A DNA stretch of 64,000 bases from Fulvivirgaceae bacterium JP3-4. GTDB taxonomy: Bacteria > Bacteroidota > Bacteroidia > Cytophagales > Cyclobacteriaceae. Made by a program: the position numbers and the translations under genes. Position 1 is the first letter of the stretch, and each line of letters starts with the position of its first letter. The notes under the pieces were generated by a model. The model made no database searches, was not told the origin of the DNA, and was given only the letters and a program-made list of their open reading frames with translations. The stretch covers positions 992,001 to 1,056,000 of the forward strand of contig JARKND010000005.1 in assembly GCA_029309925.1 (NCBI GenBank), given 5' to 3'. This document shows positions 1 through 64,000 of the stretch, one piece after another.

Positions 1-1378
1 ATGGAACCCAGTTGCCTGCTGCGTCCTGCTCCTCCAATCCATAGTCATTGTCTACTTTCCGGTTTGTGCTTCGGAACCCGGCTTCAGCTTTCCCATCCCT
101 GATCGGGTAAACATAATCGCCCTGCAGGAACCAGTTTTCCTCGAGTGCAATGTTTTCGGCCCGTTGAATGATCGTGCCGTCTGCGGAGGTCTGTGTGTAG
201 TCTGAATTTTCACCATCGACACTGCGGATGTACTGACCATCGGCAGTGAAGGTGTGTTCCTCACTCGAAAAAATCTTTTTGAAATTCAGGGCTGCCTCAA
301 TGTTTGTCTCGTCTTCGTGCTCGTTGTCAATCCGTGTTGTGGTATTTTGAAGCTGATCATTGAAGAAGTTGGAAACATTCAGGGTGGATTTGTTCAGGCC
401 GTCCTCGATGTTGTACATCACAGACCCGGTGAACGAAGTTTTGTCGTTCATGAAGTAGTCAAATCCTCCGCGAATGTTGTGTGAAAGTTCGCTGCTTTCG
501 CGATCGGTATTCCGCTGAGAAGTGCTGCCATCGCCAAATCGTTGAAAAATATTGTTGTAGCCGGGACTTTTGCGATAGTCGGAGCCATAGCTCGAAAAGA
601 AATTCAGTTTTTTCCTGCGGATGTTCAGCGAATACGATCCGCCATAAAATTCAGGGTAGCCTGCGGATGCCGTAAAGGTGCCGTTGATGCCGTTTTGTTT
701 GTTCTCCTTCAGCACGATGTTGATAATACCTACCTCGCCTTCGGCATCGTAGCGCGATGACGGGTTGGTGATCACTTCCACACGCTCGACCATGTTCGCC
801 TGCAACTGGCGTAAGGCGTCCGGGTCGCGCAACGTGAGGCCTGATGGTTTTCCGTTGATGAGAATTCTGACATTCTCGCTTCCGCGCAGACTCACTGTGC
901 CGTCAACACCAACGCTCACGGAGGGAATGTTGTCAAGAACATCGGCTGCGTTGCCGCCAATATTGCTCATGTCTTTTCCAACATTGAACACGCGTTTGTC
1001 AAGCTGCAGCTCCATCTGCGACTTTTCACCTGTAATAACGACTTCATCCAATTGACGCGCACTGGATTCAAGCGGAATGATTCCGAGGTCAAGTGGTCCA
1101 CTTTGTTTTGTGATCCTGATTGATTTTTCGTTGAAGGAAAGGAAGGTGATCTTTACGAAGTAGTTGCCCGGTTTTGCTGTGATCTGAAATACGCCCGACT
1201 CATCACTTACTGCTCCGCCCACCATCGTTGAGTCCTGCTGTTTAAACAAGGCAACGCTTGCGTAGGGGATAGGATTATTTTTCTCATCGGTGATACCGCC
1301 TGTGACAATGAGCTGATCCTGCGAATAGGAAGCATGAAAAAATGCAAGCCACAGTATGGTGAGAACAACAAACCTCAT
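1..1378 (-). CDS. Outer membrane beta-barrel / TonB-receptor-like protein (C-terminus cut by window edge)
   Basis: The frame opens at an ATG at 1376-1378 and runs off the left edge, so about 459 N-terminal residues are visible. It begins with a signal peptide ending near ASYSQ. A CarboxypepD_reg-like domain follows (about 25-110), then a plug-like domain with the family signature RVEVITNPSSRYDAEG near residue 200, then the start of a barrel. This order matches the Bacteroidota 'outer membrane beta-barrel family 3' TonB-receptor relatives. The ligand cannot be told from the sequence. The gene lies 77 bases downstream of a histidine kinase on the same strand, and an 11-base tandem direct repeat sits in its leader, so control by that two-component pair is likely (inference). 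Confidence 0.85.
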   Translation of the reverse strand, partial: MRFVVLTILWLAFFHASYSQDQLIVTGGITDEKNNPIPYASVALFKQQDSTMVGGAVSDESGVFQITAKPGNYFVKITFLSFNEKSIRITKQSGPLDLGIIPLESSARQLDEVVITGEKSQMELQLDKRVFNVGKDMSNIGGNAADVLDNIPSVSVGVDGTVSLRGSENVRILINGKPSGLTLRDPDALRQLQANMVERVEVITNPSSRYDAEGEVGIINIVLKENKQNGINGTFTASAGYPEFYGGSYSLNIRRKKLNFFSSYGSDYRKSPGYNNIFQRFGDGSTSQRNTDRESSELSHNIRGGFDYFMNDKTSFTGSVMYNIEDGLNKSTLNVSNFFNDQLQNTTTRIDNEHEDETNIEAALNFKKIFSSEEHTFTADGQYIRSVDGENSDYTQTSADGTIIQRAENIALEENWFLQGDYVYPIRDGKAEAGFRSTNRKVDNDYGLEEQDAAGNWVP

Positions 1379-1415
1379 AGTCAATCAACAATCAATGATG
1401 CATAAAGTTCGGTTG

Positions 1416-1437
1416 CAACTTTGAAGCAATTTTGAAG
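1416..1437 (-). promoter_or_regulatory. 11-bp tandem direct repeat, possible OmpR-family binding site
   Basis: Plus-strand units CAACTTTGAAG (1416-1426) and CAATTTTGAAG (1427-1437) are directly adjacent and identical at 10 of 11 positions. OmpR/PhoB-type winged-helix regulators bind tandem 11-bp direct repeats. The site lies 38-59 bases upstream of the barrel-protein ATG and just beyond the kinase stop, so the regulator encoded at 2704-3384 is the natural candidate. Binding is inferred only. Confidence 0.4.
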
Positions 1438-1455
1438 AAAAGTGTTAACAGTTTG

Positions 1456-2703
1456 TTAAGCGAACGCCACTTCAAGCCGGTGCAGTTCGTGAGTGCTGTA
1501 GTAGTTAATCGTAAACCCGTTTATTTCGCAGATTCGTTTTACGATTGATAAGCCAAGCCCCGCAGAATCGCTGCTTTGTGAATTCTTTTTAAACCGCACA
1601 AATAACTGGTCTGTAGGAATACGCACAGGCTCGCCCGTGTTTTCAATTGTCAGGTGACGATTCGTCAGGTGGATTTTGATCGAACCTTTTTCAAAATTGT
1701 GCCGGATCGCATTGCTCAGCAGGTTCATCAAGAGAATATCGGCAAGCGCTGGATGAATCGCCACCATCACTCCGGCAGTGATTGAAGTTTCCAGCGTAAT
1801 CGACTTCATGTCAATTAATTCCTGCAGCAGAAGGATTGCTTTCGCGGTGGCTTCGCTGAGGTTGATTGCCTGGGACGGATATTCCTGATTGTCGAGCTTG
1901 GTCAGCAGGATCAGGGCCTGATTGGTTCGTGCGAGTTTGTCAACGGCCTCGCTGGCCGAGGTGATGAGTTTGGCCTGGTCATCATTAATCTCAGATTGCA
2001 ACAGCAATTCAAGCTTGCCGCGGATAATCGCGAGGGGCGTCTGAAGTTCGTGTGATGCATTCTCTGAAAATTCTTTCAAGGTGCGATAATCATCGAGGGC
2101 TTTCGATGTCATCTTCGAAAGAAAACTGTTCAGCAACCGGAATTCTTCCGTGCGAGTGTCCGGTAATGCAAGATTTTCTCTTTGTTTCAGATTGAAATTT
2201 TCGATGGCATCGAGACTCGCATGAAACGGTGACAGAATTCTCTTCGATACAACAACGCTCGTAATGCCGACCACCACGAGGAGCAGAACAAAAACCACCG
2301 TGAGTGAACGAATGGTTCCCGCAACAGTTTCTTCCGGCTCAGGAGCGAAGGCATACGCGTTGATCAGGAAGTGTTTGTTATCGATCTTGACGGACTGACT
2401 TCCAATCAGCTGACGTTCTGTTCCCTGAAATTCTGAATGCCATCCCACCGTATCAAGAATTTTGAACGGTCTTTCGGCCTGGCTCATGCTCAGTTCCGAC
2501 ACGGTCACTTCGGAAGTTTTGTTAGTTCGCTGCAGTTTGCCCTGAAGAATTGCAATTTCATCCTGCACCAGGCCTTGTAAGCGTCTGGCTTCTTCATCAT
2601 CATTTTCGTGCTGCACACTGGTGAACACAATAACGCTTCCCGCGAGGAGAATCAGCGCAGTGATGGCGAGATACCACAGTGTAAATCGATTGACAAGTTT
2701 CAT
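1456..2703 (-). CDS. Sensor histidine kinase
   Basis: 415 residues. Transmembrane segments at about 10-30 and 133-153 flank a periplasmic sensor of about 100 residues with no recognised fold. A HAMP-like linker leads to a HisKA domain with the phospho-acceptor H218 in ASHELQTPL. The ATPase domain has an N-box (MNLLSNAIRHN, about 327-337) and the glycine loop AGLGLSIV near 380. The ATG follows the regulator's stop directly (TAAATG), so the pair is translationally coupled. It probably phosphorylates the adjacent OmpR-type regulator. The sensed signal is unknown; the neighbouring barrel protein suggests envelope or substrate sensing. Confidence 0.92.
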   Translation of the reverse strand: MKLVNRFTLWYLAITALILLAGSVIVFTSVQHENDDEEARRLQGLVQDEIAILQGKLQRTNKTSEVTVSELSMSQAERPFKILDTVGWHSEFQGTERQLIGSQSVKIDNKHFLINAYAFAPEPEETVAGTIRSLTVVFVLLLVVVGITSVVVSKRILSPFHASLDAIENFNLKQRENLALPDTRTEEFRLLNSFLSKMTSKALDDYRTLKEFSENASHELQTPLAIIRGKLELLLQSEINDDQAKLITSASEAVDKLARTNQALILLTKLDNQEYPSQAINLSEATAKAILLLQELIDMKSITLETSITAGVMVAIHPALADILLMNLLSNAIRHNFEKGSIKIHLTNRHLTIENTGEPVRIPTDQLFVRFKKNSQSSDSAGLGLSIVKRICEINGFTINYYSTHELHRLEVAFA

Positions 2704-3384
2704 TTACAGGTTCGTATTGAATTTATATCCCACACCATATACTGTTCCGATATAATCTTTCCCGTCTGCCTGGGTTATTTTTTTTCTGAGGTTTTTAACA
2801 TGCTGATACACAAAGTCGAAGTTGTCCAGGTTATCCACGTAATCGCCCCAGAGATGTTCGGCAATACTTTGACGGCTCAGAATGCGATTCTTGTTGGTAA
2901 GAAAATAAAGGAGCAGGTCAAACTCTTTCTTGGTGAGTTCAAGCGTCATCTCGTTCACCTTTGCTTCAAAGGTCTGTGTGTTCAGCGAAATCTCCTTGAA
3001 CTGAACAAGCTGGTCGTTGTTGAAGTTTTTTCTGCGCTGGATTGCCTTTAGCCGCGCGTGAAGTTCTGAAAGGTGGAACGGCTTCGTCAGGTAGTCATCC
3101 GCTCCGAGCTCGAGCCCATTGATTTTGTCATCCAAAGCATTTTTTGCAGAGATGATCAATACCGTGCTCTGAATTTTCTTTTCCTTGATCTGCTTGAGTA
3201 ATTGGATCCCATCACCATCGGGCAGCATGATGTCGAGGATGATGCTGTCATAACTGAATGCTGCCAGCTTATCCATCGCCTCGTTAAACGTGAACCCATG
3301 TTCACAGACATACGACTCGCGCGACAAATATCCATGAATGCTTTCTGCAAGCTGACGGTTATCTTCGATAATGAGCACCTTCAT
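2704..3384 (-). CDS. OmpR-family DNA-binding response regulator
   Basis: 226 residues. The receiver domain (1-115) has the acidic pair E7/D8, phospho-acceptor D51 in IILDIMLPDGDG, S79 and K101 in the YLTKPF motif. A C-terminal Trans_reg_C winged helix (about 128-224) ends VYGVGYKFN, typical of OmpR/PhoB proteins. It is the first gene of a regulator-kinase operon and probably controls the barrel gene at 1-1378 through the 11-bp repeats there. The upstream gap (3385-3530) is a phrase-like, A-rich stretch with several GGAACCCGAAAC-type repeats and no recognisable -7 box. Confidence 0.94.
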   Translation of the reverse strand: MKVLIIEDNRQLAESIHGYLSRESYVCEHGFTFNEAMDKLAAFSYDSIILDIMLPDGDGIQLLKQIKEKKIQSTVLIISAKNALDDKINGLELGADDYLTKPFHLSELHARLKAIQRRKNFNNDQLVQFKEISLNTQTFEAKVNEMTLELTKKEFDLLLYFLTNKNRILSRQSIAEHLWGDYVDNLDNFDFVYQHVKNLRKKITQADGKDYIGTVYGVGYKFNTNL

Positions 3385-3530
3385 GGACTAAAGGTACCGA
3401 AGAAAAGCGCCAAAAGGCAAAGAACCAAGATCCAAAACCCAAGATTCAAAAATCAAAACCGGGACGCGAACATCTTAACATGAAACTTGGAACCCGAAAC
3501 CCGGAACTTAGAACCTCGAACCTGAAATTT

Positions 3531-3968
3531 TTAATTGAGTAGCCACTCCATCCGCTTGAAAGTCTCGTCATGTCCCTGCTCGTTCTCGATATTGAGTTGA
3601 ATGCTGCGGATCATTTCCCCGGAGCGCTCACGAGGATAGCCGAACTTGATGGCGAAAAGATTACAGAGTTTCATCTCTTCTTCGTGGATCGTCTTATCGA
3701 TCGACATCATATGCACGAGGTCATAAAACTGAAAAAATTTTTCGCGCTTATCTGCCGGCAGTTCAAATTCTACTTTATGTGGATTTTTGTGAATTTCTTT
3801 CAGATGGCTATCGCTGATGTTGTTGCGCTTTGCAATCTTCCGCAACAGGTCGTTTTCGATCAGATCGAAATTTCCGTCAACCGCGGCCATTTCAATCAGA
3901 TTTTTCATATGGCTTCGCGCAGTACCTTTTCCCTGCTTGAAGCGGCTCAGGATGTCGGAGAAATTCAT
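3531..3968 (-). CDS. TerB-like (DjlA N-terminal-like) protein
   Basis: 145 residues, no signal peptide, all-helical by composition. The motif NLIEMAAVDGNFDLIENDLL near residue 25 is the acidic helix-loop-helix typical of the TerB/DjlA-N family, and a second DKTIHEEEMKLC segment near 95 repeats that pattern. TerB-like proteins bind divalent metals through these acidic residues and are cytoplasmic. In Bacteroidota such stand-alone copies are common and mostly uncharacterised. It is not part of a ter operon here, so a tellurite-resistance role should not be assumed. Confidence 0.75.
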   Translation of the reverse strand: MNFSDILSRFKQGKGTARSHMKNLIEMAAVDGNFDLIENDLLRKIAKRNNISDSHLKEIHKNPHKVEFELPADKREKFFQFYDLVHMMSIDKTIHEEEMKLCNLFAIKFGYPRERSGEMIRSIQLNIENEQGHDETFKRMEWLLN

Positions 3969-4071
3969 AGTGGTGATTATGATGGGGTATATAAATATAA
4001 AAAATCAACCCCGAAAAGCCCGCTCGCCCGAAAGATTTTTAATATGGACTGTGCCTGTGTGATGATTCAAC

Positions 4072-4101
4072 AAAAAACCCGGCTTCAGGACCGGGTTTTT
4101 T
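4072..4101. terminator. Bidirectional intrinsic terminator
   Basis: An A6-CCCGG arm, an 8-base loop and CCGGG-T6 form a hairpin with A/U tracts on both sides. It follows the stop of the minus-strand Xaa-Pro peptidase at 4110 within nine bases and should end that transcript. Confidence 0.8.
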
Positions 4102-4109
4102 GATATTTT

Positions 4110-5570
4110 TTATTTGCTCTTTTTTAGATCAGGTAGAACAAAGTCGTCTAGAGGACTTGGAAGCTTCATCATATTTTCGATGTCTTCTACTGTGCGAGGT
4201 GCGCGTGATGAAAGGTGCTCGTTTCCATCTTTTGTAAGAAGGTAGTCGTCTTCAATGCGCACCGCAATTCCCCACCACTTCTTGTCACAGTTTGCATTCT
4301 CGGGGATGTAGATACCAGGTTCAATGGTGATCACCATATTTTCCTGGAGAACGCGTTCTCCACGGTCATGGACATCAAGTCCGATGTGGTGACAGCATCC
4401 GTGCGGATAGTAGCGATGTTTTTCATCTTCCGTCTTGATGATGCCGAGATCTTTCAATCCTTTATTGATCACCACACGAGTTACCTCCGTGAGTTGTTGC
4501 ATTGTCATTCCGGGCTTACAAACTTTCATCGCTTCTTCCTGCGCCTTCAGTACAAGCTCATAGATCTGCTTTTGTTCAGGCGAGAATTTTCCGTTAACGG
4601 GAATCGTTCGGGTAATATCAGCGGTGTAGCCGCGATACTCCGCACCAAGGTCCATCAGGATCAGCTCTTTCGAAGAAATATTTGGTTTGTAGTTGTCGAT
4701 GTAGTGAAGGATGCAGCCGTTGTGACCTGCGCCTACAATTGACGGATAACCGAGATCTTCTGCCTGATACTTCTTGAAAACGTATTCATGAATACCCTGA
4801 ATCTCACGTTCAGACATTCCCGGCTTCATAGCTTTCATTACTTCGACCTGGCCCATGCACGAAATATTTACCGCCATGCGGATCATCTGCATTTCTTCAG
4901 GAGTCTTTACACCGCGAAGGCCTGCCATGAGCTTGGCGAGATCTTTCGTGTTGAGGTTGTTCTTCTGCGGCTCGCGATTAACACTAACCGATTCCTTTGA
5001 AGGATAGTTAACCTTCGCTTTAAACTGTTCGATTATGTCATAGAGGTCGGCTGAGTCGTACTTCTCGTTCCTTACGTCATTTTCAAAATCGAAAAACAGA
5101 ACCTGATCGAACTTCTTAAAATCGATATTGAATTTTTTAAACTCTGTGTTGTTGAAAGCCTGATTGAGTCCAAGGCGGGTTTTTACGCCCTGATCGCCAA
5201 GTCTGCGACCAGTCCACTGCTCCGCCATTTCGTTGCGCGGCTGTACGAAAATGATCTCATCGTAAGCAGTTCCGTTAGCAGCTGTTTGCTTGTCTTTAAA
5301 AATGAAAAGAACAGCATTAGGCTCCTTGTAGCCAGTCAGATAATAGAAATCAGGGTCCTGATGGTAGACGTAGTCAACATCGTTTGCTCTGTTTCTCACC
5401 GGGTTGGCGAAGAACACGGCCACCGAATTTGCAGGAAGTTTTTCACGCAACTTCGCCCTGCGGTCAAGATGAAACTCTTTTGTAAGAAAATCTTCAGGCA
5501 GGTCAGTCGCGGGCTGCGCGAAGCCGGCCAGGCTCAAAAGGGTCAGAAAAAAAACTATCAATTGTTTCAT
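4110..5570 (-). CDS. pepP: Secreted M24B Xaa-Pro aminopeptidase
   Basis: 486 residues from the ATG at 5568-5570. The frame can be extended eight codons to a TTG, but starting at this ATG gives a clean signal peptide (MKQLIVFFLTLLSLAGFAQ), so it is preferred. An N-terminal AMP_N domain (about 40-170) precedes the pita-bread M24 domain. All five metal ligands are visible: two Asp in MDLGAEYRGYTADITRT, His in HHIGLDVHD, Glu in TIEPGIY and Glu in VRIEDDYL. It should remove N-terminal residues preceding proline, probably in the periplasm given the signal peptide. A hairpin terminator follows. Confidence 0.9.
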   Translation of the reverse strand: MKQLIVFFLTLLSLAGFAQPATDLPEDFLTKEFHLDRRAKLREKLPANSVAVFFANPVRNRANDVDYVYHQDPDFYYLTGYKEPNAVLFIFKDKQTAANGTAYDEIIFVQPRNEMAEQWTGRRLGDQGVKTRLGLNQAFNNTEFKKFNIDFKKFDQVLFFDFENDVRNEKYDSADLYDIIEQFKAKVNYPSKESVSVNREPQKNNLNTKDLAKLMAGLRGVKTPEEMQMIRMAVNISCMGQVEVMKAMKPGMSEREIQGIHEYVFKKYQAEDLGYPSIVGAGHNGCILHYIDNYKPNISSKELILMDLGAEYRGYTADITRTIPVNGKFSPEQKQIYELVLKAQEEAMKVCKPGMTMQQLTEVTRVVINKGLKDLGIIKTEDEKHRYYPHGCCHHIGLDVHDRGERVLQENMVITIEPGIYIPENANCDKKWWGIAVRIEDDYLLTKDGNEHLSSRAPRTVEDIENMMKLPSPLDDFVLPDLKKSK

Positions 5571-5713
5571 AGTATTGGACAATATTTCCACCAAAGTCGC
5601 AAAAAATGCTTAATTCTTCTCCATCTGTTTTTTTCCGGTGCGGATGGGGGTTTAAATGGTATTTTAGGCGTTCAACTTTATAAAACCGTACATCTGCGCT
5701 ATCAAATCGGTCG

Positions 5714-5742
5714 TTTCCCTGCGGTGGTTAGCGCTAGGTTTG
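5714..5742 (+). promoter_or_regulatory. Bacteroidota-type promoter of the acyltransferase gene
   Basis: A perfect -7 box TAGGTTTG (5735-5742) lies 17 bases after a near-consensus -33 TTTC (5714-5717). The expected start of transcription is only about 10 bases before the ATG at 5757. Confidence 0.55.
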
Positions 5743-5756
5743 GAAAAATTTAGTCT

Positions 5757-6944
5757 ATGAACCCAACCGCATTTGAACGCAGATACGACCTGGACTGGCT
5801 CCGGTTTATCGCCATTATTATTCTCCTTTTTTTCCATACGGGAATGCTTTTCAATCCGTGGGACTGGCATATTAAGAACTCTGAAACGAGCGAGAGTTTC
5901 CGATACTGGATGATCTGGCTGCACTTTTGGCGGATGCCGCTGTTGTTGTTCATCTCCGGGGCCGGCACATACATGGCGTTGTCAAAACGGTCGGCTGGCC
6001 AATATGCGGGCGAGCGTTTCAAACGATTATTCATCCCGCTGGCATTCGGGATGTTTGTAGTTGTGCCACCTCAGATCTACTTCGAACATATCAGCGAGTA
6101 CGATGGGTATCTGGATTTTTACAAGACAGTCTTCAACTTTATTCCGTATCCGGAAGGAAGTTTCAGCTGGCACCACTTGTGGTTCATTGCATATCTGTTC
6201 GTGTTTTCGATGATTGCTCTGCCTTTCCTGCTCTACCTGCGCTCGGAAAAATCTGCGGCATTCAGGAATCGGGTAACGCGGGTGCTATCAAGTCCTGCGG
6301 GGATTCTGTTTGTTCCATTTTTCATTATCCTGCTCACGCAGGTATTGCTGCGACCTTATTTTCCTGAAGAGACACATGCACTGCTCGATGACTGGGGATT
6401 TTTCACATTCTATTTCTGCTTTTTCCTTTTCGGGATGATTTGTTATTCAAGCACAACGCTATGGAAATCGATTGGTCAGAATCGGAAGCCGTTATTGGTT
6501 GCATCAATTTTCCTGCTCATCCCTTTTTATGCTGCTTATTTTCACTTTCGTGAGATCATCACGCTGCCATGGGACGTAGACACCGTTGAAACGATATTCG
6601 ATGTTGCTGCGATCTTTGTTTCGTGGTCAACCGTGATAACGGTCATTGCGTTTGGGCAGCATTATCTCAACCGTCCTCATCCGTGGCTGCAACATTTTAA
6701 CGAAGGCTTATATCCATTCTACATTCTTCATCAGACAGTGATCATTGCCATCGGCTATTATGTGTGTCAGTTACCATGGGGAATTTTCGCAAAATTCTGG
6801 ATGGTTAGTTTATTGACGCTGGCGAGTTGTGTAGGATTTTATTTCCTGATCATTCATCCTTTCAACGTTGCCAGGGTGTTGTTTGGAATGAAACCGAGGA
6901 AAGCGGGAAGTGCAAGGCAGAAAGCTGAAAGCAGTTTGGTCTGA
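5757..6944 (+). CDS. Acyltransferase 3 family membrane protein (MdoC/OafA-like)
   Basis: 395 residues with about ten hydrophobic segments. The N-terminus has the family landmarks R-x10-H: YDLDWLRFIAIIILLFFHTG, then WRMPLLLFISGAG. ERFKRLFIPLAFG and SWHHLWFIAYL match the glucan-modifying MdoC branch. Such proteins move acyl groups across the inner membrane onto glycans or lipids. The substrate is unknown. The gene is monocistronic, with its own promoter, and converges on 6972-7193. Confidence 0.85.
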   Translation: MNPTAFERRYDLDWLRFIAIIILLFFHTGMLFNPWDWHIKNSETSESFRYWMIWLHFWRMPLLLFISGAGTYMALSKRSAGQYAGERFKRLFIPLAFGMFVVVPPQIYFEHISEYDGYLDFYKTVFNFIPYPEGSFSWHHLWFIAYLFVFSMIALPFLLYLRSEKSAAFRNRVTRVLSSPAGILFVPFFIILLTQVLLRPYFPEETHALLDDWGFFTFYFCFFLFGMICYSSTTLWKSIGQNRKPLLVASIFLLIPFYAAYFHFREIITLPWDVDTVETIFDVAAIFVSWSTVITVIAFGQHYLNRPHPWLQHFNEGLYPFYILHQTVIIAIGYYVCQLPWGIFAKFWMVSLLTLASCVGFYFLIIHPFNVARVLFGMKPRKAGSARQKAESSLV

Positions 6945-6971
6945 CGTGGGGATGACTCGCTGAAGGTAAGG

Positions 6972-7193
6972 TTATGTTCCGGAGTCCTCATTGAGATCCT
7001 CAAGCAAAAAATCTTTTCCCTGACCGTAGGTGATGAGATCTTTAAGCTTGTATCGTTCAAGTGTAAGAAGGTCTTTAACTTTGAAGTCACCATTGGCCAG
7101 GACGCTTTCGACAACAAACTCATGCGTTTCACCAAAATTTACGAGCCGGTATTTTTTGCCGGTTCGTAAAACATCAAAAGACAGTCCTGCCAT
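6972..7193 (-). CDS. Conserved small protein of unknown function
   Basis: 73 residues with an ATG at 7191-7193, 12 bases downstream of the GroES-like gene and on the same strand, so probably co-transcribed. The sequence reads as a small beta-rich domain (FGETHEFVVESVLANGDFKVKD) with an acidic tail. No signal peptide or transmembrane segment is visible. I do not recognise a characterised family. The pairing with a GroES-like protein is the only functional hint. Confidence 0.65.
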   Translation of the reverse strand: MAGLSFDVLRTGKKYRLVNFGETHEFVVESVLANGDFKVKDLLTLERYKLKDLITYGQGKDFLLEDLNEDSGT

Positions 7194-7205
7194 ATTCAGA
7201 TAATA

Positions 7206-7580
7206 TTAAAGTTCTTCTTCCCGTTCGAGCATCAAAATCGATGCCTGTGGAACGATGAAGTATTTTTCGTTTTCGTAGATCACCTCGATTGCTCCTTTCT
7301 GGAGAAAAATCGCCAGGTCGCCTTCCTGCGCCTGAAGTGGAAGATACTTCACCTGCTCATCTTTCCCTTTCCACATCTCATCTTCATCGGCAGGCAAGGG
7401 CAACGGATAACCCGGGCCAACTTTGATCACATACCCGCTCTGAATTTTTTCCTTCTCCTGAACACCCGGAGGCAGATACAAACCACTTTCCGTTTTGTCA
7501 GTTTGTTTGGTAGGCCTGATCAACACACGATCGCCAACCACAATCAGCTTCTTCAGTTTGTTGTCTGGTGTAATTTTCAT
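7206..7580 (-). CDS. GroES-like (Cpn10 fold) co-chaperone family protein
   Basis: 124 residues from the ATG at 7578-7580; the longer frame begins with TTG and is not preferred. The core VVGDRVLIRPTKQTDKTESGLYLPP is the Cpn10 start with the mobile-loop region. The tail ending YENEKYFIVPQASILML matches the strand that closes the GroES barrel. It is longer than GroES (about 95 residues) because of an acidic insert near 60-80 (PADEDEMWKGKDEQ). No groL is adjacent, so this is probably the stand-alone Bacteroidota paralogue rather than the principal co-chaperonin. Confidence 0.8.
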   Translation of the reverse strand: MKITPDNKLKKLIVVGDRVLIRPTKQTDKTESGLYLPPGVQEKEKIQSGYVIKVGPGYPLPLPADEDEMWKGKDEQVKYLPLQAQEGDLAIFLQKGAIEVIYENEKYFIVPQASILMLEREEEL

Positions 7581-7672
7581 GGCATTTAATCTAAGCGACC
7601 GCAAATGTCGCAGAAAAGTTTTCGGATGAAAACACTTTTTGAGATTAATTGATTGCGGGCCTGATCGGAAAA

Positions 7673-8989
7673 TTATTCGAAAAGGTCTTTCTGTTCGGAA
7701 GAGCGATCCACGAGGCGCGGATCAACATTCTTTGACGGTTTGATGCCCAGTGTTTTGAAACGCTCGATACTCTTGACAATATTACCGTTGCCGGTAGAGA
7801 GCTTGTTCATCGCATTTTCATAAGCGTTCTGCGATTTCTTGATCTGGTTGCCGATATCGATCAGGTCGTTGGTAAATCCTACAAACTTCTCATAAAGCGA
7901 AGTGGCATGTCTTGCAATCTCAAGCGTATTGCGGTTTTGATACTCCTGTTTCCAGACATTTTTAATAAGCTGCAGTGAAGGGATGAGCAATGTCGGGCTT
8001 ACGAAAATAATTCTCCTGTCAAGCGCATCCTGGTAGAGATTTTTTTCGCTCTGAATGGCAAGAATGTAGGCAGGCTCGATCGGAATGAACATAATGATAA
8101 AATCGAGACTGCGGTCTGATATGCTTTGATAATTTTTATCCGAAAGGCCGCGCAGGTGCTGGCGGATCGAGATCACATGAGCTTTCAGATGATCAATCTT
8201 CTCTTCTTCAGTATTCGCATTGATGAAGTTGTCATAGGCGGTAAGGCTGACCTTTGAGTCAATGATCACCTGGCGATTTTCCGGAAGCCTGATGATGACA
8301 TCCGGGCGTCTTCTGCGTCCGTCATCTCCGGTATACGTTTCCTGGATCGTGTATTCCCGATCTTTTTCCAATCCTGATTTTTCCAGGATGCTTTCGAGAA
8401 TGAATTCGCCCCACGCGCCTTGCGTTTTGGAATCACCTTTCAGCGCACGCGTCAGGTTTTCCGCCTCGCGCGTCATCTGCACGTTCAGCCGCTGAAGGTT
8501 TTCAAGCTGCTCGCGTAAAGCAGAATTTCTCGAGATGCTGTCTTTGTGGGTGTCCTCAACTTTCTTTTCAAATTCTGTGATCTTGTCTCCAAGGGGTCGG
8601 AGCAATTCGAAAAGGTTCGTTTTATTCTGTTCGGTAAATTTTTTGCTTTTTTCTTCCAGAATGTCGTTCGCCAGGTTCTTGAACTGCTGGGTAAATTTTT
8701 CTTGCAGCGATTCAACGTCTTTCTTCTGGTCGTTAAGTTTTTCCTGGAGGTTGCGGTAGTCGGCTTCAGTGGCAGCGAGGGCAGAAGAGGCCTCGGCAAA
8801 TTTTGCGCGCTCAGTTTCAAGTTCGCGTTTCGCTTCAGCGAGCTGTAACTGGAGTGTTTTGATCTTCTCCTGTTCAATGAGCAGGGCGGCTTTGCTCTCA
8901 ACCGATGAATTTCCTGCCTTTGAGCGAACTGCGAACCACGCTATTAAAGCACCGAATCCAGTCCCGATAATCAACCAAACTACTTCCAT
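7673..8989 (-). CDS. rmuC: DNA recombination protein RmuC
   Basis: 438 residues. An N-terminal membrane helix (about 3-22) is followed by a long coiled coil (about 30-190) and the RmuC nuclease-like domain. The domain shows GDSKTQGAWGEFILESILEKSGL and RPDVIIRLPENRQVIIDSKVSL, with the PD-(D/E)xK-like residues of the family, and later FIPIEPAY. E. coli RmuC limits inversions at short inverted repeats, which is notable given the many inverted repeats in this window. It appears monocistronic. Confidence 0.93.
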   Translation of the reverse strand: MEVVWLIIGTGFGALIAWFAVRSKAGNSSVESKAALLIEQEKIKTLQLQLAEAKRELETERAKFAEASSALAATEADYRNLQEKLNDQKKDVESLQEKFTQQFKNLANDILEEKSKKFTEQNKTNLFELLRPLGDKITEFEKKVEDTHKDSISRNSALREQLENLQRLNVQMTREAENLTRALKGDSKTQGAWGEFILESILEKSGLEKDREYTIQETYTGDDGRRRRPDVIIRLPENRQVIIDSKVSLTAYDNFINANTEEEKIDHLKAHVISIRQHLRGLSDKNYQSISDRSLDFIIMFIPIEPAYILAIQSEKNLYQDALDRRIIFVSPTLLIPSLQLIKNVWKQEYQNRNTLEIARHATSLYEKFVGFTNDLIDIGNQIKKSQNAYENAMNKLSTGNGNIVKSIERFKTLGIKPSKNVDPRLVDRSSEQKDLFE

Positions 8990-9053
8990 AGCGTAAAGGT
9001 ATTCAGAATAATCTCCGGTAGCAATTGTCAGGTACCCTGGTTAGAATGCAACT

Positions 9054-9271
9054 GTTCCTGAGCCGTGCTGACTTGTCAGCGCGAGCGAAGGACCCCTATG
9101 TAGTATCGGTGATTTTGAAGGTAAAGATTTCCGGTTCGAAAACAATTGATGTTTGTTGAGGATCCGCCTTCGAAGTCACCAAAATTTAAAGAAGTTTCAA
9201 ACTATTTCTCTTCTGCAAATTAATCCAAGGGTCCTTCGCTTCATTCCGATAAATCGGAATGGCTCAGGAAC
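9054..9271. repeat. Nested inverted-repeat element with two palindromic cores (fills most of the 8990-9329 gap)
   Basis: Outer arms GTTCCTGAGCC (9054-9064) and GGCTCAGGAAC (9261-9271) are exact reverse complements. Inner arms GCGAAGGACCC (9085-9095) and GGGTCCTTCGC (9229-9239) are also exact. Between outer and inner arm on each side sits a different perfect hairpin: GCTGAC-TT-GTCAGC (9067-9080) and ATTCCGAT-AA-ATCGGAAT (9243-9260). The element thus has conserved flanks and a variable palindromic core in each half. No open frame or transposase is present. Confidence 0.7.
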
Positions 9272-9283
9272 TGGTGCAACTTT

Positions 9284-9311
9284 TTTGACTGTCGTTAATT
9301 GTGTAATTTTG
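9284..9311 (+). promoter_or_regulatory. Bacteroidota-type promoter of rocD
   Basis: -33 TTTG (9284-9287), a 16-base spacer and a perfect -7 TAATTTTG (9304-9311). The box touches the ATG at 9312, so transcription should begin after that codon. This favours the ATG at 9330 as the translation start. Confidence 0.6.
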
Positions 9312-9329
9312 ATGTCCAACAACAAATTT

Positions 9330-10568
9330 ATGGAGGCAGTCATTCAATCGAGCAAAGAAGCCATTGCGCTGGAAGAAAAGTATGGAGCACACAATTACCA
9401 TCCGTTGCCCGTAGTTCTGACAAAAGGCGAAGGCGTTCACGTATGGGATGTAGAAGGCAAGAGATATTTCGATTTCTTGTCTGCTTACAGCGCGGTGAAT
9501 CAGGGTCACTGCCACCCTCGCATCATACAGGCGATGATCGATCAGGCCAGGGAACTCACGTTGACTTCGCGCGCATTTTACAACGACAAGCTCGGTCTCG
9601 CAGAGAAGTATGTCTGCGAAGCGTTCGGCTACCAGAAAGCACTGTTTATGAATAGTGGCGCGGAAGCGAACGAAACTGCAATCAAGCTTGCGCGAAAGTG
9701 GGGATATATGAAAAAGGGAATTGCTGACAACACCGCCATCATTGTTGTCGCTGCCAAGAACTTTCACGGAAGGACAACCACTATTATTTCAGCATCGACC
9801 GACCCATCAGCGCGAAAAGGATTTGGTCCGTTTATGCCTGGCTTCGAGATCATCCCTTACGATGACGTTCCTGCAATGGAAAAGGCTTTGTCGAACCCTC
9901 ACGTGTGTGGGCTGTGGATCGAGCCGATTCAGGGTGAGGCCGGTGTGTATGTGCCGCATGATGGTTATCTGAAAAACGCGGCAGCCATCTGTAAAAAGAA
10001 TAATGTACTGCTGATGATGGATGAGATCCAGACAGGGATCGCGCGGACGGGAAAGATGCTCGCATCTGATCACGAGAATGTGAGACCTGATCTCCTGATC
10101 CTTGGCAAGGCACTTTCAGGAGGAACCATGCCGGTGTCGGTTGTGCTTGCCGATGACGATATTATGCTGCTGATCAAACCAGGGGAACACGGATCAACAT
10201 TCGGTGGGAATCCGCTTGCAGCTGCCGTATGCATTGCGGCTTTACAAGTGGTGAAAGACGAGAAGCTCGCTGATAACGCGAACAGGCTTGGCATTGTGTT
10301 CCGCGAGCGGATGAATGCTGTAATGAAGAAATCAAAACTCATAACGCTTGTCCGCGGGAAAGGTCTGTTGAACGCCATCGTGATCAATGATAGTCCGGAA
10401 AGCGAAACGGCCTGGAATCTTTGTCTCGACTTCGCGAAGAACGGATTGCTTGCAAAACCCACACATGGCAATATCATACGTCTGGCACCTCCGTTGGTGA
10501 TCACGGAAGAACAGATTCATGAATGCTGTGATATTATTGAGAAGAGTATCCTGAACTTCAAGAAATAG
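9330..10568 (+). CDS. rocD: Ornithine--oxo-acid aminotransferase
   Basis: 412 residues from the ATG at 9330. The frame extends upstream to 9153 and contains another ATG at 9312, but both lie upstream of the expected transcription start. Class-III PLP aminotransferase features: [13 protein letters not shown] and [17 protein letters not shown] typical of RocD, the PLP phosphate loop [17 protein letters not shown], and the Schiff-base lysine in ILGKALSGG. It interconverts ornithine and glutamate semialdehyde in arginine/proline metabolism. It is monocistronic; the next gene converges. Confidence 0.93.
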
Positions 10569-10715
10569 GCCATTCCATTACCCCTTTACCACTCGCCATA
10601 GACGCGATGAACCGCGGTGATTGTGTACGCGATCTCAAAGCTACTGAGAGCAGACCTGGTCCCTAGCAGTGGCTTCTTAAGGAGCGTGGTAAAATGCCAT
10701 TTTGACTAACACTTC

Positions 10716-13076
10716 CTACTCGTTCCTCAGCGCGTCCACGGGGTTCGCAATCGCTGCCTTTGTTACCTGGAAGATCACGGTGATCAGCGACATCAACAGC
10801 ACTGCTGCCGCGGTGATCACAAACAATTCCCAGCCTGGTGTTGTGTGATAGGCGTAACCTTCGAGAAATTCCTGCATCAGATAGTAGGCAATAGGGCAAC
10901 CGATCACCGTGGCGATGGCGCTTAACGCGATAAAATCCCGCGACATCATCGATACAATCCCAATCACGGTTGCGCCCAGCGTTTTACGGATGCTGATCTC
11001 TTTGCGCTTGCGCTCTGCGGTGAACGCAGCGAGCCCCAGCAAAGCAAGCACAGAAATGATGATCGCCATCACAGTGAAGCCAAGCGCGAGAGAAGCTGTG
11101 ACTTTTTCGTTGTTGTAAAGCCGTTCGAAATCATCTTCAACAAACGAGTAGGCGAAAGGATACTCCGGATTGTATTTTTTGTGAAGCGCGGTCAGGTGCT
11201 CAACAACTTCCTTAGTCTTTGTTCCTTCGAATCGCACAAAAACATTTCCTGTCCAGTTGGGCCTGCACATCAGGATAATCGGGTCGATCGGCTCGTGCAT
11301 TGAACGACTGTGAAAATCTTCGATCACACCCACGATCGTTCCGTTGTTGCCCCACTGGTTTATCTGCTGTCCGACAGGGTCGTCCATGCCCATTACTTCT
11401 GCTGCCCTCCGGCTGACAATAAAGCTTGCCGTGTCCTGAAAATCTCTTTTGAAAGACCGGCCATCAACAATTTTCAGTCCCATGGTTTCGATAAAGTCGT
11501 AATCCACTATCACAGTACGGAAGAAGACCTGGCTATTGGGATCTTTGCCTTGCCACGAAACTGATCCGTTCTGGTTTTGAACCTGCACGAGTGTTGCGTT
11601 GGATTTACCAACATTGATAATCCCCGGGAATTGCAACGCCTCATCCTTGAAAGCCTGGAACTGGTTGAACAAACTTCCCCGCGCGCTGAAGTTGATGAGC
11701 GATTCCCGGTCGTAACCAATGTTCTTGTTCATGATGTATTCGATCTGGTTGTACACCACGAGAGAGCAGGCAATGAGAATCACTGTGAGCGAAAACTGGA
11801 AAACTACCAAGACCTTTCTCAATGACGTTCCAGCAGCCTGTGCCAGCCCTCCTTTGAGAACCGTTGCAGGCTGATAGGAAGATAAATAGAATGCCGGATA
11901 GCTTCCTGCGAGTGCGCCTGTGACCAACACAATCGCAATGGCGACAATAAAGAATTTCGGCTCAATAACATTCAGCACGATCTGCTTCGACACTAGTGCA
12001 TTGAACAACGGCAATGTCAATGCTACGACTGCCAGCGCAAGGATCATGGCGAGAAGGCAAAGCAGCGTAGACTCTGAAATAAACTGAAGTATCAGTGATT
12101 TTTTCTGCGCACCGACAACCTTGCGAACGCCCACTTCTTTGGCGCGGGTTGCTGCCCTGGCGGTTGCCATGTTCATGAAGTTGATACATGCAATTACAAG
12201 GATGAACACAGCGACAACTGAAAAGATCTGAACATACTTGATCCTTCCGCCAACGGGTTTACCGTTTTCATATTGTGAATACAGGTAGTAGTCGGTGAAG
12301 GGCTGTAGATAAAAACTTCCGCCACCGCCATTGCCTGAAGCCTGTCGTGCTTTGGCGCTTTCCGTATTTATTTTTGCAGTCAATTCTTCCGCCTTCGATG
12401 GGTCAGCAACTTTCAGATACAAGGGATGATCGAAGTTTCCCCAATTAAATCCGTTACCTCGGTTTTTCTTATAGACTTCAAATGGAAGGATATAGTCGAA
12501 GAGCAGTGAAGACTCCGTTCCGACATCTTCGAAAACTGCTGCAATCGTATAGTCAGTCTGGTTGTTGACCTTAACGCTTTTGCCGATCGGGTCGTCATTG
12601 CCGAAAAGTTTGGTCGCTAATTTTTTGGAAATAGAGATCGAAGAAATGTTTGCCGAATCCGTGTTCGGGCTTCCGGAGAGTATCTTAAAACTAAAGAGGT
12701 TGAAAAAATCCGGATCGGCATAAAGTCCGCTTTCATAAAATGCCTGGTCCTGATATTGGAACAACTGCTTGCTGCTGTTCATGGTTCGCACAGACATCTC
12801 GACTTCCGGAAAGTTGTCCTGGATAAGTTCACCAAGCGGGCCAGGAGTGATTGTCCAGGTCAGCGTTTCACCTTCGTTGAACTGAAGGTTAGACACAACC
12901 TGCAATATTTTATCGCTGTCCTTGTGAAACTTGTCTTTACTCAGTTCATCGTTTACCCACAGGTAAATGAACAGGGCACAGACGATACCGGAGGTAAGTC
13001 CGAAAAGGTTAATAAAGGAATAAAGCTTTTCCCTTAAGAAGTTACGAATGGCGATGGTGAAAAAATTCCTGATCAT
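10716..13076 (-). CDS. FtsX/MacB-type ABC transporter permease
   Basis: 786 residues. Two MacB_PCD + FtsX halves are visible: TM near 20-40, a periplasmic domain, TMs near 285, 340 and 380 with the coupling motif RAKEVGVRKVVGAQ; then a second TM near 430, periplasmic domain and three C-terminal TMs with RKEISIRKTLGATV. It ends NPVDALRNE, typical of the Bacteroidota MacB-like permease expansion. No ATP-binding subunit is adjacent, so the partner ATPase must be elsewhere. The substrate is unknown; relatives work in lipoprotein or antimicrobial export, or as mechanotransmitters. Confidence 0.9.
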   Translation of the reverse strand: MIRNFFTIAIRNFLREKLYSFINLFGLTSGIVCALFIYLWVNDELSKDKFHKDSDKILQVVSNLQFNEGETLTWTITPGPLGELIQDNFPEVEMSVRTMNSSKQLFQYQDQAFYESGLYADPDFFNLFSFKILSGSPNTDSANISSISISKKLATKLFGNDDPIGKSVKVNNQTDYTIAAVFEDVGTESSLLFDYILPFEVYKKNRGNGFNWGNFDHPLYLKVADPSKAEELTAKINTESAKARQASGNGGGGSFYLQPFTDYYLYSQYENGKPVGGRIKYVQIFSVVAVFILVIACINFMNMATARAATRAKEVGVRKVVGAQKKSLILQFISESTLLCLLAMILALAVVALTLPLFNALVSKQIVLNVIEPKFFIVAIAIVLVTGALAGSYPAFYLSSYQPATVLKGGLAQAAGTSLRKVLVVFQFSLTVILIACSLVVYNQIEYIMNKNIGYDRESLINFSARGSLFNQFQAFKDEALQFPGIINVGKSNATLVQVQNQNGSVSWQGKDPNSQVFFRTVIVDYDFIETMGLKIVDGRSFKRDFQDTASFIVSRRAAEVMGMDDPVGQQINQWGNNGTIVGVIEDFHSRSMHEPIDPIILMCRPNWTGNVFVRFEGTKTKEVVEHLTALHKKYNPEYPFAYSFVEDDFERLYNNEKVTASLALGFTVMAIIISVLALLGLAAFTAERKRKEISIRKTLGATVIGIVSMMSRDFIALSAIATVIGCPIAYYLMQEFLEGYAYHTTPGWELFVITAAAVLLMSLITVIFQVTKAAIANPVDALRNE

Positions 13077-13165
13077 GGCGCGACCTTTTGTTAAGGATAC
13101 TTCCGTTTTTTCGAAAGTTGCACATGATACAAGAAATTTTGAAAACGATGTTCACCACCGGTGGA

Positions 13166-13786
13166 TTAAACGTGTACCCCGAATTGCGTGAGCTGTTGTT
13201 TCAGTTGATCTGGATTTTTAAAGAGAATAGTATTTAACCCGACATCCCCCGCGCCTTTTATGTTTTTGACGTTATCATCTATGAACAGCGCCTTGGAAGG
13301 ATCTACATTATACCGTGTGAAAAGAATATTGAAGAAATCGGGAAAAGGTTTGCGTGTGCGTTCGAGCCCCGACACAACAATGCCTTCAAACCAGTGGAGG
13401 AATTCGAAGTTGTCGAGCGCCCATGGAAATGTTTCGGCAGACCAGTTGGTCAACGCGTAGAGCCTGTATTTTTTAGAATCGCGAATCGTACGGAGAATTT
13501 CAACTGTCCCCGGGATCGATCCATTGATCGTTTCCTGCCAACGGGTGCCCCATGCGGTGATTGCTTCTTCCCACTCAGGATGCTTTTGTACAAGCTCGCG
13601 AACTCCCTCTTCGAAGGTGCGGCCCGCGTCCTGCTGATCATTCCACTCTGAGGTGCATATATTTTCAAGGAACCATGTGATCTGGTCTTCGTCTTTAAAA
13701 ATCTTTCGATAGAGATGGCGCGGATCCCATTCGATCAGGACGTTGCCAAGGTCAAAAACGATAGTTTCAATGTTGTTCTTCGACAT
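13166..13786 (-). CDS. HAD-IA family phosphatase (YihX-like)
   Basis: 206 residues. Motif I is VFDLGNVLIEWD (nucleophile D12, Gly at the +2 position as in YihX rather than Asp), motif II is ALTNWS, motif III has the RKP lysine (ERTRKPFPDFF), and motif IV is FIDDN. The cap is helical and lies between motifs I and II. YihX-type enzymes hydrolyse sugar phosphates such as glucose-1-phosphate. The gene is the last of a DUF4254-GT9-HAD operon, six bases after the glycosyltransferase, which supports a sugar-phosphate substrate in envelope glycan synthesis (inference). Confidence 0.88.
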   Translation of the reverse strand: MSKNNIETIVFDLGNVLIEWDPRHLYRKIFKDEDQITWFLENICTSEWNDQQDAGRTFEEGVRELVQKHPEWEEAITAWGTRWQETINGSIPGTVEILRTIRDSKKYRLYALTNWSAETFPWALDNFEFLHWFEGIVVSGLERTRKPFPDFFNILFTRYNVDPSKALFIDDNVKNIKGAGDVGLNTILFKNPDQLKQQLTQFGVHV

Positions 13787-13792
13787 GGATGA

Positions 13793-14851
13793 TCAGGCAA
13801 TTCGTTGTAAAATTCTTTCCGCGATAAGATCGGCAGAAATTCGCGTTTGGCAAGGAAACCCTCCGACATAACATGTTTCGCGTCCATAAACAGAGCACGG
13901 CCGGCAGGGAAGTTCCGCTCTTGAGATTTGAATGACGCTTTCAGGTCCCGTACCGAATGGACCGAAACCAACGTCAGGATGTGTGCCACCCCAGATTGAA
14001 ACGACAGGTACCCCCGACAGTGCAGCCAGGTGCATATTCGATGAATCGACACACAGCATCAGGTCGAGATTTTGCATCAGCGCTATTTCCTGACGGATCT
14101 TCAGCTGGCCTGCAACCACTTCGCACTGGTGCGGGAATTTTTCTTTCAGGCTTTCAAAATATTTTACTTCACGCGGTCCGCCTCCAAAGAGAAAAAATTT
14201 GGCTGGCGTTTTTTTGAGAATGTTTTCGATCACTCCGGCATAATTTTCCAGCGGCCAGATCTTCGATGCATGCATGGCGAAAGGTGCAATGCCAATCCAT
14301 TTTTCTTTCTTGCGAAGATTTTTCTGCGCCAGCCAGTCTGATGCCGCGGCAAGCAATGAGGCGTTCAGCGTGAAGTATGGAGATGGAAGGAGTGGAAAGT
14401 CAAATCCTGCTTGTTCAAATGCTTTTTTGTATCGTTCAACTGTATGCGGAAGCGGAGTGGTGATCTTATTCTCTTTGCGGGTGAACGCATGTTTTTCTTT
14501 TCTGCCCTTATCGAACACAACGGCAGGTGTTCCGAAAAGCTTGAAGAGCGTGCGCAACAAAATAGTGCGGATATGGTCATGCATGTCGATGACGACATCG
14601 TATTCTGCTTTGCGGATCAACGTTCGGAACAGATCGCGCATACCGAAAATGCCAGTGTATGTATAGTCGACATCAGCCGGGAAGGCAATGACGCGTTCCA
14701 TGTCGTAAAAGAAAGGAGCGAACTTCGGGCGGGTTACAACTGTCACCTCAACGTCATGGTGGGCGGCAACCAGTGACTTAATAACAGGAACTAGCAGGGC
14801 AACGTCTCCCATAGCTGAGAAACGCAGGACAAGGATTTTTTTCAAAGACAC
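13793..14851 (-). CDS. Glycosyltransferase family 9 (heptosyltransferase-like)
   Basis: 352 residues, starting at a GTG (14849-14851); a TTG two codons later is the alternative. GT-B fold: the N-terminal ILVLRFSAMGDV motif is the GT9 acceptor-side signature, and GIAPFAMHASKIWP and CVDSSNMHLAALSGVPVVSIWGG are the donor-domain motifs of ADP-heptose-type transferases. Four cysteines near the C-terminus (LPCRPCSVYGRETC..FPC) are usual for the Bacteroidota branch. It probably adds a sugar to the LPS core or another surface glycan. It sits between a DUF4254 gene and a HAD phosphatase on the same strand. Confidence 0.92.
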   Translation of the reverse strand: MSLKKILVLRFSAMGDVALLVPVIKSLVAAHHDVEVTVVTRPKFAPFFYDMERVIAFPADVDYTYTGIFGMRDLFRTLIRKAEYDVVIDMHDHIRTILLRTLFKLFGTPAVVFDKGRKEKHAFTRKENKITTPLPHTVERYKKAFEQAGFDFPLLPSPYFTLNASLLAAASDWLAQKNLRKKEKWIGIAPFAMHASKIWPLENYAGVIENILKKTPAKFFLFGGGPREVKYFESLKEKFPHQCEVVAGQLKIRQEIALMQNLDLMLCVDSSNMHLAALSGVPVVSIWGGTHPDVGFGPFGTGPESVIQISRAELPCRPCSVYGRETCYVGGFPCQTRISADLIAERILQRIA

Positions 14852-14906
14852 GTATGAATGTAAAACTTAATGGGGTAAAGCACAACACGTGGACGAATAG
14901 TCGGTC

Positions 14907-15533
14907 CTATTTGGCAGATGAATTGGTTTTATTCTGTTCGTACAACATCGGGTTCAGCGATGCGTCATTATACATTTTCATCTGTCTGTATACTTTGAAC
15001 TTACGATTGCCATTGCCAATATCTTCGATCAGTTCATCATAAGCCTGACGCATATCTTCACGTTGCTCGAGGAGTACGGCAAGCTTTGCTGTGGTCTTCG
15101 AGATGTGATCGGCACTGACATCACTGCGTTCAGTCTGCTCTTTCATGTGGTAGATCTTCAGAAGCAAAATGCTCATGCGATCCAAAAGCCAGGCTGGTGT
15201 CTCAGAGTTCATGCGCGCACCGGGTTTCGGCACCACATTCCCGAATTTTCCGAGAAACTGATCGTCCACCTTTTCAACCATGTCAGTACGGTCCTGGTTC
15301 GATTTGTCAATCCTCCGCTTGAGCGCAATACCTTCTTTCGGATCGATGTCCGGCTTGCGGATAATATCCTCCAGATGCCACTGGACTGTATCGATCCAGT
15401 TTTTATGATACAACAAGGCTTCGAAAGAGTTTGCCGGATAAGGATTTTTGATTGGCGCGTCTACATTGTCGTAGATGTGATAATCATCAATGCTTCTTTG
15501 AAAAACCTGATAACACGCGTTTGCAGATAACAT
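14907..15533 (-). CDS. DUF4254 domain protein
   Basis: 208 residues from the ATG at 15531-15533. The open frame continues upstream to 15812, but that part is antisense to the gene at 15625-16212 and has atypical composition. The protein is helical and charged (FEALLYHKNWIDTVQWHLEDIIRKPDIDP, then KRRIDKSNQDRTDMVEKVD), with no signal peptide. DUF4254 proteins have no established function but recur next to GT9 genes in Bacteroidota, as here (55 bases upstream). It is the first gene of the operon; the 91-base gap to 15625 must hold two divergent promoters. Confidence 0.85.
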   Translation of the reverse strand: MLSANACYQVFQRSIDDYHIYDNVDAPIKNPYPANSFEALLYHKNWIDTVQWHLEDIIRKPDIDPKEGIALKRRIDKSNQDRTDMVEKVDDQFLGKFGNVVPKPGARMNSETPAWLLDRMSILLLKIYHMKEQTERSDVSADHISKTTAKLAVLLEQREDMRQAYDELIEDIGNGNRKFKVYRQMKMYNDASLNPMLYEQNKTNSSAK

Positions 15534-15624
15534 GGCGCAATTTACTGACACAGCGGGGAAATCCGAGCGTGGAAAGCTTAAATCCTCCGCCAAAAAATTC
15601 ATTGCTTTGTACTTATTTGCACGT

Positions 15625-16212
15625 ATGTCATCGCACCATTTTGTTAGGGAAGGGCAGGAGCCTGCATTGTTCATCCTGAACGCCACCGACTTTGCACATG
15701 CAGAAGGCCTGCTTGAATGGGCACCGCTCGTCCTTGTTGCCGAGCAAGCCCTCGATGATGTACTGCTGTGGGGAATAAAGGTTGATGTGGTGCTCGCTTC
15801 AGCGATGGACACGGAACAACTTGCCAGCCGGCTGATGGATCAAGTTCCGGTGAAAATCCTGTCGTCAGGTCAGAATTATGCTGACACTGCTCTCCGTTAT
15901 CTCTCGACCATCCGACACCATGCCGTTTCTATTCTGGCCGATGGACTAGAAGACGAACTCCGGGCGACTGTGGAGAGCATGCCGTATCAATTACAGGTCA
16001 ATGTCATTACCGCGGATTCAAAATGGTCTTTTATACATTCCGGAACCTTTAAGAAATGGTATCAGGCGCAATCGAGGATCGGCTTCTCTCACCCTGCCCT
16101 GGCCGATCAGCTCAAAGGTCTCAAGCCTGTCCCCTCAGGCTTTGAAGTAACTGATGATCAGTGGATCAGCGTTCACAGCACCGGCTCATTCTGGGTTCAG
16201 GAGTTTCTTTAA
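15625..16212 (+). CDS. Thiamine-pyrophosphokinase-like protein with degenerate motifs
   Basis: 195 residues from ATG 15625 (MSSHHFVREGQEPALFILNA); the frame extends to 15532, but only over sequence antisense to the neighbour. The start resembles a Bacteroidota family often labelled thiamine pyrophosphokinase, which I recall rather than verified. However, the kinase signature normally read as GIKPDVVIGDMDS is here WGIKVDVVLASAMDT, so the Asp/Ser pair that binds Mg-ATP is disrupted. A non-catalytic or altered role is plausible. It diverges from the DUF4254 operon. Confidence 0.6.
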   Translation: MSSHHFVREGQEPALFILNATDFAHAEGLLEWAPLVLVAEQALDDVLLWGIKVDVVLASAMDTEQLASRLMDQVPVKILSSGQNYADTALRYLSTIRHHAVSILADGLEDELRATVESMPYQLQVNVITADSKWSFIHSGTFKKWYQAQSRIGFSHPALADQLKGLKPVPSGFEVTDDQWISVHSTGSFWVQEFL

Positions 16213-16308
16213 ATGTTTTGATACGTCCAGTAGGGGTAAGCCCAGTCCAAAATTGTCATAACCACAAAAGCTGCAAAACCGTAAATTACACCAGCTTATC
16301 AATCAAAA

Positions 16309-16890
16309 GTGGTGGAAATACCGGAACAACAGCAACTACAAGCGCTGGTAGCGGGCGACATAACTGCTTTTGAGATGATTTTCAGGACTTACTATCAACC
16401 TCTTTGTAACTACGCATACACGTTTCTTCAGGACAAGGAAGAAGCGGAAGAAATTGTGCAGTCTACCTTTCTCAATGTCTGGGAGAAGAAGGAAACGCTC
16501 TCCATTCGCACGGCTGTAAAGCCTTATCTGTATGCGATGGTCCGCAATGCGTGCCTCAATGTGATCAAGCACGAAAAGATTAAACAAAAACATGCTGTGG
16601 AAGAGCTGGCGATTGGCGTGCATAGTCACGACTCGGTTTCGCATGCCGTTGCGGGATCTGAGCTTGAGCTGAAGATCCAGGAGGCGATGGAAAAACTTCC
16701 CGAACAGTGCAGGCTGGTTTTTAAACTCAGTCGTTTCGAGGAACTTAAATATTCGGAGATCGCGGAGCAATTGAATATTTCGATCAAGACAGTGGAGAAT
16801 CATATGGGTAAAGCGCTGAAAATTATGCGCGAGCAGCTCAAGGATTATCTGCCGCTGTTAATTGTATTAATGAACGGATTTTTGAACTGA
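16309..16890 (+). CDS. ECF RNA polymerase sigma-70 factor (Bacteroidetes expansion type)
   Basis: 193 residues, beginning at GTG 16309 or the adjacent GTG 16312. Region 2 (about 20-90: FEMIFRTYYQPLCNYAYTFL, then EEAEEIVQSTFLNVWEKK) and region 4 (about 120-180: LPEQCRLVFKLSRFEELKYSEIAEQL, ISIKTVENHMGKAL) are intact. The hydrophobic C-terminal end LLIVLMNGF is typical of FecI-like sigma factors of this phylum. It is followed after one base by a FecR anti-sigma factor and then an STN protein, i.e. a surface-signalling operon. Confidence 0.93.
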   Translation: MVEIPEQQQLQALVAGDITAFEMIFRTYYQPLCNYAYTFLQDKEEAEEIVQSTFLNVWEKKETLSIRTAVKPYLYAMVRNACLNVIKHEKIKQKHAVEELAIGVHSHDSVSHAVAGSELELKIQEAMEKLPEQCRLVFKLSRFEELKYSEIAEQLNISIKTVENHMGKALKIMREQLKDYLPLLIVLMNGFLN

Positions 16891-16891
16891 C

Positions 16892-17890
16892 TTGGAAAAC
16901 AGCGTAGACCATATTGACGAACTGATCGGCAAATATTTGTCCGGAGAAACTTCTGCACAGGAATCTGCAGCCGTTGAACAGTGGATTGCCCACAGCGAGA
17001 GCAACCGGAGATATTTTGACCAGTTCAAAGTTATTTTCGAACGTGCTGCTACAGTAAAGACACTTCCGCAGTTTGATACGGATGCTGCGTGGAGCAGGAT
17101 GAAGTCACGGCTGAATTCAGCTCCGCGTGGAAAAGTTGTTCTCATGAAACCGTTCTGGGAAAATGTTTACCTGCGGGTTGCTGCAAGTGTCATCATCGTT
17201 CTGGGTATCGGATTGTTTCTGTATCGCCAATTCGATTCTGCTCCTGCGGCAGTCCAGATGGTAGCGGAGACGAAAATTGAAAAAGACACACTGCCTGACG
17301 GAAGTGCAGTCACGCTGAACAAGAAGACCGAACTTGCCTACTCCTACAACAAAAAAGAAAAAGCGCACCGTGTCAAACTAAAAGGTGAAGCGTACTTCGA
17401 TATCAGGCACAAAGACGACAAGACGTTTATCGTTGAAGCGGATCAGGTGCTGATTAAAGACATCGGAACGTCATTCAACGTGAAAGCGTACCCCGAGACT
17501 AACAGAATTGAAGTAGTGGTGGAGCAGGGAGAGGTGCAACTATATACTGCGACCAACGAAGGAATTTTCGTGCGTGCCGGAGGTAAAGGCGTGTACGATA
17601 AGCTGACCAAAACATTTTCACTTGATCAGCCCGAGCCGAACGCTGCGGCTTATAAATCAAGGCACTTTGTTTTTTCTGATGAACAACTCGGTGCGATGAT
17701 CGTCACGCTCAATAATGTGTATGACCGCAAGATCAAAATTGCGCCACACCTCGCGACTTGCCGCCTTACCGTAACATTCAGTGACGAGTCACCGGAAGAA
17801 ATTGCGAATGTAATCGCGGAGACACTTGGCCTGAGCGTTACAGCAGACGGACCTGATCTTCTCCTGGAGGGGAAAGCCTGTGAGAACTAG
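16892..17890 (+). CDS. FecR family anti-sigma factor
   Basis: 332 residues from a TTG that begins one base after the sigma-factor stop. The cytoplasmic N-terminal domain (1-85) holds the sigma-binding region, one membrane helix lies at about 88-108 (AASVIIVLGIGLFLY), and a periplasmic FecR domain (about 120-230: LPDGSAVTLNKKTELAY, GEAYFDI, GTSFNVKAYP) is followed by a C-terminal DUF4974 domain (about 250-328) that contacts STN domains. It should hold the sigma factor at 16309 and release it on a signal from the outer membrane partner encoded next, with which it overlaps by 11 bases. Confidence 0.92.
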   Translation: MENSVDHIDELIGKYLSGETSAQESAAVEQWIAHSESNRRYFDQFKVIFERAATVKTLPQFDTDAAWSRMKSRLNSAPRGKVVLMKPFWENVYLRVAASVIIVLGIGLFLYRQFDSAPAAVQMVAETKIEKDTLPDGSAVTLNKKTELAYSYNKKEKAHRVKLKGEAYFDIRHKDDKTFIVEADQVLIKDIGTSFNVKAYPETNRIEVVVEQGEVQLYTATNEGIFVRAGGKGVYDKLTKTFSLDQPEPNAAAYKSRHFVFSDEQLGAMIVTLNNVYDRKIKIAPHLATCRLTVTFSDESPEEIANVIAETLGLSVTADGPDLLLEGKACEN

Positions 17891-19754
17891 AATTGCTGCA
17901 CTTGTTTTCTTCGTGCTCGGTTGTCAGCAGGCATCCGCACAGCAAGGTATTCCTTACCTCGAGCGCGTGCTGACTATCTCGTTCAACAACGAGCGGTTAG
18001 ACGCAGCATTAAAGAAGGTCTCGCAGCAGGGAGGATTCACATTCTCCTACAGCCCTTCCATTCTTGAAGCGGACCGGATTGTAAACCACAGCTTCGTCAA
18101 CAAAACCGTGCGCGAAATCCTTGATCAGCTTTTTTCCGGCTCGGTGGAATATCGCGTGCGCGGGAAATACATCATCCTCACGAAAGCCGTTGCACGATCG
18201 AAAGACACCGAGGTATACAGCGGTTATATCATTGATGAGGCTACAGGGCAACGACTTCGGGATGTAACGGTTTATGATCCCGTAACGCTTTCCTCCGCTG
18301 TCACCGACCAGTTTGGATTTTTTCAGATCAAGATTGACAAACCACCGGATGACCTCCGGCTGGCAATCAATAAACAAAATTATTCGGATACCCTTGTAGT
18401 GCCTTCCCGCAGTGGAAGGCTTTTGAACATTCCGATGAAGGTGGACAAGGAACGTTTTGTGACTTTTGCCGACAGTGTTCAAAGTAAAATGAAACGTTTC
18501 TGGACGAAGACGATGCTGTTTACGAAACAGAAATCGACTTTCGCCAACGTCCAGGATACGCTCTATCGAAAGTCACAGATCTCATTTGTGCCTTTTATTG
18601 GGACCAATCATGCGCTTAGCGCGAACGTTATCAACGACTACTCTTTCAACATCCTTGGCGGTTTTTCAATGGGCGTCAGAAAATTTGAGATTGGTGGATT
18701 GTTCAACATTGTCACAGGTGACGTTCAGGGTGCCCAGCTTGCCGGTACTTTCAATGCAGTAGGCGGTTCTGTAAGAGGGGGACAGTTTGCAGGAATTTTC
18801 AATGCCAATCGCGGCAGCGTAACAGGTGCTCAGCTGGCTGGCATTTCTAATTTTAACTGGGGAGAAGTCCATCACTTTAGTGCGGCAGGTACCGTCAATT
18901 TCGCGCGAAGCGGATCTGATGCTGTGCAGCTCGCGGGTATAGCGAACATGACGGTTGGAGATCAATTGAAGCCTCACATCGCAGGTGTATTCAACCTTTC
19001 TACTGGCAACGCAGCAACACAGGTAGCCGGAACTTATAACATGGCGGCCCGCAATGTGACGGGCTGGCAGGGTGCGGGTATTTTGAATTTTGCAGGCAAG
19101 AATGTTCGGGGAGTTCAGAGCGCGGGTATTTTGAACTTTGCCGGCAAGGAAGTTCGCGGTGCGCAGATTGCCGGTGTGTTAAACTACGCTACCAAAGTGC
19201 GTGGTGTGCAGGTCGGCCTCGTGAATGTCGCAGACAGTGTCGGGGGTGTTCCGATCGGACTATTCAGCGTGGTGCTGAAGGGCTATCACAAAATCGAAAT
19301 TTCTGCTGACGAAATTTTTTATACCAATCTCGCTTTCAGAACCGGTGTGAGACAGTTTTACAACATCCTCACTGCGGGGATCAAGACTCAGTCACTCGAG
19401 GGCGACACAGCCACGCACTGGACCTTCGGCTACGGAATCGGTACGGCTCCAAGGTTGTCGAAAAAATTATTTTTGAACTTTGATATTACTGCAAACCAGA
19501 TCGTACAGGGGAGCTCACTTGAAAATCTGAACATCCTCAACAAAGCATATCTCGGGCTAGACTACCAGTTCGCGCGAAAGATGTCGCTGACCTTTGGGGC
19601 GACACTGAACGCCTACGTTACAGACCGCACGAAAGAAGGTTACTGGAATCTGTTCAGCGACTACAAACCGAATGTCTTCTATAACGAGGATCTCGGGAAC
19701 ACAGCCAATGTAAAAATGTGGGTCGGTGGAAAAATCGGCCTGCGATTCCTCTGA
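17880..19754 (+). CDS. STN + carboxypeptidase-regulatory + surface-repeat outer membrane protein
   Basis: 624 residues from GTG 17880, overlapping the anti-sigma gene by 11 bases. A signal peptide (cleavage near SAQ) precedes an STN domain (about 30-100), a CarboxypepD_reg-like domain (about 112-190), and then about twelve 16-residue repeats of pattern xQxAGxxNxxxxxVxG (about 266-465), like LA_2272-type surface repeats. A C-terminal stretch of alternating strands (about 470-624) ends in KIGLRFL and could be a barrel. No TonB plug is present. It occupies the place normally held by the TonB receptor in a sigma/FecR operon, so it is probably the signal input (inference). Confidence 0.82.
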   Translation: MRTRIAALVFFVLGCQQASAQQGIPYLERVLTISFNNERLDAALKKVSQQGGFTFSYSPSILEADRIVNHSFVNKTVREILDQLFSGSVEYRVRGKYIILTKAVARSKDTEVYSGYIIDEATGQRLRDVTVYDPVTLSSAVTDQFGFFQIKIDKPPDDLRLAINKQNYSDTLVVPSRSGRLLNIPMKVDKERFVTFADSVQSKMKRFWTKTMLFTKQKSTFANVQDTLYRKSQISFVPFIGTNHALSANVINDYSFNILGGFSMGVRKFEIGGLFNIVTGDVQGAQLAGTFNAVGGSVRGGQFAGIFNANRGSVTGAQLAGISNFNWGEVHHFSAAGTVNFARSGSDAVQLAGIANMTVGDQLKPHIAGVFNLSTGNAATQVAGTYNMAARNVTGWQGAGILNFAGKNVRGVQSAGILNFAGKEVRGAQIAGVLNYATKVRGVQVGLVNVADSVGGVPIGLFSVVLKGYHKIEISADEIFYTNLAFRTGVRQFYNILTAGIKTQSLEGDTATHWTFGYGIGTAPRLSKKLFLNFDITANQIVQGSSLENLNILNKAYLGLDYQFARKMSLTFGATLNAYVTDRTKEGYWNLFSDYKPNVFYNEDLGNTANVKMWVGGKIGLRFL

Positions 19755-20426
19755 TCAGAACAGATCAGTGATGTTCGACAGTTTAACTTTTTCTATCGGG
19801 TGCGGAGTGTCGGGCAATAACGTAAACGTTCCCTGTGGAAGCATCTTTGCCACCGCTGCTGAATAGTTGCGGTCAGCCATATCATCCTGGTCGCCCAGCA
19901 AGACGTGCACGTTGTTTCGGACTGCATTAAAAGTCTTTTCTGTGAGTAAGGGATTCTGCCCAAGTCCTTCCATCATCGTTGCCGTTTTCGCAAGGAGTTC
20001 TTTCCAGTCGTTGGGTGCATGGCGGCTTTGAAGAATTCGGGCAAAAGCAGGAACCTTCTCTTCTATTTTTTCCGGATTGAGTTTCCGCGTTTCCTTTTCG
20101 GCAGAGTCAACACTCCAGTCGAATTTGGTTCCAAGCGTGATGATCGTTCCGGCTTTTGATGGATAAAGGTGCGCAAACCAAAGCGCCACATATCCACCCA
20201 TGCTGTAGCCGAAAATGTCAATTTTGGAGATTGTGTTGGCTGAGAGAAATCGGGCTATGTCATCAGCAAAAGCTTCGATGCCAAAGGTTTTGCCAAAAGG
20301 TTCTCCGCTGTGTCCGGAGAAATTCATGGCGTAAACGTGGCGGCCTCTTTTTTCTAATTCTGATTTCAATGGATCGAGCTGGGATTTTGAGCCCAGCGCT
20401 CCATGCAGCAGCAGAACAGGATTCAT
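19755..20426 (-). CDS. Alpha/beta-fold hydrolase
   Basis: 223 residues. The sequence starts LLLHGALGSKSQL (oxyanion hole HG) and has the nucleophile elbow GYSMGG (S74), a probable acid Asp in LLGDQDDMAD and the catalytic His in LPDTPHPIEKV. The cap is short. Family members are esterases, lipases or C-C hydrolases, and the substrate cannot be assigned. It is two bases downstream of the fatty acid desaturase on the same strand, suggesting a lipid or acyl-ester substrate. Its stop and that of the convergent STN gene together form the palindrome TGATCA with no intervening base. Confidence 0.85.
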   Translation of the reverse strand: MNPVLLLHGALGSKSQLDPLKSELEKRGRHVYAMNFSGHSGEPFGKTFGIEAFADDIARFLSANTISKIDIFGYSMGGYVALWFAHLYPSKAGTIITLGTKFDWSVDSAEKETRKLNPEKIEEKVPAFARILQSRHAPNDWKELLAKTATMMEGLGQNPLLTEKTFNAVRNNVHVLLGDQDDMADRNYSAAVAKMLPQGTFTLLPDTPHPIEKVKLSNITDLF

Positions 20427-20428
20427 TC

Positions 20429-21553
20429 TTAGTAATGCACAGGCACTCGCTGTGGTTCAAGCACCACATCAGGGCGCGAACCAAGTTGCTTCAGAAGTTT
20501 TGCATGACTAACAAGCGCCCCGATAAACGTTGGCTCAGACTTGTAAGGCAAGCCGAACTCCTCTGCTGTATACTTTACGATCGCAGAGATCTTGCGGTAG
20601 TGTACGTGACAGATGTTCGGAAACAAGTGATGTTCTACCTGGAAGTTCAAACCGCCAACATACCAGTTAAGGATGCGATTGTTATTTGCAAAGTTCGTGG
20701 TTGTAAGCAACTGATGGATCGCCCAGCTGTTTTCCATTTTGCCGTCATCGTCAGGCATTGGATATTCCGTTCCATCGATCACGTGCGCAGGCTGGAAAAT
20801 AATGGCAAGAATAAATCCGCCAACGTAATGCATGGCGAGGAATCCCACGAGGATCTGCCACCATGTTACGTCAAGGAGCAAAGCCGGAAGTACAAAGATA
20901 TAACCGATGTAGACCACTTTACTTGCGAGGAGGACCGCCCATTCGGTAACGATGTTAGTCTTTTGTTTTTTAATGAGGCCATCTTTGTGATAGCGGATAA
21001 TACGGACAAAATCTTTTACTACAACCCAAACCAGCGTAAGCAAGCCATAGAAGAACCAGGCATACATGTGCTGAAACTTGTGAAACCGTTTCCATGGACC
21101 GTACGGTGTCATGCGCAGGATCCCGCGCGGGCTGATGTCTTCATCCACATCATGAATGTTGGTGTAGGTGTGGTGGAGAACGTTGTGCTGAACTTTCCAG
21201 TTAAAGGCGTTACCTCCGATGATATTCAGCGAGAATCCGAGGAAGTTGTTAACCCACGGTTTGTTTGAATAGCCGCCATGATTTGCATCATGCATCACAG
21301 AAAGGCCGATACCGGCCATGCCGAATCCCATTACAATGCACAAACCCAGCATTAACCATACATTCGTAACAACACCGGTGATCATGAGGATATACGGAAG
21401 GGTGTAGATCGAAAACATCACAACGGTTTTGATCTTCATTTCCATGTTTGCGTAACGACTGATCTTGTTTGTTTTGAAATAGTCGTTAACACGCTGGTTG
21501 AGGGTTGTAAAAAAATCGGCTCGTGCTGACGAGAACCTGATGGTAGACTTCAT
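20429..21553 (-). CDS. Membrane fatty acid (acyl-CoA/acyl-lipid) desaturase
   Basis: 374 residues with about four to six membrane segments and the three histidine boxes of membrane di-iron desaturases: HDANHGG (about 88-94), HNVLHHTYTN (about 123-132), and FQVEHHLFP (about 310-318). The QxxHH form of the third box is the 'front-end'/linoleoyl-CoA desaturase type, here without a fused cytochrome b5. It introduces a double bond into membrane acyl chains. A hydrolase follows after two bases. The 148-base upstream gap holds TAGCTTTA, a near -7 box. Confidence 0.92.
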   Translation of the reverse strand: MKSTIRFSSARADFFTTLNQRVNDYFKTNKISRYANMEMKIKTVVMFSIYTLPYILMITGVVTNVWLMLGLCIVMGFGMAGIGLSVMHDANHGGYSNKPWVNNFLGFSLNIIGGNAFNWKVQHNVLHHTYTNIHDVDEDISPRGILRMTPYGPWKRFHKFQHMYAWFFYGLLTLVWVVVKDFVRIIRYHKDGLIKKQKTNIVTEWAVLLASKVVYIGYIFVLPALLLDVTWWQILVGFLAMHYVGGFILAIIFQPAHVIDGTEYPMPDDDGKMENSWAIHQLLTTTNFANNNRILNWYVGGLNFQVEHHLFPNICHVHYRKISAIVKYTAEEFGLPYKSEPTFIGALVSHAKLLKQLGSRPDVVLEPQRVPVHY

Positions 21554-21701
21554 AGCTAGTAGTATTCAATTTTGACTTTTCCATAACGGGTCCGTATAGA
21601 AAAGATTCTCTAAAGCTAAGAATTTTTAAAGACTAAAACGAGCGTTAGGAAACGCAATTAACGTGAGCAGCGCGTAAGATTATGTGTAATACTGACTTTG
21701 T

Positions 21702-22361
21702 TTAAGCCAGTTCAGCGATAATGGTCCTTCCACCCTTTGTAACATCACCAATCTTCACTGTGATCTTTGCATCGAGCGGTAGAAAAAGATCCACACGTGA
21801 TCCGAATTTAATAAAGCCGAATTCCTGGCCCTGGTCAAGTGTAGAACCTTCTTTCACATACCATTTGATCCTGCGTGCAAGTGCACCGGCAATTTGCCTG
21901 AACAGAATTTCGACTCCGTTGTTCATGCGAACTGCAATGGTTGTTCTTTCATTTTCTGTGCTTGACTTCGGATGCCATGCCACAAGATATTTTCCAGGAT
22001 GATATTTGAAAAAGGAAATTGATCCGGCTACCGGCATACGGTTGACGTGAACGTTTACCGGAGACATGAAGATGGATACCTGTTTTCTTTTTTCCTTCAG
22101 ATATTCTGTCTCAATTGTCTCTTCGATAACGACAACTTTTCCATCGGCAGGAGCAAGAACGTGTTTATTGTTTTTTGTGATCGAGAAGATCGGGTTTCTG
22201 AAGAACTGAAGAATGAGCAAGTAAAAAAGTACACTGACCAGAATTGCCGAGTTCTGGATCAGCGGGCTGTTTGGATAATAAGAGAACAATGCCCAGTTCA
22301 ATCCGAAAAGAACAATGAGCAACACAAAAAGAACGGTATAACCTTCGCGGTGGATCGTCAT
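21702..22361 (-). CDS. psd: Phosphatidylserine decarboxylase (short type)
   Basis: 219 residues. N-terminal membrane helices (about 8-45) lead to the PSD domain with VLAPADGKVV, FMSPVNVHVNRMP and the processing site FGSRVDLFLP. Cleavage before this Ser would generate the pyruvoyl group. The length matches the short archaeal/Bacteroidota PSD class rather than the 320-residue E. coli enzyme. It converts phosphatidylserine to phosphatidylethanolamine at the inner membrane. A terminator from the upstream glutamate dehydrogenase separates the two genes. Confidence 0.93.
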   Translation of the reverse strand: MTIHREGYTVLFVLLIVLFGLNWALFSYYPNSPLIQNSAILVSVLFYLLILQFFRNPIFSITKNNKHVLAPADGKVVVIEETIETEYLKEKRKQVSIFMSPVNVHVNRMPVAGSISFFKYHPGKYLVAWHPKSSTENERTTIAVRMNNGVEILFRQIAGALARRIKWYVKEGSTLDQGQEFGFIKFGSRVDLFLPLDAKITVKIGDVTKGGRTIIAELA

Positions 22362-22373
22362 ATAACAGTATTG

Positions 22374-22408
22374 AAAAAAAACAGAGCAAGCGTTTCTGGC
22401 TTGCCCTG
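22374..22408 (-). terminator. Intrinsic terminator after glutamate dehydrogenase
   Basis: On the minus strand GCAAGC (22404-22399), a 7-base loop and GCTTGC (22391-22386) form a stem, lengthened by a CAG/CTG pair after one mismatch, followed by eight U residues (22381-22374). Confidence 0.65.
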
Positions 22409-22453
22409 CAAATCTATGAATAATTTTACCTTTAAGCTTTATGCTTTCAGCTC

Positions 22454-23731
22454 TTAATATCCTCCGCGGAACTTATACGTCTTGGCAACCTTGTCGATAG
22501 CAACCATGTACGCGGCAATTCTCATCGGTACATTGTATTCTTTCGAGGTTTTATAAACATTCGCGAAAGCGTCTTTCATGATCCGGTCTGATCTGCGGTT
22601 AACGCGGTCTGCAGTCCATTTGTAACCGAGGCGGTTTTGCACCCATTCAAAATATGAAACTGTAACACCACCGGCATTTGCAAGGATATCCGGTACAACC
22701 ATAATGCCCTTTTCGTTGATGATGCTATCGGCCTTCGAAGACGTAGGACCGTTTGCGCCTTCCACAATCAGCTTTGCTTTGATGTTTTGTGCGTTTGAAT
22801 TGGTGATCACATCTTCTGTCGCTGCGGGAACCAGAAGATCGACAGGAAGCGTCAGAAGATCTTCGTTTGAAATTTTTTCTGCGCCACTGAAGCCTTCAAG
22901 AGAACCTTTGTTTGCCTCGCGATATTTAACAGCAGCTTCAATGTCCATACCTTTTTCGTTGAAGTATGCACCGGAGATATCACTGACTGCCTGCACAATG
23001 AGGCCGCGCTCATGGAGAAGTCTGGCCGCCCATGAACCAACGTTTCCGAAACCCTGAACTGCACAAGTCGCTTTGTAAGGATTGATCTTCAGTTTTTCCA
23101 TCGCTGCCAAAGCAGAAACCATCACACCGCGACCTGTAGCTTCTGTTCTTCCAAGGGAACCACCCATCACGATAGGCTTTCCCGTAACAACAGCCGGTGA
23201 TGTCATGCCCTGAATCCTTGAATACTGGTCCATCAACCACGCCATCTCGCGCGGTCCCGTTCCCATATCGGGTGCGGGAATATCTTTATCAGCGCCAAAC
23301 ACATCAGCCATTGCTTGTGTGTAGGCGCGCATGAGTCGTTCAATTTCGCCTGAAGACATCTCGCGCGGGTTGCAGGCTACGCCCCCTTTTGCACCACCGT
23401 ACGGAATATCAACTACGGCACACTTCCAGGTCATCCAGGCAGCAAGCGCTTTAACTTCATCGAGGTTCACGTGTGTGTCGAACCGAATTCCGCCTTTTGA
23501 AGGACCAAGGATGGTCGAGTGGATCACACGGTATCCTTCAAATACGCGGATCGTGCCGTCATCCATCGTCACAGGAAGACTGACAATTACCTGACGCGCA
23601 GGATTTTTAAGTACGTTGTAAATTTCATCTTCTAATCCCAGGATCTGTGAAGCAACCTGGAAGCGAGACATCATCGCTTCGAACGGGTTTTCGCGGTCTT
23701 TAAGTCCTGGAGCTGGTTCGATATATCCCAT
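22454..23731 (-). CDS. gdhA: Glu/Leu/Phe/Val-family dehydrogenase (glutamate dehydrogenase)
   Basis: 425 residues from the ATG at 23729-23731; the frame can be extended nine codons to a TTG. The dimerisation/catalytic domain has GPSKGGIRF (K of the substrate pocket), PYGGAKGGV (catalytic lysine), and PAPDMGTG (catalytic Asp), and the Rossmann domain has VQGFGNVGSWAA. Typical bacterial hexameric GDH is about 420-450 residues. It links 2-oxoglutarate and glutamate. A -7 box TATCTTTG lies about 83 bases upstream. Confidence 0.93.
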   Translation of the reverse strand: MGYIEPAPGLKDRENPFEAMMSRFQVASQILGLEDEIYNVLKNPARQVIVSLPVTMDDGTIRVFEGYRVIHSTILGPSKGGIRFDTHVNLDEVKALAAWMTWKCAVVDIPYGGAKGGVACNPREMSSGEIERLMRAYTQAMADVFGADKDIPAPDMGTGPREMAWLMDQYSRIQGMTSPAVVTGKPIVMGGSLGRTEATGRGVMVSALAAMEKLKINPYKATCAVQGFGNVGSWAARLLHERGLIVQAVSDISGAYFNEKGMDIEAAVKYREANKGSLEGFSGAEKISNEDLLTLPVDLLVPAATEDVITNSNAQNIKAKLIVEGANGPTSSKADSIINEKGIMVVPDILANAGGVTVSYFEWVQNRLGYKWTADRVNRRSDRIMKDAFANVYKTSKEYNVPMRIAAYMVAIDKVAKTYKFRGGY

Positions 23732-23813
23732 ACAATAATTAGTGTTAAACTGAAGCAACCCTGAGACGCTATGGCCTTAACCAATATGCGTTTTTGTAAA
23801 TCTAAAACGGTTG

Positions 23814-23821
23814 CAAAGATA
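23814..23821 (-). promoter_or_regulatory. -7 promoter element of glutamate dehydrogenase
   Basis: Minus-strand TATCTTTG is a perfect TAnnTTTG. No good -33 TTTG is found at 16-17 bases, so the promoter may need an activator. The predicted leader is about 75-80 bases. Confidence 0.4.
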
Positions 23822-23913
23822 AATAAATAAAAATGACCACTTCAGATTTCGGCCGAATATGCTTTTGCAAAGTTTTATGGTACAAACTTTTGCGTTTGAC
23901 CCAAATAAGAGAA

Positions 23914-24333
23914 TTATTTATTGCCTTTTCTTAATTCGTCAACAGAAATTTTTCCTGCTCCGCTGAACAAAAAGAAGATGGATCCCACCAGCATCATCCA
24001 CGCATCAAAGGACTGCTGGAAGCTCAGGCCGATATGGGCAATGATGAGCGCAGCAATAAAGTTGATGATCATGATGATGGCGGCAGGACGCACGAACCAT
24101 CCAATCATATAGAGGATGCCACACATGAACTGCGCGTAAACAGAAACTATTGCCGCGAGCAAAGGAAATGGTGTGCCGTGCAGTGCGAGGAAGTCACGGA
24201 ATTCTATCATGCGCTCCCAGCTGAAAACATTGTCTTGTGTGCCATCGATCAGGCGCCAACCAATGACGAGCCTAAGAAAGAAATTTCCGTACTCTTTATA
24301 ATGCTGAAAGTAGCGATCGAGACGAGCAAACAT
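23914..24333 (-). CDS. DoxX-family membrane protein
   Basis: 139 residues with four hydrophobic segments (about 16-32, 55-75, 78-98 and 108-125). The order, the length and the F(F/L)RLVIGWRLIDG start with the conserved Arg in the first helix fit DoxX/DoxD-like proteins. These are inner-membrane proteins of mostly unknown activity, some tied to quinone or oxidative-stress complexes. No operon partner is evident. The 206-base gap upstream holds an orphan terminator on the opposite strand. Confidence 0.8.
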   Translation of the reverse strand: MFARLDRYFQHYKEYGNFFLRLVIGWRLIDGTQDNVFSWERMIEFRDFLALHGTPFPLLAAIVSVYAQFMCGILYMIGWFVRPAAIIMIINFIAALIIAHIGLSFQQSFDAWMMLVGSIFFLFSGAGKISVDELRKGNK

Positions 24334-24455
24334 AGATTAATGACAAGTAACGAGTGACGAATTGAACCACTTCTAAGATCGGCAGAAATGAATAAATGAA
24401 ACAATGCGGCTTGGGGTATTTTGTAGAAAGCCACTCTTGCGCACGCGCGGGAGAG

Positions 24456-24490
24456 CTCTTAGGATCTAAGGTCAGCTAAGAGTTTTTTTT
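24456..24490 (+). terminator. Orphan plus-strand intrinsic terminator, possible end of a small RNA
   Basis: CTCTTAG (24456-24462), a 13-base loop, CTAAGAG (24476-24482) and eight T (24483-24490). The genes on both sides are on the minus strand, so no plus-strand coding transcript ends here. It may terminate an unannotated RNA starting after about 24340, or block readthrough antisense to DoxX. Confidence 0.55.
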
Positions 24491-24539
24491 GCTCTCTTGG
24501 TGTTCCTTCGAGTCTTGGTGTCTTAGTGGCTATGGCTGT

Positions 24540-25388
24540 TCAAAAGATTTCTATATATGCCACAATAAAAGGAGCCGAAATCAACAATCCGTCAAAGCGG
24601 TCGAGGAAACCTCCGTGGCCCGGAAGTGCATCGCCCGAGTCTTTTATTTCTATACTTCGCTTGAGCAGCGACTCGATCAGGTCACCGAAAGTACCTCCGA
24701 TGATAATGATTAATCCAACAACGATCCAGTTGGTAAGTGTGAGGTATGAAGGCTGATCAATCGACTCAAAAAAATATGGCAGCCCGATTGCGAAAGCCAT
24801 CGCGAGCAGCGCTCCTCCGAAAAAACCTTCCCATGACTTTTTTGGTGAGATGCGTTCGAAAAGTTTTCGTTTTCCGAGATACGTTCCGGCAAAGTATGCG
24901 CCTGTGTCACTTGCCCACAGGATAAATAAACATCCGAACATGATCTGATAGTTGTAAACGCCTTTCTCAAATGCTGCAATATTCAATAACGCGAACGGAG
25001 CAGCTACATAGAAAAGGCCCAAAAACGTGTAAGCTATGTTTGTGAATGGTTTCCGCTCAAAGCGCTTGTACAATTTGATCATGTAGACAAACGCCATCAG
25101 CGGGAAGATCAGGAAATAATACCGGTATGAAATCATTTCCATCTCTATAAAAAATGATAAGCTGAAGATGACGACACCGAGAAACGTTCCGAACGTTTTC
25201 TGCGGCACCATTCCGTCAAGGCCTGAGAGTTTATAGAATTCCCACAGTGTGAAAAATGTTATAATGAAGAATACAATGAAGTAGGTCCACGGACCGAAGC
25301 AGATTGCTGCAATAATTCCAGCCGACCCGAGTAAACCAGTGATGATTCTTTGCGTCAGGTTATTGTATTTTTTCAGAGACGATGTCAC
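24540..25388 (-). CDS. cdsA: Phosphatidate cytidylyltransferase (CDP-diglyceride synthase)
   Basis: 282 residues from a GTG overlapping the stop of the upstream CPBP gene (GTGA). About eight membrane segments. The C-terminus carries the CdsA signature: SLLKRSIEIKDSG then LPGHGGFLDRFDG, with the metal-binding Asp residues. SPKKSWEGFFGG is the second conserved block. It makes CDP-diacylglycerol from phosphatidic acid and CTP, the precursor of all phospholipids including the phosphatidylserine used by the Psd encoded at 21702. Confidence 0.95.
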   Translation of the reverse strand: MTSSLKKYNNLTQRIITGLLGSAGIIAAICFGPWTYFIVFFIITFFTLWEFYKLSGLDGMVPQKTFGTFLGVVIFSLSFFIEMEMISYRYYFLIFPLMAFVYMIKLYKRFERKPFTNIAYTFLGLFYVAAPFALLNIAAFEKGVYNYQIMFGCLFILWASDTGAYFAGTYLGKRKLFERISPKKSWEGFFGGALLAMAFAIGLPYFFESIDQPSYLTLTNWIVVGLIIIIGGTFGDLIESLLKRSIEIKDSGDALPGHGGFLDRFDGLLISAPFIVAYIEIF

Positions 25389-26329
25389 AGCGGAGGAAGC
25401 GATGGTTTACGGTGCTCAAAATATTTATAAAAATAATAGAGAAGGGCAGCGGTCGCAACACCTGCGATCATCACAACGTTAGCGGGTGCTGATTGCTGTG
25501 TTTCGAAGTCGTACTCGAACGTGCCTTGCTGGTAAAGATAAAGTGCGAGAAGTGATGCGCCATTATTCACAAAGTGAGCAAGTATTGCCAATGACAGATT
25601 TCCTGACCAGTAGTATAAATATCCGAAGAGCGCGCCTAAGAACAGTCGCGGAACAAAGCCGAAGAACTGAAAATGAATTGTGCTAAATAGAAACGCAGCA
25701 AACCAGATGGATACGTGAATGTTTTTTGTTCCCCTGTAGAGTTCATTCTGAATGAGGCCACGGAACACCAATTCTTCACCGATCGCAGGCAACACCGCAA
25801 TCACGAGCATTGCGATTAGCAACTCCCAGATTGAAGTAAATTCAGTCAGGTGTTTAATGATCTCTTCGTTAGCATCCTCAAGGTTTCTTGCCCAGCGTTC
25901 GAAGTTGTCCAGGAAGGGAGGGAAGTCAATGCCAGCGTTCCAGCTGATGAAAACGGAATTTACGACCGCAAAAACAACCACGATCACGATGGTGAGAATT
26001 ATCGGAACGGGTTGTGGGTGATTATTTTTGAAAAGGATCGAAACGCCTTTGCCGTCTCTTGCCAGGAATAATGCCGGTCCGATGATAAGTCCGACCAGTG
26101 TGGTGAAGCCTTGTATAATAAAGAGTGGGATCTTGAGCTCGGGATGCGCTACAGGATCCTGCATGGCTTCCATCATGTCGATCAGTGTGCCGGGATAAAA
26201 CGGAAGAGCAGCCAGCACCCCGATGAAAGGACCAACGAACGCGAACCCGATGCCAACGATCGCTATGATCAGCAACAGGTTAATAACCGGGTGTCTTTCC
26301 GGTCTTTGAAGTAATTCGTTTTCCAACAT
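25385..26329 (-). CDS. CPBP-family intramembrane metalloprotease
   Basis: 314 residues with about eight membrane segments. The Abi/CPBP motifs are visible: motif 1 EELVFRG (about 205-211), motif 2 a Phe/His pair near FSTIHFQFFGF, and motif 3 H-x3-N in LAHFVNNG. Relatives include Rce1-type prenyl-protein proteases and bacterial immunity proteins. The substrate is unknown. It is translationally coupled to cdsA (4-base overlap), which suggests an envelope function rather than bacteriocin immunity. It is divergent from dusB with a 40-base gap. Confidence 0.88.
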   Translation of the reverse strand: MLENELLQRPERHPVINLLLIIAIVGIGFAFVGPFIGVLAALPFYPGTLIDMMEAMQDPVAHPELKIPLFIIQGFTTLVGLIIGPALFLARDGKGVSILFKNNHPQPVPIILTIVIVVVFAVVNSVFISWNAGIDFPPFLDNFERWARNLEDANEEIIKHLTEFTSIWELLIAMLVIAVLPAIGEELVFRGLIQNELYRGTKNIHVSIWFAAFLFSTIHFQFFGFVPRLFLGALFGYLYYWSGNLSLAILAHFVNNGASLLALYLYQQGTFEYDFETQQSAPANVVMIAGVATAALLYYFYKYFEHRKPSLPPL

Positions 26330-26341
26330 CTGAAAATGGCT

Positions 26342-26349
26342 TAACTTTG
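26342..26349 (+). promoter_or_regulatory. -7 promoter element of dusB
   Basis: TAACTTTG is a perfect TAnnTTTG 20 bases before the ATG. The -33 element is poor. Confidence 0.4.
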
Positions 26350-26369
26350 CAGTTTGCTAGCGAGCAAAT

Positions 26370-27368
26370 ATGGTAAAAATCGGCAATATAGAATTGGGTG
26401 AATTTCCGCTACTTCTTGCACCAATGGAAGATGTAAGCGATCCGCCTTTCCGGGCAGTTTGCAAGGAAGGAGGCGCAGACCTGATGTATACCGAGTTTAT
26501 TTCGTCTGAAGGGCTCATCCGCGATGCCGCCAAGAGCCGCCAAAAGCTCGACATTTTTGAATATGAGCGCCCGATCGGCATTCAACTTTTCGGTGGCGAC
26601 ATCGAACATATGGTGCAGTCGGCTGAGATTGCCACGCAGGTCAATCCAGATCTGATCGACATCAACTACGGTTGTCCGGTGAAGGCGGTGGCATGCCGCG
26701 GAGCCGGAGCTGCATTGCTGCAGGATATTCCGAAGATGGTGAAGATGACTGCAGAGATCGTCAAAGCTACGCACCTTCCCGTGACCGTGAAAACCCGGCT
26801 TGGCTGGGATGACAGCACAAAAAATGTTCTGGAAGTGGCTGAACGACTACAGGATATTGGTATCAAGGCGCTGACGGTGCACGGCAGGACGCGTGTGCAA
26901 ATGTATAAAGGCTCCGCAGACTGGACATTGATTGGAAGGATTAAGGAAAATCCACGCATCCAGATTCCGATCTTCGGCAATGGTGACATCGATACACCGC
27001 AGAAAGCACTCGAATACAAAAACCGATATGGTGTTGACGGAATCATGATCGGCCGCGCATCGATTGGCTACCCGTGGATCTTCAACGAGATCAAACATTA
27101 CTTCAAGCATGGCGAACGTCCGCTGCCGCCAGACATGAGCGAGCGGATCCGTGTCACGAAAAAACATCTCGACTTCTCTATTAGGTGGAAGGGAGATCGT
27201 CTGGGTATCTTCGAAATGCGCAGGCACTACACAAATTACTTCAAGGGCATCCCTGATTTTAAACCTTTCCGCACGCGGCTGGTAGAAGCTGACACGTATG
27301 GCGAAGTCAACGCCATACTTGATGAGGTGGTTGAAAAGTACAGCACGCTCGAAATTGCCGGATTGTAG
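26370..27368 (+). CDS. dusB: tRNA-dihydrouridine synthase B
   Basis: 332 residues. FMN-binding TIM barrel: LAPMEDVSDPPFR at the start, INYGCPVKAVACRGAGAAL with the catalytic Cys, VTVKTRLGWD, ALTVHGRTRVQMYKGSADW, FGNGDI and MIGRASIG for phosphate binding, then a helical C-terminal tRNA-binding domain (about 250-330). It reduces uridines in the tRNA D-loop using NADPH. The length is standard for DusB. The gene is monocistronic and divergent from the CPBP gene. Confidence 0.95.
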   Translation: MVKIGNIELGEFPLLLAPMEDVSDPPFRAVCKEGGADLMYTEFISSEGLIRDAAKSRQKLDIFEYERPIGIQLFGGDIEHMVQSAEIATQVNPDLIDINYGCPVKAVACRGAGAALLQDIPKMVKMTAEIVKATHLPVTVKTRLGWDDSTKNVLEVAERLQDIGIKALTVHGRTRVQMYKGSADWTLIGRIKENPRIQIPIFGNGDIDTPQKALEYKNRYGVDGIMIGRASIGYPWIFNEIKHYFKHGERPLPPDMSERIRVTKKHLDFSIRWKGDRLGIFEMRRHYTNYFKGIPDFKPFRTRLVEADTYGEVNAILDEVVEKYSTLEIAGL

Positions 27369-27426
27369 TCCGTATTTCATCGAACAATCATTATATCGTA
27401 AGGCATCTGTCATTATCGTTTTCTTT

Positions 27427-27820
27427 ACCGCGATGGCGCAGTGGACGCGATGTTCCGTGGTGAGTTCGTGCGCGGCACCAACAAGGTGCAGGTTCATCTG
27501 GCTTTAGCCAGCGTTTTTCTTAACCCGGCTTAAGCCGGGGGTGACTGACCAAGTCGGCTTAAGCCGAAGTCACTTCCGTACTACTTGCCATAGAGGCTGA
27601 TCAAGTTGCAAGCCGAATCACACGCACAGAGTTGTAATAGAAGATGGACGGAATCGCATTGTTATAAAATATAGTATGAGCAGGTGATTTACGGTTGTTT
27701 CACCGCGATGGCGCAGTGGACGCGATGTTCCGTGGTGAGTTCGTGCGCGGCACCAACAAGGTGCAGGTTCACCTGGCTTTAGCCAGCGCTTTTCTTAACC
27801 CCCGGCTTAAGCCGGGGGTT
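27427..27820. repeat. Intergenic direct duplication with GGCTTAAGCC palindromes (gap 27369-27941)
   Basis: A block of about 114 bases starting ACCGCGATGGCGCAGTGG occurs at 27427-27541 and again at 27702-27820, 275 bases apart and nearly identical. Each copy holds the hairpin CTGGCTTTAGCCAG and ends in a palindrome. In copy one it is CCCGGCTTAAGCCGGG (27524-27539). In copy two it grows to a perfect 28-bp palindrome at 27795-27822. A third palindrome, TCGGCTTAAGCCGA, lies at 27554-27567, and a fourth related hairpin (TGGCTAAAGCCA) near 27845. There is no coding capacity. It looks like a REP/BIME-type array. Confidence 0.75.
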
Positions 27821-27941
27821 AACTGGTGAGAGGCGAACTGACCATGGCTAAAGCCAATCTTTCCTCCAACTCTCAATAAATTCTCCACCAACCGCCTGTG
27901 GAACGGATTTTTATCCGCCTGTTCTATCTCAATTCTATCAA

Positions 27942-29468
27942 ATGCTTCAGCAAACCAGCTCTGATTATAGGAACGTTAAAATCGTTATTGCCCTTTTTGT
28001 ATTAGTAAACGCTGTATTTCTGTTCAGCATGCCGTTGCTTCCATTCATTGATCTGCCTAATCATCTGGCCGAAGCAACGATCTATCGCTATTACGGTGAA
28101 GAAGGAAATGTGCTGGCGAATTATTACAAGCCTACGCCATGGTATTTTCCGAATACGTTTCACACGGTTTTCTGCAGCCTCTTCCCTGACGTGGAAATTG
28201 GCAACAAGGTCTTCCACATTCTCTGCATCGCTTTGATGCAGGTGTCGACATTCATCGTGATTCGTCAATTGGGCGGCAATGTCTGGTACGGACTGCTGGC
28301 GACTTTGTTTACGTACAATTACAACCTCACCTATGGTTTTGTTGGCTTCGCCATTTCGACACCAACACTCATTCTGCTCTTCTACCTTATTCTGCGTGAC
28401 TTTGAAAAAGACACTCCTCTTCTAAAGATTGCAATCGGAGCGCTTCTCATTCTTCTGTTTTTAATGCATGCACAAAATGCACTTTTCGGACTGGTGCTTT
28501 TTGGGCTAATCACATTGTATAGGTTCAGGCACTCATTCCGGCAGATTCTGCTTCGTGGAATTTTTATTCCGCTACCGCTGCTTATTCTGATTTTTACGTG
28601 GTGGTTTACTCGCGGGGGTGAAAATGAGCAGAGCACATCCGGCTACCTCCTGGAATACTACAAAAGTCATTATCTGCCAGACTTCCTGATGCGTTTCCGG
28701 ATCGTAGTGTTTGATAATTTTCAGCTTCGTGAAGGTGTGCCGGGACTGATTCTCGCAGCTTTCTTGTTTCTGATGATCCTTGTACCTCTGATTTGGTTCA
28801 AACCGTGGAGGTATAAGTCATCCCTCGGGCTGCTATTACCAAACTATGTGTACCCGATCATCTTTTTTCTCACAGGGTTTCTCTGTTACATCATGCTTCC
28901 CGATCAGCTGCCGGGACAATCTCCATTGTTTCAGCGCTTTTGCACGATCGTTATCCTCGCGTTCATCATTTTTGCCAGTGTATGGTTAAAGGATGTTACT
29001 ACAAGAGGATTGAAATATTTTGTAATCACCTCGATTGTCGTGTATAGCACGCTTTGGTTCGAGTACATTTATTCGTTCAACCAAATGAACACAACGTTCA
29101 ACGCCTCCCTCTTTAAAGATGTTCCCAACAACATGCGTATGGCTGGGTTGATCTACGACCACAAGTATCGTGGTCGCAAAGTATACATCCATTTCCCCAA
29201 CTATTTCGTGGTCTGGAATAAAGGTATCGCGGCTTCAAAAATTATTGATTATCGGTTCGGGGTAGTGCGGAGAGTAGCGAATGAGTCGGAAGTCCCGTTT
29301 TATACGGAGTATATCGGTGACGGCTACAAAGAAATTGACGATTACCGGCAATTAGAATATCTGCTGGTAAAGGGCAAAGCGCCAGTTAGCGCAGATGTTA
29401 ACCTTTCAGGTTTCACTCTTATGAGGGACGCAGGTGACTGGCGGCTATTCCAGCGCAGCGACCGGTAG
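27942..29468 (+). CDS. Polytopic membrane protein, probable GT-C-fold glycosyltransferase
   Basis: 508 residues with about ten to eleven membrane segments and a soluble C-terminal part (about 400-508). The first extracytoplasmic loop begins FIDLPNHLAEAT, with an Asp placed as in GT-C enzymes (ArnT/PMT type). No closer family is recognised. It is first in a run of five plus-strand genes that includes a UbiA prenyltransferase able to make a polyprenyl-phosphate sugar, which would be the natural donor for a GT-C enzyme (inference). It could also be a non-enzymatic membrane protein. Confidence 0.6.
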   Translation: MLQQTSSDYRNVKIVIALFVLVNAVFLFSMPLLPFIDLPNHLAEATIYRYYGEEGNVLANYYKPTPWYFPNTFHTVFCSLFPDVEIGNKVFHILCIALMQVSTFIVIRQLGGNVWYGLLATLFTYNYNLTYGFVGFAISTPTLILLFYLILRDFEKDTPLLKIAIGALLILLFLMHAQNALFGLVLFGLITLYRFRHSFRQILLRGIFIPLPLLILIFTWWFTRGGENEQSTSGYLLEYYKSHYLPDFLMRFRIVVFDNFQLREGVPGLILAAFLFLMILVPLIWFKPWRYKSSLGLLLPNYVYPIIFFLTGFLCYIMLPDQLPGQSPLFQRFCTIVILAFIIFASVWLKDVTTRGLKYFVITSIVVYSTLWFEYIYSFNQMNTTFNASLFKDVPNNMRMAGLIYDHKYRGRKVYIHFPNYFVVWNKGIAASKIIDYRFGVVRRVANESEVPFYTEYIGDGYKEIDDYRQLEYLLVKGKAPVSADVNLSGFTLMRDAGDWRLFQRSDR

Positions 29469-29538
29469 CCACATCGTTAACTTATTCATTGTCACGGCAT
29501 AGCTTTTTTGTACAGGTCACCGCACAAAGACCAGATTC

Positions 29539-30573
29539 ATGAGCGAATTAGCTAAACCTACGAACACAAACTTTATTCACACAGGCGTTGCCAAAGTACA
29601 GGCAGGAATTAGAGACTATATAGCGCTCATCAGACCCGACTATTGGGTCAAGAACATATTTATTCTTCCAGGCATTTTGTTTGCCATTGCTGTATACGAT
29701 GTTGAGCTCACAGGGAATTTGTTTCTGAAAATACTGGTGGGCTTCGTGAGCACCTGTATGGTTGCTTCTGCGAACTACGTCATCAACGAATATCTCGATG
29801 CTGAGTTCGATAAATTCCACCCGCTGAAAAAGCAACGCACCTCGGTCGTGCGTGTAGTGAATCCGGTGATTATCTACGGTGAGTACGCTTTTCTGGCAAT
29901 TGCAGGTCTGGCGTTAGGCTATCTTATTTCGTTCAAATTTTTTGTGACATTGCTTTTTCTGCTCTTTATGGGGGTGATGTATAATGTTAGGCCTTTCCGA
30001 AGCAAAGAGCGTGTATACCTTGATGTACTTTCTGAATCAGTGAATAACCCCATCCGTTTTTGCCTGGGATGGTTTATGGTGTCGCCTGCGGTCGGCCTTT
30101 ATATGGACAGCCGGTGGGATCTTGAATTCTTCAATTCAGTTCCTCCGCTGAGTATTATCCTTGCTTACTGGATGGGTGGTGCTTTCCTGATGGCAACAAA
30201 ACGATTTGCTGAGTATCGCCTGATAGGTAATGCTGAAACTGCCGGTCTCTATCGCAGATCGTTTAAATACTACACAGAGAACTCCCTTCTCATATCAATG
30301 TTTTTCTATGCACTGACATGCGCATTCTTCCTCGGAATTTTCCTGATCAAGAATCGAATTGAGATGCTGATCAGCTTCCCATTCTTCGCCCTTCTTTTCG
30401 CATGGTATCTGAAAATCGGATTGTTGAAAGACTCACCGGTACAGGGGTCAGAAAAAATCTGGACGCGCAAATGGTTTATGCTTTACATCGTGCTCTTCAC
30501 CATTCTGATCTGCCTTTTAATGTTTGTTGACATTCCATGGCTGCGCTGGTTCCTCATCCAGACGCGAAACTAG
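29539..30573 (+). CDS. UbiA-family prenyltransferase, DPPR-synthase-like
   Basis: 344 residues, about nine membrane segments. The start RPDYWVKNIFILPG and the first metal motif NEYLDAEFDKFHPLKKQR (N83, D87, D91) resemble decaprenyl-phosphate phosphoribosyltransferase (Rv3806c type), whose NDxxDxxxDxxHPxKxxRP box has the same spacing. The second motif is LDVLSESVNNPIR near 160. Such enzymes transfer phosphoribosyl from PRPP to a polyprenyl phosphate. UbiA members also make quinones or hemes, but the HPxK feature favours the DPPR branch. It lies 70 bases after the GT-C-like gene. Confidence 0.72.
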   Translation: MSELAKPTNTNFIHTGVAKVQAGIRDYIALIRPDYWVKNIFILPGILFAIAVYDVELTGNLFLKILVGFVSTCMVASANYVINEYLDAEFDKFHPLKKQRTSVVRVVNPVIIYGEYAFLAIAGLALGYLISFKFFVTLLFLLFMGVMYNVRPFRSKERVYLDVLSESVNNPIRFCLGWFMVSPAVGLYMDSRWDLEFFNSVPPLSIILAYWMGGAFLMATKRFAEYRLIGNAETAGLYRRSFKYYTENSLLISMFFYALTCAFFLGIFLIKNRIEMLISFPFFALLFAWYLKIGLLKDSPVQGSEKIWTRKWFMLYIVLFTILICLLMFVDIPWLRWFLIQTRN

Positions 30574-30648
30574 CAAGCAGTCATTGCTTATACTTCCACG
30601 CTTGGTACACATTTAGTACTACTGCTTTAGCTTTAATCTTGTTGGACC

Positions 30649-32124
30649 ATGGTTTCTTCAACGACTAAGAATAACCTTGTCGATTATAATACGGGTATCA
30701 CTTCCGGCTTTATCGGAGTTGAACGGTCGGCTGCGGAGGCGCAGTTCAAGGTCTTTGCGATCCTTTGGGCAATTGCCTCGCTTTTTCACATGGCCCACTC
30801 AAGTGTGTTTGATCAGCAACTCGACTTTGCCCTGCTCACGCTTGCTTCGATTTATGTGATCTTCAGGCCATCAATGGGCGGATTTCTGATACTCATTGCA
30901 CTGCAGGTGTTTGATGCATTTTTCAGGATGCCTTTCACAACCAATCACTGGATCTTCACTGCATTTGTCAACGTTACAATTTTTCACACGCTGATTTTTC
31001 TTATCATTAAGAATCGCTCGTTCCAGGTAAATCCGGGTGATCTTCTTAAAGCGTTCCGACCACTTGTGCGCATCGAATTGATTGTCCTCTACTTCTTCGC
31101 AGTATTTCATAAACTCAATGACGGATTTTTTGCTGCAGGCAGCTGTGCAACAGACCTCCTGCGAGCCCAGAACCTCGATAAATTTTTCACTTTACCATCT
31201 TATTTCTATTCACTGAATGCTTATCTGACGCTTGTCATTGAGGCTCTCATACCGCTGTTGCTCTGCTTTAGGAAAACCCGGAGTGCGGGAATCCTGTTGG
31301 GTGTGGTATTTCACTGCATACTGTCGTACAGTTCTTACAATGCCTTCTATGATTTTTCATCCATGGTGTTTGCAGTGTACTTCCTATTCACAGTGCCAGA
31401 GCTCAGTGTAAAGATTCTTGATCATCTTCGTCAGATTAAAACGCAGATCATCCGCAGTCTTTCACCCAAAGAGTTCAGCTTCGGAAAGCTACTCGTACGG
31501 GTTTTGATTTTTGGAATCGGACTAGGTGTGATTTATATACTGACAAAGAAGCTTACCAGCTTTCAGTCTGTTCACCTGTACTTTTTCTGGACCGTATACA
31601 GTATTCTCTACTTGTTTCTTTTTGCTCGAAATCAATTTTTCAGTCCGGGTAAATCCACGAATGAGGTTTCGAAGGATTCTTATCACGTTTTGCACTGGTC
31701 GCTGATTGTTATTCCTGTAATCGTATTTCTGAATGGGCTTTCGCCATACCTCGGCCTGAAAACTGAAAATTCGTATGCGATGTTTTCGAACCTGAGAACA
31801 GAAGGAGGATCAACGAATCATTTTATCGTTCCCGCGTCAGCGCAGATTTTCGGATTTCAGGAAGATGTTGTTGATGTCGTAAGTTCAAGTGATCCTAATC
31901 TTCAGAAACTTGCAAACGCAAATCTTTCCATGGTGTGGTTTGAGTTCAGCAACTATCTGCACACGCATAAGCCGGCCGAGGTGCAGTACCTGCGAAATGG
32001 AAAAAGTGCAGTCTTCAGAAAGGATGATCCCGCAACATATCCACGCAAGAACAATTATGTGCTGGCAAAAGCAATGAAGTTCAGAGCCTTTGCCAGGGAG
32101 GGTGCCCAGCCATGTGCGCATTGA
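30649..32124 (+). CDS. HTTM-like polytopic membrane protein
   Basis: 491 residues, about ten to eleven membrane segments, then a soluble C-terminal tail (about 385-491). The segment VLYFFAVFHKLNDGFFAAGS followed by an amphipathic stretch and further helices resembles the HTTM domain (vitamin K gamma-carboxylase-like). The match is tentative, and the carboxylase active residues cannot be confirmed. It contains many aromatic residues. It sits between the UbiA-like and GMC oxidoreductase genes on the same strand, with short gaps, suggesting one transcription unit. Confidence 0.5.
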   Translation: MVSSTTKNNLVDYNTGITSGFIGVERSAAEAQFKVFAILWAIASLFHMAHSSVFDQQLDFALLTLASIYVIFRPSMGGFLILIALQVFDAFFRMPFTTNHWIFTAFVNVTIFHTLIFLIIKNRSFQVNPGDLLKAFRPLVRIELIVLYFFAVFHKLNDGFFAAGSCATDLLRAQNLDKFFTLPSYFYSLNAYLTLVIEALIPLLLCFRKTRSAGILLGVVFHCILSYSSYNAFYDFSSMVFAVYFLFTVPELSVKILDHLRQIKTQIIRSLSPKEFSFGKLLVRVLIFGIGLGVIYILTKKLTSFQSVHLYFFWTVYSILYLFLFARNQFFSPGKSTNEVSKDSYHVLHWSLIVIPVIVFLNGLSPYLGLKTENSYAMFSNLRTEGGSTNHFIVPASAQIFGFQEDVVDVVSSSDPNLQKLANANLSMVWFEFSNYLHTHKPAEVQYLRNGKSAVFRKDDPATYPRKNNYVLAKAMKFRAFAREGAQPCAH

Positions 32125-32235
32125 CATTTTATGGAGAATTATCACCACAGTTGCTCCGCAATGGCGCCAAAACATGCTGATAGCGGCAGGAACTGATTTT
32201 GCAGTTTCAATTATTCACAAGTTCATAACCAACAC

Positions 32236-33666
32236 ATGCGTCATTACGATCTGATTGTTGCCGGGACAGGTTTCGCTTCAACTTTCTTTTTATATAAGTA
32301 CCTGCAGAAAGCACCTGCCAATGCCAAAGTGCTCGTCCTGGAACGCGGTCATCTTTACCCGCATGCAGATCGTCTGCGGGATTTGCGAGGGGAAAAATCG
32401 GGTCTTTCAAAACTCAACCCCAACCACGGAGAAACGTTCGTTAATAAAAATCCTGATAAACATTGGCCGTTCACGGTGGGGTTTGGTGGAAGTTCAAATT
32501 GCTGGTATGGTTGTACACCTCGTTTCCTTCCATCAGATTTCCGAATGAAATCGAAATATGGTGTTGCGGAGGATTGGCCAATTCAGTATGACGAACTGGA
32601 GCCATATTATTCCGAAGCCGAACATCTGATGAATATTTCAGGGCCGGAAGACACACCATTTCCACGGAACTCGAAATATCCATTGCCCCCGCACAGCTTC
32701 TCAACCGTTGATAAAGTTCTCCACAAAGCCTATGGAAACCAGTGGATAAGTCAGCCAACTGCCCGCGCAAGCCGTGCAGTCGGGAAACGCAATCCATGTT
32801 GCGTGAGCGCTTCATGCTCGGTGTGTCCCGTCAGTGCTAAGTTCACGATAGAAAATTCGGAGATGATTGTCTATACAGATCCGCGGGTAGAAATGTCCTA
32901 CGGATCACTGGTTACCTATCTTGAACTGGAGCAGACGCAGGCAAAGAAGATCTACTTTACCAAAGACGGAAAAGATACCGCATTTTCTGCCGATGTGTTT
33001 GCGCTGGGAACGAATGCAATCTTCAACGCCAGCATCCTGTTGAACTCCGGAGATGCGCATCCGCTTACAGGAAAAGGTCTCGGAGAACAGTTTGGTTTCG
33101 ATGCCGTTGTGCATCTTAAAGATATGGAGAATGTCGGTGGCAGCACGTGGGTCACAGCCAACGGATATATGTTGTATGATGGGGACCACCGGAAAAATTT
33201 TGCTGCGTGCCTCATGGAGTCAAACAATGCACCGTATGTGAGACTTGAAAGTGGTAAATGGAGACACCTCGCTACGTTCAGGATGATCTTCGAAGACCTG
33301 CCGCAGGAAGAGAATCAGGTTGCGAGGGGAGAGGACCGGAATAAGCCTGAAGTCTCGTTCAACAAACCATCCGACTACACGCTGCGTGGTGTCAGAAATC
33401 TGAAAGAAAAGCTGCCGTCACTGCTGAGTGTTCTTCCTGTAGAGGACATCAGATACCTGGAACCCTACAAAACTGAAGCACACATATTGGGAACAACGCG
33501 CATGCATGCAGACAGTCGCAAGGGCGTGCTCGACAAAAATCTGTTGCATCACATTTACAGAAACTTATTTGTTTTGGGAAGCGGGTCATTCACAACCTTT
33601 ACTCCGAATAATCCAACATTAACCTTGTCGGCATTGTCATTGCATGCTGCAGATAAATCATTTTAG
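32236..33666 (+). CDS. GMC-family FAD oxidoreductase
   Basis: 476 residues. The N-terminal dinucleotide loop is VAGTGFAS (G10, G12) with LVLERG at strand two. GFGGSSNCWYGCTPRF is the GMC substrate-side block. A Cys cluster (C188, C189, C194, C197: NPCCVSASCSVCP) is typical of membrane dehydrogenase-type GMC proteins. The C-terminal HILGTTRMHAD and PNNPTLTLSALSLHAAD carry the catalytic His/Asn pair. It is followed after three bases by a Tat-exported small protein, the usual arrangement of GADH-type dehydrogenases. The substrate is unknown, possibly a lipid-linked sugar given the neighbours. Confidence 0.88.
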   Translation: MRHYDLIVAGTGFASTFFLYKYLQKAPANAKVLVLERGHLYPHADRLRDLRGEKSGLSKLNPNHGETFVNKNPDKHWPFTVGFGGSSNCWYGCTPRFLPSDFRMKSKYGVAEDWPIQYDELEPYYSEAEHLMNISGPEDTPFPRNSKYPLPPHSFSTVDKVLHKAYGNQWISQPTARASRAVGKRNPCCVSASCSVCPVSAKFTIENSEMIVYTDPRVEMSYGSLVTYLELEQTQAKKIYFTKDGKDTAFSADVFALGTNAIFNASILLNSGDAHPLTGKGLGEQFGFDAVVHLKDMENVGGSTWVTANGYMLYDGDHRKNFAACLMESNNAPYVRLESGKWRHLATFRMIFEDLPQEENQVARGEDRNKPEVSFNKPSDYTLRGVRNLKEKLPSLLSVLPVEDIRYLEPYKTEAHILGTTRMHADSRKGVLDKNLLHHIYRNLFVLGSGSFTTFTPNNPTLTLSALSLHAADKSF

Positions 33667-33669
33667 CAT

Positions 33670-34071
33670 ATGAAGCGCAGAAAATTTTTGACGATCGCGG
33701 GAATCGGTGGGGTGGTGGCAGCGCTGGCTTCGTTCAGGTTTATCACCAATCCCTTTGAGAACGTAGCGAAAGGAATTATCAAATCGGAACTCGACTATCT
33801 CAAACTTGATGAGGAAGGTCTCGATCGTTTTGTTGCCGACTACTCCAAACTGAAAGACCGGAACTACAAGCTCACGATGAAGGGCTACTCGCTGTTTGGC
33901 ATCAACTCAGAAAAGTCGGGCAAAGTGCACCAGCTGGTGAGCGCATACCTGTTGTCGAGTGACTTTTTTCAAAATAAAATGGATGAAGGCCGCACCATCA
34001 GGTACGTAGGTTTGTACGACCCATACCTCCGGCCCTGTGCACATCCGTTCTCACATGCGCAATACGCGTAA
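33670..34071 (+). CDS. Twin-arginine-exported small protein, likely GMC dehydrogenase small subunit
   Basis: 133 residues. The start MKRRKFLTIAGIGG is a good twin-arginine signal (RRKFL) with a following hydrophobic stretch. The remainder is helical, with a C-terminal RYVGLYDPYLRPCAHPFSH segment. Size, Tat signal and position directly after a GMC oxidoreductase match gluconate 2-dehydrogenase subunit 3-type partners, which escort the folded FAD subunit through Tat. Sequence identity to that family is not obvious, so the role is inferred from context. Confidence 0.7.
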   Translation: MKRRKFLTIAGIGGVVAALASFRFITNPFENVAKGIIKSELDYLKLDEEGLDRFVADYSKLKDRNYKLTMKGYSLFGINSEKSGKVHQLVSAYLLSSDFFQNKMDEGRTIRYVGLYDPYLRPCAHPFSHAQYA

Positions 34072-34074
34072 TAT

Positions 34075-34395
34075 GGGTTCGCTTCGGCACGAATGCATTT
34101 TTACCGCGAAGGCGCAGAGAACGCAGAGGAAGCGCAAAGTACTTTCGCTGTATTAATCAGTGTTCAGCTATATCGATTCAATTATTTTACCCAAGGCCAC
34201 TTTAAAGCGGAATAGACAATGCGTTTCTTTGCGTCTTAGCGTCTTTGCGGTGAACGGCATTCGTGAGCGAAGCGAATACCCCTGCCTTTAACTATATAAA
34301 TGAAGCTGCATTTTTCATTGCCTTCCTTTGCGCTTTCCTCTGCGTCCTTTGCGCCTTCGCGGTTAACTGCATTTTTGTGAGCAACGCGAACACAG
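34075..34395. repeat. Three copies of an extragenic element, one inverted (gap 34072-34458)
   Basis: The unit reads roughly CTTTGCGnCnTTnCnTnnGCGTCnTTTGCG, then CGGTnAAnnGCATTnnTG, then GnnGCGAA. Copies lie at about 34206-34280 and 34321-34395 on the plus strand and at about 34075-34139 inverted. Arms 34103-34139 and 34326-34363 are reverse complements over about 37 bases with one indel and few mismatches. The DNA is non-coding. The ACCGCGAAGGCGCAGAG phrase is related to the block at 27427. Confidence 0.65.
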
Positions 34396-34458
34396 CAAGA
34401 ATCCGCATTTGAAATTCCCTCCCGATTATTAATCTTTGCCCGCTCAAACCTGAAGAAA

Positions 34459-35343
34459 ATGACTGATTCGGAATCACAAAGAGGTAAAGCTGTGGTGCTT
34501 TTGATCGCGTTGTCTCTGATCTGGGGAACATCGTTCATTCTGATGAAACGCGGACTAACCGTGTATGCTCCCGGTGAGGTTGGATCAATTCGCGTTGTCG
34601 CAGCATCGGTCTTCCTCCTTCCGTTTGCGATTGTAAGATTGAAGGAGCTTTCCGGAAGTCAGTTCGCCAAGTTGTTCGCCTCAGGGTTGATGGGAATTTT
34701 CTTTCCAGCATTTCTCTTTGCGACCGCGCAGACTCGGCTGGAAAGTTCGGTCTCCGGAATTCTCAATAGCCTTACACCGATCTGTACCTTGCTGATTGGC
34801 GTTCTGCTTTATAAGCAGCCTTTTCGCTCGCAGTCATTGCTTGGGATCATAATTGGTTTGGCCGGAACGGTGATCCTGATCTTTGCCAACTACGGTGGTG
34901 CGGTAGGAGGGCTTAACCTGTACGCACTGCTGGTGATCATAGCATGCGTTTTTTACGCAATGAACCTGAACTTTGTGAAGTACAAGATTACTGAGTTACG
35001 CGCACTAACCATCACAAGCGTTTCCATTCTTTTGATCAGCCCGCTTGCCCTGATCTATCTGCTTGGCTTCACCGATTTTACCGACAAAGTCTCATCTCAT
35101 CCCGAGGCCCTTCCTGCATTGGGATATATTATTTTACTAGGTGCGATGAGCACCTCGGTGGCTACCATCCTTTTTAATCTTCTGGTGAAAATCAGCAATC
35201 CGCTTTTTACAAGTTCCGTGACCTACATCATTCCGATTGTTGCGGTTGGCTGGGGATTGCTGGATGGAGAACAACTGCTCCCAGGCCATTTCATTGGTAT
35301 GGTGGCAATCATCGGGGGTGTCTATCTTGCCAACAAGAAGTAG
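34459..35343 (+). CDS. DMT-superfamily (EamA) transporter
   Basis: 294 residues with ten membrane segments in two EamA repeats (about 10-140 and 150-292). The landmarks are LIWGTSFILMKRGL in helix one and the GTVILIF / PIVAVGWGLLDGEQL blocks. Members export metabolites or amino acids, and the substrate is not predictable. A likely promoter is TTTG at 34407 followed after 18 bases by TAATCTTTG, a -7 box with one extra base. The POTRA/barrel gene follows after about 80 bases on the same strand. Confidence 0.9.
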   Translation: MTDSESQRGKAVVLLIALSLIWGTSFILMKRGLTVYAPGEVGSIRVVAASVFLLPFAIVRLKELSGSQFAKLFASGLMGIFFPAFLFATAQTRLESSVSGILNSLTPICTLLIGVLLYKQPFRSQSLLGIIIGLAGTVILIFANYGGAVGGLNLYALLVIIACVFYAMNLNFVKYKITELRALTITSVSILLISPLALIYLLGFTDFTDKVSSHPEALPALGYIILLGAMSTSVATILFNLLVKISNPLFTSSVTYIIPIVAVGWGLLDGEQLLPGHFIGMVAIIGGVYLANKK

Positions 35344-35422
35344 CCAACTCAAATTTGAACAATCTTTCAATTTCAACGGGTGGATTGATTTTTGTACCAG
35401 CCTTTCAGACGGTATTTCAACT

Positions 35423-37246
35423 ATGATTACCCAGGTCCGGTATTTACTTTTTCTGGTGGTGTTCTGCCTCCCCGGGCTTGTATTGTGTCAGGAAAAAGAC
35501 ACCGTGGCTTCTGACACCACACGCAAAACCATTATCGAATCGATTACACAGAATCGTGTCTCAAAACGACTCCTGAAATCCATTACCCGCAAACGCCAGA
35601 CAAACCCAACGGCCGCGGTGCGAAGTGAGGACGCCTTCATGCCCTTCGAAGGCAAGATTATCCGGAAAATTGAAATAAGGCATATTGGATTCGACAAAAC
35701 GGTATACGATACAACACGCAATATCCGGAACACAATAACCCGTATCAGTAAGGCACTGCACAGCAATTCCCGTGAGTGGTTGATCCGCGATCATCTTTTC
35801 ATCCGCGAGAACCGGCCGTTGAGTCCTTATAAACTTGCTGACAACGAGCGCTATCTCCGCGACCTGGACTTTATCCTGGACTCAAAAATTTATGTAGTGC
35901 CTCTTCGCCACAAAGATTCGGTGGACGTTGTAGTACTTACCCGGGACGTTTTCAGTCTGGGTGGAAGCTTCAACCCGTCAAGTCCAACGAAGACGCGTTT
36001 CAGACTGTATGATGTCAACCTGGGTGGGTGGGGTCAGCGTGTACAGTTCAATGGCCTTGTGGAAAATGGCCGCCAACCTGCATTCACGTATGAAGCACTC
36101 TATCGAAAGAACAGCATCGGTGGAAGTTTTGTGAATGGCACAGTAGGCTACACGCAGCTGAACACAGGGAGCAGTTATGGCGAAGAAGAGGAAAAAGCAT
36201 ACTACATCCGGCTTGACCGCCCGCTCGTGTCGCCCTATACAACCTTTGCCGGTGGGATGGAGATCAGCAGAAACTGGTCAGAGAATTTCTTCAACATCAA
36301 CGACTCACTCTTCCTCGACTACCGCTACATCGTCAACGACTTTTGGGTAGGTTATAACATCGGTGCACAGCGCGCCACAAGTAACCGAAGCAGACACTTC
36401 GTGGCGATTCGGGCCTTCGACCAGAAGTTCACGCGTTATCCGCAACAGGTGCCTGAGCTACAAAGTGCTACTTACAACAACCGCACTTTTCTCCTGGGCG
36501 GACTTACGTTCTTCAGACAAAACTTCTACACCGCGAGTTACATTTATGGCTTTGGCCGTACGGAAGACGTGCCGTATGGACACAGCGCTTCCTTGTACAT
36601 GGGATGGTCGCGCGAACTTGGTCGTAAGAGACCGTACGTGGGCATGGAGTTTGAAAAAGCGATCGTTACGCGCAACAATGAATTCTACAACCTGGCAGTA
36701 CGCAGCGGAGTTTATCACAATGATGGCAAGCTCGAAGACGGTGTGATGCTGTTCTCCGGTTCAATGACGAGCCGGTTAATTCCATATGGAGAACTTCTCA
36801 TCCGACAGTCTTTTTCTCTTGACTACACACGGGTGTTTCGCCAGCAAACATCTTTGCCCCTGGATATCAACAACGAATTTGGCTTGCGATATTTTGTAGC
36901 TGACAGTCTCCTCGGGACTAAACGTTTTCATTTAAATACTGAAACGCTTGTGTTCACACCGATTAGTCTTGCGGGATTTCGGTTTGCACCCTTTGGCTTT
37001 GGGGAGATGGCAATGATCAGTGACAACACAAAAAGCATTTTTTCGGATAAGCCATACTTCGGATTTGGCGGAGGCGTCCGAACGCGGAACGAGAACCTCG
37101 TGTTCGGCACCATTGAACTTCGCTTCGTCTATTTCCCGCGCACGGTGGAGGACATCAATACGTTTGCCATCCGTCTGAGCAGTAACCTTCGTGTGAAATA
37201 CAGTGCGGGATTTGTGAAGCCACCCGGATTTGTGCGGTTCAACTAA
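35423..37246 (+). CDS. POTRA/BamA-like outer membrane barrel protein
   Basis: 607 residues from ATG 35423, where a signal peptide begins (YLLFLVVFCLPGLVLCQ); the frame is open back to 35237 inside the transporter gene but that part is not used. After a basic linker, a POTRA-like unit spans about 80-190 (GKIIRKIEIRHIGFD, then DNERYLRDLDFILDSKIYV). The rest (about 195-607) is rich in alternating strands, consistent with a 16-strand Omp85-type barrel. It could be an insertase-like or two-partner secretion-like protein. It converges on the heme-binding gene with a four-base overlap of stop codons. Confidence 0.75.
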   Translation: MITQVRYLLFLVVFCLPGLVLCQEKDTVASDTTRKTIIESITQNRVSKRLLKSITRKRQTNPTAAVRSEDAFMPFEGKIIRKIEIRHIGFDKTVYDTTRNIRNTITRISKALHSNSREWLIRDHLFIRENRPLSPYKLADNERYLRDLDFILDSKIYVVPLRHKDSVDVVVLTRDVFSLGGSFNPSSPTKTRFRLYDVNLGGWGQRVQFNGLVENGRQPAFTYEALYRKNSIGGSFVNGTVGYTQLNTGSSYGEEEEKAYYIRLDRPLVSPYTTFAGGMEISRNWSENFFNINDSLFLDYRYIVNDFWVGYNIGAQRATSNRSRHFVAIRAFDQKFTRYPQQVPELQSATYNNRTFLLGGLTFFRQNFYTASYIYGFGRTEDVPYGHSASLYMGWSRELGRKRPYVGMEFEKAIVTRNNEFYNLAVRSGVYHNDGKLEDGVMLFSGSMTSRLIPYGELLIRQSFSLDYTRVFRQQTSLPLDINNEFGLRYFVADSLLGTKRFHLNTETLVFTPISLAGFRFAPFGFGEMAMISDNTKSIFSDKPYFGFGGGVRTRNENLVFGTIELRFVYFPRTVEDINTFAIRLSSNLRVKYSAGFVKPPGFVRFN

Positions 37247-37701
37247 TCCGGTGTCACGTTTAGTGTAGTCAGCCAGTCGAGAATCTGTTTTTCGTCCTCG
37301 TCAGTCAGCTCGGTATGTTCATGAAACATGGTGTACGACTTTAGTGGCATTGACCTTTCCTTAGCAACTTCGGCCAGTTCTTCAAGCTTATGATGGGCGC
37401 GGTCGGCCGGATAATTTTTGAAGTCTGAAAAGTTGACGTGTTCTTTGGCTTCGTGAATGTGGGCTGCCAACCACCAGCCTATGGGCTGAACGTTAAAATA
37501 CCAGGGATAACGCGTGTTGTTGCTGTGGCAGTCATAGCATTTGGTAACCAAAGTCTGATGCAGGTCTTGTGGAATCGCGTATACCTTGCTGATATCATTT
37601 TCGCTGATAATCTGTTCAGAACGGTTTTTGTTCGGTTGGATGAACTGCATCACAACGACAATGATCAGTATCAGGATTCCGATTTTGCGACCAGCTTTCA
37701 T
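37243..37701 (-). CDS. Membrane-anchored heme-binding (Haem_bd) protein
   Basis: 152 residues. One N-terminal membrane anchor (about 6-22), then a periplasmic domain with a CxxCH heme c site (CYDCHSNNTRYPWYF) near residue 55. The motif with NTRYPWY and the HHKLEEL segment matches the Bacteroidota Haem_bd family. It probably binds one c-type heme in the periplasm for electron transfer. Its stop (TAG) and the stop of the convergent barrel gene (TAA) overlap in the tetranucleotide CTAA. Confidence 0.88.
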   Translation of the reverse strand: MKAGRKIGILILIIVVVMQFIQPNKNRSEQIISENDISKVYAIPQDLHQTLVTKCYDCHSNNTRYPWYFNVQPIGWWLAAHIHEAKEHVNFSDFKNYPADRAHHKLEELAEVAKERSMPLKSYTMFHEHTELTDEDEKQILDWLTTLNVTPD

Positions 37702-37844
37702 GGGGATTCGATTAAGCCTAGCTTAAGATAACGGTTCTTCTTACCGTTTCAAAATCCGCAAGCGTTGCAAATGGTTTTCTTGCAATATCTGAACGTTCAT
37801 TTTTGTGAATTGATTAGTATATTTACCATCATACCTTACCCACT

Positions 37845-39431
37845 ATGAGAAAAATATTTGTAGTCTCCAGCGTTGTTGTAACGCTCCTGATTCTGTTATG
37901 GGCATATTTCTGGATTGATGCGCTGTTTGCATTTATCCTGGTCGGGCCGCTGATCTATATGGGCGTTGCAGACATGATGCAGACAAAGCAGTCGATCAAA
38001 AGAAATTTTCCATTGCTGGGAAGGTTGCGGTATGTATTTGAAGACATGCGTCCAAAAATCCAGCAGTATTTTGTGGAGTCAGATACAGATGGCTCTCCTA
38101 TCAACCGCAACGAACGCTCCGTGATCTATCAGCGGGCAAAAAAACAAATCGACACCATTCCTTTTGGAACACAATTGAATGTCTATGCTGAAGGTTATGA
38201 GTGGATGACGCACTCCATCGCGCCACTCGATCACCACAAAGTTCCGGCACATCCCCGCGTTGTCTTTGGCGGAAGCAAATGCAAACAACCCTATGCAGCC
38301 AGTATCCTGAATATATCGGCTATGAGTTTCGGTTCGCTCAGCGGAAATGCGGTGGAAGCACTTAATGCCGGAGCGAAGATCGGTGGCTTTGCACATAACA
38401 CAGGTGAAGGAGGTATCAGTCCTCATCATTTAAAGAATGGGGGCGATTTAATCTGGCAGATCGGAACAGGCTATTTTGGGGCGCGTACCGAAGACGGAAA
38501 TTTTTCAGATGATGCATTTTCAAAAAATGCCGCCCGTCCGGAAGTGAAGATGATAGAGATCAAACTTTCGCAAGGTGCCAAGCCCGGGCACGGTGGAATT
38601 CTTCCTGCTAAAAAGAACACACCGGAGATCGCTGCCATCCGCCTGGTGAAGCCCGGAACGACTGTTTTCTCTCCGCCATTCCACAGCGCGTTTACAACGC
38701 CTATAGAACTCATTAAGTTTATCGAAAAGCTAAGAGCGCTTGCCGGTGGCAAGCCGATCGGCTTCAAACTGTGCATCGGACGCAAGAGTGAATTCCTCGG
38801 CATCTGTAAAGCAATGGTCCAGATGGACAGCTATCCGGATTTCATCACGATCGATGGAGGAGAAGGCGGCACCGGTGCAGCTCCGCCAGAATTTTCAAAC
38901 TTTGTGGGTATGCCGTTACTCGATGCACTCGCCTTTGCCGATGATGCATTGCGTGGCTTCGGCATTCGCGAGCACATGAAACTTATTGCAGCCGGAAAAG
39001 TGCTTACTGGTTTCCATATCATCCGAGCAATGGCGCTGGGAGCAGACACCTGCAACAGTGCGCGCGCAATGATGATGGCGCTCGGCTGTATCCAGGCGCT
39101 GGAGTGTAACCGCAACACGTGTCCGACAGGAGTGGCTACGCAGGATCCGGTGCTGGTGAATGGGCTGGTGATCGATGATAAGAAAGTTCGCGTAGCCAAT
39201 TTCCATAAGCATACCGTTGACAGTTTTGTAGAGCTGCTGGCTGCGGCTGGCCTTGACCACCCCGACAAGATCAATCGTTCACATGTTTACCGCAGGGTGT
39301 TCATGAACATGGTGAAGACCTACGAAGAAATTTATCCACCCCTGCCGGAAGGATGCTTGCTGGACGGAGGCGATTCACCAATCGAATACGATTCATACCT
39401 GAGCCGGGCTTCGTCCATGAGCTTTAACTGA
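37845..39431 (+). CDS. Membrane-anchored FMN-binding glutamate synthase-family protein
   Basis: 528 residues. Two N-terminal membrane helices (about 5-20 and 25-45) precede a GltS-type FMN barrel: SAMSFGSLSGNAVEAL, GEGGISPHH, GAKPGHGGILP, TIDGGEGGTGAAP and a [3Fe-4S] motif CIQALECNRNTCPTG (C-x5-C-x4-C). The glutaminase domain of true GltB is absent. Such stand-alone membrane forms are widespread and their reaction is not established; amination of 2-oxoglutarate with free ammonia or another FMN redox reaction is possible. A strong terminator follows. Confidence 0.9.
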   Translation: MRKIFVVSSVVVTLLILLWAYFWIDALFAFILVGPLIYMGVADMMQTKQSIKRNFPLLGRLRYVFEDMRPKIQQYFVESDTDGSPINRNERSVIYQRAKKQIDTIPFGTQLNVYAEGYEWMTHSIAPLDHHKVPAHPRVVFGGSKCKQPYAASILNISAMSFGSLSGNAVEALNAGAKIGGFAHNTGEGGISPHHLKNGGDLIWQIGTGYFGARTEDGNFSDDAFSKNAARPEVKMIEIKLSQGAKPGHGGILPAKKNTPEIAAIRLVKPGTTVFSPPFHSAFTTPIELIKFIEKLRALAGGKPIGFKLCIGRKSEFLGICKAMVQMDSYPDFITIDGGEGGTGAAPPEFSNFVGMPLLDALAFADDALRGFGIREHMKLIAAGKVLTGFHIIRAMALGADTCNSARAMMMALGCIQALECNRNTCPTGVATQDPVLVNGLVIDDKKVRVANFHKHTVDSFVELLAAAGLDHPDKINRSHVYRRVFMNMVKTYEEIYPPLPEGCLLDGGDSPIEYDSYLSRASSMSFN

Positions 39432-39456
39432 GAAAAAATTTATGATTTTGCAAAGA

Positions 39457-39482
39457 GGCCCTCGTTCGACAGGGCCTTTTTT
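39457..39482 (+). terminator. Intrinsic terminator after the glutamate synthase-like gene
   Basis: Stem GGCCCT (39457-39462), loop CGTTCGAC, AGGGCC (39471-39476), then six T (39477-39482). The next promoter begins immediately, so the terminator insulates the two genes. Confidence 0.85.
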
Positions 39483-39484
39483 AT

Positions 39485-39492
39485 TAGCTTTG
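39485..39492 (+). promoter_or_regulatory. -7 promoter element for the gene at 39510
   Basis: TAGCTTTG is a perfect TAnnTTTG. A -33-like TTCG lies 16 bases upstream (39465-39468) inside the loop of the preceding terminator hairpin. The expected leader is about 12 bases. Confidence 0.45.
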
Positions 39493-39509
39493 CAAAACTA
39501 TAGACACCT

Positions 39510-40013
39510 GTGCTTCGCAAATTCTTTCCTTTAGACAAGAATTATATTCTGGAAGAGGCACAACTATCCCTGGAAGAATCCCTGCTCCATTATCTGGTTG
39601 ATTACGTCAAGGTTGAGTATCTGCTCAAGCACAACCCATTGGGTATTGTCGATGAGATGTCCGAAAAGATATCGCAGCACAACCAGCGCGACTACCGGCA
39701 CCTGCACGAGTTCTATATCAACCTGATGGGAATTTTCCGTTACCGATACTATTACGATAATCAGCTGACGTTCCTGTTTGACGGCCGGGACGACTTCAGA
39801 AAGTACCAGGAGGAATGGTCAACTCAGTTTAAGAAGTGGGTCAAGGAGTTTTGCGCCCATCACAATTTCCTCCGAGCTGTGCTTGACCTCACCGTCTATT
39901 ATCCGGTAGACAGTCCGATCCTGATGGTCGACAACCGGATGAATGCCTTTATCACACAACATTTTGAGATAAAATTCCATCCCCAGAAAGGAATCGTTAA
40001 ACGGAGCGCGTAA
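39510..40013 (+). CDS. Conserved protein of unknown function
   Basis: 167 residues beginning with a GTG 18 bases after a perfect -7 box. There is no signal peptide or membrane segment. The sequence is rich in aromatic and charged residues (YVKVEYLLKHNPLGIVDEM; FYINLMGIFRYRYYYDNQL), mostly helical, and I do not recognise a family. It stands alone between a terminator and a convergent acylphosphatase gene. It is unlikely to be spurious, because its promoter is well placed and it has no competing frame. Confidence 0.65.
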   Translation: MLRKFFPLDKNYILEEAQLSLEESLLHYLVDYVKVEYLLKHNPLGIVDEMSEKISQHNQRDYRHLHEFYINLMGIFRYRYYYDNQLTFLFDGRDDFRKYQEEWSTQFKKWVKEFCAHHNFLRAVLDLTVYYPVDSPILMVDNRMNAFITQHFEIKFHPQKGIVKRSA

Positions 40014-40015
40014 GG

Positions 40016-40110
40016 ATTTAAAATTTGAGATTTTAAATTTTAGATTTAATGCGGGATTAACTTGATAGTCGCGGTTATCCAAATCGTAAATCTTAAATCT
40101 TAAATCTTTT
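40016..40110. repeat. AT-rich imperfect inverted repeat between convergent genes
   Basis: Left GATTTAAAATTTGAGATT-type phrases and right AAATCTTAAATCTTAAATC-type phrases are roughly complementary around a GC-richer middle (40050-40080). This could fold as a long imperfect hairpin serving both convergent transcripts. It is non-coding. Confidence 0.4.
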
Positions 40111-40113
40111 CCC

Positions 40114-40386
40114 TCACCGCAAAATTTCAAAACGGGTAAACTCTTGCATAGAACTTTCCTCGACATCACAAGCTTCCACCCTTGCAGCTTTCGGTCCCTG
40201 CGAGCACCATTCTACAAACTGCTTTAATGTTTCTTCTTCACCTTCAGCTTCGATGTAGACTGTGCCATCGGGGAGGTTTTTGACAAATCCCTTAATACCG
40301 AGATGATCTGCGGAAGTTTTTGTAGAGGCGCGGAAGAATACACCTTGTACTCTTCCGGCCACTGTGATGTTATAGTGCTTCCGCAT
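40114..40386 (-). CDS. acyP: Acylphosphatase
   Basis: 90 residues, the standard family length. The active-site Arg is in GRVQGVFFRAST and the Asn in GFVKNLPDGTVYIEAEG, both conserved. It hydrolyses carboxyl phosphates such as acyl phosphates and 1,3-bisphosphoglycerate. It is the third gene of a deoC-gapN-acyP operon, 12 bases after gapN, which places it with triose-phosphate metabolism. Confidence 0.95.
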   Translation of the reverse strand: MRKHYNITVAGRVQGVFFRASTKTSADHLGIKGFVKNLPDGTVYIEAEGEEETLKQFVEWCSQGPKAARVEACDVEESSMQEFTRFEILR

Positions 40387-40398
40387 AAGCGAATGCTT

Positions 40399-42018
40399 TT
40401 AGATAATAAAGTCCGTGCTCAGGAACGCGGATTCACGGTTGCGGATGATGTTGCCGAGGATCTGCTTGTTAGTATCGTTTGACTTTGTCGATACCAGTGT
40501 CCGGATCGAGAACACGCGAAGCGCATCTGCAACGGATAACGTTCCTTCGGCTGAATCCTTTCTCCCGTTGAATGGGAAAGTATCCGGTCCGCGCTGCGAC
40601 TGCGTGTTCAGATTGATGCGACCAACCTGGTTAACAAAAGCATCCATGAATTTTGCAACACGCTTCGAGTCTGTTCCGAAAATACTTACCTGCTGACCGA
40701 AGTTTGAATTCACCACGTACTGGATTGCATCTTCATCGTTGTCGTAAGCCACGATTGGAATCACCGGCCCGAATTGCTCTTCAGAATACAATCGCATTTT
40801 ATTGTTCACCGGGTAAACGATCGCAGGATAGAAGAATGAGTTGAGATAGTCACCGCCACCTTCGTTCATTACTTTCGCTCCATGCTTCTTTGCATCTTCT
40901 ACCAGTTCGCGCAGGTACTCGACTTTGCCTGGCTCCGGAAGTGGCGTCAGCCCGACCCCAGCATCCCACGGCATGCCCGGTTTTAGTTTCTTCACTTCAT
41001 TTTTGAATTTCTCCAGGAAAGTGTCAAGAATTGATTTATGCACGTAGATGATCTTGAGCGCGGTGCAACGCTGGCCGTTGAACGATAAAGATCCTGTGAT
41101 GCATTCTGTCACCGCGTTGTCGAGGTCAGCATCAGGCAATACAATTGCCGGATTCTTGGCATCCAGTCCTAGGATCGCCTTCAGACGGTGTGGTTTTGGG
41201 TGAAGTTTTTTCAGATCGTTCGCGCCTTTGTTGGTACCGATGAATGCAAACACATCGATCTTTCCTGTCTCCATCAACGCGCCCACAGTTTCTCTTCCGC
41301 GGCCATAGATGATATTGATCACACCAGGAGGGAAGCTGTCGCGGAATGCTTCAAGCAACGGCTTGATGAGGAGCACCCCGTACTTTGCAGGCTTGAATAC
41401 CACGGTATTGCCCATGATCAATGCCGGGAAAAGTGTGGTGAAAGTTTCGTTCAAGGGATAGTTGAAGGGACCCATACACAACGCAACGCCTAGTGGCACG
41501 CGTCTGATCTGTGCCATAAATCCCTGCTCTTCGATGAGCTTCGCAGAGTTGCGGTCAAGATCTTTCAGTGCCTTGATCGTATCGACAAGGTAGTCGCATG
41601 TACGATCGAATTCTTTTTCTGAATCTTTCAGACTCTTGCCGATCTCCCACATCAGAAGTTTTACCACTTCCGTACGCTTTGTACGCATGGCAGCCAGAAA
41701 CTTTTCGATATGCTCGATGCGCTGTGTGACACTCATGGTGGGCCACAGGCCGCGGCCAAGATCATACGCTTTCACTGCGGCATCGAGTGCTTCGAGTGAT
41801 TCCTTCGAAGTGAGAAGCGGTGTGCTTCCAATCACTTTCTGTTTATAGCCGGAGCCATCTTTTATAAAGACCGGGCTCAACACGGGGTTGAGATTTCCGG
41901 TCCACGTTTTCAATTCTCCGTTGATCAGGTATTCACGCTGGTCAAGGGTCTGAGTAATTTTGAACTGCTCAGGAATGTCGCTTTCCTGTGGGAAAACATT
42001 GGCAAGCATCTCGCTCAT
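40399..42018 (-). CDS. gapN: Aldehyde dehydrogenase, GapN-like (NADP-dependent glyceraldehyde-3-phosphate dehydrogenase)
   Basis: 539 residues. ALDH fold: PLGVALCMGPFNYPLNET (catalytic Asn186), VFKPAKYG, FIGTNKGAN, nucleophile C318 in FNGQRCTALK and EEQFGPVIPI. The canonical ELGGK block that carries the general-base Glu reads ILGLDAKNP (about 282-290), so that Glu appears to be Gly284. I cannot tell whether this is normal for the subfamily. It is expected to oxidise glyceraldehyde-3-phosphate directly to 3-phosphoglycerate. It lies six bases downstream of deoC, which generates glyceraldehyde-3-phosphate. Confidence 0.85.
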   Translation of the reverse strand: MSEMLANVFPQESDIPEQFKITQTLDQREYLINGELKTWTGNLNPVLSPVFIKDGSGYKQKVIGSTPLLTSKESLEALDAAVKAYDLGRGLWPTMSVTQRIEHIEKFLAAMRTKRTEVVKLLMWEIGKSLKDSEKEFDRTCDYLVDTIKALKDLDRNSAKLIEEQGFMAQIRRVPLGVALCMGPFNYPLNETFTTLFPALIMGNTVVFKPAKYGVLLIKPLLEAFRDSFPPGVINIIYGRGRETVGALMETGKIDVFAFIGTNKGANDLKKLHPKPHRLKAILGLDAKNPAIVLPDADLDNAVTECITGSLSFNGQRCTALKIIYVHKSILDTFLEKFKNEVKKLKPGMPWDAGVGLTPLPEPGKVEYLRELVEDAKKHGAKVMNEGGGDYLNSFFYPAIVYPVNNKMRLYSEEQFGPVIPIVAYDNDEDAIQYVVNSNFGQQVSIFGTDSKRVAKFMDAFVNQVGRINLNTQSQRGPDTFPFNGRKDSAEGTLSVADALRVFSIRTLVSTKSNDTNKQILGNIIRNRESAFLSTDFII

Positions 42019-42024
42019 TATTGT

Positions 42025-42687
42025 TTAGTGAATTTTTGGGTGGCTGTTTTCAACAATAGAAACACCCGAAGACGTACCGATACGCAAAGCGCCAGCATGG
42101 ATCATAGCCAAAGCCTGCTCGTAGGTTTTGATTCCACCTGAGGCTTTAATTCCGACTGTTGCGGGCAGACTTCTCTTCATTAATTCAATACGTTCTTCTG
42201 TGGCGCCTGATGGTGCAAATCCCGTTGACGTTTTTACAAAATCCGCTCCGGCATCTGCACACAACTTACAAGCTTTTTCTACTTCTGGATCAGAAAGATA
42301 CGCAGTCTCGATGATTACTTTCAATATCTTCTGATTATCGTGCGCCAATTTGCTGCACCTGGCCAGTTCGATCTTCGTCCATGGAATGCCTGTTTTAAAA
42401 GAAGTGATGTTCCAGACTACATCGATTTCATCGGCTCCGTTATCGATTGCACGGTTGATTTCATCAAGCTTGGTTTCGGTCATGGAATAGCCAAGCGGAA
42501 AGCCCGCAACCGTCACCAATAAAATTTTTTCTTTACCTATTTCACGCTGCGCCCGCTTCACCCAGAACGGAGGAACGCACACTCCGAGAAAGCCGTGAAC
42601 TCTCGCTTCGTCTACCAGTTTGTCGATCGAGCCAATAGTTAGCGTGGGCGAGAGGTTGGTGTGCTCTATAAACGAAGCGATGTTCAT
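42025..42687 (-). CDS. deoC: Deoxyribose-phosphate aldolase
   Basis: 220 residues from the ATG at 42685-42687; a GTG two codons upstream is possible but less likely. TIM barrel with FIEHTNLSP at the start, DEIDVVWN, KVIIETAYL and the Schiff-base Lys in DFVKTSTGF, then VGIKASGGIKT for phosphate binding. It splits deoxyribose-5-phosphate into acetaldehyde and glyceraldehyde-3-phosphate. It leads a deoC-gapN-acyP operon. Upstream lies a perfect hairpin and a long heptanucleotide satellite. Confidence 0.95.
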   Translation of the reverse strand: MNIASFIEHTNLSPTLTIGSIDKLVDEARVHGFLGVCVPPFWVKRAQREIGKEKILLVTVAGFPLGYSMTETKLDEINRAIDNGADEIDVVWNITSFKTGIPWTKIELARCSKLAHDNQKILKVIIETAYLSDPEVEKACKLCADAGADFVKTSTGFAPSGATEERIELMKRSLPATVGIKASGGIKTYEQALAMIHAGALRIGTSSGVSIVENSHPKIH

Positions 42688-42805
42688 TAGCACAAATTAG
42701 AAAAATTGTATCACAAAGAAGCACCAATGACCAATAACCAAATTCCAAATAAAGGCAGTCGTGGTTCTAACTATTTGCATGAAGATTGACTACTAGTCAA
42801 TAAAA

Positions 42806-42848
42806 AACCAAATCTCAAACATTTGTACACTCTGTTTGAGATTTGGTT
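42806..42848. repeat. Perfect 15-bp inverted repeat upstream of the satellite
   Basis: AACCAAATCTCAAAC (42806-42820) and GTTTGAGATTTGGTT (42834-42848) are exact reverse complements around a 13-base loop. The right arm runs straight into the heptamer satellite. The related phrases ACCAATGACCAATAACCAAAT (near 42723) and ATTTGGTCATTGATCATTGG (near 43068) flank the region. Confidence 0.75.
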
Positions 42849-43013
42849 ATTGATTATTGGTTATTGATTATTGGTTATTGATTATTGATTATTGATTATT
42901 GATTATTGATTATTGATTATTGATTATTGATTATTGATTATTGATTATTGATTATTGATTATTGATTATTGATTATTGATTATTGATTATTGATTATTGA
43001 TTATTGATTATTG
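42845..43013. repeat. Heptanucleotide satellite (TGATTAT)n, about 24 copies (gap 42688-43100)
   Basis: A 7-base unit TGATTAT/ATTGATT repeats without interruption from about 42846 to 43013. The first few units carry TGGTTAT variants and the rest are identical. There are no spacers and no coding potential. The satellite lies upstream of deoC and downstream of the minus-strand gene at 43101-43472. Its near-perfect state implies recent slippage or strong homogenisation. Confidence 0.95.
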
Positions 43014-43100
43014 GGATTTTCATCCCTCCTTCAGACAAAATCCCGAACCCTTGAAGACGCTGTTTGATATTTGGTCATTGATCATTGGAATTTTTACTAA

Positions 43101-43472
43101 TCAATGCCGTATCCCACACTCCTTGCAGTACCTCATCTTCCCCGGTTTTCTCTTCTTGGGTGGTTTCTTGTGACCGAAATACATTGGGTCGGAATACTGC
43201 GGTTTCATGGCAAGCTTTTCGTTCTTGCGCTTTGTCTTTTCAAGTTCTTCCATCCGATCGTAAAATTCCCGCTCTGAAGTGTAGGTGGGTCCTTTGCTTT
43301 GCTTGCGCGATGCTTTCGGAGCGTATACTTTCTGACTTTCTCCCGGATTGAGCGCAGAGGGTTGTTCAACCGGGGTCTTGGCCGATTTATTCTTCTTCTT
43401 TTTCTTTGATTGCCCGTACGACACCATAGCTACGGTCAGAAGCAACATTAATATAAAGCAACGTTTTGCCAT
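43101..43472 (-). CDS. Secreted Lys-rich small protein of unknown function
   Basis: 123 residues. A signal peptide (MLLLTVAMVSYGQ) is followed by a polylysine run (SKKKKKNKS), a charged linker, and a C-terminal CKECGIRH motif preceded by a basic KKPPKKRKPGK segment. The CxxC could bind zinc or form a disulfide. No family is recognised. It would be very basic and could bind nucleic acid or polyanionic surface material (inference). It is separated by about 98 bases from the downstream end of the nuclease-like gene on the same strand. Confidence 0.65.
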   Translation of the reverse strand: MAKRCFILMLLLTVAMVSYGQSKKKKKNKSAKTPVEQPSALNPGESQKVYAPKASRKQSKGPTYTSEREFYDRMEELEKTKRKNEKLAMKPQYSDPMYFGHKKPPKKRKPGKMRYCKECGIRH

Positions 43473-43570
43473 AATGACTATTAACTCAAGTAACCAATTA
43501 AAAATTGCTTTAACAAAAGCTTTTCGTGATTACGAGTCGGTGAAGTGCATTTAGGAATGTTTACCGGCAG

Positions 43571-44077
43571 TTAGCTGCTCTTCGGCTGAAGCATGGACTG
43601 TTCGCGCCTGTAAATCCATGGAGGTGTTGGATTGTCATCTTTCCAAAGGCCTTTTCCACTTTCCGCAGCAGAGTTCTTGTGAATTTCAAGATCGGGATTT
43701 GGATTGCGTTCAGCTGTCCACGCAAGTCCTTGCTGCAAAAGCTGAATGCGCACATCAGTTTTACCTTTGATAAGTACTATGCCCAGATTAGTTCCTTTGC
43801 GGTCTTTGCCGCGGAACTCAACTGTCACTTCCTTTTTCAATACAAGTCTTTCAAGATAGGCCTTCGCTTTATCACCGTATTGCTGTGTGAGTTCAGGGCA
43901 GTCGATTTCTGCAAGTACAACAGTCACCATTTCATTTTCACTGGTCAGAATCTCAACTGTATTTCCATCGATCACCGACATCACTTTTCCCTTTGTGGTA
44001 GTGTCATCGGTCGCAGAAACTCGCAATGGCACCAACGCTAAAAGCAATATCAGAATTGAGGAGGCTGTTTTTTGCAT
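43571..44077 (-). CDS. Exported SNase-like (thermonuclease-fold) protein, probably inactive
   Basis: 168 residues. A signal peptide (about 1-22) is followed by an OB-fold SNase domain: GKVMSVIDGNTVEI, VLAEIDCPEL, YGDKAKAYLERL and DRKGTNLGIV, with ALAW-type helix (QGLAWTAERNP). Aligned to staphylococcal nuclease, D21 is N39, R35 is V54 and R87 is T96, while D40 (D59) and E43 (E62) are kept. Three of five catalytic residues are lost, so nuclease activity is doubtful and a binding role is more likely. Confidence 0.82.
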   Translation of the reverse strand: MQKTASSILILLLALVPLRVSATDDTTTKGKVMSVIDGNTVEILTSENEMVTVVLAEIDCPELTQQYGDKAKAYLERLVLKKEVTVEFRGKDRKGTNLGIVLIKGKTDVRIQLLQQGLAWTAERNPNPDLEIHKNSAAESGKGLWKDDNPTPPWIYRREQSMLQPKSS

Positions 44078-44297
44078 AATTGAATTTCCAATAATGCTGC
44101 CTGCTTTGCAATCAGATTCTCTGGGGCACTTTACCCATGTAAGAATTCGGTGGAATTGAAGTGTCGCTACCCTAATCTGGTTTCCTGGTCGCAGTTCTCA
44201 AACTTTCAACCCTCCTCAGTGCAATTCACATAAGTAATAAAACACTCAGCTTTGTAATGATCGTGACGATTTACAGCCGAACGGACTTTTCCTGCCT

Positions 44298-47200
44298 CTA
44301 TTTACAGTAGTTGTCGAGTTGAAACCTGGCCTTTGCATCGCCAAATTCAACCGCCTTGCGCCAATCGAAGCAAGCTTTGTCTTTCTGTTCGATGCGATAG
44401 TAAAAATTGCCGCGCTGTTTATAGAACGATGCATTCTTTGGCTCTATTTTAATCGCTTCATCGAGATCCGAAATTCCGGCACCCGGATCTTCAAGCGCAG
44501 CTTTACACGTTGCGCGATTGTAGTACGCGATCGCATCCGTTGGATTGAGCGCAATAACTTTGTTGTAGTCCGCAATAGCACTTTCGTAATCTTCGATGGC
44601 TTCTTTAATTAAGGCACGGTTGAAAATGGCATTGAAATTCTTAGGATCCAGATCCACGGCCTTGTTCAGTGCTACCACGGCATTTTTCGTATCTTCAACA
44701 GCGAGGTAAGCACGGCCCATGTTGAGGTAAAGCTCAACTGTTGCAAGGCCTGCCTTCTGTGCATTTTCAAAATCTTTCAGTGCGGCTTCATTGTCCTGAC
44801 TCTCGATCAGCATCAGTCCGCGCTTATAGAACACATCTTTGTCTTTAACTCCGGCTGAAATGATCTTGTCAAAATACTCGAGGGCCGGAGCGTACTTCTT
44901 TGCGTTGTAATAGCTCTCGCCCAGCAGTTGAAGTAAAGCTGTCTCCGGTTTCTCGGAGAGCTTTTCAACCATCCGGAAATCCTTTGAAGCTTCATCGAAT
45001 TTTTCCGTTTTATAGTAAGTCATCCCGCGGTTTTCATAAGCCTTCGCATATTCGGGATTTCTTGAGATCGCGGCTGTGAAATCAGGAAGGGCAGCGCTGT
45101 AATTCTCAAGCTGATAATATGCCTTGCCACGGTTATTGTACAACACGGCATCCTTTACACCCAGCGTAATGGCCTGGGAATAGTCTTCAATCGCAGCGCT
45201 TGCATTTCCGGTCACGAATTTTGCATCGCCTCTGTGGAAGTATGCGGATCCAAGTTTGCCATCGCGGGTGACGGCTTCAGTGAAGTCTTTCAGTGCTTCG
45301 TCATAGTTTTTTGATTCGTACTTGCAATAGCCACGCATATCGAAAGCCAGCGCGTCTGTTGTTCCTGTTTGAATTGCCTTGTCGAGATCCGCTTGTGCAG
45401 CTTTGTAATCCTTGAGAAAAAATTCACAGGTTCCCTTTCGGTAATATAGTTCGGCACCGGTTTCACCCATTGAAATTGCTTTGGCAAAATCCGGTATAGC
45501 TTTGTCGTATTGTTTGGTTTCAAAATAGGAGAATGCTCTGCCCACATACACCAGTGGATCCTTCGATGCACCTTCAATTGCCTTCGTCAGGTCCGGAATT
45601 GCCTTGTCGTAATCTTTCATCATATATCGCGAAACACCGAGGTAGGTGAAATCATCCGTTACACCTTCTCCGCGTGCTACCACGATCGCCTCGTCTGCAA
45701 TGACGCCTGCATAATCTTTCAATTGATATTTTGCCGCTCCACGGTTCTTTAAAGCCTGCGTATAATCCTTTTTAATTCCCAGGGCGCGGTCAAAATCAGC
45801 AACCGATTCGCTGATCAATCCTGAATTGAGTTTTGCTTTACCGCGATTGTTAAAGACCAGTTCATGATTTGCTCCAAGCGCTATCGACTTATCGTACGAT
45901 TCAATCGCGCCTGTAAGATTGTTTTGTCTGAACCGCGCATTTCCAAGCTGGAAATAAATTTCATTGTTCTTGCTTTCAAGCTGCGCAGCTTTTTCGAGAT
46001 GGGGAATTGCTTCCTTCTCCTTTTGTGTCGCCAGGTAAGACAATGCGAGCGCTTCGTATGCCGAAAGGTCTGCCTTTAGCTTGATTGCTGACTTTTCAAG
46101 GTCCGTGATCGTGGCTGCATAATTCTTCTGTTCGTGAAAGGCCTTACCGCGCTTCAGATAGAGATCATCCTCTTTTTCGCCTGCAGTCTCCGCGGCCACC
46201 AGCGCATCCGTTGTGCCTTTAAAATCTTTTTTGTCAAATCGCAGGTAGCCGAGGTAAAGCGCAACTTTGGCATCTTTCTCGCCTGCCTTGAAAGCCTTAT
46301 CAAGGTTAGCGAATGCCTGCTCGGAATTTCTGACCATATAATAAGAGATTCCGAGCGTCCTGATGAGGTCTGCACTTTCACCTTCCGTGCCTTTTGCTTT
46401 TTCAAGATCGGTTGTTGTTCCGGCAAAATCATTCAACGCATATTTTGCGTAGCCGCGGTTCAGATAAGCCTTGGTGTAGTCAGCTTTGAGCTGAATTGCC
46501 TTATCATAGTCAGGCACTGCACCAGAGAAATCTTTCAGGTTTGCCTTTGCTTTGCCGCGATTATTGAAAACTACCGCGTCTTTCTGATCGAGTTCAATCG
46601 CTTTGTCGTAATTTTTAATTGCATTGGCGAAGTCGCTCTTTACGAAGTAAAGGTCTCCCAGAATTTTAAACGCTTCCAATTCTGATGCGCCCATCCCAAC
46701 AGCCTTTTCGAGATCGCTCAGCGCGAGATCACCAGATTTTTGAAAGTTGTGCGAATAGCCGCGGTAAAGAAATACTTCCTTCGTGTTGATGCCGGCTGAG
46801 ATCGCCTTGCTCAGGGACTCAACTGCGCCCGCGTACTCTTTGTTTCGATACTGACAGGTTCCCAGCTGATTGAATACATCTTTATCCGCAACCCCCATTG
46901 ACACCGCATTTGACAAGTTTTTAGCAGCCTCAACACAATTCCCGTTTGCAGCATGGCTCAGTCCGAGCATCCTGAAAACATCTTTATCTTTAATAGCTTT
47001 TTGAACCAGCTTGTCGAAGGTGCTTGCTGCGTTTTTAAAATCGTTCAGTGAGAAATACGCTGTGCCCAACCGTTGCAAAAGGTCGTTTTCCGTCTTGCCT
47101 TTGGCGATCAGCTTCTCAAGATCAGACGCGGCATTCTTCCAGTCTGCATTTTTATAATACGCATCGGCTCTGTTTTCGAGGGCTTTGTCATAATCCGGTT

Positions 47201-48485
47201 TCAGTTCAAGTGCTTTTGTGAAATCACCGATTGCCCCGGCATATTCTTTCAGGTTCGATTTCGCCTTCCCGCGGTTGTTGTACACTACGGCATCGTTGTT
47301 CTGAAGTTTGATCGCTTCGTCATAAGCCTTTACGGCACCGGCAAAATCATTTTTCGTGAATTTGATGTCGCCCACATTGCGGAAGGCTACCGCATCCGAG
47401 AGGCCCATCGCTATGGATTTCTCGAGGTCCTTTAATGCGTTGTCGTTGTCTTTCTGCTCAACTTCGGCTGTGCCTTTGTACCAGAATACTTCTTTCGTGT
47501 TGATGCCTGATGCAACGGCACGGCTAAGCGATTCAATCGCAGGAGCAAACTCCTTATTCTTGAACTGACATACCCCCAGGTTGTAAAAGACATCCTTTTC
47601 TGTATCGCCCAGGGAAACTGCTGAAGCCAGGTGCTTTGCGGCTTCTGAGCAGTCACCAAGGTAGGCAAGACTCAGGCCGAGCATGCGAAACACGTCTTTG
47701 TCCTTCACACCTTTTTCAACCACTTTTTTCATCTTCTCGGAGGCCGACTTGTACTCCTTCAACGCAAAGTGAGACGTGCCCGTCTTTTGAAAAATTTCCG
47801 TGTCTGTTCGCCCCGTGCTGATCAGCTTATCGAAGTCTTCAATGCTTCCTTTCCAGTCCTGGAGCTTAAAGCGTGTCTCGGCCCGGTTCTCGTACGCCTT
47901 ATCGTAATTCGATTTCAGTGCAATCGCCTTGTCAAAATCGGAAAGCGCGCCTTTCAGATCCTGCACATTGAATTTTGCTTTTCCGCGGTTATTGAACAAA
48001 ACAGCGTCTTCCTTGCTCGCGAGTGCCTTGTCGTAGTAGATGATGGCATCCTTAAAATTATCCATGCGAAATTTTGCATTTCCAAGGTTGGCATATGCAT
48101 CGAAGCTCTTCGCTCCCAGGCCGATGGCTTTTTCAAGATCAGTGGCAGCTCCCTGGTAGTCGTCCAGCACATACTTCGTGTTCCCCCGGAATTCAAACAG
48201 CTCGGCAGAATTTATGCGCGCTTTCAACGCTTCATCAAAGTCTGTTTTCGCTTTTTCGTATTCTTTTAATTGGTAATAGGCTACGCCACGTTTTACAAAA
48301 ACTTCCTTGTTGGCAAAACCCGAGTTGATGAGCTGCGTGAAGCCCAGGGTTGCATCATTGTATGCGCCTGCATTGAGTTTTTTAAGTGAAGCTTCCCACT
48401 GGACGTTCAGCAGGGAATCAGCTCTCTGCGCAACGGCAGCATGGAGGATCAGAACGCAAAGTGCGGTGAGGCAGGTAACTCTCAT
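44298..48485 (-). CDS. Giant exported TPR protein with 238-residue super-repeats
   Basis: 1395 residues from the ATG at 48483-48485 (MRVTCLTALCVLILHAAVAQ, a signal peptide). An ATG four codons upstream (48497) is only about 5 bases from the predicted transcription start, so the inner one is preferred. The protein is TPR repeats of 34 residues almost end to end. Landmark NNRGKA recurs every 238 residues exactly (seven TPRs) five times, counted from residue 169 of the longer form, giving four full super-repeats plus a fifth, degenerate one. No catalytic domain is seen. It is probably a periplasmic or surface scaffold. Confidence 0.9.
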   Translation of the reverse strand: MRVTCLTALCVLILHAAVAQRADSLLNVQWEASLKKLNAGAYNDATLGFTQLINSGFANKEVFVKRGVAYYQLKEYEKAKTDFDEALKARINSAELFEFRGNTKYVLDDYQGAATDLEKAIGLGAKSFDAYANLGNAKFRMDNFKDAIIYYDKALASKEDAVLFNNRGKAKFNVQDLKGALSDFDKAIALKSNYDKAYENRAETRFKLQDWKGSIEDFDKLISTGRTDTEIFQKTGTSHFALKEYKSASEKMKKVVEKGVKDKDVFRMLGLSLAYLGDCSEAAKHLASAVSLGDTEKDVFYNLGVCQFKNKEFAPAIESLSRAVASGINTKEVFWYKGTAEVEQKDNDNALKDLEKSIAMGLSDAVAFRNVGDIKFTKNDFAGAVKAYDEAIKLQNNDAVVYNNRGKAKSNLKEYAGAIGDFTKALELKPDYDKALENRADAYYKNADWKNAASDLEKLIAKGKTENDLLQRLGTAYFSLNDFKNAASTFDKLVQKAIKDKDVFRMLGLSHAANGNCVEAAKNLSNAVSMGVADKDVFNQLGTCQYRNKEYAGAVESLSKAISAGINTKEVFLYRGYSHNFQKSGDLALSDLEKAVGMGASELEAFKILGDLYFVKSDFANAIKNYDKAIELDQKDAVVFNNRGKAKANLKDFSGAVPDYDKAIQLKADYTKAYLNRGYAKYALNDFAGTTTDLEKAKGTEGESADLIRTLGISYYMVRNSEQAFANLDKAFKAGEKDAKVALYLGYLRFDKKDFKGTTDALVAAETAGEKEDDLYLKRGKAFHEQKNYAATITDLEKSAIKLKADLSAYEALALSYLATQKEKEAIPHLEKAAQLESKNNEIYFQLGNARFRQNNLTGAIESYDKSIALGANHELVFNNRGKAKLNSGLISESVADFDRALGIKKDYTQALKNRGAAKYQLKDYAGVIADEAIVVARGEGVTDDFTYLGVSRYMMKDYDKAIPDLTKAIEGASKDPLVYVGRAFSYFETKQYDKAIPDFAKAISMGETGAELYYRKGTCEFFLKDYKAAQADLDKAIQTGTTDALAFDMRGYCKYESKNYDEALKDFTEAVTRDGKLGSAYFHRGDAKFVTGNASAAIEDYSQAITLGVKDAVLYNNRGKAYYQLENYSAALPDFTAAISRNPEYAKAYENRGMTYYKTEKFDEASKDFRMVEKLSEKPETALLQLLGESYYNAKKYAPALEYFDKIISAGVKDKDVFYKRGLMLIESQDNEAALKDFENAQKAGLATVELYLNMGRAYLAVEDTKNAVVALNKAVDLDPKNFNAIFNRALIKEAIEDYESAIADYNKVIALNPTDAIAYYNRATCKAALEDPGAGISDLDEAIKIEPKNASFYKQRGNFYYRIEQKDKACFDWRKAVEFGDAKARFQLDNYCK
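45138..47993 (-). repeat. Four consecutive 714-bp in-frame super-repeats within the TPR gene
   Basis: Units begin at 47993, 47279, 46565 and 45851 (minus strand) and each encodes exactly 238 residues starting NNRGKA. A fifth, degenerate unit starts at 45137. The first two share the longest identical stretches (KDKDVFRMLGLS, SGINTKEVF), so they are the youngest pair. Each unit is seven 34-residue TPRs. Confidence 0.85.
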
Positions 48486-48507
48486 ATTCGATAGCATTGT
48501 AGGACAA

Positions 48508-48515
48508 CAAAATTA
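48508..48515 (-). promoter_or_regulatory. -7 promoter element of the giant TPR gene
   Basis: Minus-strand TAATTTTG is a perfect TAnnTTTG. No good -33 element is found at the usual spacing. It implies a leader of about 17 bases to the ATG at 48485. Confidence 0.45.
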
Positions 48516-48556
48516 TCAAATATGGCCGGTTTTTAAATGCGCAAATGAAATGCGAG

Positions 48557-48658
48557 TCAGGTCTGTAAGAATTCGCTCAGAAAATAGAGGAAATTGAATA
48601 AAAGCAGGAAGAGCACGATATAACCGAACAATTTTGCCCGCAAAAAATAGGGACGCAT
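48557..48658 (-). CDS. Possible 33-residue single-pass membrane microprotein
   Basis: An ATG at 48656-48658 opens a 33-codon frame ending TGA at 48557-48559. The product starts MRPYFLRAKLFGYIVLFLLL: positively charged N-terminus, one hydrophobic helix (about 11-28), short polar tail. It lies 53 bases after the anti-sigma stop on the same strand and before the TPR gene promoter. The composition is what a real small membrane protein would show, but the frame is short and chance cannot be excluded. Confidence 0.35.
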   Translation of the reverse strand: MRPYFLRAKLFGYIVLFLLLFNFLYFLSEFLQT

Positions 48659-48711
48659 AGGTTAAGTTTTCAGAAAGGCGAAAAATATTATGCCCGCTTC
48701 GCTGCTGCGTG

Positions 48712-49509
48712 CTACCCCTTTTTAACCTCTCCTTTCACCTGCATCGTTTCCATGGTTGGGGAAGGCTTTCCACCCCGCGGTTCAACAGTTACTGCAAAAA
48801 GAACCGCACCCTTGTCAACTGATTTCATTTTGTGAAGCCCCGCAAAGTTCCCGTCAAACACTCCGGCATCAACTGGTTTACCGTCAATGATAGCCCACAA
48901 CTGATACTGGTTGTCACGTGCAAGCTCTTTCATGTTCTGAATACTGAGATAAACTTCCTTCGTCTTCTCATTCCAGTAAACGGACGCCATCGCCCCGGGA
49001 GCGTTCGGTGTGCCCGTCATGATCACACGCTGGAAATTCGGATTATCCATCACCTTCAGATCATTTTCCATGCGATCGATCCGCTCATTCACCTGATTGT
49101 AGTCCTGAGCGATTTTCTGATTCTGAGCGACAAGCGTTGCGAGGTTCGATTCGCTTGCTTTCCATCGCTCATAATACATAAAGGCGAAGTACGAGGCGAC
49201 AATCGCGATTGATATTGATGCTGCTGCGGCCAGACGCCAGAATGAGATTTGTCGGCCCTTATTAAGCTCAGCAACGCTGGCTGATTGCTTACCGATCCGC
49301 TCTATCAACCCGGCCCTGACAGAAGCAGGCGGGATAACAGCAGCCTTCAACAGTAATCGTTCCTGCGCATCTTCAATGCGGTTGAGTTCGGCCATCAGTT
49401 CCGGATAGGCAAGCAGGTCTTTTTCGACCTCAGCTTTCTCCTTTTCTGACAGCTCGCCCAAAGCGTACGCTTCGAGAATGCCGGACGATATGTATTCTGA
49501 CAAATTCAA
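48712..49509 (-). CDS. RskA-like anti-sigma factor
   Basis: 265 residues. An N-terminal zinc-finger-like/ASD helix bundle (1-75: EAYALGELSEKEKAEVEKDL) without the HxxxCxxC metal site, one membrane helix (about 92-112), a coiled coil (about 115-150), and the periplasmic RskA C-terminal domain (about 155-262: GAMASVYWNEKTKEVYL, YQLWAIIDGKPVDAGVF). It should bind the ECF sigma factor encoded just upstream, with which it overlaps by four bases (ATGA). RskA homologues respond to envelope stress by regulated proteolysis. Confidence 0.9.
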   Translation of the reverse strand: MNLSEYISSGILEAYALGELSEKEKAEVEKDLLAYPELMAELNRIEDAQERLLLKAAVIPPASVRAGLIERIGKQSASVAELNKGRQISFWRLAAAASISIAIVASYFAFMYYERWKASESNLATLVAQNQKIAQDYNQVNERIDRMENDLKVMDNPNFQRVIMTGTPNAPGAMASVYWNEKTKEVYLSIQNMKELARDNQYQLWAIIDGKPVDAGVFDGNFAGLHKMKSVDKGAVLFAVTVEPRGGKPSPTMETMQVKGEVKKG

Positions 49510-50039
49510 CGTACTCCTAAAGTTGATCGTAATTGTTGCATCGCGAGCCGTAACCGGGTTTTTACAGTGCCGAGCGGAATATTGAATTCCTCTGCGACCT
49601 CCGACTGCGAATAACCTTCAAAATATAATTTTTCGACAATAAACTTTTGTTCTTCGGGAAGTGGTTTTAGAATATCTTTCACGCCAATGCCTTCAACACG
49701 CTGTTCAATATACTCCTGGTTGTCGATTTTACTTACGACATTCCCGATGCCGCTGGTTTTCTTTTCCTTGTTTATTTCTTTCGACCGCGTCTTATCGATG
49801 GCGTGATTGCGTGCGATGTTCAGCATCCATGTAAACAATCTGCCTTTCGAAGTATCGTAGCTTTCGATCTTGTCCCAGATTTTTACAAAAACGTCCTGCA
49901 GAATTTCCTCCGCTACGGGTTCGTTTCTGACGATCCGAAGGATCACACCGAACAGCGCCCCTGAGTAGTGGTCGTATAGGTATGACAGCGTTGCTTTGTC
50001 GCGCTTGCGAAGGCCCGCGACAAGTTCTGCTTCTGATAT
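49506..50039 (-). CDS. ECF sigma-70 factor lacking a standard start codon
   Basis: About 177 residues. Regions 2 and 4 are clear: YLYDHYSGALFGVILRIVRNE, EEILQDVFVKIWDKIESYD, GRLFTWMLNIARNHAIDK, and LPEEQKFIVEKLYFEGYSQ with GTVKTRLRLAMQQLR. The conserved N-terminus (SEAELVAGLRKRDKATL) extends 31 codons upstream of the first GTG (49946), which falls inside region 2. The frame upstream contains only ATA (50039) and ATT (50057) where ATG is expected, then a TAA. I place the start at ATA 50039, preceded by GGAAAA. The anti-sigma gene overlaps its end. Confidence 0.85.
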   Translation of the reverse strand: MSEAELVAGLRKRDKATLSYLYDHYSGALFGVILRIVRNEPVAEEILQDVFVKIWDKIESYDTSKGRLFTWMLNIARNHAIDKTRSKEINKEKKTSGIGNVVSKIDNQEYIEQRVEGIGVKDILKPLPEEQKFIVEKLYFEGYSQSEVAEEFNIPLGTVKTRLRLAMQQLRSTLGVR

Positions 50040-50130
50040 GTTTTTTCCGGTGGTAATAGACCGCGCGATTTATGGTAAGTAATACAATTGACTCCACATA
50101 ATCAAACCGGTGGAAGCGCGGATTGTTTGA

Positions 50131-50907
50131 CTATTTTCTTACGATCAGTAAAAGATCAAGCGCATCGGCAGCATCATCCACTACGATGTAGTCGCTGTGA
50201 TGAATGCTCTTCACAAGTTCGTTGTCGGTGGTTTGAAGCGTATTGCGATTCCATCGGTTCATGATTTCGTAAGGAACGCGCAGCAGTGCTGCAGGCAACC
50301 ACCATTGAAGTCTGAGAATATCCCATCGTGTATACCGCTCAACTGATTTCTTGTTCTCGCGATAGTACTGCATCACCTTTTCATTGCCGGTGATACCTTT
50401 CATCTTGACCTCCCGATAAATTTTGGCTGCCAGGCTTCGTAATTCATCAGGAAGGTACTCGCGCACGTGCCACGGATTTCGCGTAAGCGACATTTTGCGA
50501 TTCGGAGTCGTGAGCAAGGCAGTTCCTCCCGGCTTCAACACGCGGTGGATTTCCCGAAGAAATAGTTCATCGTCCTTGATATGTTCGATCACCTGAAAAC
50601 TCACCACGTAATCGTAAGTGTTGTCTTTTAAATTCCCGAGTGGAGGGATGTTCATGCTCATGAATTTCCCTTGTGGAAATTTTTGTGACAAACTCCTGAT
50701 AACGGATTCAATCTTATCGACAGCTGTAAAGGAACTGCTTTGGCTGATCAGTACATCAACGCCACGCCCTTCCCCGCAACCAACTTCCAGTACATTCCCT
50801 TTTACATGATCTTTCGCCACAACATAAGCCTTGTACAGCCGTTGATGGATAGGATTGTCAGAAGTAATGGCTTCGCTGGTGATTTCCGTAGTGAAAATTT
50901 TACTCAT
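50131..50907 (-). CDS. Class I SAM-dependent methyltransferase
   Basis: 258 residues from the ATG at 50905-50907; the longer frame starts at a TTG. Motif I is VLEVGCGEGRGVDVL, followed by AVDKIESVI at strand two, YDYVVSFQVIEHI at motif II/III and HRVLKPGGTALLTTPN for motif IV. The C-terminus (about 170-258) is a family-specific extension. Substrate unknown; similar proteins methylate quinone precursors or glycans. It diverges from the GWxTD gene (80-base gap). Confidence 0.88.
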   Translation of the reverse strand: MSKIFTTEITSEAITSDNPIHQRLYKAYVVAKDHVKGNVLEVGCGEGRGVDVLISQSSSFTAVDKIESVIRSLSQKFPQGKFMSMNIPPLGNLKDNTYDYVVSFQVIEHIKDDELFLREIHRVLKPGGTALLTTPNRKMSLTRNPWHVREYLPDELRSLAAKIYREVKMKGITGNEKVMQYYRENKKSVERYTRWDILRLQWWLPAALLRVPYEIMNRWNRNTLQTTDNELVKSIHHSDYIVVDDAADALDLLLIVRK

Positions 50908-50987
50908 GGCGGCAAAAATAAGCAATGTCGCATGTCCTTTCCCTGGCAGGTTAAAAATCTTTTCAGTCGCTGGTTTGTGAGACGATC

Positions 50988-52169
50988 ATGAAAATCTTTA
51001 TAATTTCACGTTCTATGTTCACATTCGTTCGATTTATTGTTTTTGTCTTCATCGCGGGCACTGCCGTAGCACAGCCACTGCGGGACATCAACTACAATTA
51101 TCTCTACAATCCTGATGAGATCGTGAGCCTTCAGATGCATCCTGTCAAAGCTGCGTCACAATGGATTGTCCATTATTCTCTTCAGGTCAGGGATGCGAGC
51201 AATCCTATCGGAAATTTTACGATCGAATGGTCCACGCGTGACAACCTTTCTGATAAGGAAGGAAGGGTGATTCAGATAGATTCATCACAACTTGTGACGG
51301 GCGATGGACAGATCACACTCGCAGCGGCAAGTCAACCCATATTTCTTGTTGCTAAGGTGATCAACAAACCGATGAAGCGTGCCTGGTATTTTTACACTGC
51401 CCTGGAACCGAACTATCCTGTGAATGCTGTAATTGAAAAGGATGGAAAGGTAGTGCAGACTTCGTTCGTCAATCTCACTGATTCGATCAGGTTGCGTGGC
51501 TTCGCTTCGGGTATTGTCTCATATTATAATGATGTCTTTCCGGCCGCGCAGCCTCCGTTCAGTGAGGCGCAGGGAAAAGTTTCCCGCGGCATGAAAACGG
51601 ATTCTACGTTCAGGATCCGCGAAGGCGAAAGGATGAATCTTTTTAAAAAAGGCTTGTACCTTATTCAAACCGATACGAATTCGACCGAGGGTATAACCGT
51701 ACGGGTTGAAGACGACTATCCAAAGCTGGCAAGGATCCAGACGCTATCTCCTCCGCTGGTATACATTACAACAGCGCAGGAACATGCCCGTCTGCTCCAG
51801 GCGAAAAATGAAAAGAAACTATTCGACAGGATTGTGCTCGGAATTACCAATGACCAGGAACGTGCAAAGCGTCTGATGCGAAATTATTTTAAGCGAATTG
51901 AACTCGCTAATCAACTCTTCACTTCATACAAAGAAGGCTGGAAGACCGATAGAGGTATGATCTACATTGTTTTTGGTTTGCCGGATGAAGTCTTCAGATT
52001 CAATGACCGCGAGGTCTGGAACTACGAGCTCAACAATCAAAATGTCAGTTTTACATTTATTAAGTCAAGCTCTGTATTCGATCCGGATAATTATGTCTTA
52101 CTTCGCGACAAGAAGTATCAGCAGGCGTGGTATAGTACGATAGATCTGTGGCGCGGCTCACGCTTTTAA
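50988..52169 (+). CDS. GWxTD domain-containing secreted protein
   Basis: 393 residues. The signal peptide is cleaner from the second ATG (51015: MFTFVRFIVFVFIAGTAVAQ) than from 50988, so either start is possible. The domain at about 310-385 contains the hallmark GWKTDRGMIYIVFGLPDEV, followed by VWNYE and FDPDNY blocks. GWxTD proteins are found in Bacteroidota and Acidobacteriota, are exported, and have no established biochemical role. rlmB follows after 19 bases on the same strand. Confidence 0.88.
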   Translation: MKIFIISRSMFTFVRFIVFVFIAGTAVAQPLRDINYNYLYNPDEIVSLQMHPVKAASQWIVHYSLQVRDASNPIGNFTIEWSTRDNLSDKEGRVIQIDSSQLVTGDGQITLAAASQPIFLVAKVINKPMKRAWYFYTALEPNYPVNAVIEKDGKVVQTSFVNLTDSIRLRGFASGIVSYYNDVFPAAQPPFSEAQGKVSRGMKTDSTFRIREGERMNLFKKGLYLIQTDTNSTEGITVRVEDDYPKLARIQTLSPPLVYITTAQEHARLLQAKNEKKLFDRIVLGITNDQERAKRLMRNYFKRIELANQLFTSYKEGWKTDRGMIYIVFGLPDEVFRFNDREVWNYELNNQNVSFTFIKSSSVFDPDNYVLLRDKKYQQAWYSTIDLWRGSRF

Positions 52170-52188
52170 AAAGATGCCCTGACGACTT

Positions 52189-52929
52189 ATGGAAAAAACC
52201 GATATGATATATGGTACCCGGGCGGTGCTTGAAGCAATTCACGCAGGAAAGGAAATTGAGAAGATCATGATCCAGTCCGGACTGCAGAACGACCTCATCA
52301 AGGAACTGATCAACACAGCGCGGCAGAAGCAGGTGCCCTATACGTTCGTTCCCCAGGAAAAACTTAAACGACTTTCATCCAAAAATCACCAGGGCGTCAT
52401 CTGTCTGTTATCATCGGTAAGTTATGCGGCACTCGATAATGTAATTGACAAAGCATTCAGTGAAGGGAGAGAACCTTTGCTGCTGGTTCTCGATCGGGTG
52501 ACGGATGTTCGCAACTTCGGGGCCATTGCGCGTACCGCGGAATGCGCAGGTGTCGATGGAATTGTGATTGGAGAAAAAGGAAGCGCACCGATCACCAGCG
52601 ATGCGATGAAAACATCAGCGGGGGCACTCAATTACATGGCAGTGTCGCGCGAGAAAGATCTGAAGCAAACCATGAAGTTGTTTCGCGAAAGCGGAATAAA
52701 AATTATCGCCTGCACAGAAAAAGCTTCAAAGACAATTTTTGAAACTGATATCACCGGACCTGTAGCCATTGTCATGGGATCGGAAGAAGATGGAATTTCG
52801 GACGATCTCCTTCGCTCGGCAGACGAGCTTGTAAAAATCCCAATGAAGGGAAAGATTGGCTCTCTGAACGTTTCGGTTGCTACAGGCGTAGCGGTGTATG
52901 AGGTGATCAGGAAGAGACTGGCGAAGTAA
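52189..52929 (+). CDS. rlmB: 23S rRNA (guanosine-2'-O-)-methyltransferase RlmB
   Basis: 246 residues. The N-terminal substrate-binding domain (YGTRAVLEAI, about 8-80) precedes the SpoU knot: DRVTDVRNFGAIARTAECAG (motif 1), VMGSEEDGIS (motif 2), and IPMKGKIGSLNVSVATGVA (motif 3). This gives the deep trefoil knot that binds SAM. RlmB methylates G2251 of 23S rRNA in the peptidyl-transferase centre. It is co-oriented with GWxTD at a 19-base distance. Confidence 0.94.
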   Translation: MEKTDMIYGTRAVLEAIHAGKEIEKIMIQSGLQNDLIKELINTARQKQVPYTFVPQEKLKRLSSKNHQGVICLLSSVSYAALDNVIDKAFSEGREPLLLVLDRVTDVRNFGAIARTAECAGVDGIVIGEKGSAPITSDAMKTSAGALNYMAVSREKDLKQTMKLFRESGIKIIACTEKASKTIFETDITGPVAIVMGSEEDGISDDLLRSADELVKIPMKGKIGSLNVSVATGVAVYEVIRKRLAK

Positions 52930-53048
52930 TGTGTTCATGTACGCATGTGTACATGTGTTCATGTTTGCGTCCTTCTCAGTTCGTCAAATTTGACATGCAC
53001 TTTCAAGTTTCAGTCACACGAGCACATGAGCACCCGCGCACATGAGCA
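52930..53048. repeat. Inverted ATGTG-rich repeat flanking a GTCAAATTTGAC palindrome
   Basis: Left arm of ATGTGTTCATGT-type units (52930-52967) and right arm of GAGCACATGAGCAC-type units (53019-53048) are imperfect reverse complements. Between them lies the perfect palindrome GTCAAATTTGAC (52983-52994). The position between convergent rlmB and manC suggests a shared transcription end, but there is no T-run. Confidence 0.5.
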
Positions 53049-53051
53049 CAT

Positions 53052-54131
53052 CTAAATAAAGTCTGCTGAATTCGGCCGTGACTTTAAGTCATTGACAAAT
53101 CTTCTGAACATTTCTTCTTTGTCCTTTTCGCACACGATAAACACATTTCCGAATTCACCAACGAGGTATCCGTTCAGGCCTTGTGCAACAATCAGTTTAT
53201 CGTTTGATCCGCGGATGATGCAGTTGCGTGTGTCGTAGGTCATGGCGTTGGCTGTGATCGCATTGTTGTTGCTGTCCTTTTCAGAGATCTCGTGAATCGA
53301 TGCCCACGACCCAAGGTCAGACCAGTTGAAATTGCTCCCGAGACAAACGTATACGTTTTGCGCTTTTTCCATGATAGCGTAGTCGATAGAAATACTTTTG
53401 CACTGTGCATAAGCAGCGAGAATGGAATCTTTTTCGTCACGGGTGCCCAGGCGCGTCTTGATTTCATCGAACACTTCAGCCATTTCAGGAACGTAGCTTT
53501 GAAAGGCCTTGATGATTGCCTGCACGCCCCAAATGAAAATTCCGGAGTTCCAAACAAAGTCTCCGCTCTCGAGGAATTTCTTTGCCAACGACAACTCCGG
53601 TTTTTCCGTGAATGTCTTTACTTTCTTCGCGAATGTTTTGTCAGTATGATATTGAATATATCCGTATCCCGTTTCAGGTCGGGTTGGTGTGATACCGAGA
53701 GTGATCAGTTTATCTTGCGCTTTCGCCTGGTCTGCAGCTTTCTTGATCACGTCCTGGAACTCCTGCTCTTTCAGAATGAGATGATCTGCAGGTGTGACTA
53801 CGATGACTGCATCGGGATTGATCTGGTTAATCTTATAGCTCGCATAAGCAATACAGGGTGCAGTGTTCTTGCGCATGGGTTCAGCCAGGATCTGATCATC
53901 GCTCAGCTGGGGAAGTTGCTGGCGGACCAATTCCGCGTGTTCTTCGTGGGTGACAACAAAAATATTTTCAATAGGACACAGCGGGGCAAATCGATCGAGT
54001 GTTGACTGGAGAAGTGTTCTGCCTGTGCCTAAGACATCGAGGAACTGTTTAGGTCGTGAGTTTCTGCTATATGGCCAGAAGCGTACGCCAACTCCGCCTG
54101 CCATCAGTACGACAAATAAATTTTTGTTCAT
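53052..54131 (-). CDS. manC: Mannose-1-phosphate guanylyltransferase
   Basis: 359 residues. Nucleotidyltransferase domain with VLMAGGVGVRFWPYSRNSRPKQFL (GTP loop), FVVTHEEH, RKNTAPCIAYA and ETGYGYIQ, then the FTEKPELSLAKKF lysine motif. The left-handed beta-helix tail (GNVFIV) closes the protein. The phosphomannose isomerase domain of bifunctional ManC/XanB is absent. It makes GDP-mannose for surface glycans. It follows the arabinose-5-phosphate isomerase gene on the same strand (73-base gap). Confidence 0.94.
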   Translation of the reverse strand: MNKNLFVVLMAGGVGVRFWPYSRNSRPKQFLDVLGTGRTLLQSTLDRFAPLCPIENIFVVTHEEHAELVRQQLPQLSDDQILAEPMRKNTAPCIAYASYKINQINPDAVIVVTPADHLILKEQEFQDVIKKAADQAKAQDKLITLGITPTRPETGYGYIQYHTDKTFAKKVKTFTEKPELSLAKKFLESGDFVWNSGIFIWGVQAIIKAFQSYVPEMAEVFDEIKTRLGTRDEKDSILAAYAQCKSISIDYAIMEKAQNVYVCLGSNFNWSDLGSWASIHEISEKDSNNNAITANAMTYDTRNCIIRGSNDKLIVAQGLNGYLVGEFGNVFIVCEKDKEEMFRRFVNDLKSRPNSADFI

Positions 54132-54204
54132 TCTTACCGTGAGTGATAAAAGATTTTGCGAAAAACGCGAGATACGAAATTAATTGAAAATATTTTTTTC
54201 AAAA

Positions 54205-55173
54205 CTAAACTATTCCCTCTTTCAAAAGGTCGTGGAGATGAACAAATCCGGCAATTTTTTCACCGTCCAGCACAGCGAGTTGTGTAATGCTATTTTGCTG
54301 CATGAGATGTAAGGCTTTCACCGCAAATGCATCTTTTTCAATTGTTTTTGGTTTGCGCGACATGATATCAACTGCCTTCAAAGTTTCGAAGGATGTGCTA
54401 CCCTGAAGCATCCGCCTCAAATCGCCATCGGTGATAATTCCCTGTAAATTATCATTCCCATCTACTACTGCGGTGCATCCGAGGCGTTTGGAGCTGATTT
54501 CGAGAATAACATCTTTAATTGGCGTGTCCGGCCGAACTTTTGGAACCTGATTATGTGTATAGATGTCAGACACTTTCAGGTAGAGTTGTTTGCCGAGCGC
54601 ACCACCGGGGTGATATTCGGCAAAATCATTGCTTGAAAAGTCGCGCAACTGCAATAAGCAAACTGCCAGTGCGTCACCGAGAGCGAGGTGTGCCGTGGTG
54701 CTTGTGGTCGGTGCGAGATTATGGGGGCACGCTTCCTCTGCAATCGTTGCATTCAACACGTAATCGGCTTGCTGCGCCAAATACGAATTTGTGTTGCTGA
54801 CAAGGGCAACAAGCTTTGAACCTCTGCGTTTGAGTAGTGGGACAAGAACTTTGATTTCGGGCGTGTTGCCGCTTTTGGAAATACAGATGACAATGTCCTG
54901 CGCTTGAATCATGCCGAGATCGCCATGAATGGCATCCGCAGCATGCATGAAGATTGACGGTGTTCCGGTGGAGTTTAACGTTGCCACAATTTTATTGGCG
55001 ATGATGGCGCTTTTGCCAATGCCTGTTATGACAACGCGACCTTTTGCAGAATATATTTCCTGCACGCAAGATTCGAAATCGTTGTCTATGTAGTTCGTTA
55101 AATTCTCTATTGCGCGGGATTCATTTATTAAAACATCCCGTGCAATTTTTTTAATATTTTTTACTAAATTCAA
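54205..55173 (-). CDS. kdsD: Arabinose-5-phosphate isomerase (KpsF/GutQ family)
   Basis: 322 residues from a TTG at 55171-55173 preceded by AAAAGGA; no ATG is available in this frame near the conserved start. The SIS domain (about 30-180) has VITGIGKSAIIANKI, DAIHGDLGMI and ISKSGNTPEI, with HNLAPTTSTTA following. Two CBS domains (about 205-320) end the protein. It interconverts ribulose-5-phosphate and arabinose-5-phosphate for Kdo synthesis. A strong promoter (TTTG-N17-TATCTTTG) lies in the divergent gap with recQ. Confidence 0.92.
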   Translation of the reverse strand: MNLVKNIKKIARDVLINESRAIENLTNYIDNDFESCVQEIYSAKGRVVITGIGKSAIIANKIVATLNSTGTPSIFMHAADAIHGDLGMIQAQDIVICISKSGNTPEIKVLVPLLKRRGSKLVALVSNTNSYLAQQADYVLNATIAEEACPHNLAPTTSTTAHLALGDALAVCLLQLRDFSSNDFAEYHPGGALGKQLYLKVSDIYTHNQVPKVRPDTPIKDVILEISSKRLGCTAVVDGNDNLQGIITDGDLRRMLQGSTSFETLKAVDIMSRKPKTIEKDAFAVKALHLMQQNSITQLAVLDGEKIAGFVHLHDLLKEGIV

Positions 55174-55205
55174 TTCCTTTTGAAAATTAGATTTGTCTGA
55201 AACGA

Positions 55206-55234
55206 CAAAGATACGATTTTAAGATTTTATCAAA
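55206..55234 (-). promoter_or_regulatory. Bacteroidota-type promoter of kdsD
   Basis: Minus strand: -33 TTTG (55234-55231), 17-base spacer, -7 TATCTTTG (55213-55206). Both boxes are perfect. The predicted leader to the TTG start is about 27 bases. Confidence 0.65.
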
Positions 55235-55242
55235 GAAAAACG

Positions 55243-57432
55243 ATGTTGGTCGAAGAGAAAGATATACTGAAAGATAGACTCAAGGAGATTTTCGGATACA
55301 GCCAGTTCCGCGGAAACCAGGAACGCATTATCCGCAATCTCCTCGATGGAAAAAATACATTTGTGATTATGCCAACAGGCGCGGGCAAATCACTCTGCTA
55401 CCAGTTGCCTGCGATGATAAACGATGGCCTTGCTATCGTTATCTCACCGTTGATCGCCTTGATGAAAAATCAGGTTGATCAGATGAATGCCTACGGTGTG
55501 AATGCGCGATTCATGAATTCAACGCTCAGTAAGGGAGAGATCACCCGACTGAAGAAAGACTGCATGAATGGCATCGTCAAGTTGCTGTATGTTGCTCCTG
55601 AATCACTTAACAAGGAAGAAACAATAGACTTTCTGAAGAAGGTTAACGTTTCGTTTGTGGCTATCGATGAAGCGCACTGTATCTCTGAGTGGGGACATGA
55701 TTTCCGTCCAGAATACAGGCGTATCAAATCAATGATCCAGATTCTGGGCAATATGCCGGTGATTGCACTGACAGCAACAGCAACACCAAAAGTACAGCTC
55801 GACATTCAGAAGAATCTGCAGATGGAGGACGCTGACGTGTTCATGTCATCGTTCAATCGAAAAAATCTTTACTACGAAGTCCGTCCAAAAAAGGAAACGA
55901 AGAAACAGCTCATCAAATTTCTGAAAGACAACAAAGGCAAATCCGGAATCGTGTATTGCCTCAGTCGCAAGAAGGTTGAAGAGATAGCGCAGCTCTTGAA
56001 CGTGAATGGATTCAAGGCGGCTCCATACCACGCAGGTCTCGATCCCGATGTGCGTATGAAAAACCAGGATGACTTCCTCAATGAGGAAACAGATATCATT
56101 GTGGCAACGATCGCTTTCGGGATGGGTATCGACAAACCCGATGTACGCTTTGTGGTGCACTACGATGTGCCGAAATCACTCGAAGGTTATTACCAGGAGA
56201 CAGGCCGTTCCGGACGCGATGGCCTCGAAGGACATTGCCTCATGTTCTACAGTCACAACGACTTAAGCAAACTCGAGAAATTCAATAAAGACAAACCTGT
56301 TCAGGAGCGTGAGAACAGCAGAATTCTGCTTCAGGAGATGGAGTATTATGCTGAATCACCGGTTTGCCGCAGGAGACAATTGCTTCACTACTTCGGTGAG
56401 GAGTTTACTGAAGAAAACTGTGGTATGTGCGATAACTGCGTGCATCCACGCGAACGGTTTGAAGGGTCAGATTACGTTCACCTTGTTCTTCAGACTGTGA
56501 AGAAAACAAATCAGCGTTTCACCCTCAGCCACCTTGTGAATGTGATCCGTGGTGTTGAAGATGAGTACGTGAAAAGTTACGGCCACTTCGATCTGGACGT
56601 CTATGGTAAAGGCTCGAATGAAGATCAGGATTTCTGGAAGTCGGTAATCCGCCAGACACTGATCTATCAGTTTCTCGAGAAAGACATCGATAATATCGGT
56701 GCGCTTCGACTCACTTCCCGTGGTGAAGCATTCCTTAAGAATCCTGAATCGATCGAACTGGCTCGTGATCACGACTTCACAACAGAGATCGAGGAAGAGG
56801 AAGAGTCAGCTGAGCGGGTACCAACCAATACGAAGTCATACGATGTGAAGCTTTTCGAGATGCTGAAAACTCTTCGCAAGAAAATTGCTAAGGAAAAGAA
56901 TCTGCCACCGTACGTGATCTTCCAGGACCCGAGCCTTGAAGAGATGGCAACCACGTATCCCACCACCAAGGACGAGATGGCCCAGGTCAACGGTGTGGGT
57001 ATGGGCAAGGTTAACAAATTCGGAAAGGAATTTCTCGAAGTCATCGAGCGCTACGTTGAGGAAAATGATATTGAAACAGCAAGCGATGTGGTGGTAAAGT
57101 CTTCGGTGAACAAGTCGAAGACCAAGATCGCCATCATTCAGCAGATCGACCGCAAAGTTGATCTGGAAGAGATTGCTGAGACCACCCGACTCAGCTTCGA
57201 AGAACTTCTGACGGAAATTGAAAACATCTGCTACAGCGGAACAAAGTTGAACCTGAATTATTACATCGATCAGGTTCTCGACCCGCACAAGCAGGACGAT
57301 ATTCACGACTACTTCATGCGCTCAGAGTCTGATAGTCTGGAGCACGCCTTGAAAGACGATTCAATCGCGGATTATTCAGAAGAAGAAATCCGGTTGATGA
57401 GAATCAAGTTTATGTCGGAGTACGCGAACTAA
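55243..57432 (+). CDS. recQ: ATP-dependent DNA helicase RecQ
   Basis: 729 residues. SF2 helicase motifs: MPTGAGKSLCYQLP (I), DEAHCISEWGHDFRPEY (II), ALTATATPKV (III), VATIAFGMGIDKPDVRFVVHYD (V), and YYQETGRSGRDG (VI). The zinc-binding Cys set lies near 378-402 (CRRRQLL then CGMCDNC). RQC winged helix, HRDC domain (about 525-605), and a C-terminal HTH extension (about 625-729) common in Bacteroidota. It unwinds 3'-tailed duplexes and recombination intermediates. It stands alone, divergent from kdsD. Confidence 0.96.
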   Translation: MLVEEKDILKDRLKEIFGYSQFRGNQERIIRNLLDGKNTFVIMPTGAGKSLCYQLPAMINDGLAIVISPLIALMKNQVDQMNAYGVNARFMNSTLSKGEITRLKKDCMNGIVKLLYVAPESLNKEETIDFLKKVNVSFVAIDEAHCISEWGHDFRPEYRRIKSMIQILGNMPVIALTATATPKVQLDIQKNLQMEDADVFMSSFNRKNLYYEVRPKKETKKQLIKFLKDNKGKSGIVYCLSRKKVEEIAQLLNVNGFKAAPYHAGLDPDVRMKNQDDFLNEETDIIVATIAFGMGIDKPDVRFVVHYDVPKSLEGYYQETGRSGRDGLEGHCLMFYSHNDLSKLEKFNKDKPVQERENSRILLQEMEYYAESPVCRRRQLLHYFGEEFTEENCGMCDNCVHPRERFEGSDYVHLVLQTVKKTNQRFTLSHLVNVIRGVEDEYVKSYGHFDLDVYGKGSNEDQDFWKSVIRQTLIYQFLEKDIDNIGALRLTSRGEAFLKNPESIELARDHDFTTEIEEEEESAERVPTNTKSYDVKLFEMLKTLRKKIAKEKNLPPYVIFQDPSLEEMATTYPTTKDEMAQVNGVGMGKVNKFGKEFLEVIERYVEENDIETASDVVVKSSVNKSKTKIAIIQQIDRKVDLEEIAETTRLSFEELLTEIENICYSGTKLNLNYYIDQVLDPHKQDDIHDYFMRSESDSLEHALKDDSIADYSEEEIRLMRIKFMSEYAN

Positions 57433-57452
57433 GGTGTGGGTGAGAGATATTG

Positions 57453-57480
57453 AGGCCATTCGGAAACGGGTGGCCTTTTT
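57453..57480 (+). terminator. Intrinsic terminator after recQ
   Basis: AGGCCA (57453-57458), a 12-base loop, TGGCCT (57471-57476) and a T-run to 57480 and beyond. The stem is six pairs. Confidence 0.6.
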
Positions 57481-57504
57481 CTTTGCACGTGTTGGAGTGT
57501 AAAA

Positions 57505-57644
57505 GGCTGCACGCCCCACGCCTCACGCTACAAGCAGTGCAGATCGACTTCTACTAGTTATCCGCTGTGGCAAGCAGCGATCAATGCTGAACCGGTTTAA
57601 CGACTCCAGTAAGACCTGCAGCGTGCAGCGTGAGGCGTGTAGCC
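57505..57644. repeat. Inverted repeat CACGCCTCACGCT with palindromic edges (gap 57433-57758)
   Basis: CACGCCTCACGCT (57517-57529) and AGCGTGAGGCGTG (57627-57639) are exact reverse complements 97 bases apart. The outer GGCTGCAC (near 57505) and GTGTAGCC (near 57637) also pair with one mismatch. A second arm CTGCA near 57536/57616 extends the structure. There is no open frame. The remainder of the gap holds the recQ terminator and the purD promoter. Confidence 0.6.
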
Positions 57645-57707
57645 ATTCAGGTGCAAATCCTTCGGAAATTAAGAAATTCTCTGTTTTAAGGCCGTTTCAG
57701 CCTATTT

Positions 57708-57735
57708 TTTGATATCAAAATCAAACCTATCTTTG
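57708..57735 (+). promoter_or_regulatory. Bacteroidota-type promoter of purD-ricT-gldH
   Basis: -33 TTTG (57708-57711), 16-base spacer, perfect -7 TATCTTTG (57728-57735), 23 bases before the purD ATG. The three following genes are packed with gaps of 2 and -4 bases, so this promoter probably serves all three. Confidence 0.65.
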
Positions 57736-57758
57736 ACGTTTTAACCCTTTTATCAGGC

Positions 57759-59048
57759 ATGAACATTCTAATTATCGGCAACGGAGGCAGAGAACACGCG
57801 ATGGCTTGGAAAATCAAGGAAAGCCCGTTGTGTGATAAGCTTTTCATTGCACCTGGTAATGCCGGAACAGCGCTGGTAGGGCAGAATGTGAACATCGGCA
57901 GCGAAGACTTTTACGCGCTGGGCGAGCTCTGCAAAAAGGAGAATATTGAACTCATCGTGGTGGGACCTGAAGCGCCTCTCGTAAAAGGTGTTCGCGACTA
58001 CTTTGAAAGCAATCCATGGCTCAAGGATATATTGATCGTTGGTCCCGGTAAGGCGGGCGCACAGCTTGAAGGCAGCAAGGATTTTTCGAAGCAGTTCATG
58101 CTGCGCAACGGAATCCCTACCGCAAAAGCAAAAGCATTCAGCGTTTCCGAGCTCGAGGGAGCATTTGAATACATTTCAACCTGCAAGCCACCAATCGTGC
58201 TCAAAGCAGATGGGCTGGCTGCCGGCAAAGGTGTGATCATCAGTTTGAGCCAGGCAGAAGCCAAGGCCGTGATCAAAGACATGCTCGTCAATAAAAAATT
58301 CGGTGAAGCGAGTTCAAAGGTGCTTATAGAAGAATTCCTGAATGGTATCGAGCTGTCTGTTTTTGTGCTCACGGACGGAAAGGATTATGTAATTCTGCCT
58401 GAAGCGAAAGATTACAAGCGGATCGGTGATGGTGATATAGGACCTAACACAGGCGGAATGGGTGCCGTATCGCCTGTTGTGTTTGCCACATCATCCTTCA
58501 TGCAAAAGGTAGAAGACCTCGTAGTAAAACCGACTATTGCCGGCCTGAGTCGTGAGGCCATCGATTACAAGGGGTTTATTTTCGTTGGACTCATGAATGT
58601 TGGCGGAAGCCCGTTTGTGATCGAATACAACGCACGGATGGGTGACCCGGAGACTCAAGCTGTCCTGCCGCGGATCAAATCTGATCTTGTCGAGCTGTTT
58701 GTTGCTACCGCGAAAGGGGAACTGAAACATCAGAACCTGGAGATCGATAACGATCACAGTGTGACCATTGCGCTGGTGAGCGGAGGCTATCCGGGCGACT
58801 ATGAAAAAGGAAAAGTGATTTCAGGTCTTGACAATGGAAGCAAGACGCTTGTCTTCCATGCAGGAACTAAAGACAATACAAAAGATATTGTTACTGATGG
58901 AGGCAGAGTCCTCGCAGTAACAGGAAAGGGAAAATCCCTCCATGAAGCCCGTGCGGCTGCTTATACCCGTGCCGAAAAAATCGGTTGGGATGGGCTGTAT
59001 TACCGCAAGGATATTGGGTTAGACTTATTGAATTATAAAGGAATATAA
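57759..59048 (+). CDS. purD: Phosphoribosylamine--glycine ligase
   Basis: 429 residues. GARS N-domain start ILIIGNGGREHAMAWKI, VVGPEAPLVKGV, the ATP-grasp segment KADGLAAGKGV, then DYKRIGDGDIGPNTGGMGA and EYNARMGDPETQ for metal binding. It attaches glycine to phosphoribosylamine, the second step of purine synthesis. It is first in an operon with ricT and gldH (two-base gap). Confidence 0.96.
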   Translation: MNILIIGNGGREHAMAWKIKESPLCDKLFIAPGNAGTALVGQNVNIGSEDFYALGELCKKENIELIVVGPEAPLVKGVRDYFESNPWLKDILIVGPGKAGAQLEGSKDFSKQFMLRNGIPTAKAKAFSVSELEGAFEYISTCKPPIVLKADGLAAGKGVIISLSQAEAKAVIKDMLVNKKFGEASSKVLIEEFLNGIELSVFVLTDGKDYVILPEAKDYKRIGDGDIGPNTGGMGAVSPVVFATSSFMQKVEDLVVKPTIAGLSREAIDYKGFIFVGLMNVGGSPFVIEYNARMGDPETQAVLPRIKSDLVELFVATAKGELKHQNLEIDNDHSVTIALVSGGYPGDYEKGKVISGLDNGSKTLVFHAGTKDNTKDIVTDGGRVLAVTGKGKSLHEARAAAYTRAEKIGWDGLYYRKDIGLDLLNYKGI

Positions 59049-59050
59049 AA

Positions 59051-60445
59051 ATGGGTTGCGCATGTGGAACAGCCAAAGGCGGGAAAACTGCCGGGTGTAA
59101 TAATAATGGCGCCTGTGGTACCGGTGGATGCAATAAGATGAATGTCTTCGATTGGCTATCGAATATGGAAATGCCAACCGAAGAGCGTTTTAATATTGTT
59201 GAAGTACGTTTTAAGAATGGAAGAAAAGAATTCCATAAAAATACTGAACGATTGAATCTCACGACAGGGGATCCTGTGATTGTAGAGGTTCCAAACGGCC
59301 ATCATCTCGGGTATGTGTCGATGCAGGGTGAACTGGTTCGACTGCAGATGCAAAAAAAGAAGATTGCTGACGACAACGAGATCAAAAAGATCTACCGAAT
59401 CGCGCAGCAGAAAGATCTCGATAAGTACGAAGAGGTGAAGAAGCGCGAACTCCCCACACTTTACCGGACGCGTGAAATCATTCGTGACCTGAAGCTTGGG
59501 ATGAAATTGTCAGACATCGAATACCAGGCTGACAACACCAAAGCAACTTTCTTCTACTCTGCCGATGACCGTGTTGATTTCCGCGAACTCATCAAATTGC
59601 TTGCAGCGGAATTCAAGATTCGTGTGGAGATGCGCCAGATCAGCCTGCGCCAGGAAGCTGGTCGTCTTGGTGGCATCGGAGTGTGCGGACGCGAGTTGTG
59701 CTGCTCAACATGGCTGGGTGAGTTCAAGAACGTTGCCACCAGTGCGGCACGTTATCAGAATTTATCGCTCAACCCGAGCAAGCTCTCGGGCCAGTGTGGC
59801 CGATTGAAATGCTGTCTTAACTACGAGCTTGAAACCTACATTGATGCTCTGGAAGATATTCCGAAGGTTGAAGGACCGCTGCTTACTGAAAAGGGAGAGG
59901 CTACGCTTCAGAAGACCGACATCTTCCGCAAAATCATGTGGTTTGGCTTCCGCGAAGAAAACACCTGGTATCCGCTCAACGTGGCGCGTGTCAACGAAAT
60001 TCTGCAGCTCAATCGCGAGGGTAAAAAGCCTGCGAACCTCGATAAGGATGTGATTGAGGAAAAGGCACCGGTAGCTGCTCTGAACAGTGACCTGCAGCAG
60101 ATGGATCAGAAATACAAGTCGAAGAGCAAGAAGAAGAAAAAGAAGAAAAAAGGTCCGGGCGCTGAGGGAAGTGGCGCGTCACAACCGAATCAGCAGCAGC
60201 CAAAAAATCCTAACCAGAATCCCAATCGGCAGGGAGGAGGTCAGCAACAACAAAACCGAGGTCAGGGTCAGCAACAGAACCAAAACCAAAATCGCAATCG
60301 CGGAGGAGGCAACCCGAATCAAAATCGCGGTGGCAATCAGAACCGCGGTGGCAACCAGGGTGGCCAAAACAGAGGAAATCACAACCGTGGTGGCAATCCG
60401 CCAACGCAGGATCCCAACGCAACTAAACCGCCAGCTCAGGAATGA
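59051..60445 (+). CDS. ricT: PSP1-domain protein (RicT/YaaT) with a low-complexity C-terminal tail
   Basis: 464 residues. The Gly/Cys-rich start has C3, C5, C16, C22 and C27. The PSP1 domain (about 45-270) carries GIGVCGRELCCSTW and LSGQCGRLKCCLNYE, the cysteines of RicT-type iron-sulfur proteins. After about 355 comes a lysine run (eight K) and then about 100 residues of Q, N, G and R with NRGGN-type repeats, predicted to be disordered. B. subtilis RicT (YaaT) acts with RicA and RicF on RNA processing and phosphorelay. It overlaps gldH by four bases. Confidence 0.9.
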   Translation: MGCACGTAKGGKTAGCNNNGACGTGGCNKMNVFDWLSNMEMPTEERFNIVEVRFKNGRKEFHKNTERLNLTTGDPVIVEVPNGHHLGYVSMQGELVRLQMQKKKIADDNEIKKIYRIAQQKDLDKYEEVKKRELPTLYRTREIIRDLKLGMKLSDIEYQADNTKATFFYSADDRVDFRELIKLLAAEFKIRVEMRQISLRQEAGRLGGIGVCGRELCCSTWLGEFKNVATSAARYQNLSLNPSKLSGQCGRLKCCLNYELETYIDALEDIPKVEGPLLTEKGEATLQKTDIFRKIMWFGFREENTWYPLNVARVNEILQLNREGKKPANLDKDVIEEKAPVAALNSDLQQMDQKYKSKSKKKKKKKKGPGAEGSGASQPNQQQPKNPNQNPNRQGGGQQQQNRGQGQQQNQNQNRNRGGGNPNQNRGGNQNRGGNQGGQNRGNHNRGGNPPTQDPNATKPPAQE

Positions 60446-60939
60446 GAATTTGTTTGCCTTTGCTTTTTCTGGCGCTTTTCGCAGCTGGATGTGACGATAC
60501 TCGTGTGTTTGAACAGTATCAGGATTTTGAGCAACGCAGCTGGCTCATCTCGGAAAAACCAGAATTTGAGTTTGAGATCGCAAACACGGTTGATCAGTAT
60601 ACCTTGTACTGTAATGTGAGGAACTCTGTGTCTTTTCCCTATTCGCGATTGTTCGTGAAATATGAATTGAAAGATTCCACAGGCAAAGTGCTTGAAGGAA
60701 AAATGATGCCTGCATTCTTATTCGATCAGCAGACAGGTAAGCCACAAGGGTCAACTGGTCTGGGCGACATCTATGATCACCGATTTCCTTTTATTTCAAA
60801 TTATCGATTCCCGGGGCCAGGAAAATATTCGGTGAGCTTTGAGCAGTTCATGAGAAAGGATACGCTCGAGGGAGTTTTGGCGGTTGGTCTGCGCGTGGAG
60901 CGGGCGAATGAAGTCCACTCCTCTGCGGGTGAGAAGTGA
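60442..60939 (+). CDS. gldH: Gliding motility lipoprotein GldH
   Basis: 165 residues. The lipoprotein signal ends at LFLALFAAGC (Cys17 lipidated), followed by an Asp pair. The beta-rich remainder with YEQY/FEQRSW, YNV-like DQYTLYCNVRNS and GPGKYSVSFEQFMR matches GldH. GldH is needed for gliding and stability of the type IX secretion machinery. The start overlaps the ricT stop (ATGA). The PSP1-gldH pairing is common in Bacteroidota. It converges on the response regulator with a 15-base gap. Confidence 0.9.
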   Translation: MRICLPLLFLALFAAGCDDTRVFEQYQDFEQRSWLISEKPEFEFEIANTVDQYTLYCNVRNSVSFPYSRLFVKYELKDSTGKVLEGKMMPAFLFDQQTGKPQGSTGLGDIYDHRFPFISNYRFPGPGKYSVSFEQFMRKDTLEGVLAVGLRVERANEVHSSAGEK

Positions 60940-60954
60940 ACTCCAGACAAGAAA

Positions 60955-61581
60955 CTAAAGTAAACCGATACGGTGCGCAAAGTCTACCAGGGCTGTACTG
61001 TTGCTGAGATCAAATTTTGCAAGCAATTCTTTGCGATATGATTCCACAGTGAACTTGCTTAGCGAGAGCTCTCTTGCGATCTCCTGGCTATTTTTCCCCT
61101 TAGCAATCAAAGGCAATAACTTTTCTTCGCGAGGCGTAAGCTTCACAGCGCGATGCTGGTAGTCGCGTTGAAGGCTTTTAATATAGAAGGGCTCGATTCG
61201 TTTGCTGAAGAACACATGTCCTTTTGCGCATTCTGAAAGTGCTTCTTCCTGGTTAGGATCATCCTTGAGAATGTAACCGGTGATTCCGAGCTTGATCAGA
61301 TTCGTGATCAGCGCTTCGTCATCATAAAGACTCGAGATGTAAATTTTCACATTAGGATGAAGTCTCCGGATAACCTGCGTTGTCTCAAATCCATTCATTG
61401 ATGGCATTTTCATGTCCATGATCACGATATCGATCGGATGAAGTGACAGCAGGTTCATGACGGCCTGTCCGTTGTCGGCCTCAAATATAGTTTCTGCAGC
61501 CTGAAGGGTTTTTAAATGATATTTTAGCCCGAGGCGTTGCGCGGGATGATCGTCCGCGATGATGATGTTCGGTTTATTCAT
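60955..61581 (-). CDS. NarL/FixJ-family response regulator (orphan)
   Basis: 208 residues. The receiver has D10/D11, phospho-acceptor D56 in VIMDMKMP, S83/S84 and K106 in GYILKDD. The LuxR-type HTH (about 145-205) has LTPREEKLLPLIAKGKNSQEIARELSLSKFTVESYR. There is no adjacent histidine kinase, so the partner is elsewhere. The 110-base gap upstream contains no clear -7 box. Confidence 0.92.
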   Translation of the reverse strand: MNKPNIIIADDHPAQRLGLKYHLKTLQAAETIFEADNGQAVMNLLSLHPIDIVIMDMKMPSMNGFETTQVIRRLHPNVKIYISSLYDDEALITNLIKLGITGYILKDDPNQEEALSECAKGHVFFSKRIEPFYIKSLQRDYQHRAVKLTPREEKLLPLIAKGKNSQEIARELSLSKFTVESYRKELLAKFDLSNSTALVDFAHRIGLL

Positions 61582-61691
61582 AAGACTTTTAATTGTGTGC
61601 TCAAGTAAAAGTAGCCTTATAAATACCCTTGAAATGTGCTATAAAGACCAATTGTTATCCAATAGTAACCAATCAACAGGGGGTTGAGTGG

Positions 61692-62948
61692 TTACCCAAC
61701 GGCAAGCTCTATAAAGTTTTCTTCGTTGAGGTATTGGTCGGCCGTTGAAATGATCTGGGCTGTAGTCATATCCTTAACAGTGCTAATCATTTTTTGATAG
61801 TAGTCGGCCGGAAGCTTCGAGAGGTACAGCGTTTTGATTTTGTCTGCGTGTGCGAATGGTGTTGTGATCTCGGATTGAAGGCTGCCGATAAAATGGTTTC
61901 GCGCAGTAAGAAGTTCATCCTGCGGTACTTCCTCGGTGCGAAGACGTCTGAGCTCCTTACGAATCTCTTCAAAGGTAATTCCGATGTTTTCCTTATTTAC
62001 GTCTGCGCCAATAACAAAATATCCCGCTTGTTTTAGCGGTTGCACGGAAGCATAAATGCCGTATGTCAGACCTTTCTCTTCACGGATGTTCTTCATCAGC
62101 CGCGATCCAAAATAACCACCAAGGATATGTGCAGAGAAAATAATTTTCGCATAGTCGGGATGAGACCTGATCACTGATTCTGTACCCAGTCGGAGGGAAG
62201 CCTGAACACTACCTTCCTTTTCAACTTCCTGGTGAACACGTTTCGCTGCGTTGCGCGAAATATTTTTTTGTGTCTGTGTGTTTTTTTCGAGGCTGCTGAA
62301 TGTTGCATCGATAAATTTTTCAGTTGCAGCATCTACCTTGCCCGAAACGAAAACTGTAAAGTCTTTGAAATTCATGTAAAAACCTCTCAGGTCGCTTGAG
62401 GTCAACGATTTGACTTCACTTTCCCCAAGTTCCTTTCCGTAGGGATGGTTCTCTCCGAACAGCGTATTTCTGAAAAGTTTGGAAGCGAGGAAGCTCGTCT
62501 TCTCGAGGTTGACTTTTAGATTCTGTATATAGATGCTGACGGACTGTTCAAGTTCGCGTTCGGGGAAGGATGGCTCGAGAAGAATTTCCTGCAAGAGACT
62601 CAATACTGGCTGAATGTTTTTCGTCAGCGAGTACAATGCCACAGACACATAATCGAGCCCGGGGGTTACTTCAAGATGTGCCCCATACAGGTCGAAGAGC
62701 TGCGCAATCTGGTAACTTGATTTCGAGGCTGTTCCTTTCGACAACAGATGCGCTGTAAAGTGTGCAGAACCCCATTTGGTTTCATACCATCTTCCCGCTT
62801 TGAAAACGAGTTCAATCTTTATGACGTCCTGTGAACCACCAGCAATATAGACGACATCTGCGCCATTGCCCAGCGTTTTTATCCGCGGATTAATTAGAGA
62901 AAAAGAGGTGTCCTGAACGTACGCGGGGGCAACGGTTCTGTCAAGCAT
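61692..62948 (-). CDS. M16-family peptidase homologue with a broken zinc motif
   Basis: 418 residues, two M16 halves (about 30-200 and 215-410). The HxxEH zinc site reads HFTAH (H63-H67), so the catalytic Glu66 is Ala. The second half keeps REEKGLTYGIYA, which shapes the substrate pocket. Such inactive M16 proteins pair with an active partner, as in PqqF/mitochondrial processing peptidase alpha. No partner is seen in this window. No signal peptide is evident. It is nine bases downstream of porV, in one transcription unit. Confidence 0.88.
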   Translation of the reverse strand: MLDRTVAPAYVQDTSFSLINPRIKTLGNGADVVYIAGGSQDVIKIELVFKAGRWYETKWGSAHFTAHLLSKGTASKSSYQIAQLFDLYGAHLEVTPGLDYVSVALYSLTKNIQPVLSLLQEILLEPSFPERELEQSVSIYIQNLKVNLEKTSFLASKLFRNTLFGENHPYGKELGESEVKSLTSSDLRGFYMNFKDFTVFVSGKVDAATEKFIDATFSSLEKNTQTQKNISRNAAKRVHQEVEKEGSVQASLRLGTESVIRSHPDYAKIIFSAHILGGYFGSRLMKNIREEKGLTYGIYASVQPLKQAGYFVIGADVNKENIGITFEEIRKELRRLRTEEVPQDELLTARNHFIGSLQSEITTPFAHADKIKTLYLSKLPADYYQKMISTVKDMTTAQIISTADQYLNEENFIELAVG

Positions 62949-62957
62949 CAGGGAAAT

Positions 62958-64000
62958 TTAGTCGGTAACGGAGTCTTGTGTTCTTTCGTCAAGTGTAGGG
63001 ATCTGCAGCAACACGGTTATTCTCCATGTCTCTGCAAGCGGATGTTCGCGCTGATTTGTCGGCACAATGTAGGCACCGTCAAAGCCGAAGTTGTCTTTGC
63101 GGAAACCAACGCCAAACGTCAGGTATTTACGGTTTCCTTTTTCACGCGCTTCATGAAAATATCCAAGGCGGGCTGCGAATGTCTGGTTGTACCAGTATTC
63201 AATTCCCGCTGAAGTCATAATCTCTTTTAACTCCTCGCTGCCACCACCTGGTGCATCTGAAAATGATCCGAACATTCCGCTAAGCACAGATTTGTCGTTG
63301 TCAACTGACGGAACCATCAGCTTGTTAAAGTCGAGTAAGAATGTTAGTGTGTTGTTCGGGCTAAGCTCGGTTGTCAGTGCACCACCAAGTTTGAGATTCG
63401 TTGGCAGAAAGTCGCGATTGTCATTGTCGGTGTATGAAATCTTCGCTCCGATGTTCGAGATCTGGGCACCAAGGGAAAGAACCGAATTGCGCGCGCTTTG
63501 AAGTTCTTTGGTGTAGAACAAACCGATGTCGGCAGCTACTGTATTCGCAGCCTGCGCATCTGATCCGCTGAACGCTCCTGTAAGATTTGAAAAAATGTAA
63601 CGGCCTGTGATACCAACGCCTAAATTTTCTGAAAGCTTCCTGGAATAGGTGGCGTCAAATGATGCCTCCTTTGGATTGAAGTCGCCCAATGGCTGGTTCG
63701 ACTCGTCACGGAAGCTGATCTCGCCAAGGTCAAAATACTTAAATGAAAATGATACTGCCTGCTCGCGGGAAATCTTATAAAACCCTGTGAGGGAAGAGAT
63801 CCACATGTCGTTCACGATTTTTCCTAACCATGGCGTATACGAAAAGCTTCCACCATATTCCTTATCAATAAAGACAAGTTTTCCTGCATTCCAGTAAGCG
63901 CTGTTGGCGTCAGGTGAGGTTGCTACACCACCGTCACCAAGAGCAGCGTGACGCGCATCGGGAGTTATCGCCAGAAACGGAACCGCTGTCGTAATTGCCT
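62958..64000 (-). CDS. porV: Type IX secretion system outer membrane protein PorV (N-terminus cut by window edge)
   Basis: The frame runs through the right edge; 347 residues are visible. The near-N-terminal block AVPFLAITPDARHAALGDGGVAT and SPDANSAYWNAGKL are the PorV signature, and the remainder is a 14-strand barrel-type sequence. An internal ATG at 63815 would cut this conserved region, so the gene continues beyond 64000. PorV (LptO) brings cargo proteins to the PorU sortase. It is followed by an M16-like gene after nine bases. Confidence 0.93.
   Translation of the reverse strand, partial: AITTAVPFLAITPDARHAALGDGGVATSPDANSAYWNAGKLVFIDKEYGGSFSYTPWLGKIVNDMWISSLTGFYKISREQAVSFSFKYFDLGEISFRDESNQPLGDFNPKEASFDATYSRKLSENLGVGITGRYIFSNLTGAFSGSDAQAANTVAADIGLFYTKELQSARNSVLSLGAQISNIGAKISYTDNDNRDFLPTNLKLGGALTTELSPNNTLTFLLDFNKLMVPSVDNDKSVLSGMFGSFSDAPGGGSEELKEIMTSAGIEYWYNQTFAARLGYFHEAREKGNRKYLTFGVGFRKDNFGFDGAYIVPTNQREHPLAETWRITVLLQIPTLDERTQDSVTD

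Follow-up and report, generated by a model that had tools for sequence, protein, structure and literature searches.

The product of the minus-strand gene at 44298..48497 of the window (the whole 64,000-nucleotide stretch of DNA that was analysed) is a solenoid of ~40 TPRs, apparently secreted or periplasmic. The protein has a period of seven TPRs, most of the relatives examined retain this period, their copy number differs by whole blocks, and there is one conserved site per block. We propose that seven TPRs are the evolutionary, and probably the structural, unit of this protein, whose sites, one per turn, would form a multivalent scaffold, a reading to which we give a probability of about one half.

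Gene, block layout, and neighboring genes

The ORF list gives a frame of 1399 aa (44298..48497, minus strand); the feature edge originally placed at 48485 falls 12 bases short of the ATG at 48497 from which the same prediction numbered its residues. The translation forms tandem 34-residue rows, scoring 406.5 bits with PF00515 (TPR_1) against a Pfam cut-off of 27.8, and an AlphaFold2 model of residues 407-1188 (pLDDT 93.7) is a helix-turn-helix solenoid of 46 helices in 23 TPRs. Judged by eye, residues 1-24 (...AAVAQ; 48426..48497, minus strand) are a likely Sec signal peptide. In-register rows then delimit, all on the minus strand, a partial N-terminal block of four TPRs (residues 33-168; 47994..48401) followed by five blocks: A (residues 169-406; 47280..47993), with NNRGKA at its start, B (residues 407-644; 46566..47279), C (residues 645-882; 45852..46565), of a positional type that has doubled in the relative G250, D (residues 883-1120; 45138..45851), and E with the C-terminal end (residues 1121-1399; 44301..45137), which slips by one residue after two in-register TPRs. 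None of the named NCBIfam TPR families was accepted as an assignment. T9SS PorW/SprE (52.3 vs 250) and CHU_0125 OmpA-like (89.5 vs 620) score below their cut-offs. MamA (337 vs 200), PilW (246.8 vs 154), and LcrH/SycD (180.6 vs 104.8) score above theirs, but these models have only 136-234 positions and their scores add up numerous TPR stretches along the 1399 aa, so that we read them as generic TPR signal.

As originally predicted, NNRGKA occurs at residues 169, 407, 645, 883, and 1121, with every gap equal to 238 residues, which is also the best lag in a scan of the whole protein (lags 5-1099). At lags in multiples of seven TPRs, identity over the 34 in-register TPRs is 0.275, a value reached in none of 10,000 shuffles of TPR order (mean 0.203, sd 0.010). 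The long stretches said to be shared by the first two units are indeed there, because both KDKDVFRMLGLS and SGINTKEVF/AGINTKEVF recur in blocks A and B. Without gaps, these two blocks are 54% identical in aa and 58% in DNA, whereas the remaining A-D pairs share 28-33% of their aa; the ungapped identity of block E to the others is 13-16% because of the one-residue shift after its second TPR. Of the "four exact super-repeats" initially described, the exact spacing therefore stands, but there is a partial block and then five blocks, of which the last slips. With A-D identities of 28-54% and old block types, recent exact copies of one unit are ruled out. These data support the seven-TPR block as a real unit of the protein.

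Upstream, on the same strand, lie genes for an anti-sigma factor (RskA_C; 48712..49509, minus strand), found near the TPR gene in 19/102 loci, and an ECF sigma factor (49506..49946, minus strand), upstream on the same strand in 18/102; a 19th match, in locus L060, is distant and on the opposite strand. Downstream are an SNase-like nuclease that apparently carries a signal peptide (PF00565; 43571..44077, minus strand), located downstream on the same strand in 44/102 loci, a lower bound since loci end at differing distances, and a small Lys-rich, apparently secreted protein (43101..43472, minus strand; 38/102 loci), whose C terminus is conserved in the alignment and for which a Pfam search gave no match. 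The neighbors are not upheld as a dedicated partner system. In a set of 295 genomes, the SNase was detected in 72 (E ≤ 1e-20) and the TPR protein in 114 (E ≤ 1e-40), with 65 genomes carrying the pair. Shared descent confounds this co-occurrence, however, and a single contig of G115 carries the two genes at a distance of ~120 kb. At E ≤ 0.001, the small Lys-rich protein is present in 176 of these genomes vs 114 for the TPR gene, and is therefore not tied to it.

Period seven among relatives and a polar site in each block

We surveyed 103 proteins, i.e. 102 relatives and the window protein. In an anchor-free test, 87 of them have seven as their strongest period (z7 quartiles 2.2, 4.7, and 7.3), and z7 is ≤1.0 in five long control TPR proteins, a small set of which one member, L254, also tops at seven (z 1.0). 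Anchor spacings are exactly 238 in 200/265 cases, and in 150/214 without the 13 proteins from which the anchor profile was built. TPR counts peak at 33, 40, and 47, with further peaks at 31 and 38, and the distance from the last anchor to the end is 277-281 residues, with exceptions, in most of those relatives whose end is complete and whose last anchor was recognized. Orthologues of varying period, named beforehand as evidence against the unit, do occur, as 16/103 proteins have another top period, but 87/103 keep seven. Departures from seven include a 441-442-residue gap in the g66 proteins and G035, and spacings of 682-683 and 248 in G014, G037, and the g82 proteins; in seven g76 proteins (1065-1074 aa), the first anchor has been lost along with about three TPRs.

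A polar site is kept at TPRs 7-1-2 of the blocks, with NNRGKA in TPR 1. The combination N9+N6+K/R2 is found in 67/150 TPR 7-1-2 triplets, whereas each of the remaining six registers gives 0/150. The triplets come from 46/103 proteins, as 57 were dropped because they had less than four anchors or because their spacing or tail was odd. By position, the 150 triplets have N6 in 149, K/R2 in 113, N9 in 103, K/R5 in 40, and R/K6 in 0; anchor N6 and K2 counts are partly circular with the anchor profile, but N9 of TPR 7 (103/150) and N6 of TPR 2 (145/150) are outside it. In the window protein, N9, N6, and K2 are all present at block A only; position 9 is Asp in blocks B, C, and E, and position 2 is Gln in block D.

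The carboxylate clamp of HOP consists of K5 and N9, N6, and K2 and R6 over three consecutive TPRs. When the 23-TPR alignment was used as a query, HOP, SGTA, PP5, and RPAP3 matched best on or about TPRs 7-1-2, and a triplet-query search shows the matching residues in clamp proteins; in the HOP sequence matched, N9, N6, K2, and R6 are visible, but not K5. The full clamp set was not found in the 150 triplets, where R/K6 is absent and K/R5 occurs in only 40. At the sequence level, then, the site resembles part of a HOP-type carboxylate clamp. A ligand ladder, which we infer much as the original prediction did, is strengthened by there being one conserved polar site per block.

In 8/9 proteins examined, the high self-similarity at lag 238 sets in with the anchor TPR or with the one after it, the exception being G118, which has no sharp edge. 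Edges on or beside the anchor, the most similar TPR, are also what a historical accident would leave, if the length of an ancestral duplication was seven TPRs by chance and unequal recombination between like blocks then yielded only multiples of seven, with no geometric selection. Expansions of several domains are on record in other repeat families, as stated in passages of PMC1553488. We take this to be a serious possibility, although we lean against it, because it leaves unexplained why block types that have diverged, and whose TPRs 3-6 drift, still keep the TPR 7-1-2 site.

Superhelix geometry

The long-range geometry of the AlphaFold2 model is weak, because its pTM is 0.52 despite the high pLDDT. 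Among the best 50 of 1708 PDB matches obtained with Foldseek, none superposes well over the chain length; they include OGT (6eou; 331 columns, 9.1 Å rmsd) and CTPR8 (8chy; 271 columns, 6.5 Å rmsd, TMt 0.68). In the relevant passages, the OGT TPR domain is said to make two complete superhelical turns (PMC10618255) and its TPRs are numbered up to 13.5 (PMC8586251), which together give ~seven TPRs per turn, and designed CTPRs are given eight (PMC7885266, PMC12079352). With published values of ~seven and eight, it is plausible that one block corresponds to one turn. If a turn instead took ~eight TPRs, as in the CTPR designs, the sites would wind slowly round the axis without stacking. The alignment of the model to CTPR8 fits this alternative, but OGT, a natural superhelix, is near seven per turn by the above descriptions, and we consider eight rather unlikely here.

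In the reading we prefer, that of a seven-TPR structural unit, seven TPRs would make approximately one turn, so that the sites would come to lie above one another on one side of the inner groove. Each clamp-like Asn9-Asn6-Lys2 site might grip an extended peptide or a chain end, and the protein would act as a multivalent scaffold with a reach set by its number of turns. We propose that whole-block gains are retained because they leave sites and superhelix in phase. From its sequence, the protein resembles a ruler that has docking points at even intervals. A more far-reaching version, which we put forward only tentatively and think is probably too strong, is that the family grows and shrinks mainly by whole superhelical turns under selection for phase, with one clamp-like site per turn stacked on one face, making a natural ruler of species-dependent length. 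If block and turn do coincide, the relatives would offer a natural four-, five-, and six-turn series for testing directly how repeat copy number relates to solenoid geometry, as well as a ready-made scaffold whose natural binding sites are evenly spaced. If seven is a relic of recombination only, the family would still clearly exemplify a bacterial TPR solenoid that expands block by block.

Block number and likeness to known systems

Many relatives have four, five, or six blocks, and the number varies even inside a genus. In stop-to-stop frames, G240 (1408 aa, 5 anchors) differs in this way from its congener G118 (1648 aa, 6 anchors), as does G270 (1182 aa, 4 anchors) from G250 (1406 aa, 5 anchors). 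Blocks 2 and 3 of G250 each match the single block 2 of G270 (71 and 73%) and are sisters in the block tree (support 0.98), and the single first block of G191 is matched by window blocks A (64%) and B (62%). A similarity peak at a multi-repeat lag is thus combined with a copy number changing by block, the pattern of super-repeat expansion, and the sequence comparisons support changes by whole blocks among relatives. The block tree contains old positional types common to much of the family, together with clade-specific doublings. A purity test of block classes on this tree failed, which we take to be a labelling error caused by missed last anchors, such as those of G045 and G173. In the window protein, only A and B appear to be a younger pair. 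Repeated duplication of one seven-TPR block is hence borne out as to the unit and its whole-block changes, but, given the old positional types, the blocks are not exact copies of a single unit that was repeated recently.

The likeness of sister blocks within a clade might stem from gene conversion rather than independent duplication, and blocks 1 and 2 of G045, G173, G115, and G150 do fall in a single clade (support 0.989), while A and B of G000 are weakly placed (0.40). Since congeners differ in length and anchor number by whole blocks, gain or loss did occur, and concerted evolution is an improbable explanation. Chance spacing of a common TPR consensus is ruled out by the shuffles (0/10,000) and by seven being on top in 87/103 proteins, even though matches of the query's TPR 7-1 stretch ~68 residues apart in a G020 protein indicate that such TPRs can sit at other spacings.

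Nebulin is a eukaryotic actin-binding protein made of another module, whereas the window protein is a bacterial TPR solenoid. According to passages of Björklund et al. 2006 (PMC1553488), nebulin expanded mainly by seven domains at once, as assessed by autocorrelation. OGT likewise has a long TPR superhelix, with an Asn ladder in its lumen that holds the peptide backbone, but its TPRs run to 13.5 and are joined to a catalytic domain (passages of PMC10618255 and PMC8586251); the window protein has ~40 TPRs, no enzyme domain was found in it, and its conserved Asn are concentrated once per seven TPRs. The clamps of HOP, SGTA, PP5, and RPAP3 share Asn9, Asn6, and Lys2 across three consecutive TPRs; here, R6 is replaced by Asn, K5 is mostly missing, and the site is repeated in every block. 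The designed consensus TPRs 8chy and 8bu0, also TPR superhelices, are among the best sequence matches, but have by design a single-TPR period and eight TPRs per turn (passages of PMC7885266 and PMC12079352). Searches of open-licence PMC papers turned up no seven-TPR super-repeat in a bacterial protein. Multi-domain block expansion is already known, e.g. from nebulin, and the window protein is a bacterial TPR variant of it.

Seven-TPR blocks in the window protein

The TPR protein, delineated by translation and Pfam TPR score as an ORF of 1399 aa on the minus strand (48497-44298), has, as judged by eye, a Sec signal peptide and no lipobox. Arranged in rows of 34 residues from the anchor (the block-opening TPR with NNRGKA), it consists of four TPRs, four blocks (A to D) that each contain seven TPRs (residues 169-406, 407-644, 645-882 and 883-1120), and then block E, which includes the C-terminal end (1121-1399) and slips by one residue past its second TPR. 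As originally predicted, NNRGKA recurs at a constant spacing of 238, at residues 169, 407, 645, 883 and 1121. A lag scan returned 238 as the top single lag. When TPRs are compared at lags of seven or its multiples, identity is 0.275, versus 0.203 ± 0.010 for shuffled TPR order, and none of 10,000 shuffles reached the observed value. The description of these units as four exact super-repeats holds for the anchor spacing only; the blocks have diverged and there is a fifth, NNRGKA-led block, E. As assessed by ungapped comparison, A and B are 54% identical in aa and 58% in DNA, the other A-D pairs 28-33% in aa, and E shares 13-16% identity with the remaining blocks.

Period seven and block number in relatives

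Within the same family, 114 of 295 genomes, representing 37 of 84 genera, contain a match (E ≤ 1e-40); an order-wide search of 390 genomes gave 22 matches, three of them outside the family. The nearest of 14 named loci, from Chryseosolibacter histidini, is 69% identical. Using the best ORF per fetched locus, we assembled 103 proteins, i.e. the window protein, 101 from the other 113 matching family genomes and one from outside the family (G026), a few of which are truncated by contig ends; L195 (no ORF) and L063 (second partial locus of genome G004) were left out. With an anchor profile made from 63 anchors in 13 of these proteins, anchor-to-anchor spacing is exactly 238 in 200 of 265 cases, and in 150 of 214 once the 13 training proteins are excluded. 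The anchor-free best lag (range 60-459) was determined for the 101 proteins with a length of 900 aa or more. It is 238 in 59 of them, corresponds to two or three TPRs (68 or 102) in a further 38, and takes some other value in 4. When periods in TPR order were ranked, seven came first in 87 of the 103 proteins, some of them weakly since the quartiles of z7, the z score for period seven, start at 2.2 (then 4.7 and 7.3). As controls, we scanned 18 loci encoding other long TPR proteins and obtained five ORFs in which 14 or more TPRs were recognised, all with z7 of 1.0 or less (one, L254, still has seven as its top period, at z 1.0), although TPRs may be missed here because the scan's TPR profile derives from the window-protein family. 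The ORFs at L251 (G661) and L253 (G712), of 3517 and 2878 aa, have 34 and 33 recognised TPRs of mean identity about 0.46, in rather uniform arrays without a seven-TPR period.

The refuting outcome named in the original prediction, orthologues with a varying period, occurs in a minority, as 16 of the 103 proteins have another top period. Seven is the rule rather than a law, because in genus g76 seven proteins (1065-1074 aa) are without the first anchor and some three TPRs that the congeneric G182 and G257 possess, those of G035 and genus g66 have an anchor gap of 441-442 (13 TPRs), those of G014, G037 and genus g82 have gaps of 682-683 and 248, and that of G004 has period six.

In many relatives the anchor count is four, five or six and the stretch between the last anchor and the end measures 277-281 residues; further relatives have at most three recognised anchors. 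The comparison of unit number suggested originally revealed whole-block differences, even between congeners (G240 versus G118 in g47; G270 versus G250 in g28). The single first block of G191 is matched by both A (64%) and B (62%) of the window protein, block 2 of G270 by both block 2 (71%) and block 3 (73%) of G250, and blocks 1 and 2 of G271 are 77% identical. We built a tree from 143 blocks belonging to 30 selected proteins, in which blocks group largely by position across species, with additional clade-specific doublings. Support is 0.98 for the G250 block pair, 0.989 for a g44 clade containing both its first blocks and 0.994 for the clade in which the g47 first blocks fall together, but only 0.40 for window blocks A and B with four-block relatives. 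Part of this grouping could come from gene conversion, which would not account for the differing block numbers. Of nine proteins inspected for the onset of self-similarity at lag 238, eight show it at the anchor TPR or the TPR after it (G118 has no sharp edge), which fits unequal recombination seeded at the anchor region.

A conserved site at TPRs 7-1-2

In 65 non-redundant blocks of 200, TPR1 stands out most against the remaining six TPRs, and TPR2 and TPR7 come next. Sharing of the inner face across block types I-III is 0.62 for TPR1, 0.28 for TPR7, 0.27 for TPR2 and 0.11-0.24 for TPRs 3-6. A search with 23 TPRs placed the best match of co-chaperones with a HOP-type carboxylate clamp on or about the 7-1-2 triplet (the last TPR of one block with TPR1 and TPR2 of the next), and a separate search with this triplet as query displays the clamp residues. 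Of the clamp positions, N9, N6, K2 and R6 are visible in the HOP alignment letters, and K5 is not. We surveyed 150 triplets in 41 proteins. TPR7 N9, TPR1 N6 and TPR2 K/R2 are combined in 67, versus none in any of the six other registers, and at least three of the five clamp residues occur in 107, versus at most 4 in other registers, counts that are partly circular for anchor N6 and K2, which lie within the anchor profile, while TPR7 N9 and TPR2 N6 lie outside it. The R/K6 of the true clamp is found in none of the 150 triplets, and Asn takes its place in 145. In the window protein, N9, N6 and K2 occur together in block A only; position 9 is Asp in B, C and E, and position 2 is Gln in D.

Neighbourhood, fold and proposed role

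Neighbouring genes offer only weak hints to the role of the TPR protein. Immediately upstream, and transcribed in the same direction, is an ECF sigma/anti-sigma pair (48712-49946) that could control the TPR gene; 18 of 102 loci have the sigma gene in this arrangement. A small, apparently secreted Lys-rich protein (43101-43472) has a conserved C terminus (...YFGHK...KYCKECGIRH), which ends with CGIRH or CGLRH in the window's copy and in the 21 relatives listed from an alignment of 39 sequences. Its presence in 176 genomes out of 295 makes it commoner than the TPR gene. Between its gene and a DeoC-like gene the heptamer TTGATTA is repeated 24 times in an array (42843-43013), and it forms shorter runs elsewhere in the same genome; no such array was seen in ten relatives' loci checked. 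As judged by eye, a distant subfamily (L056, L058, L059, L062, L154, L159 and L163) has an extra domain in the N-terminal 200 residues, ahead of the TPRs. Of three scanned, L062 matched PF13365 (trypsin-like; 28.1 versus a cut-off of 27.6), and L056 and L058 gave no hit. By eye, the His, Asp and Ser of the protease triad look absent, so the domain may be an inactive protease.

AlphaFold2, run on residues 407-1188 with five relatives, gives a model with 46 helices (pLDDT 93.7, pTM 0.52). Foldseek matches this model to long TPR solenoids, among them chains from the Ski, Ctr9 and OGT complexes, with no good superposition over the full length among the best 50 of 1708 matches. The OGT TPR domain is reported to make two complete turns (PMC10618255) with TPR numbering reaching 13.5 (PMC8586251), and CTPRs have eight repeats per turn (PMC7885266, PMC12079352). 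One block may correspond to one turn.

The best reading is that the protein would act as a secreted multivalent scaffold, in which every block contributes one putative site, the conserved one, for binding an extended peptide or chain end. Nebulin likewise is reported to have expanded by blocks of seven (PMC1553488), and we found no expansion by sevens described for a bacterial TPR protein in the literature searched (open-licence PMC papers).
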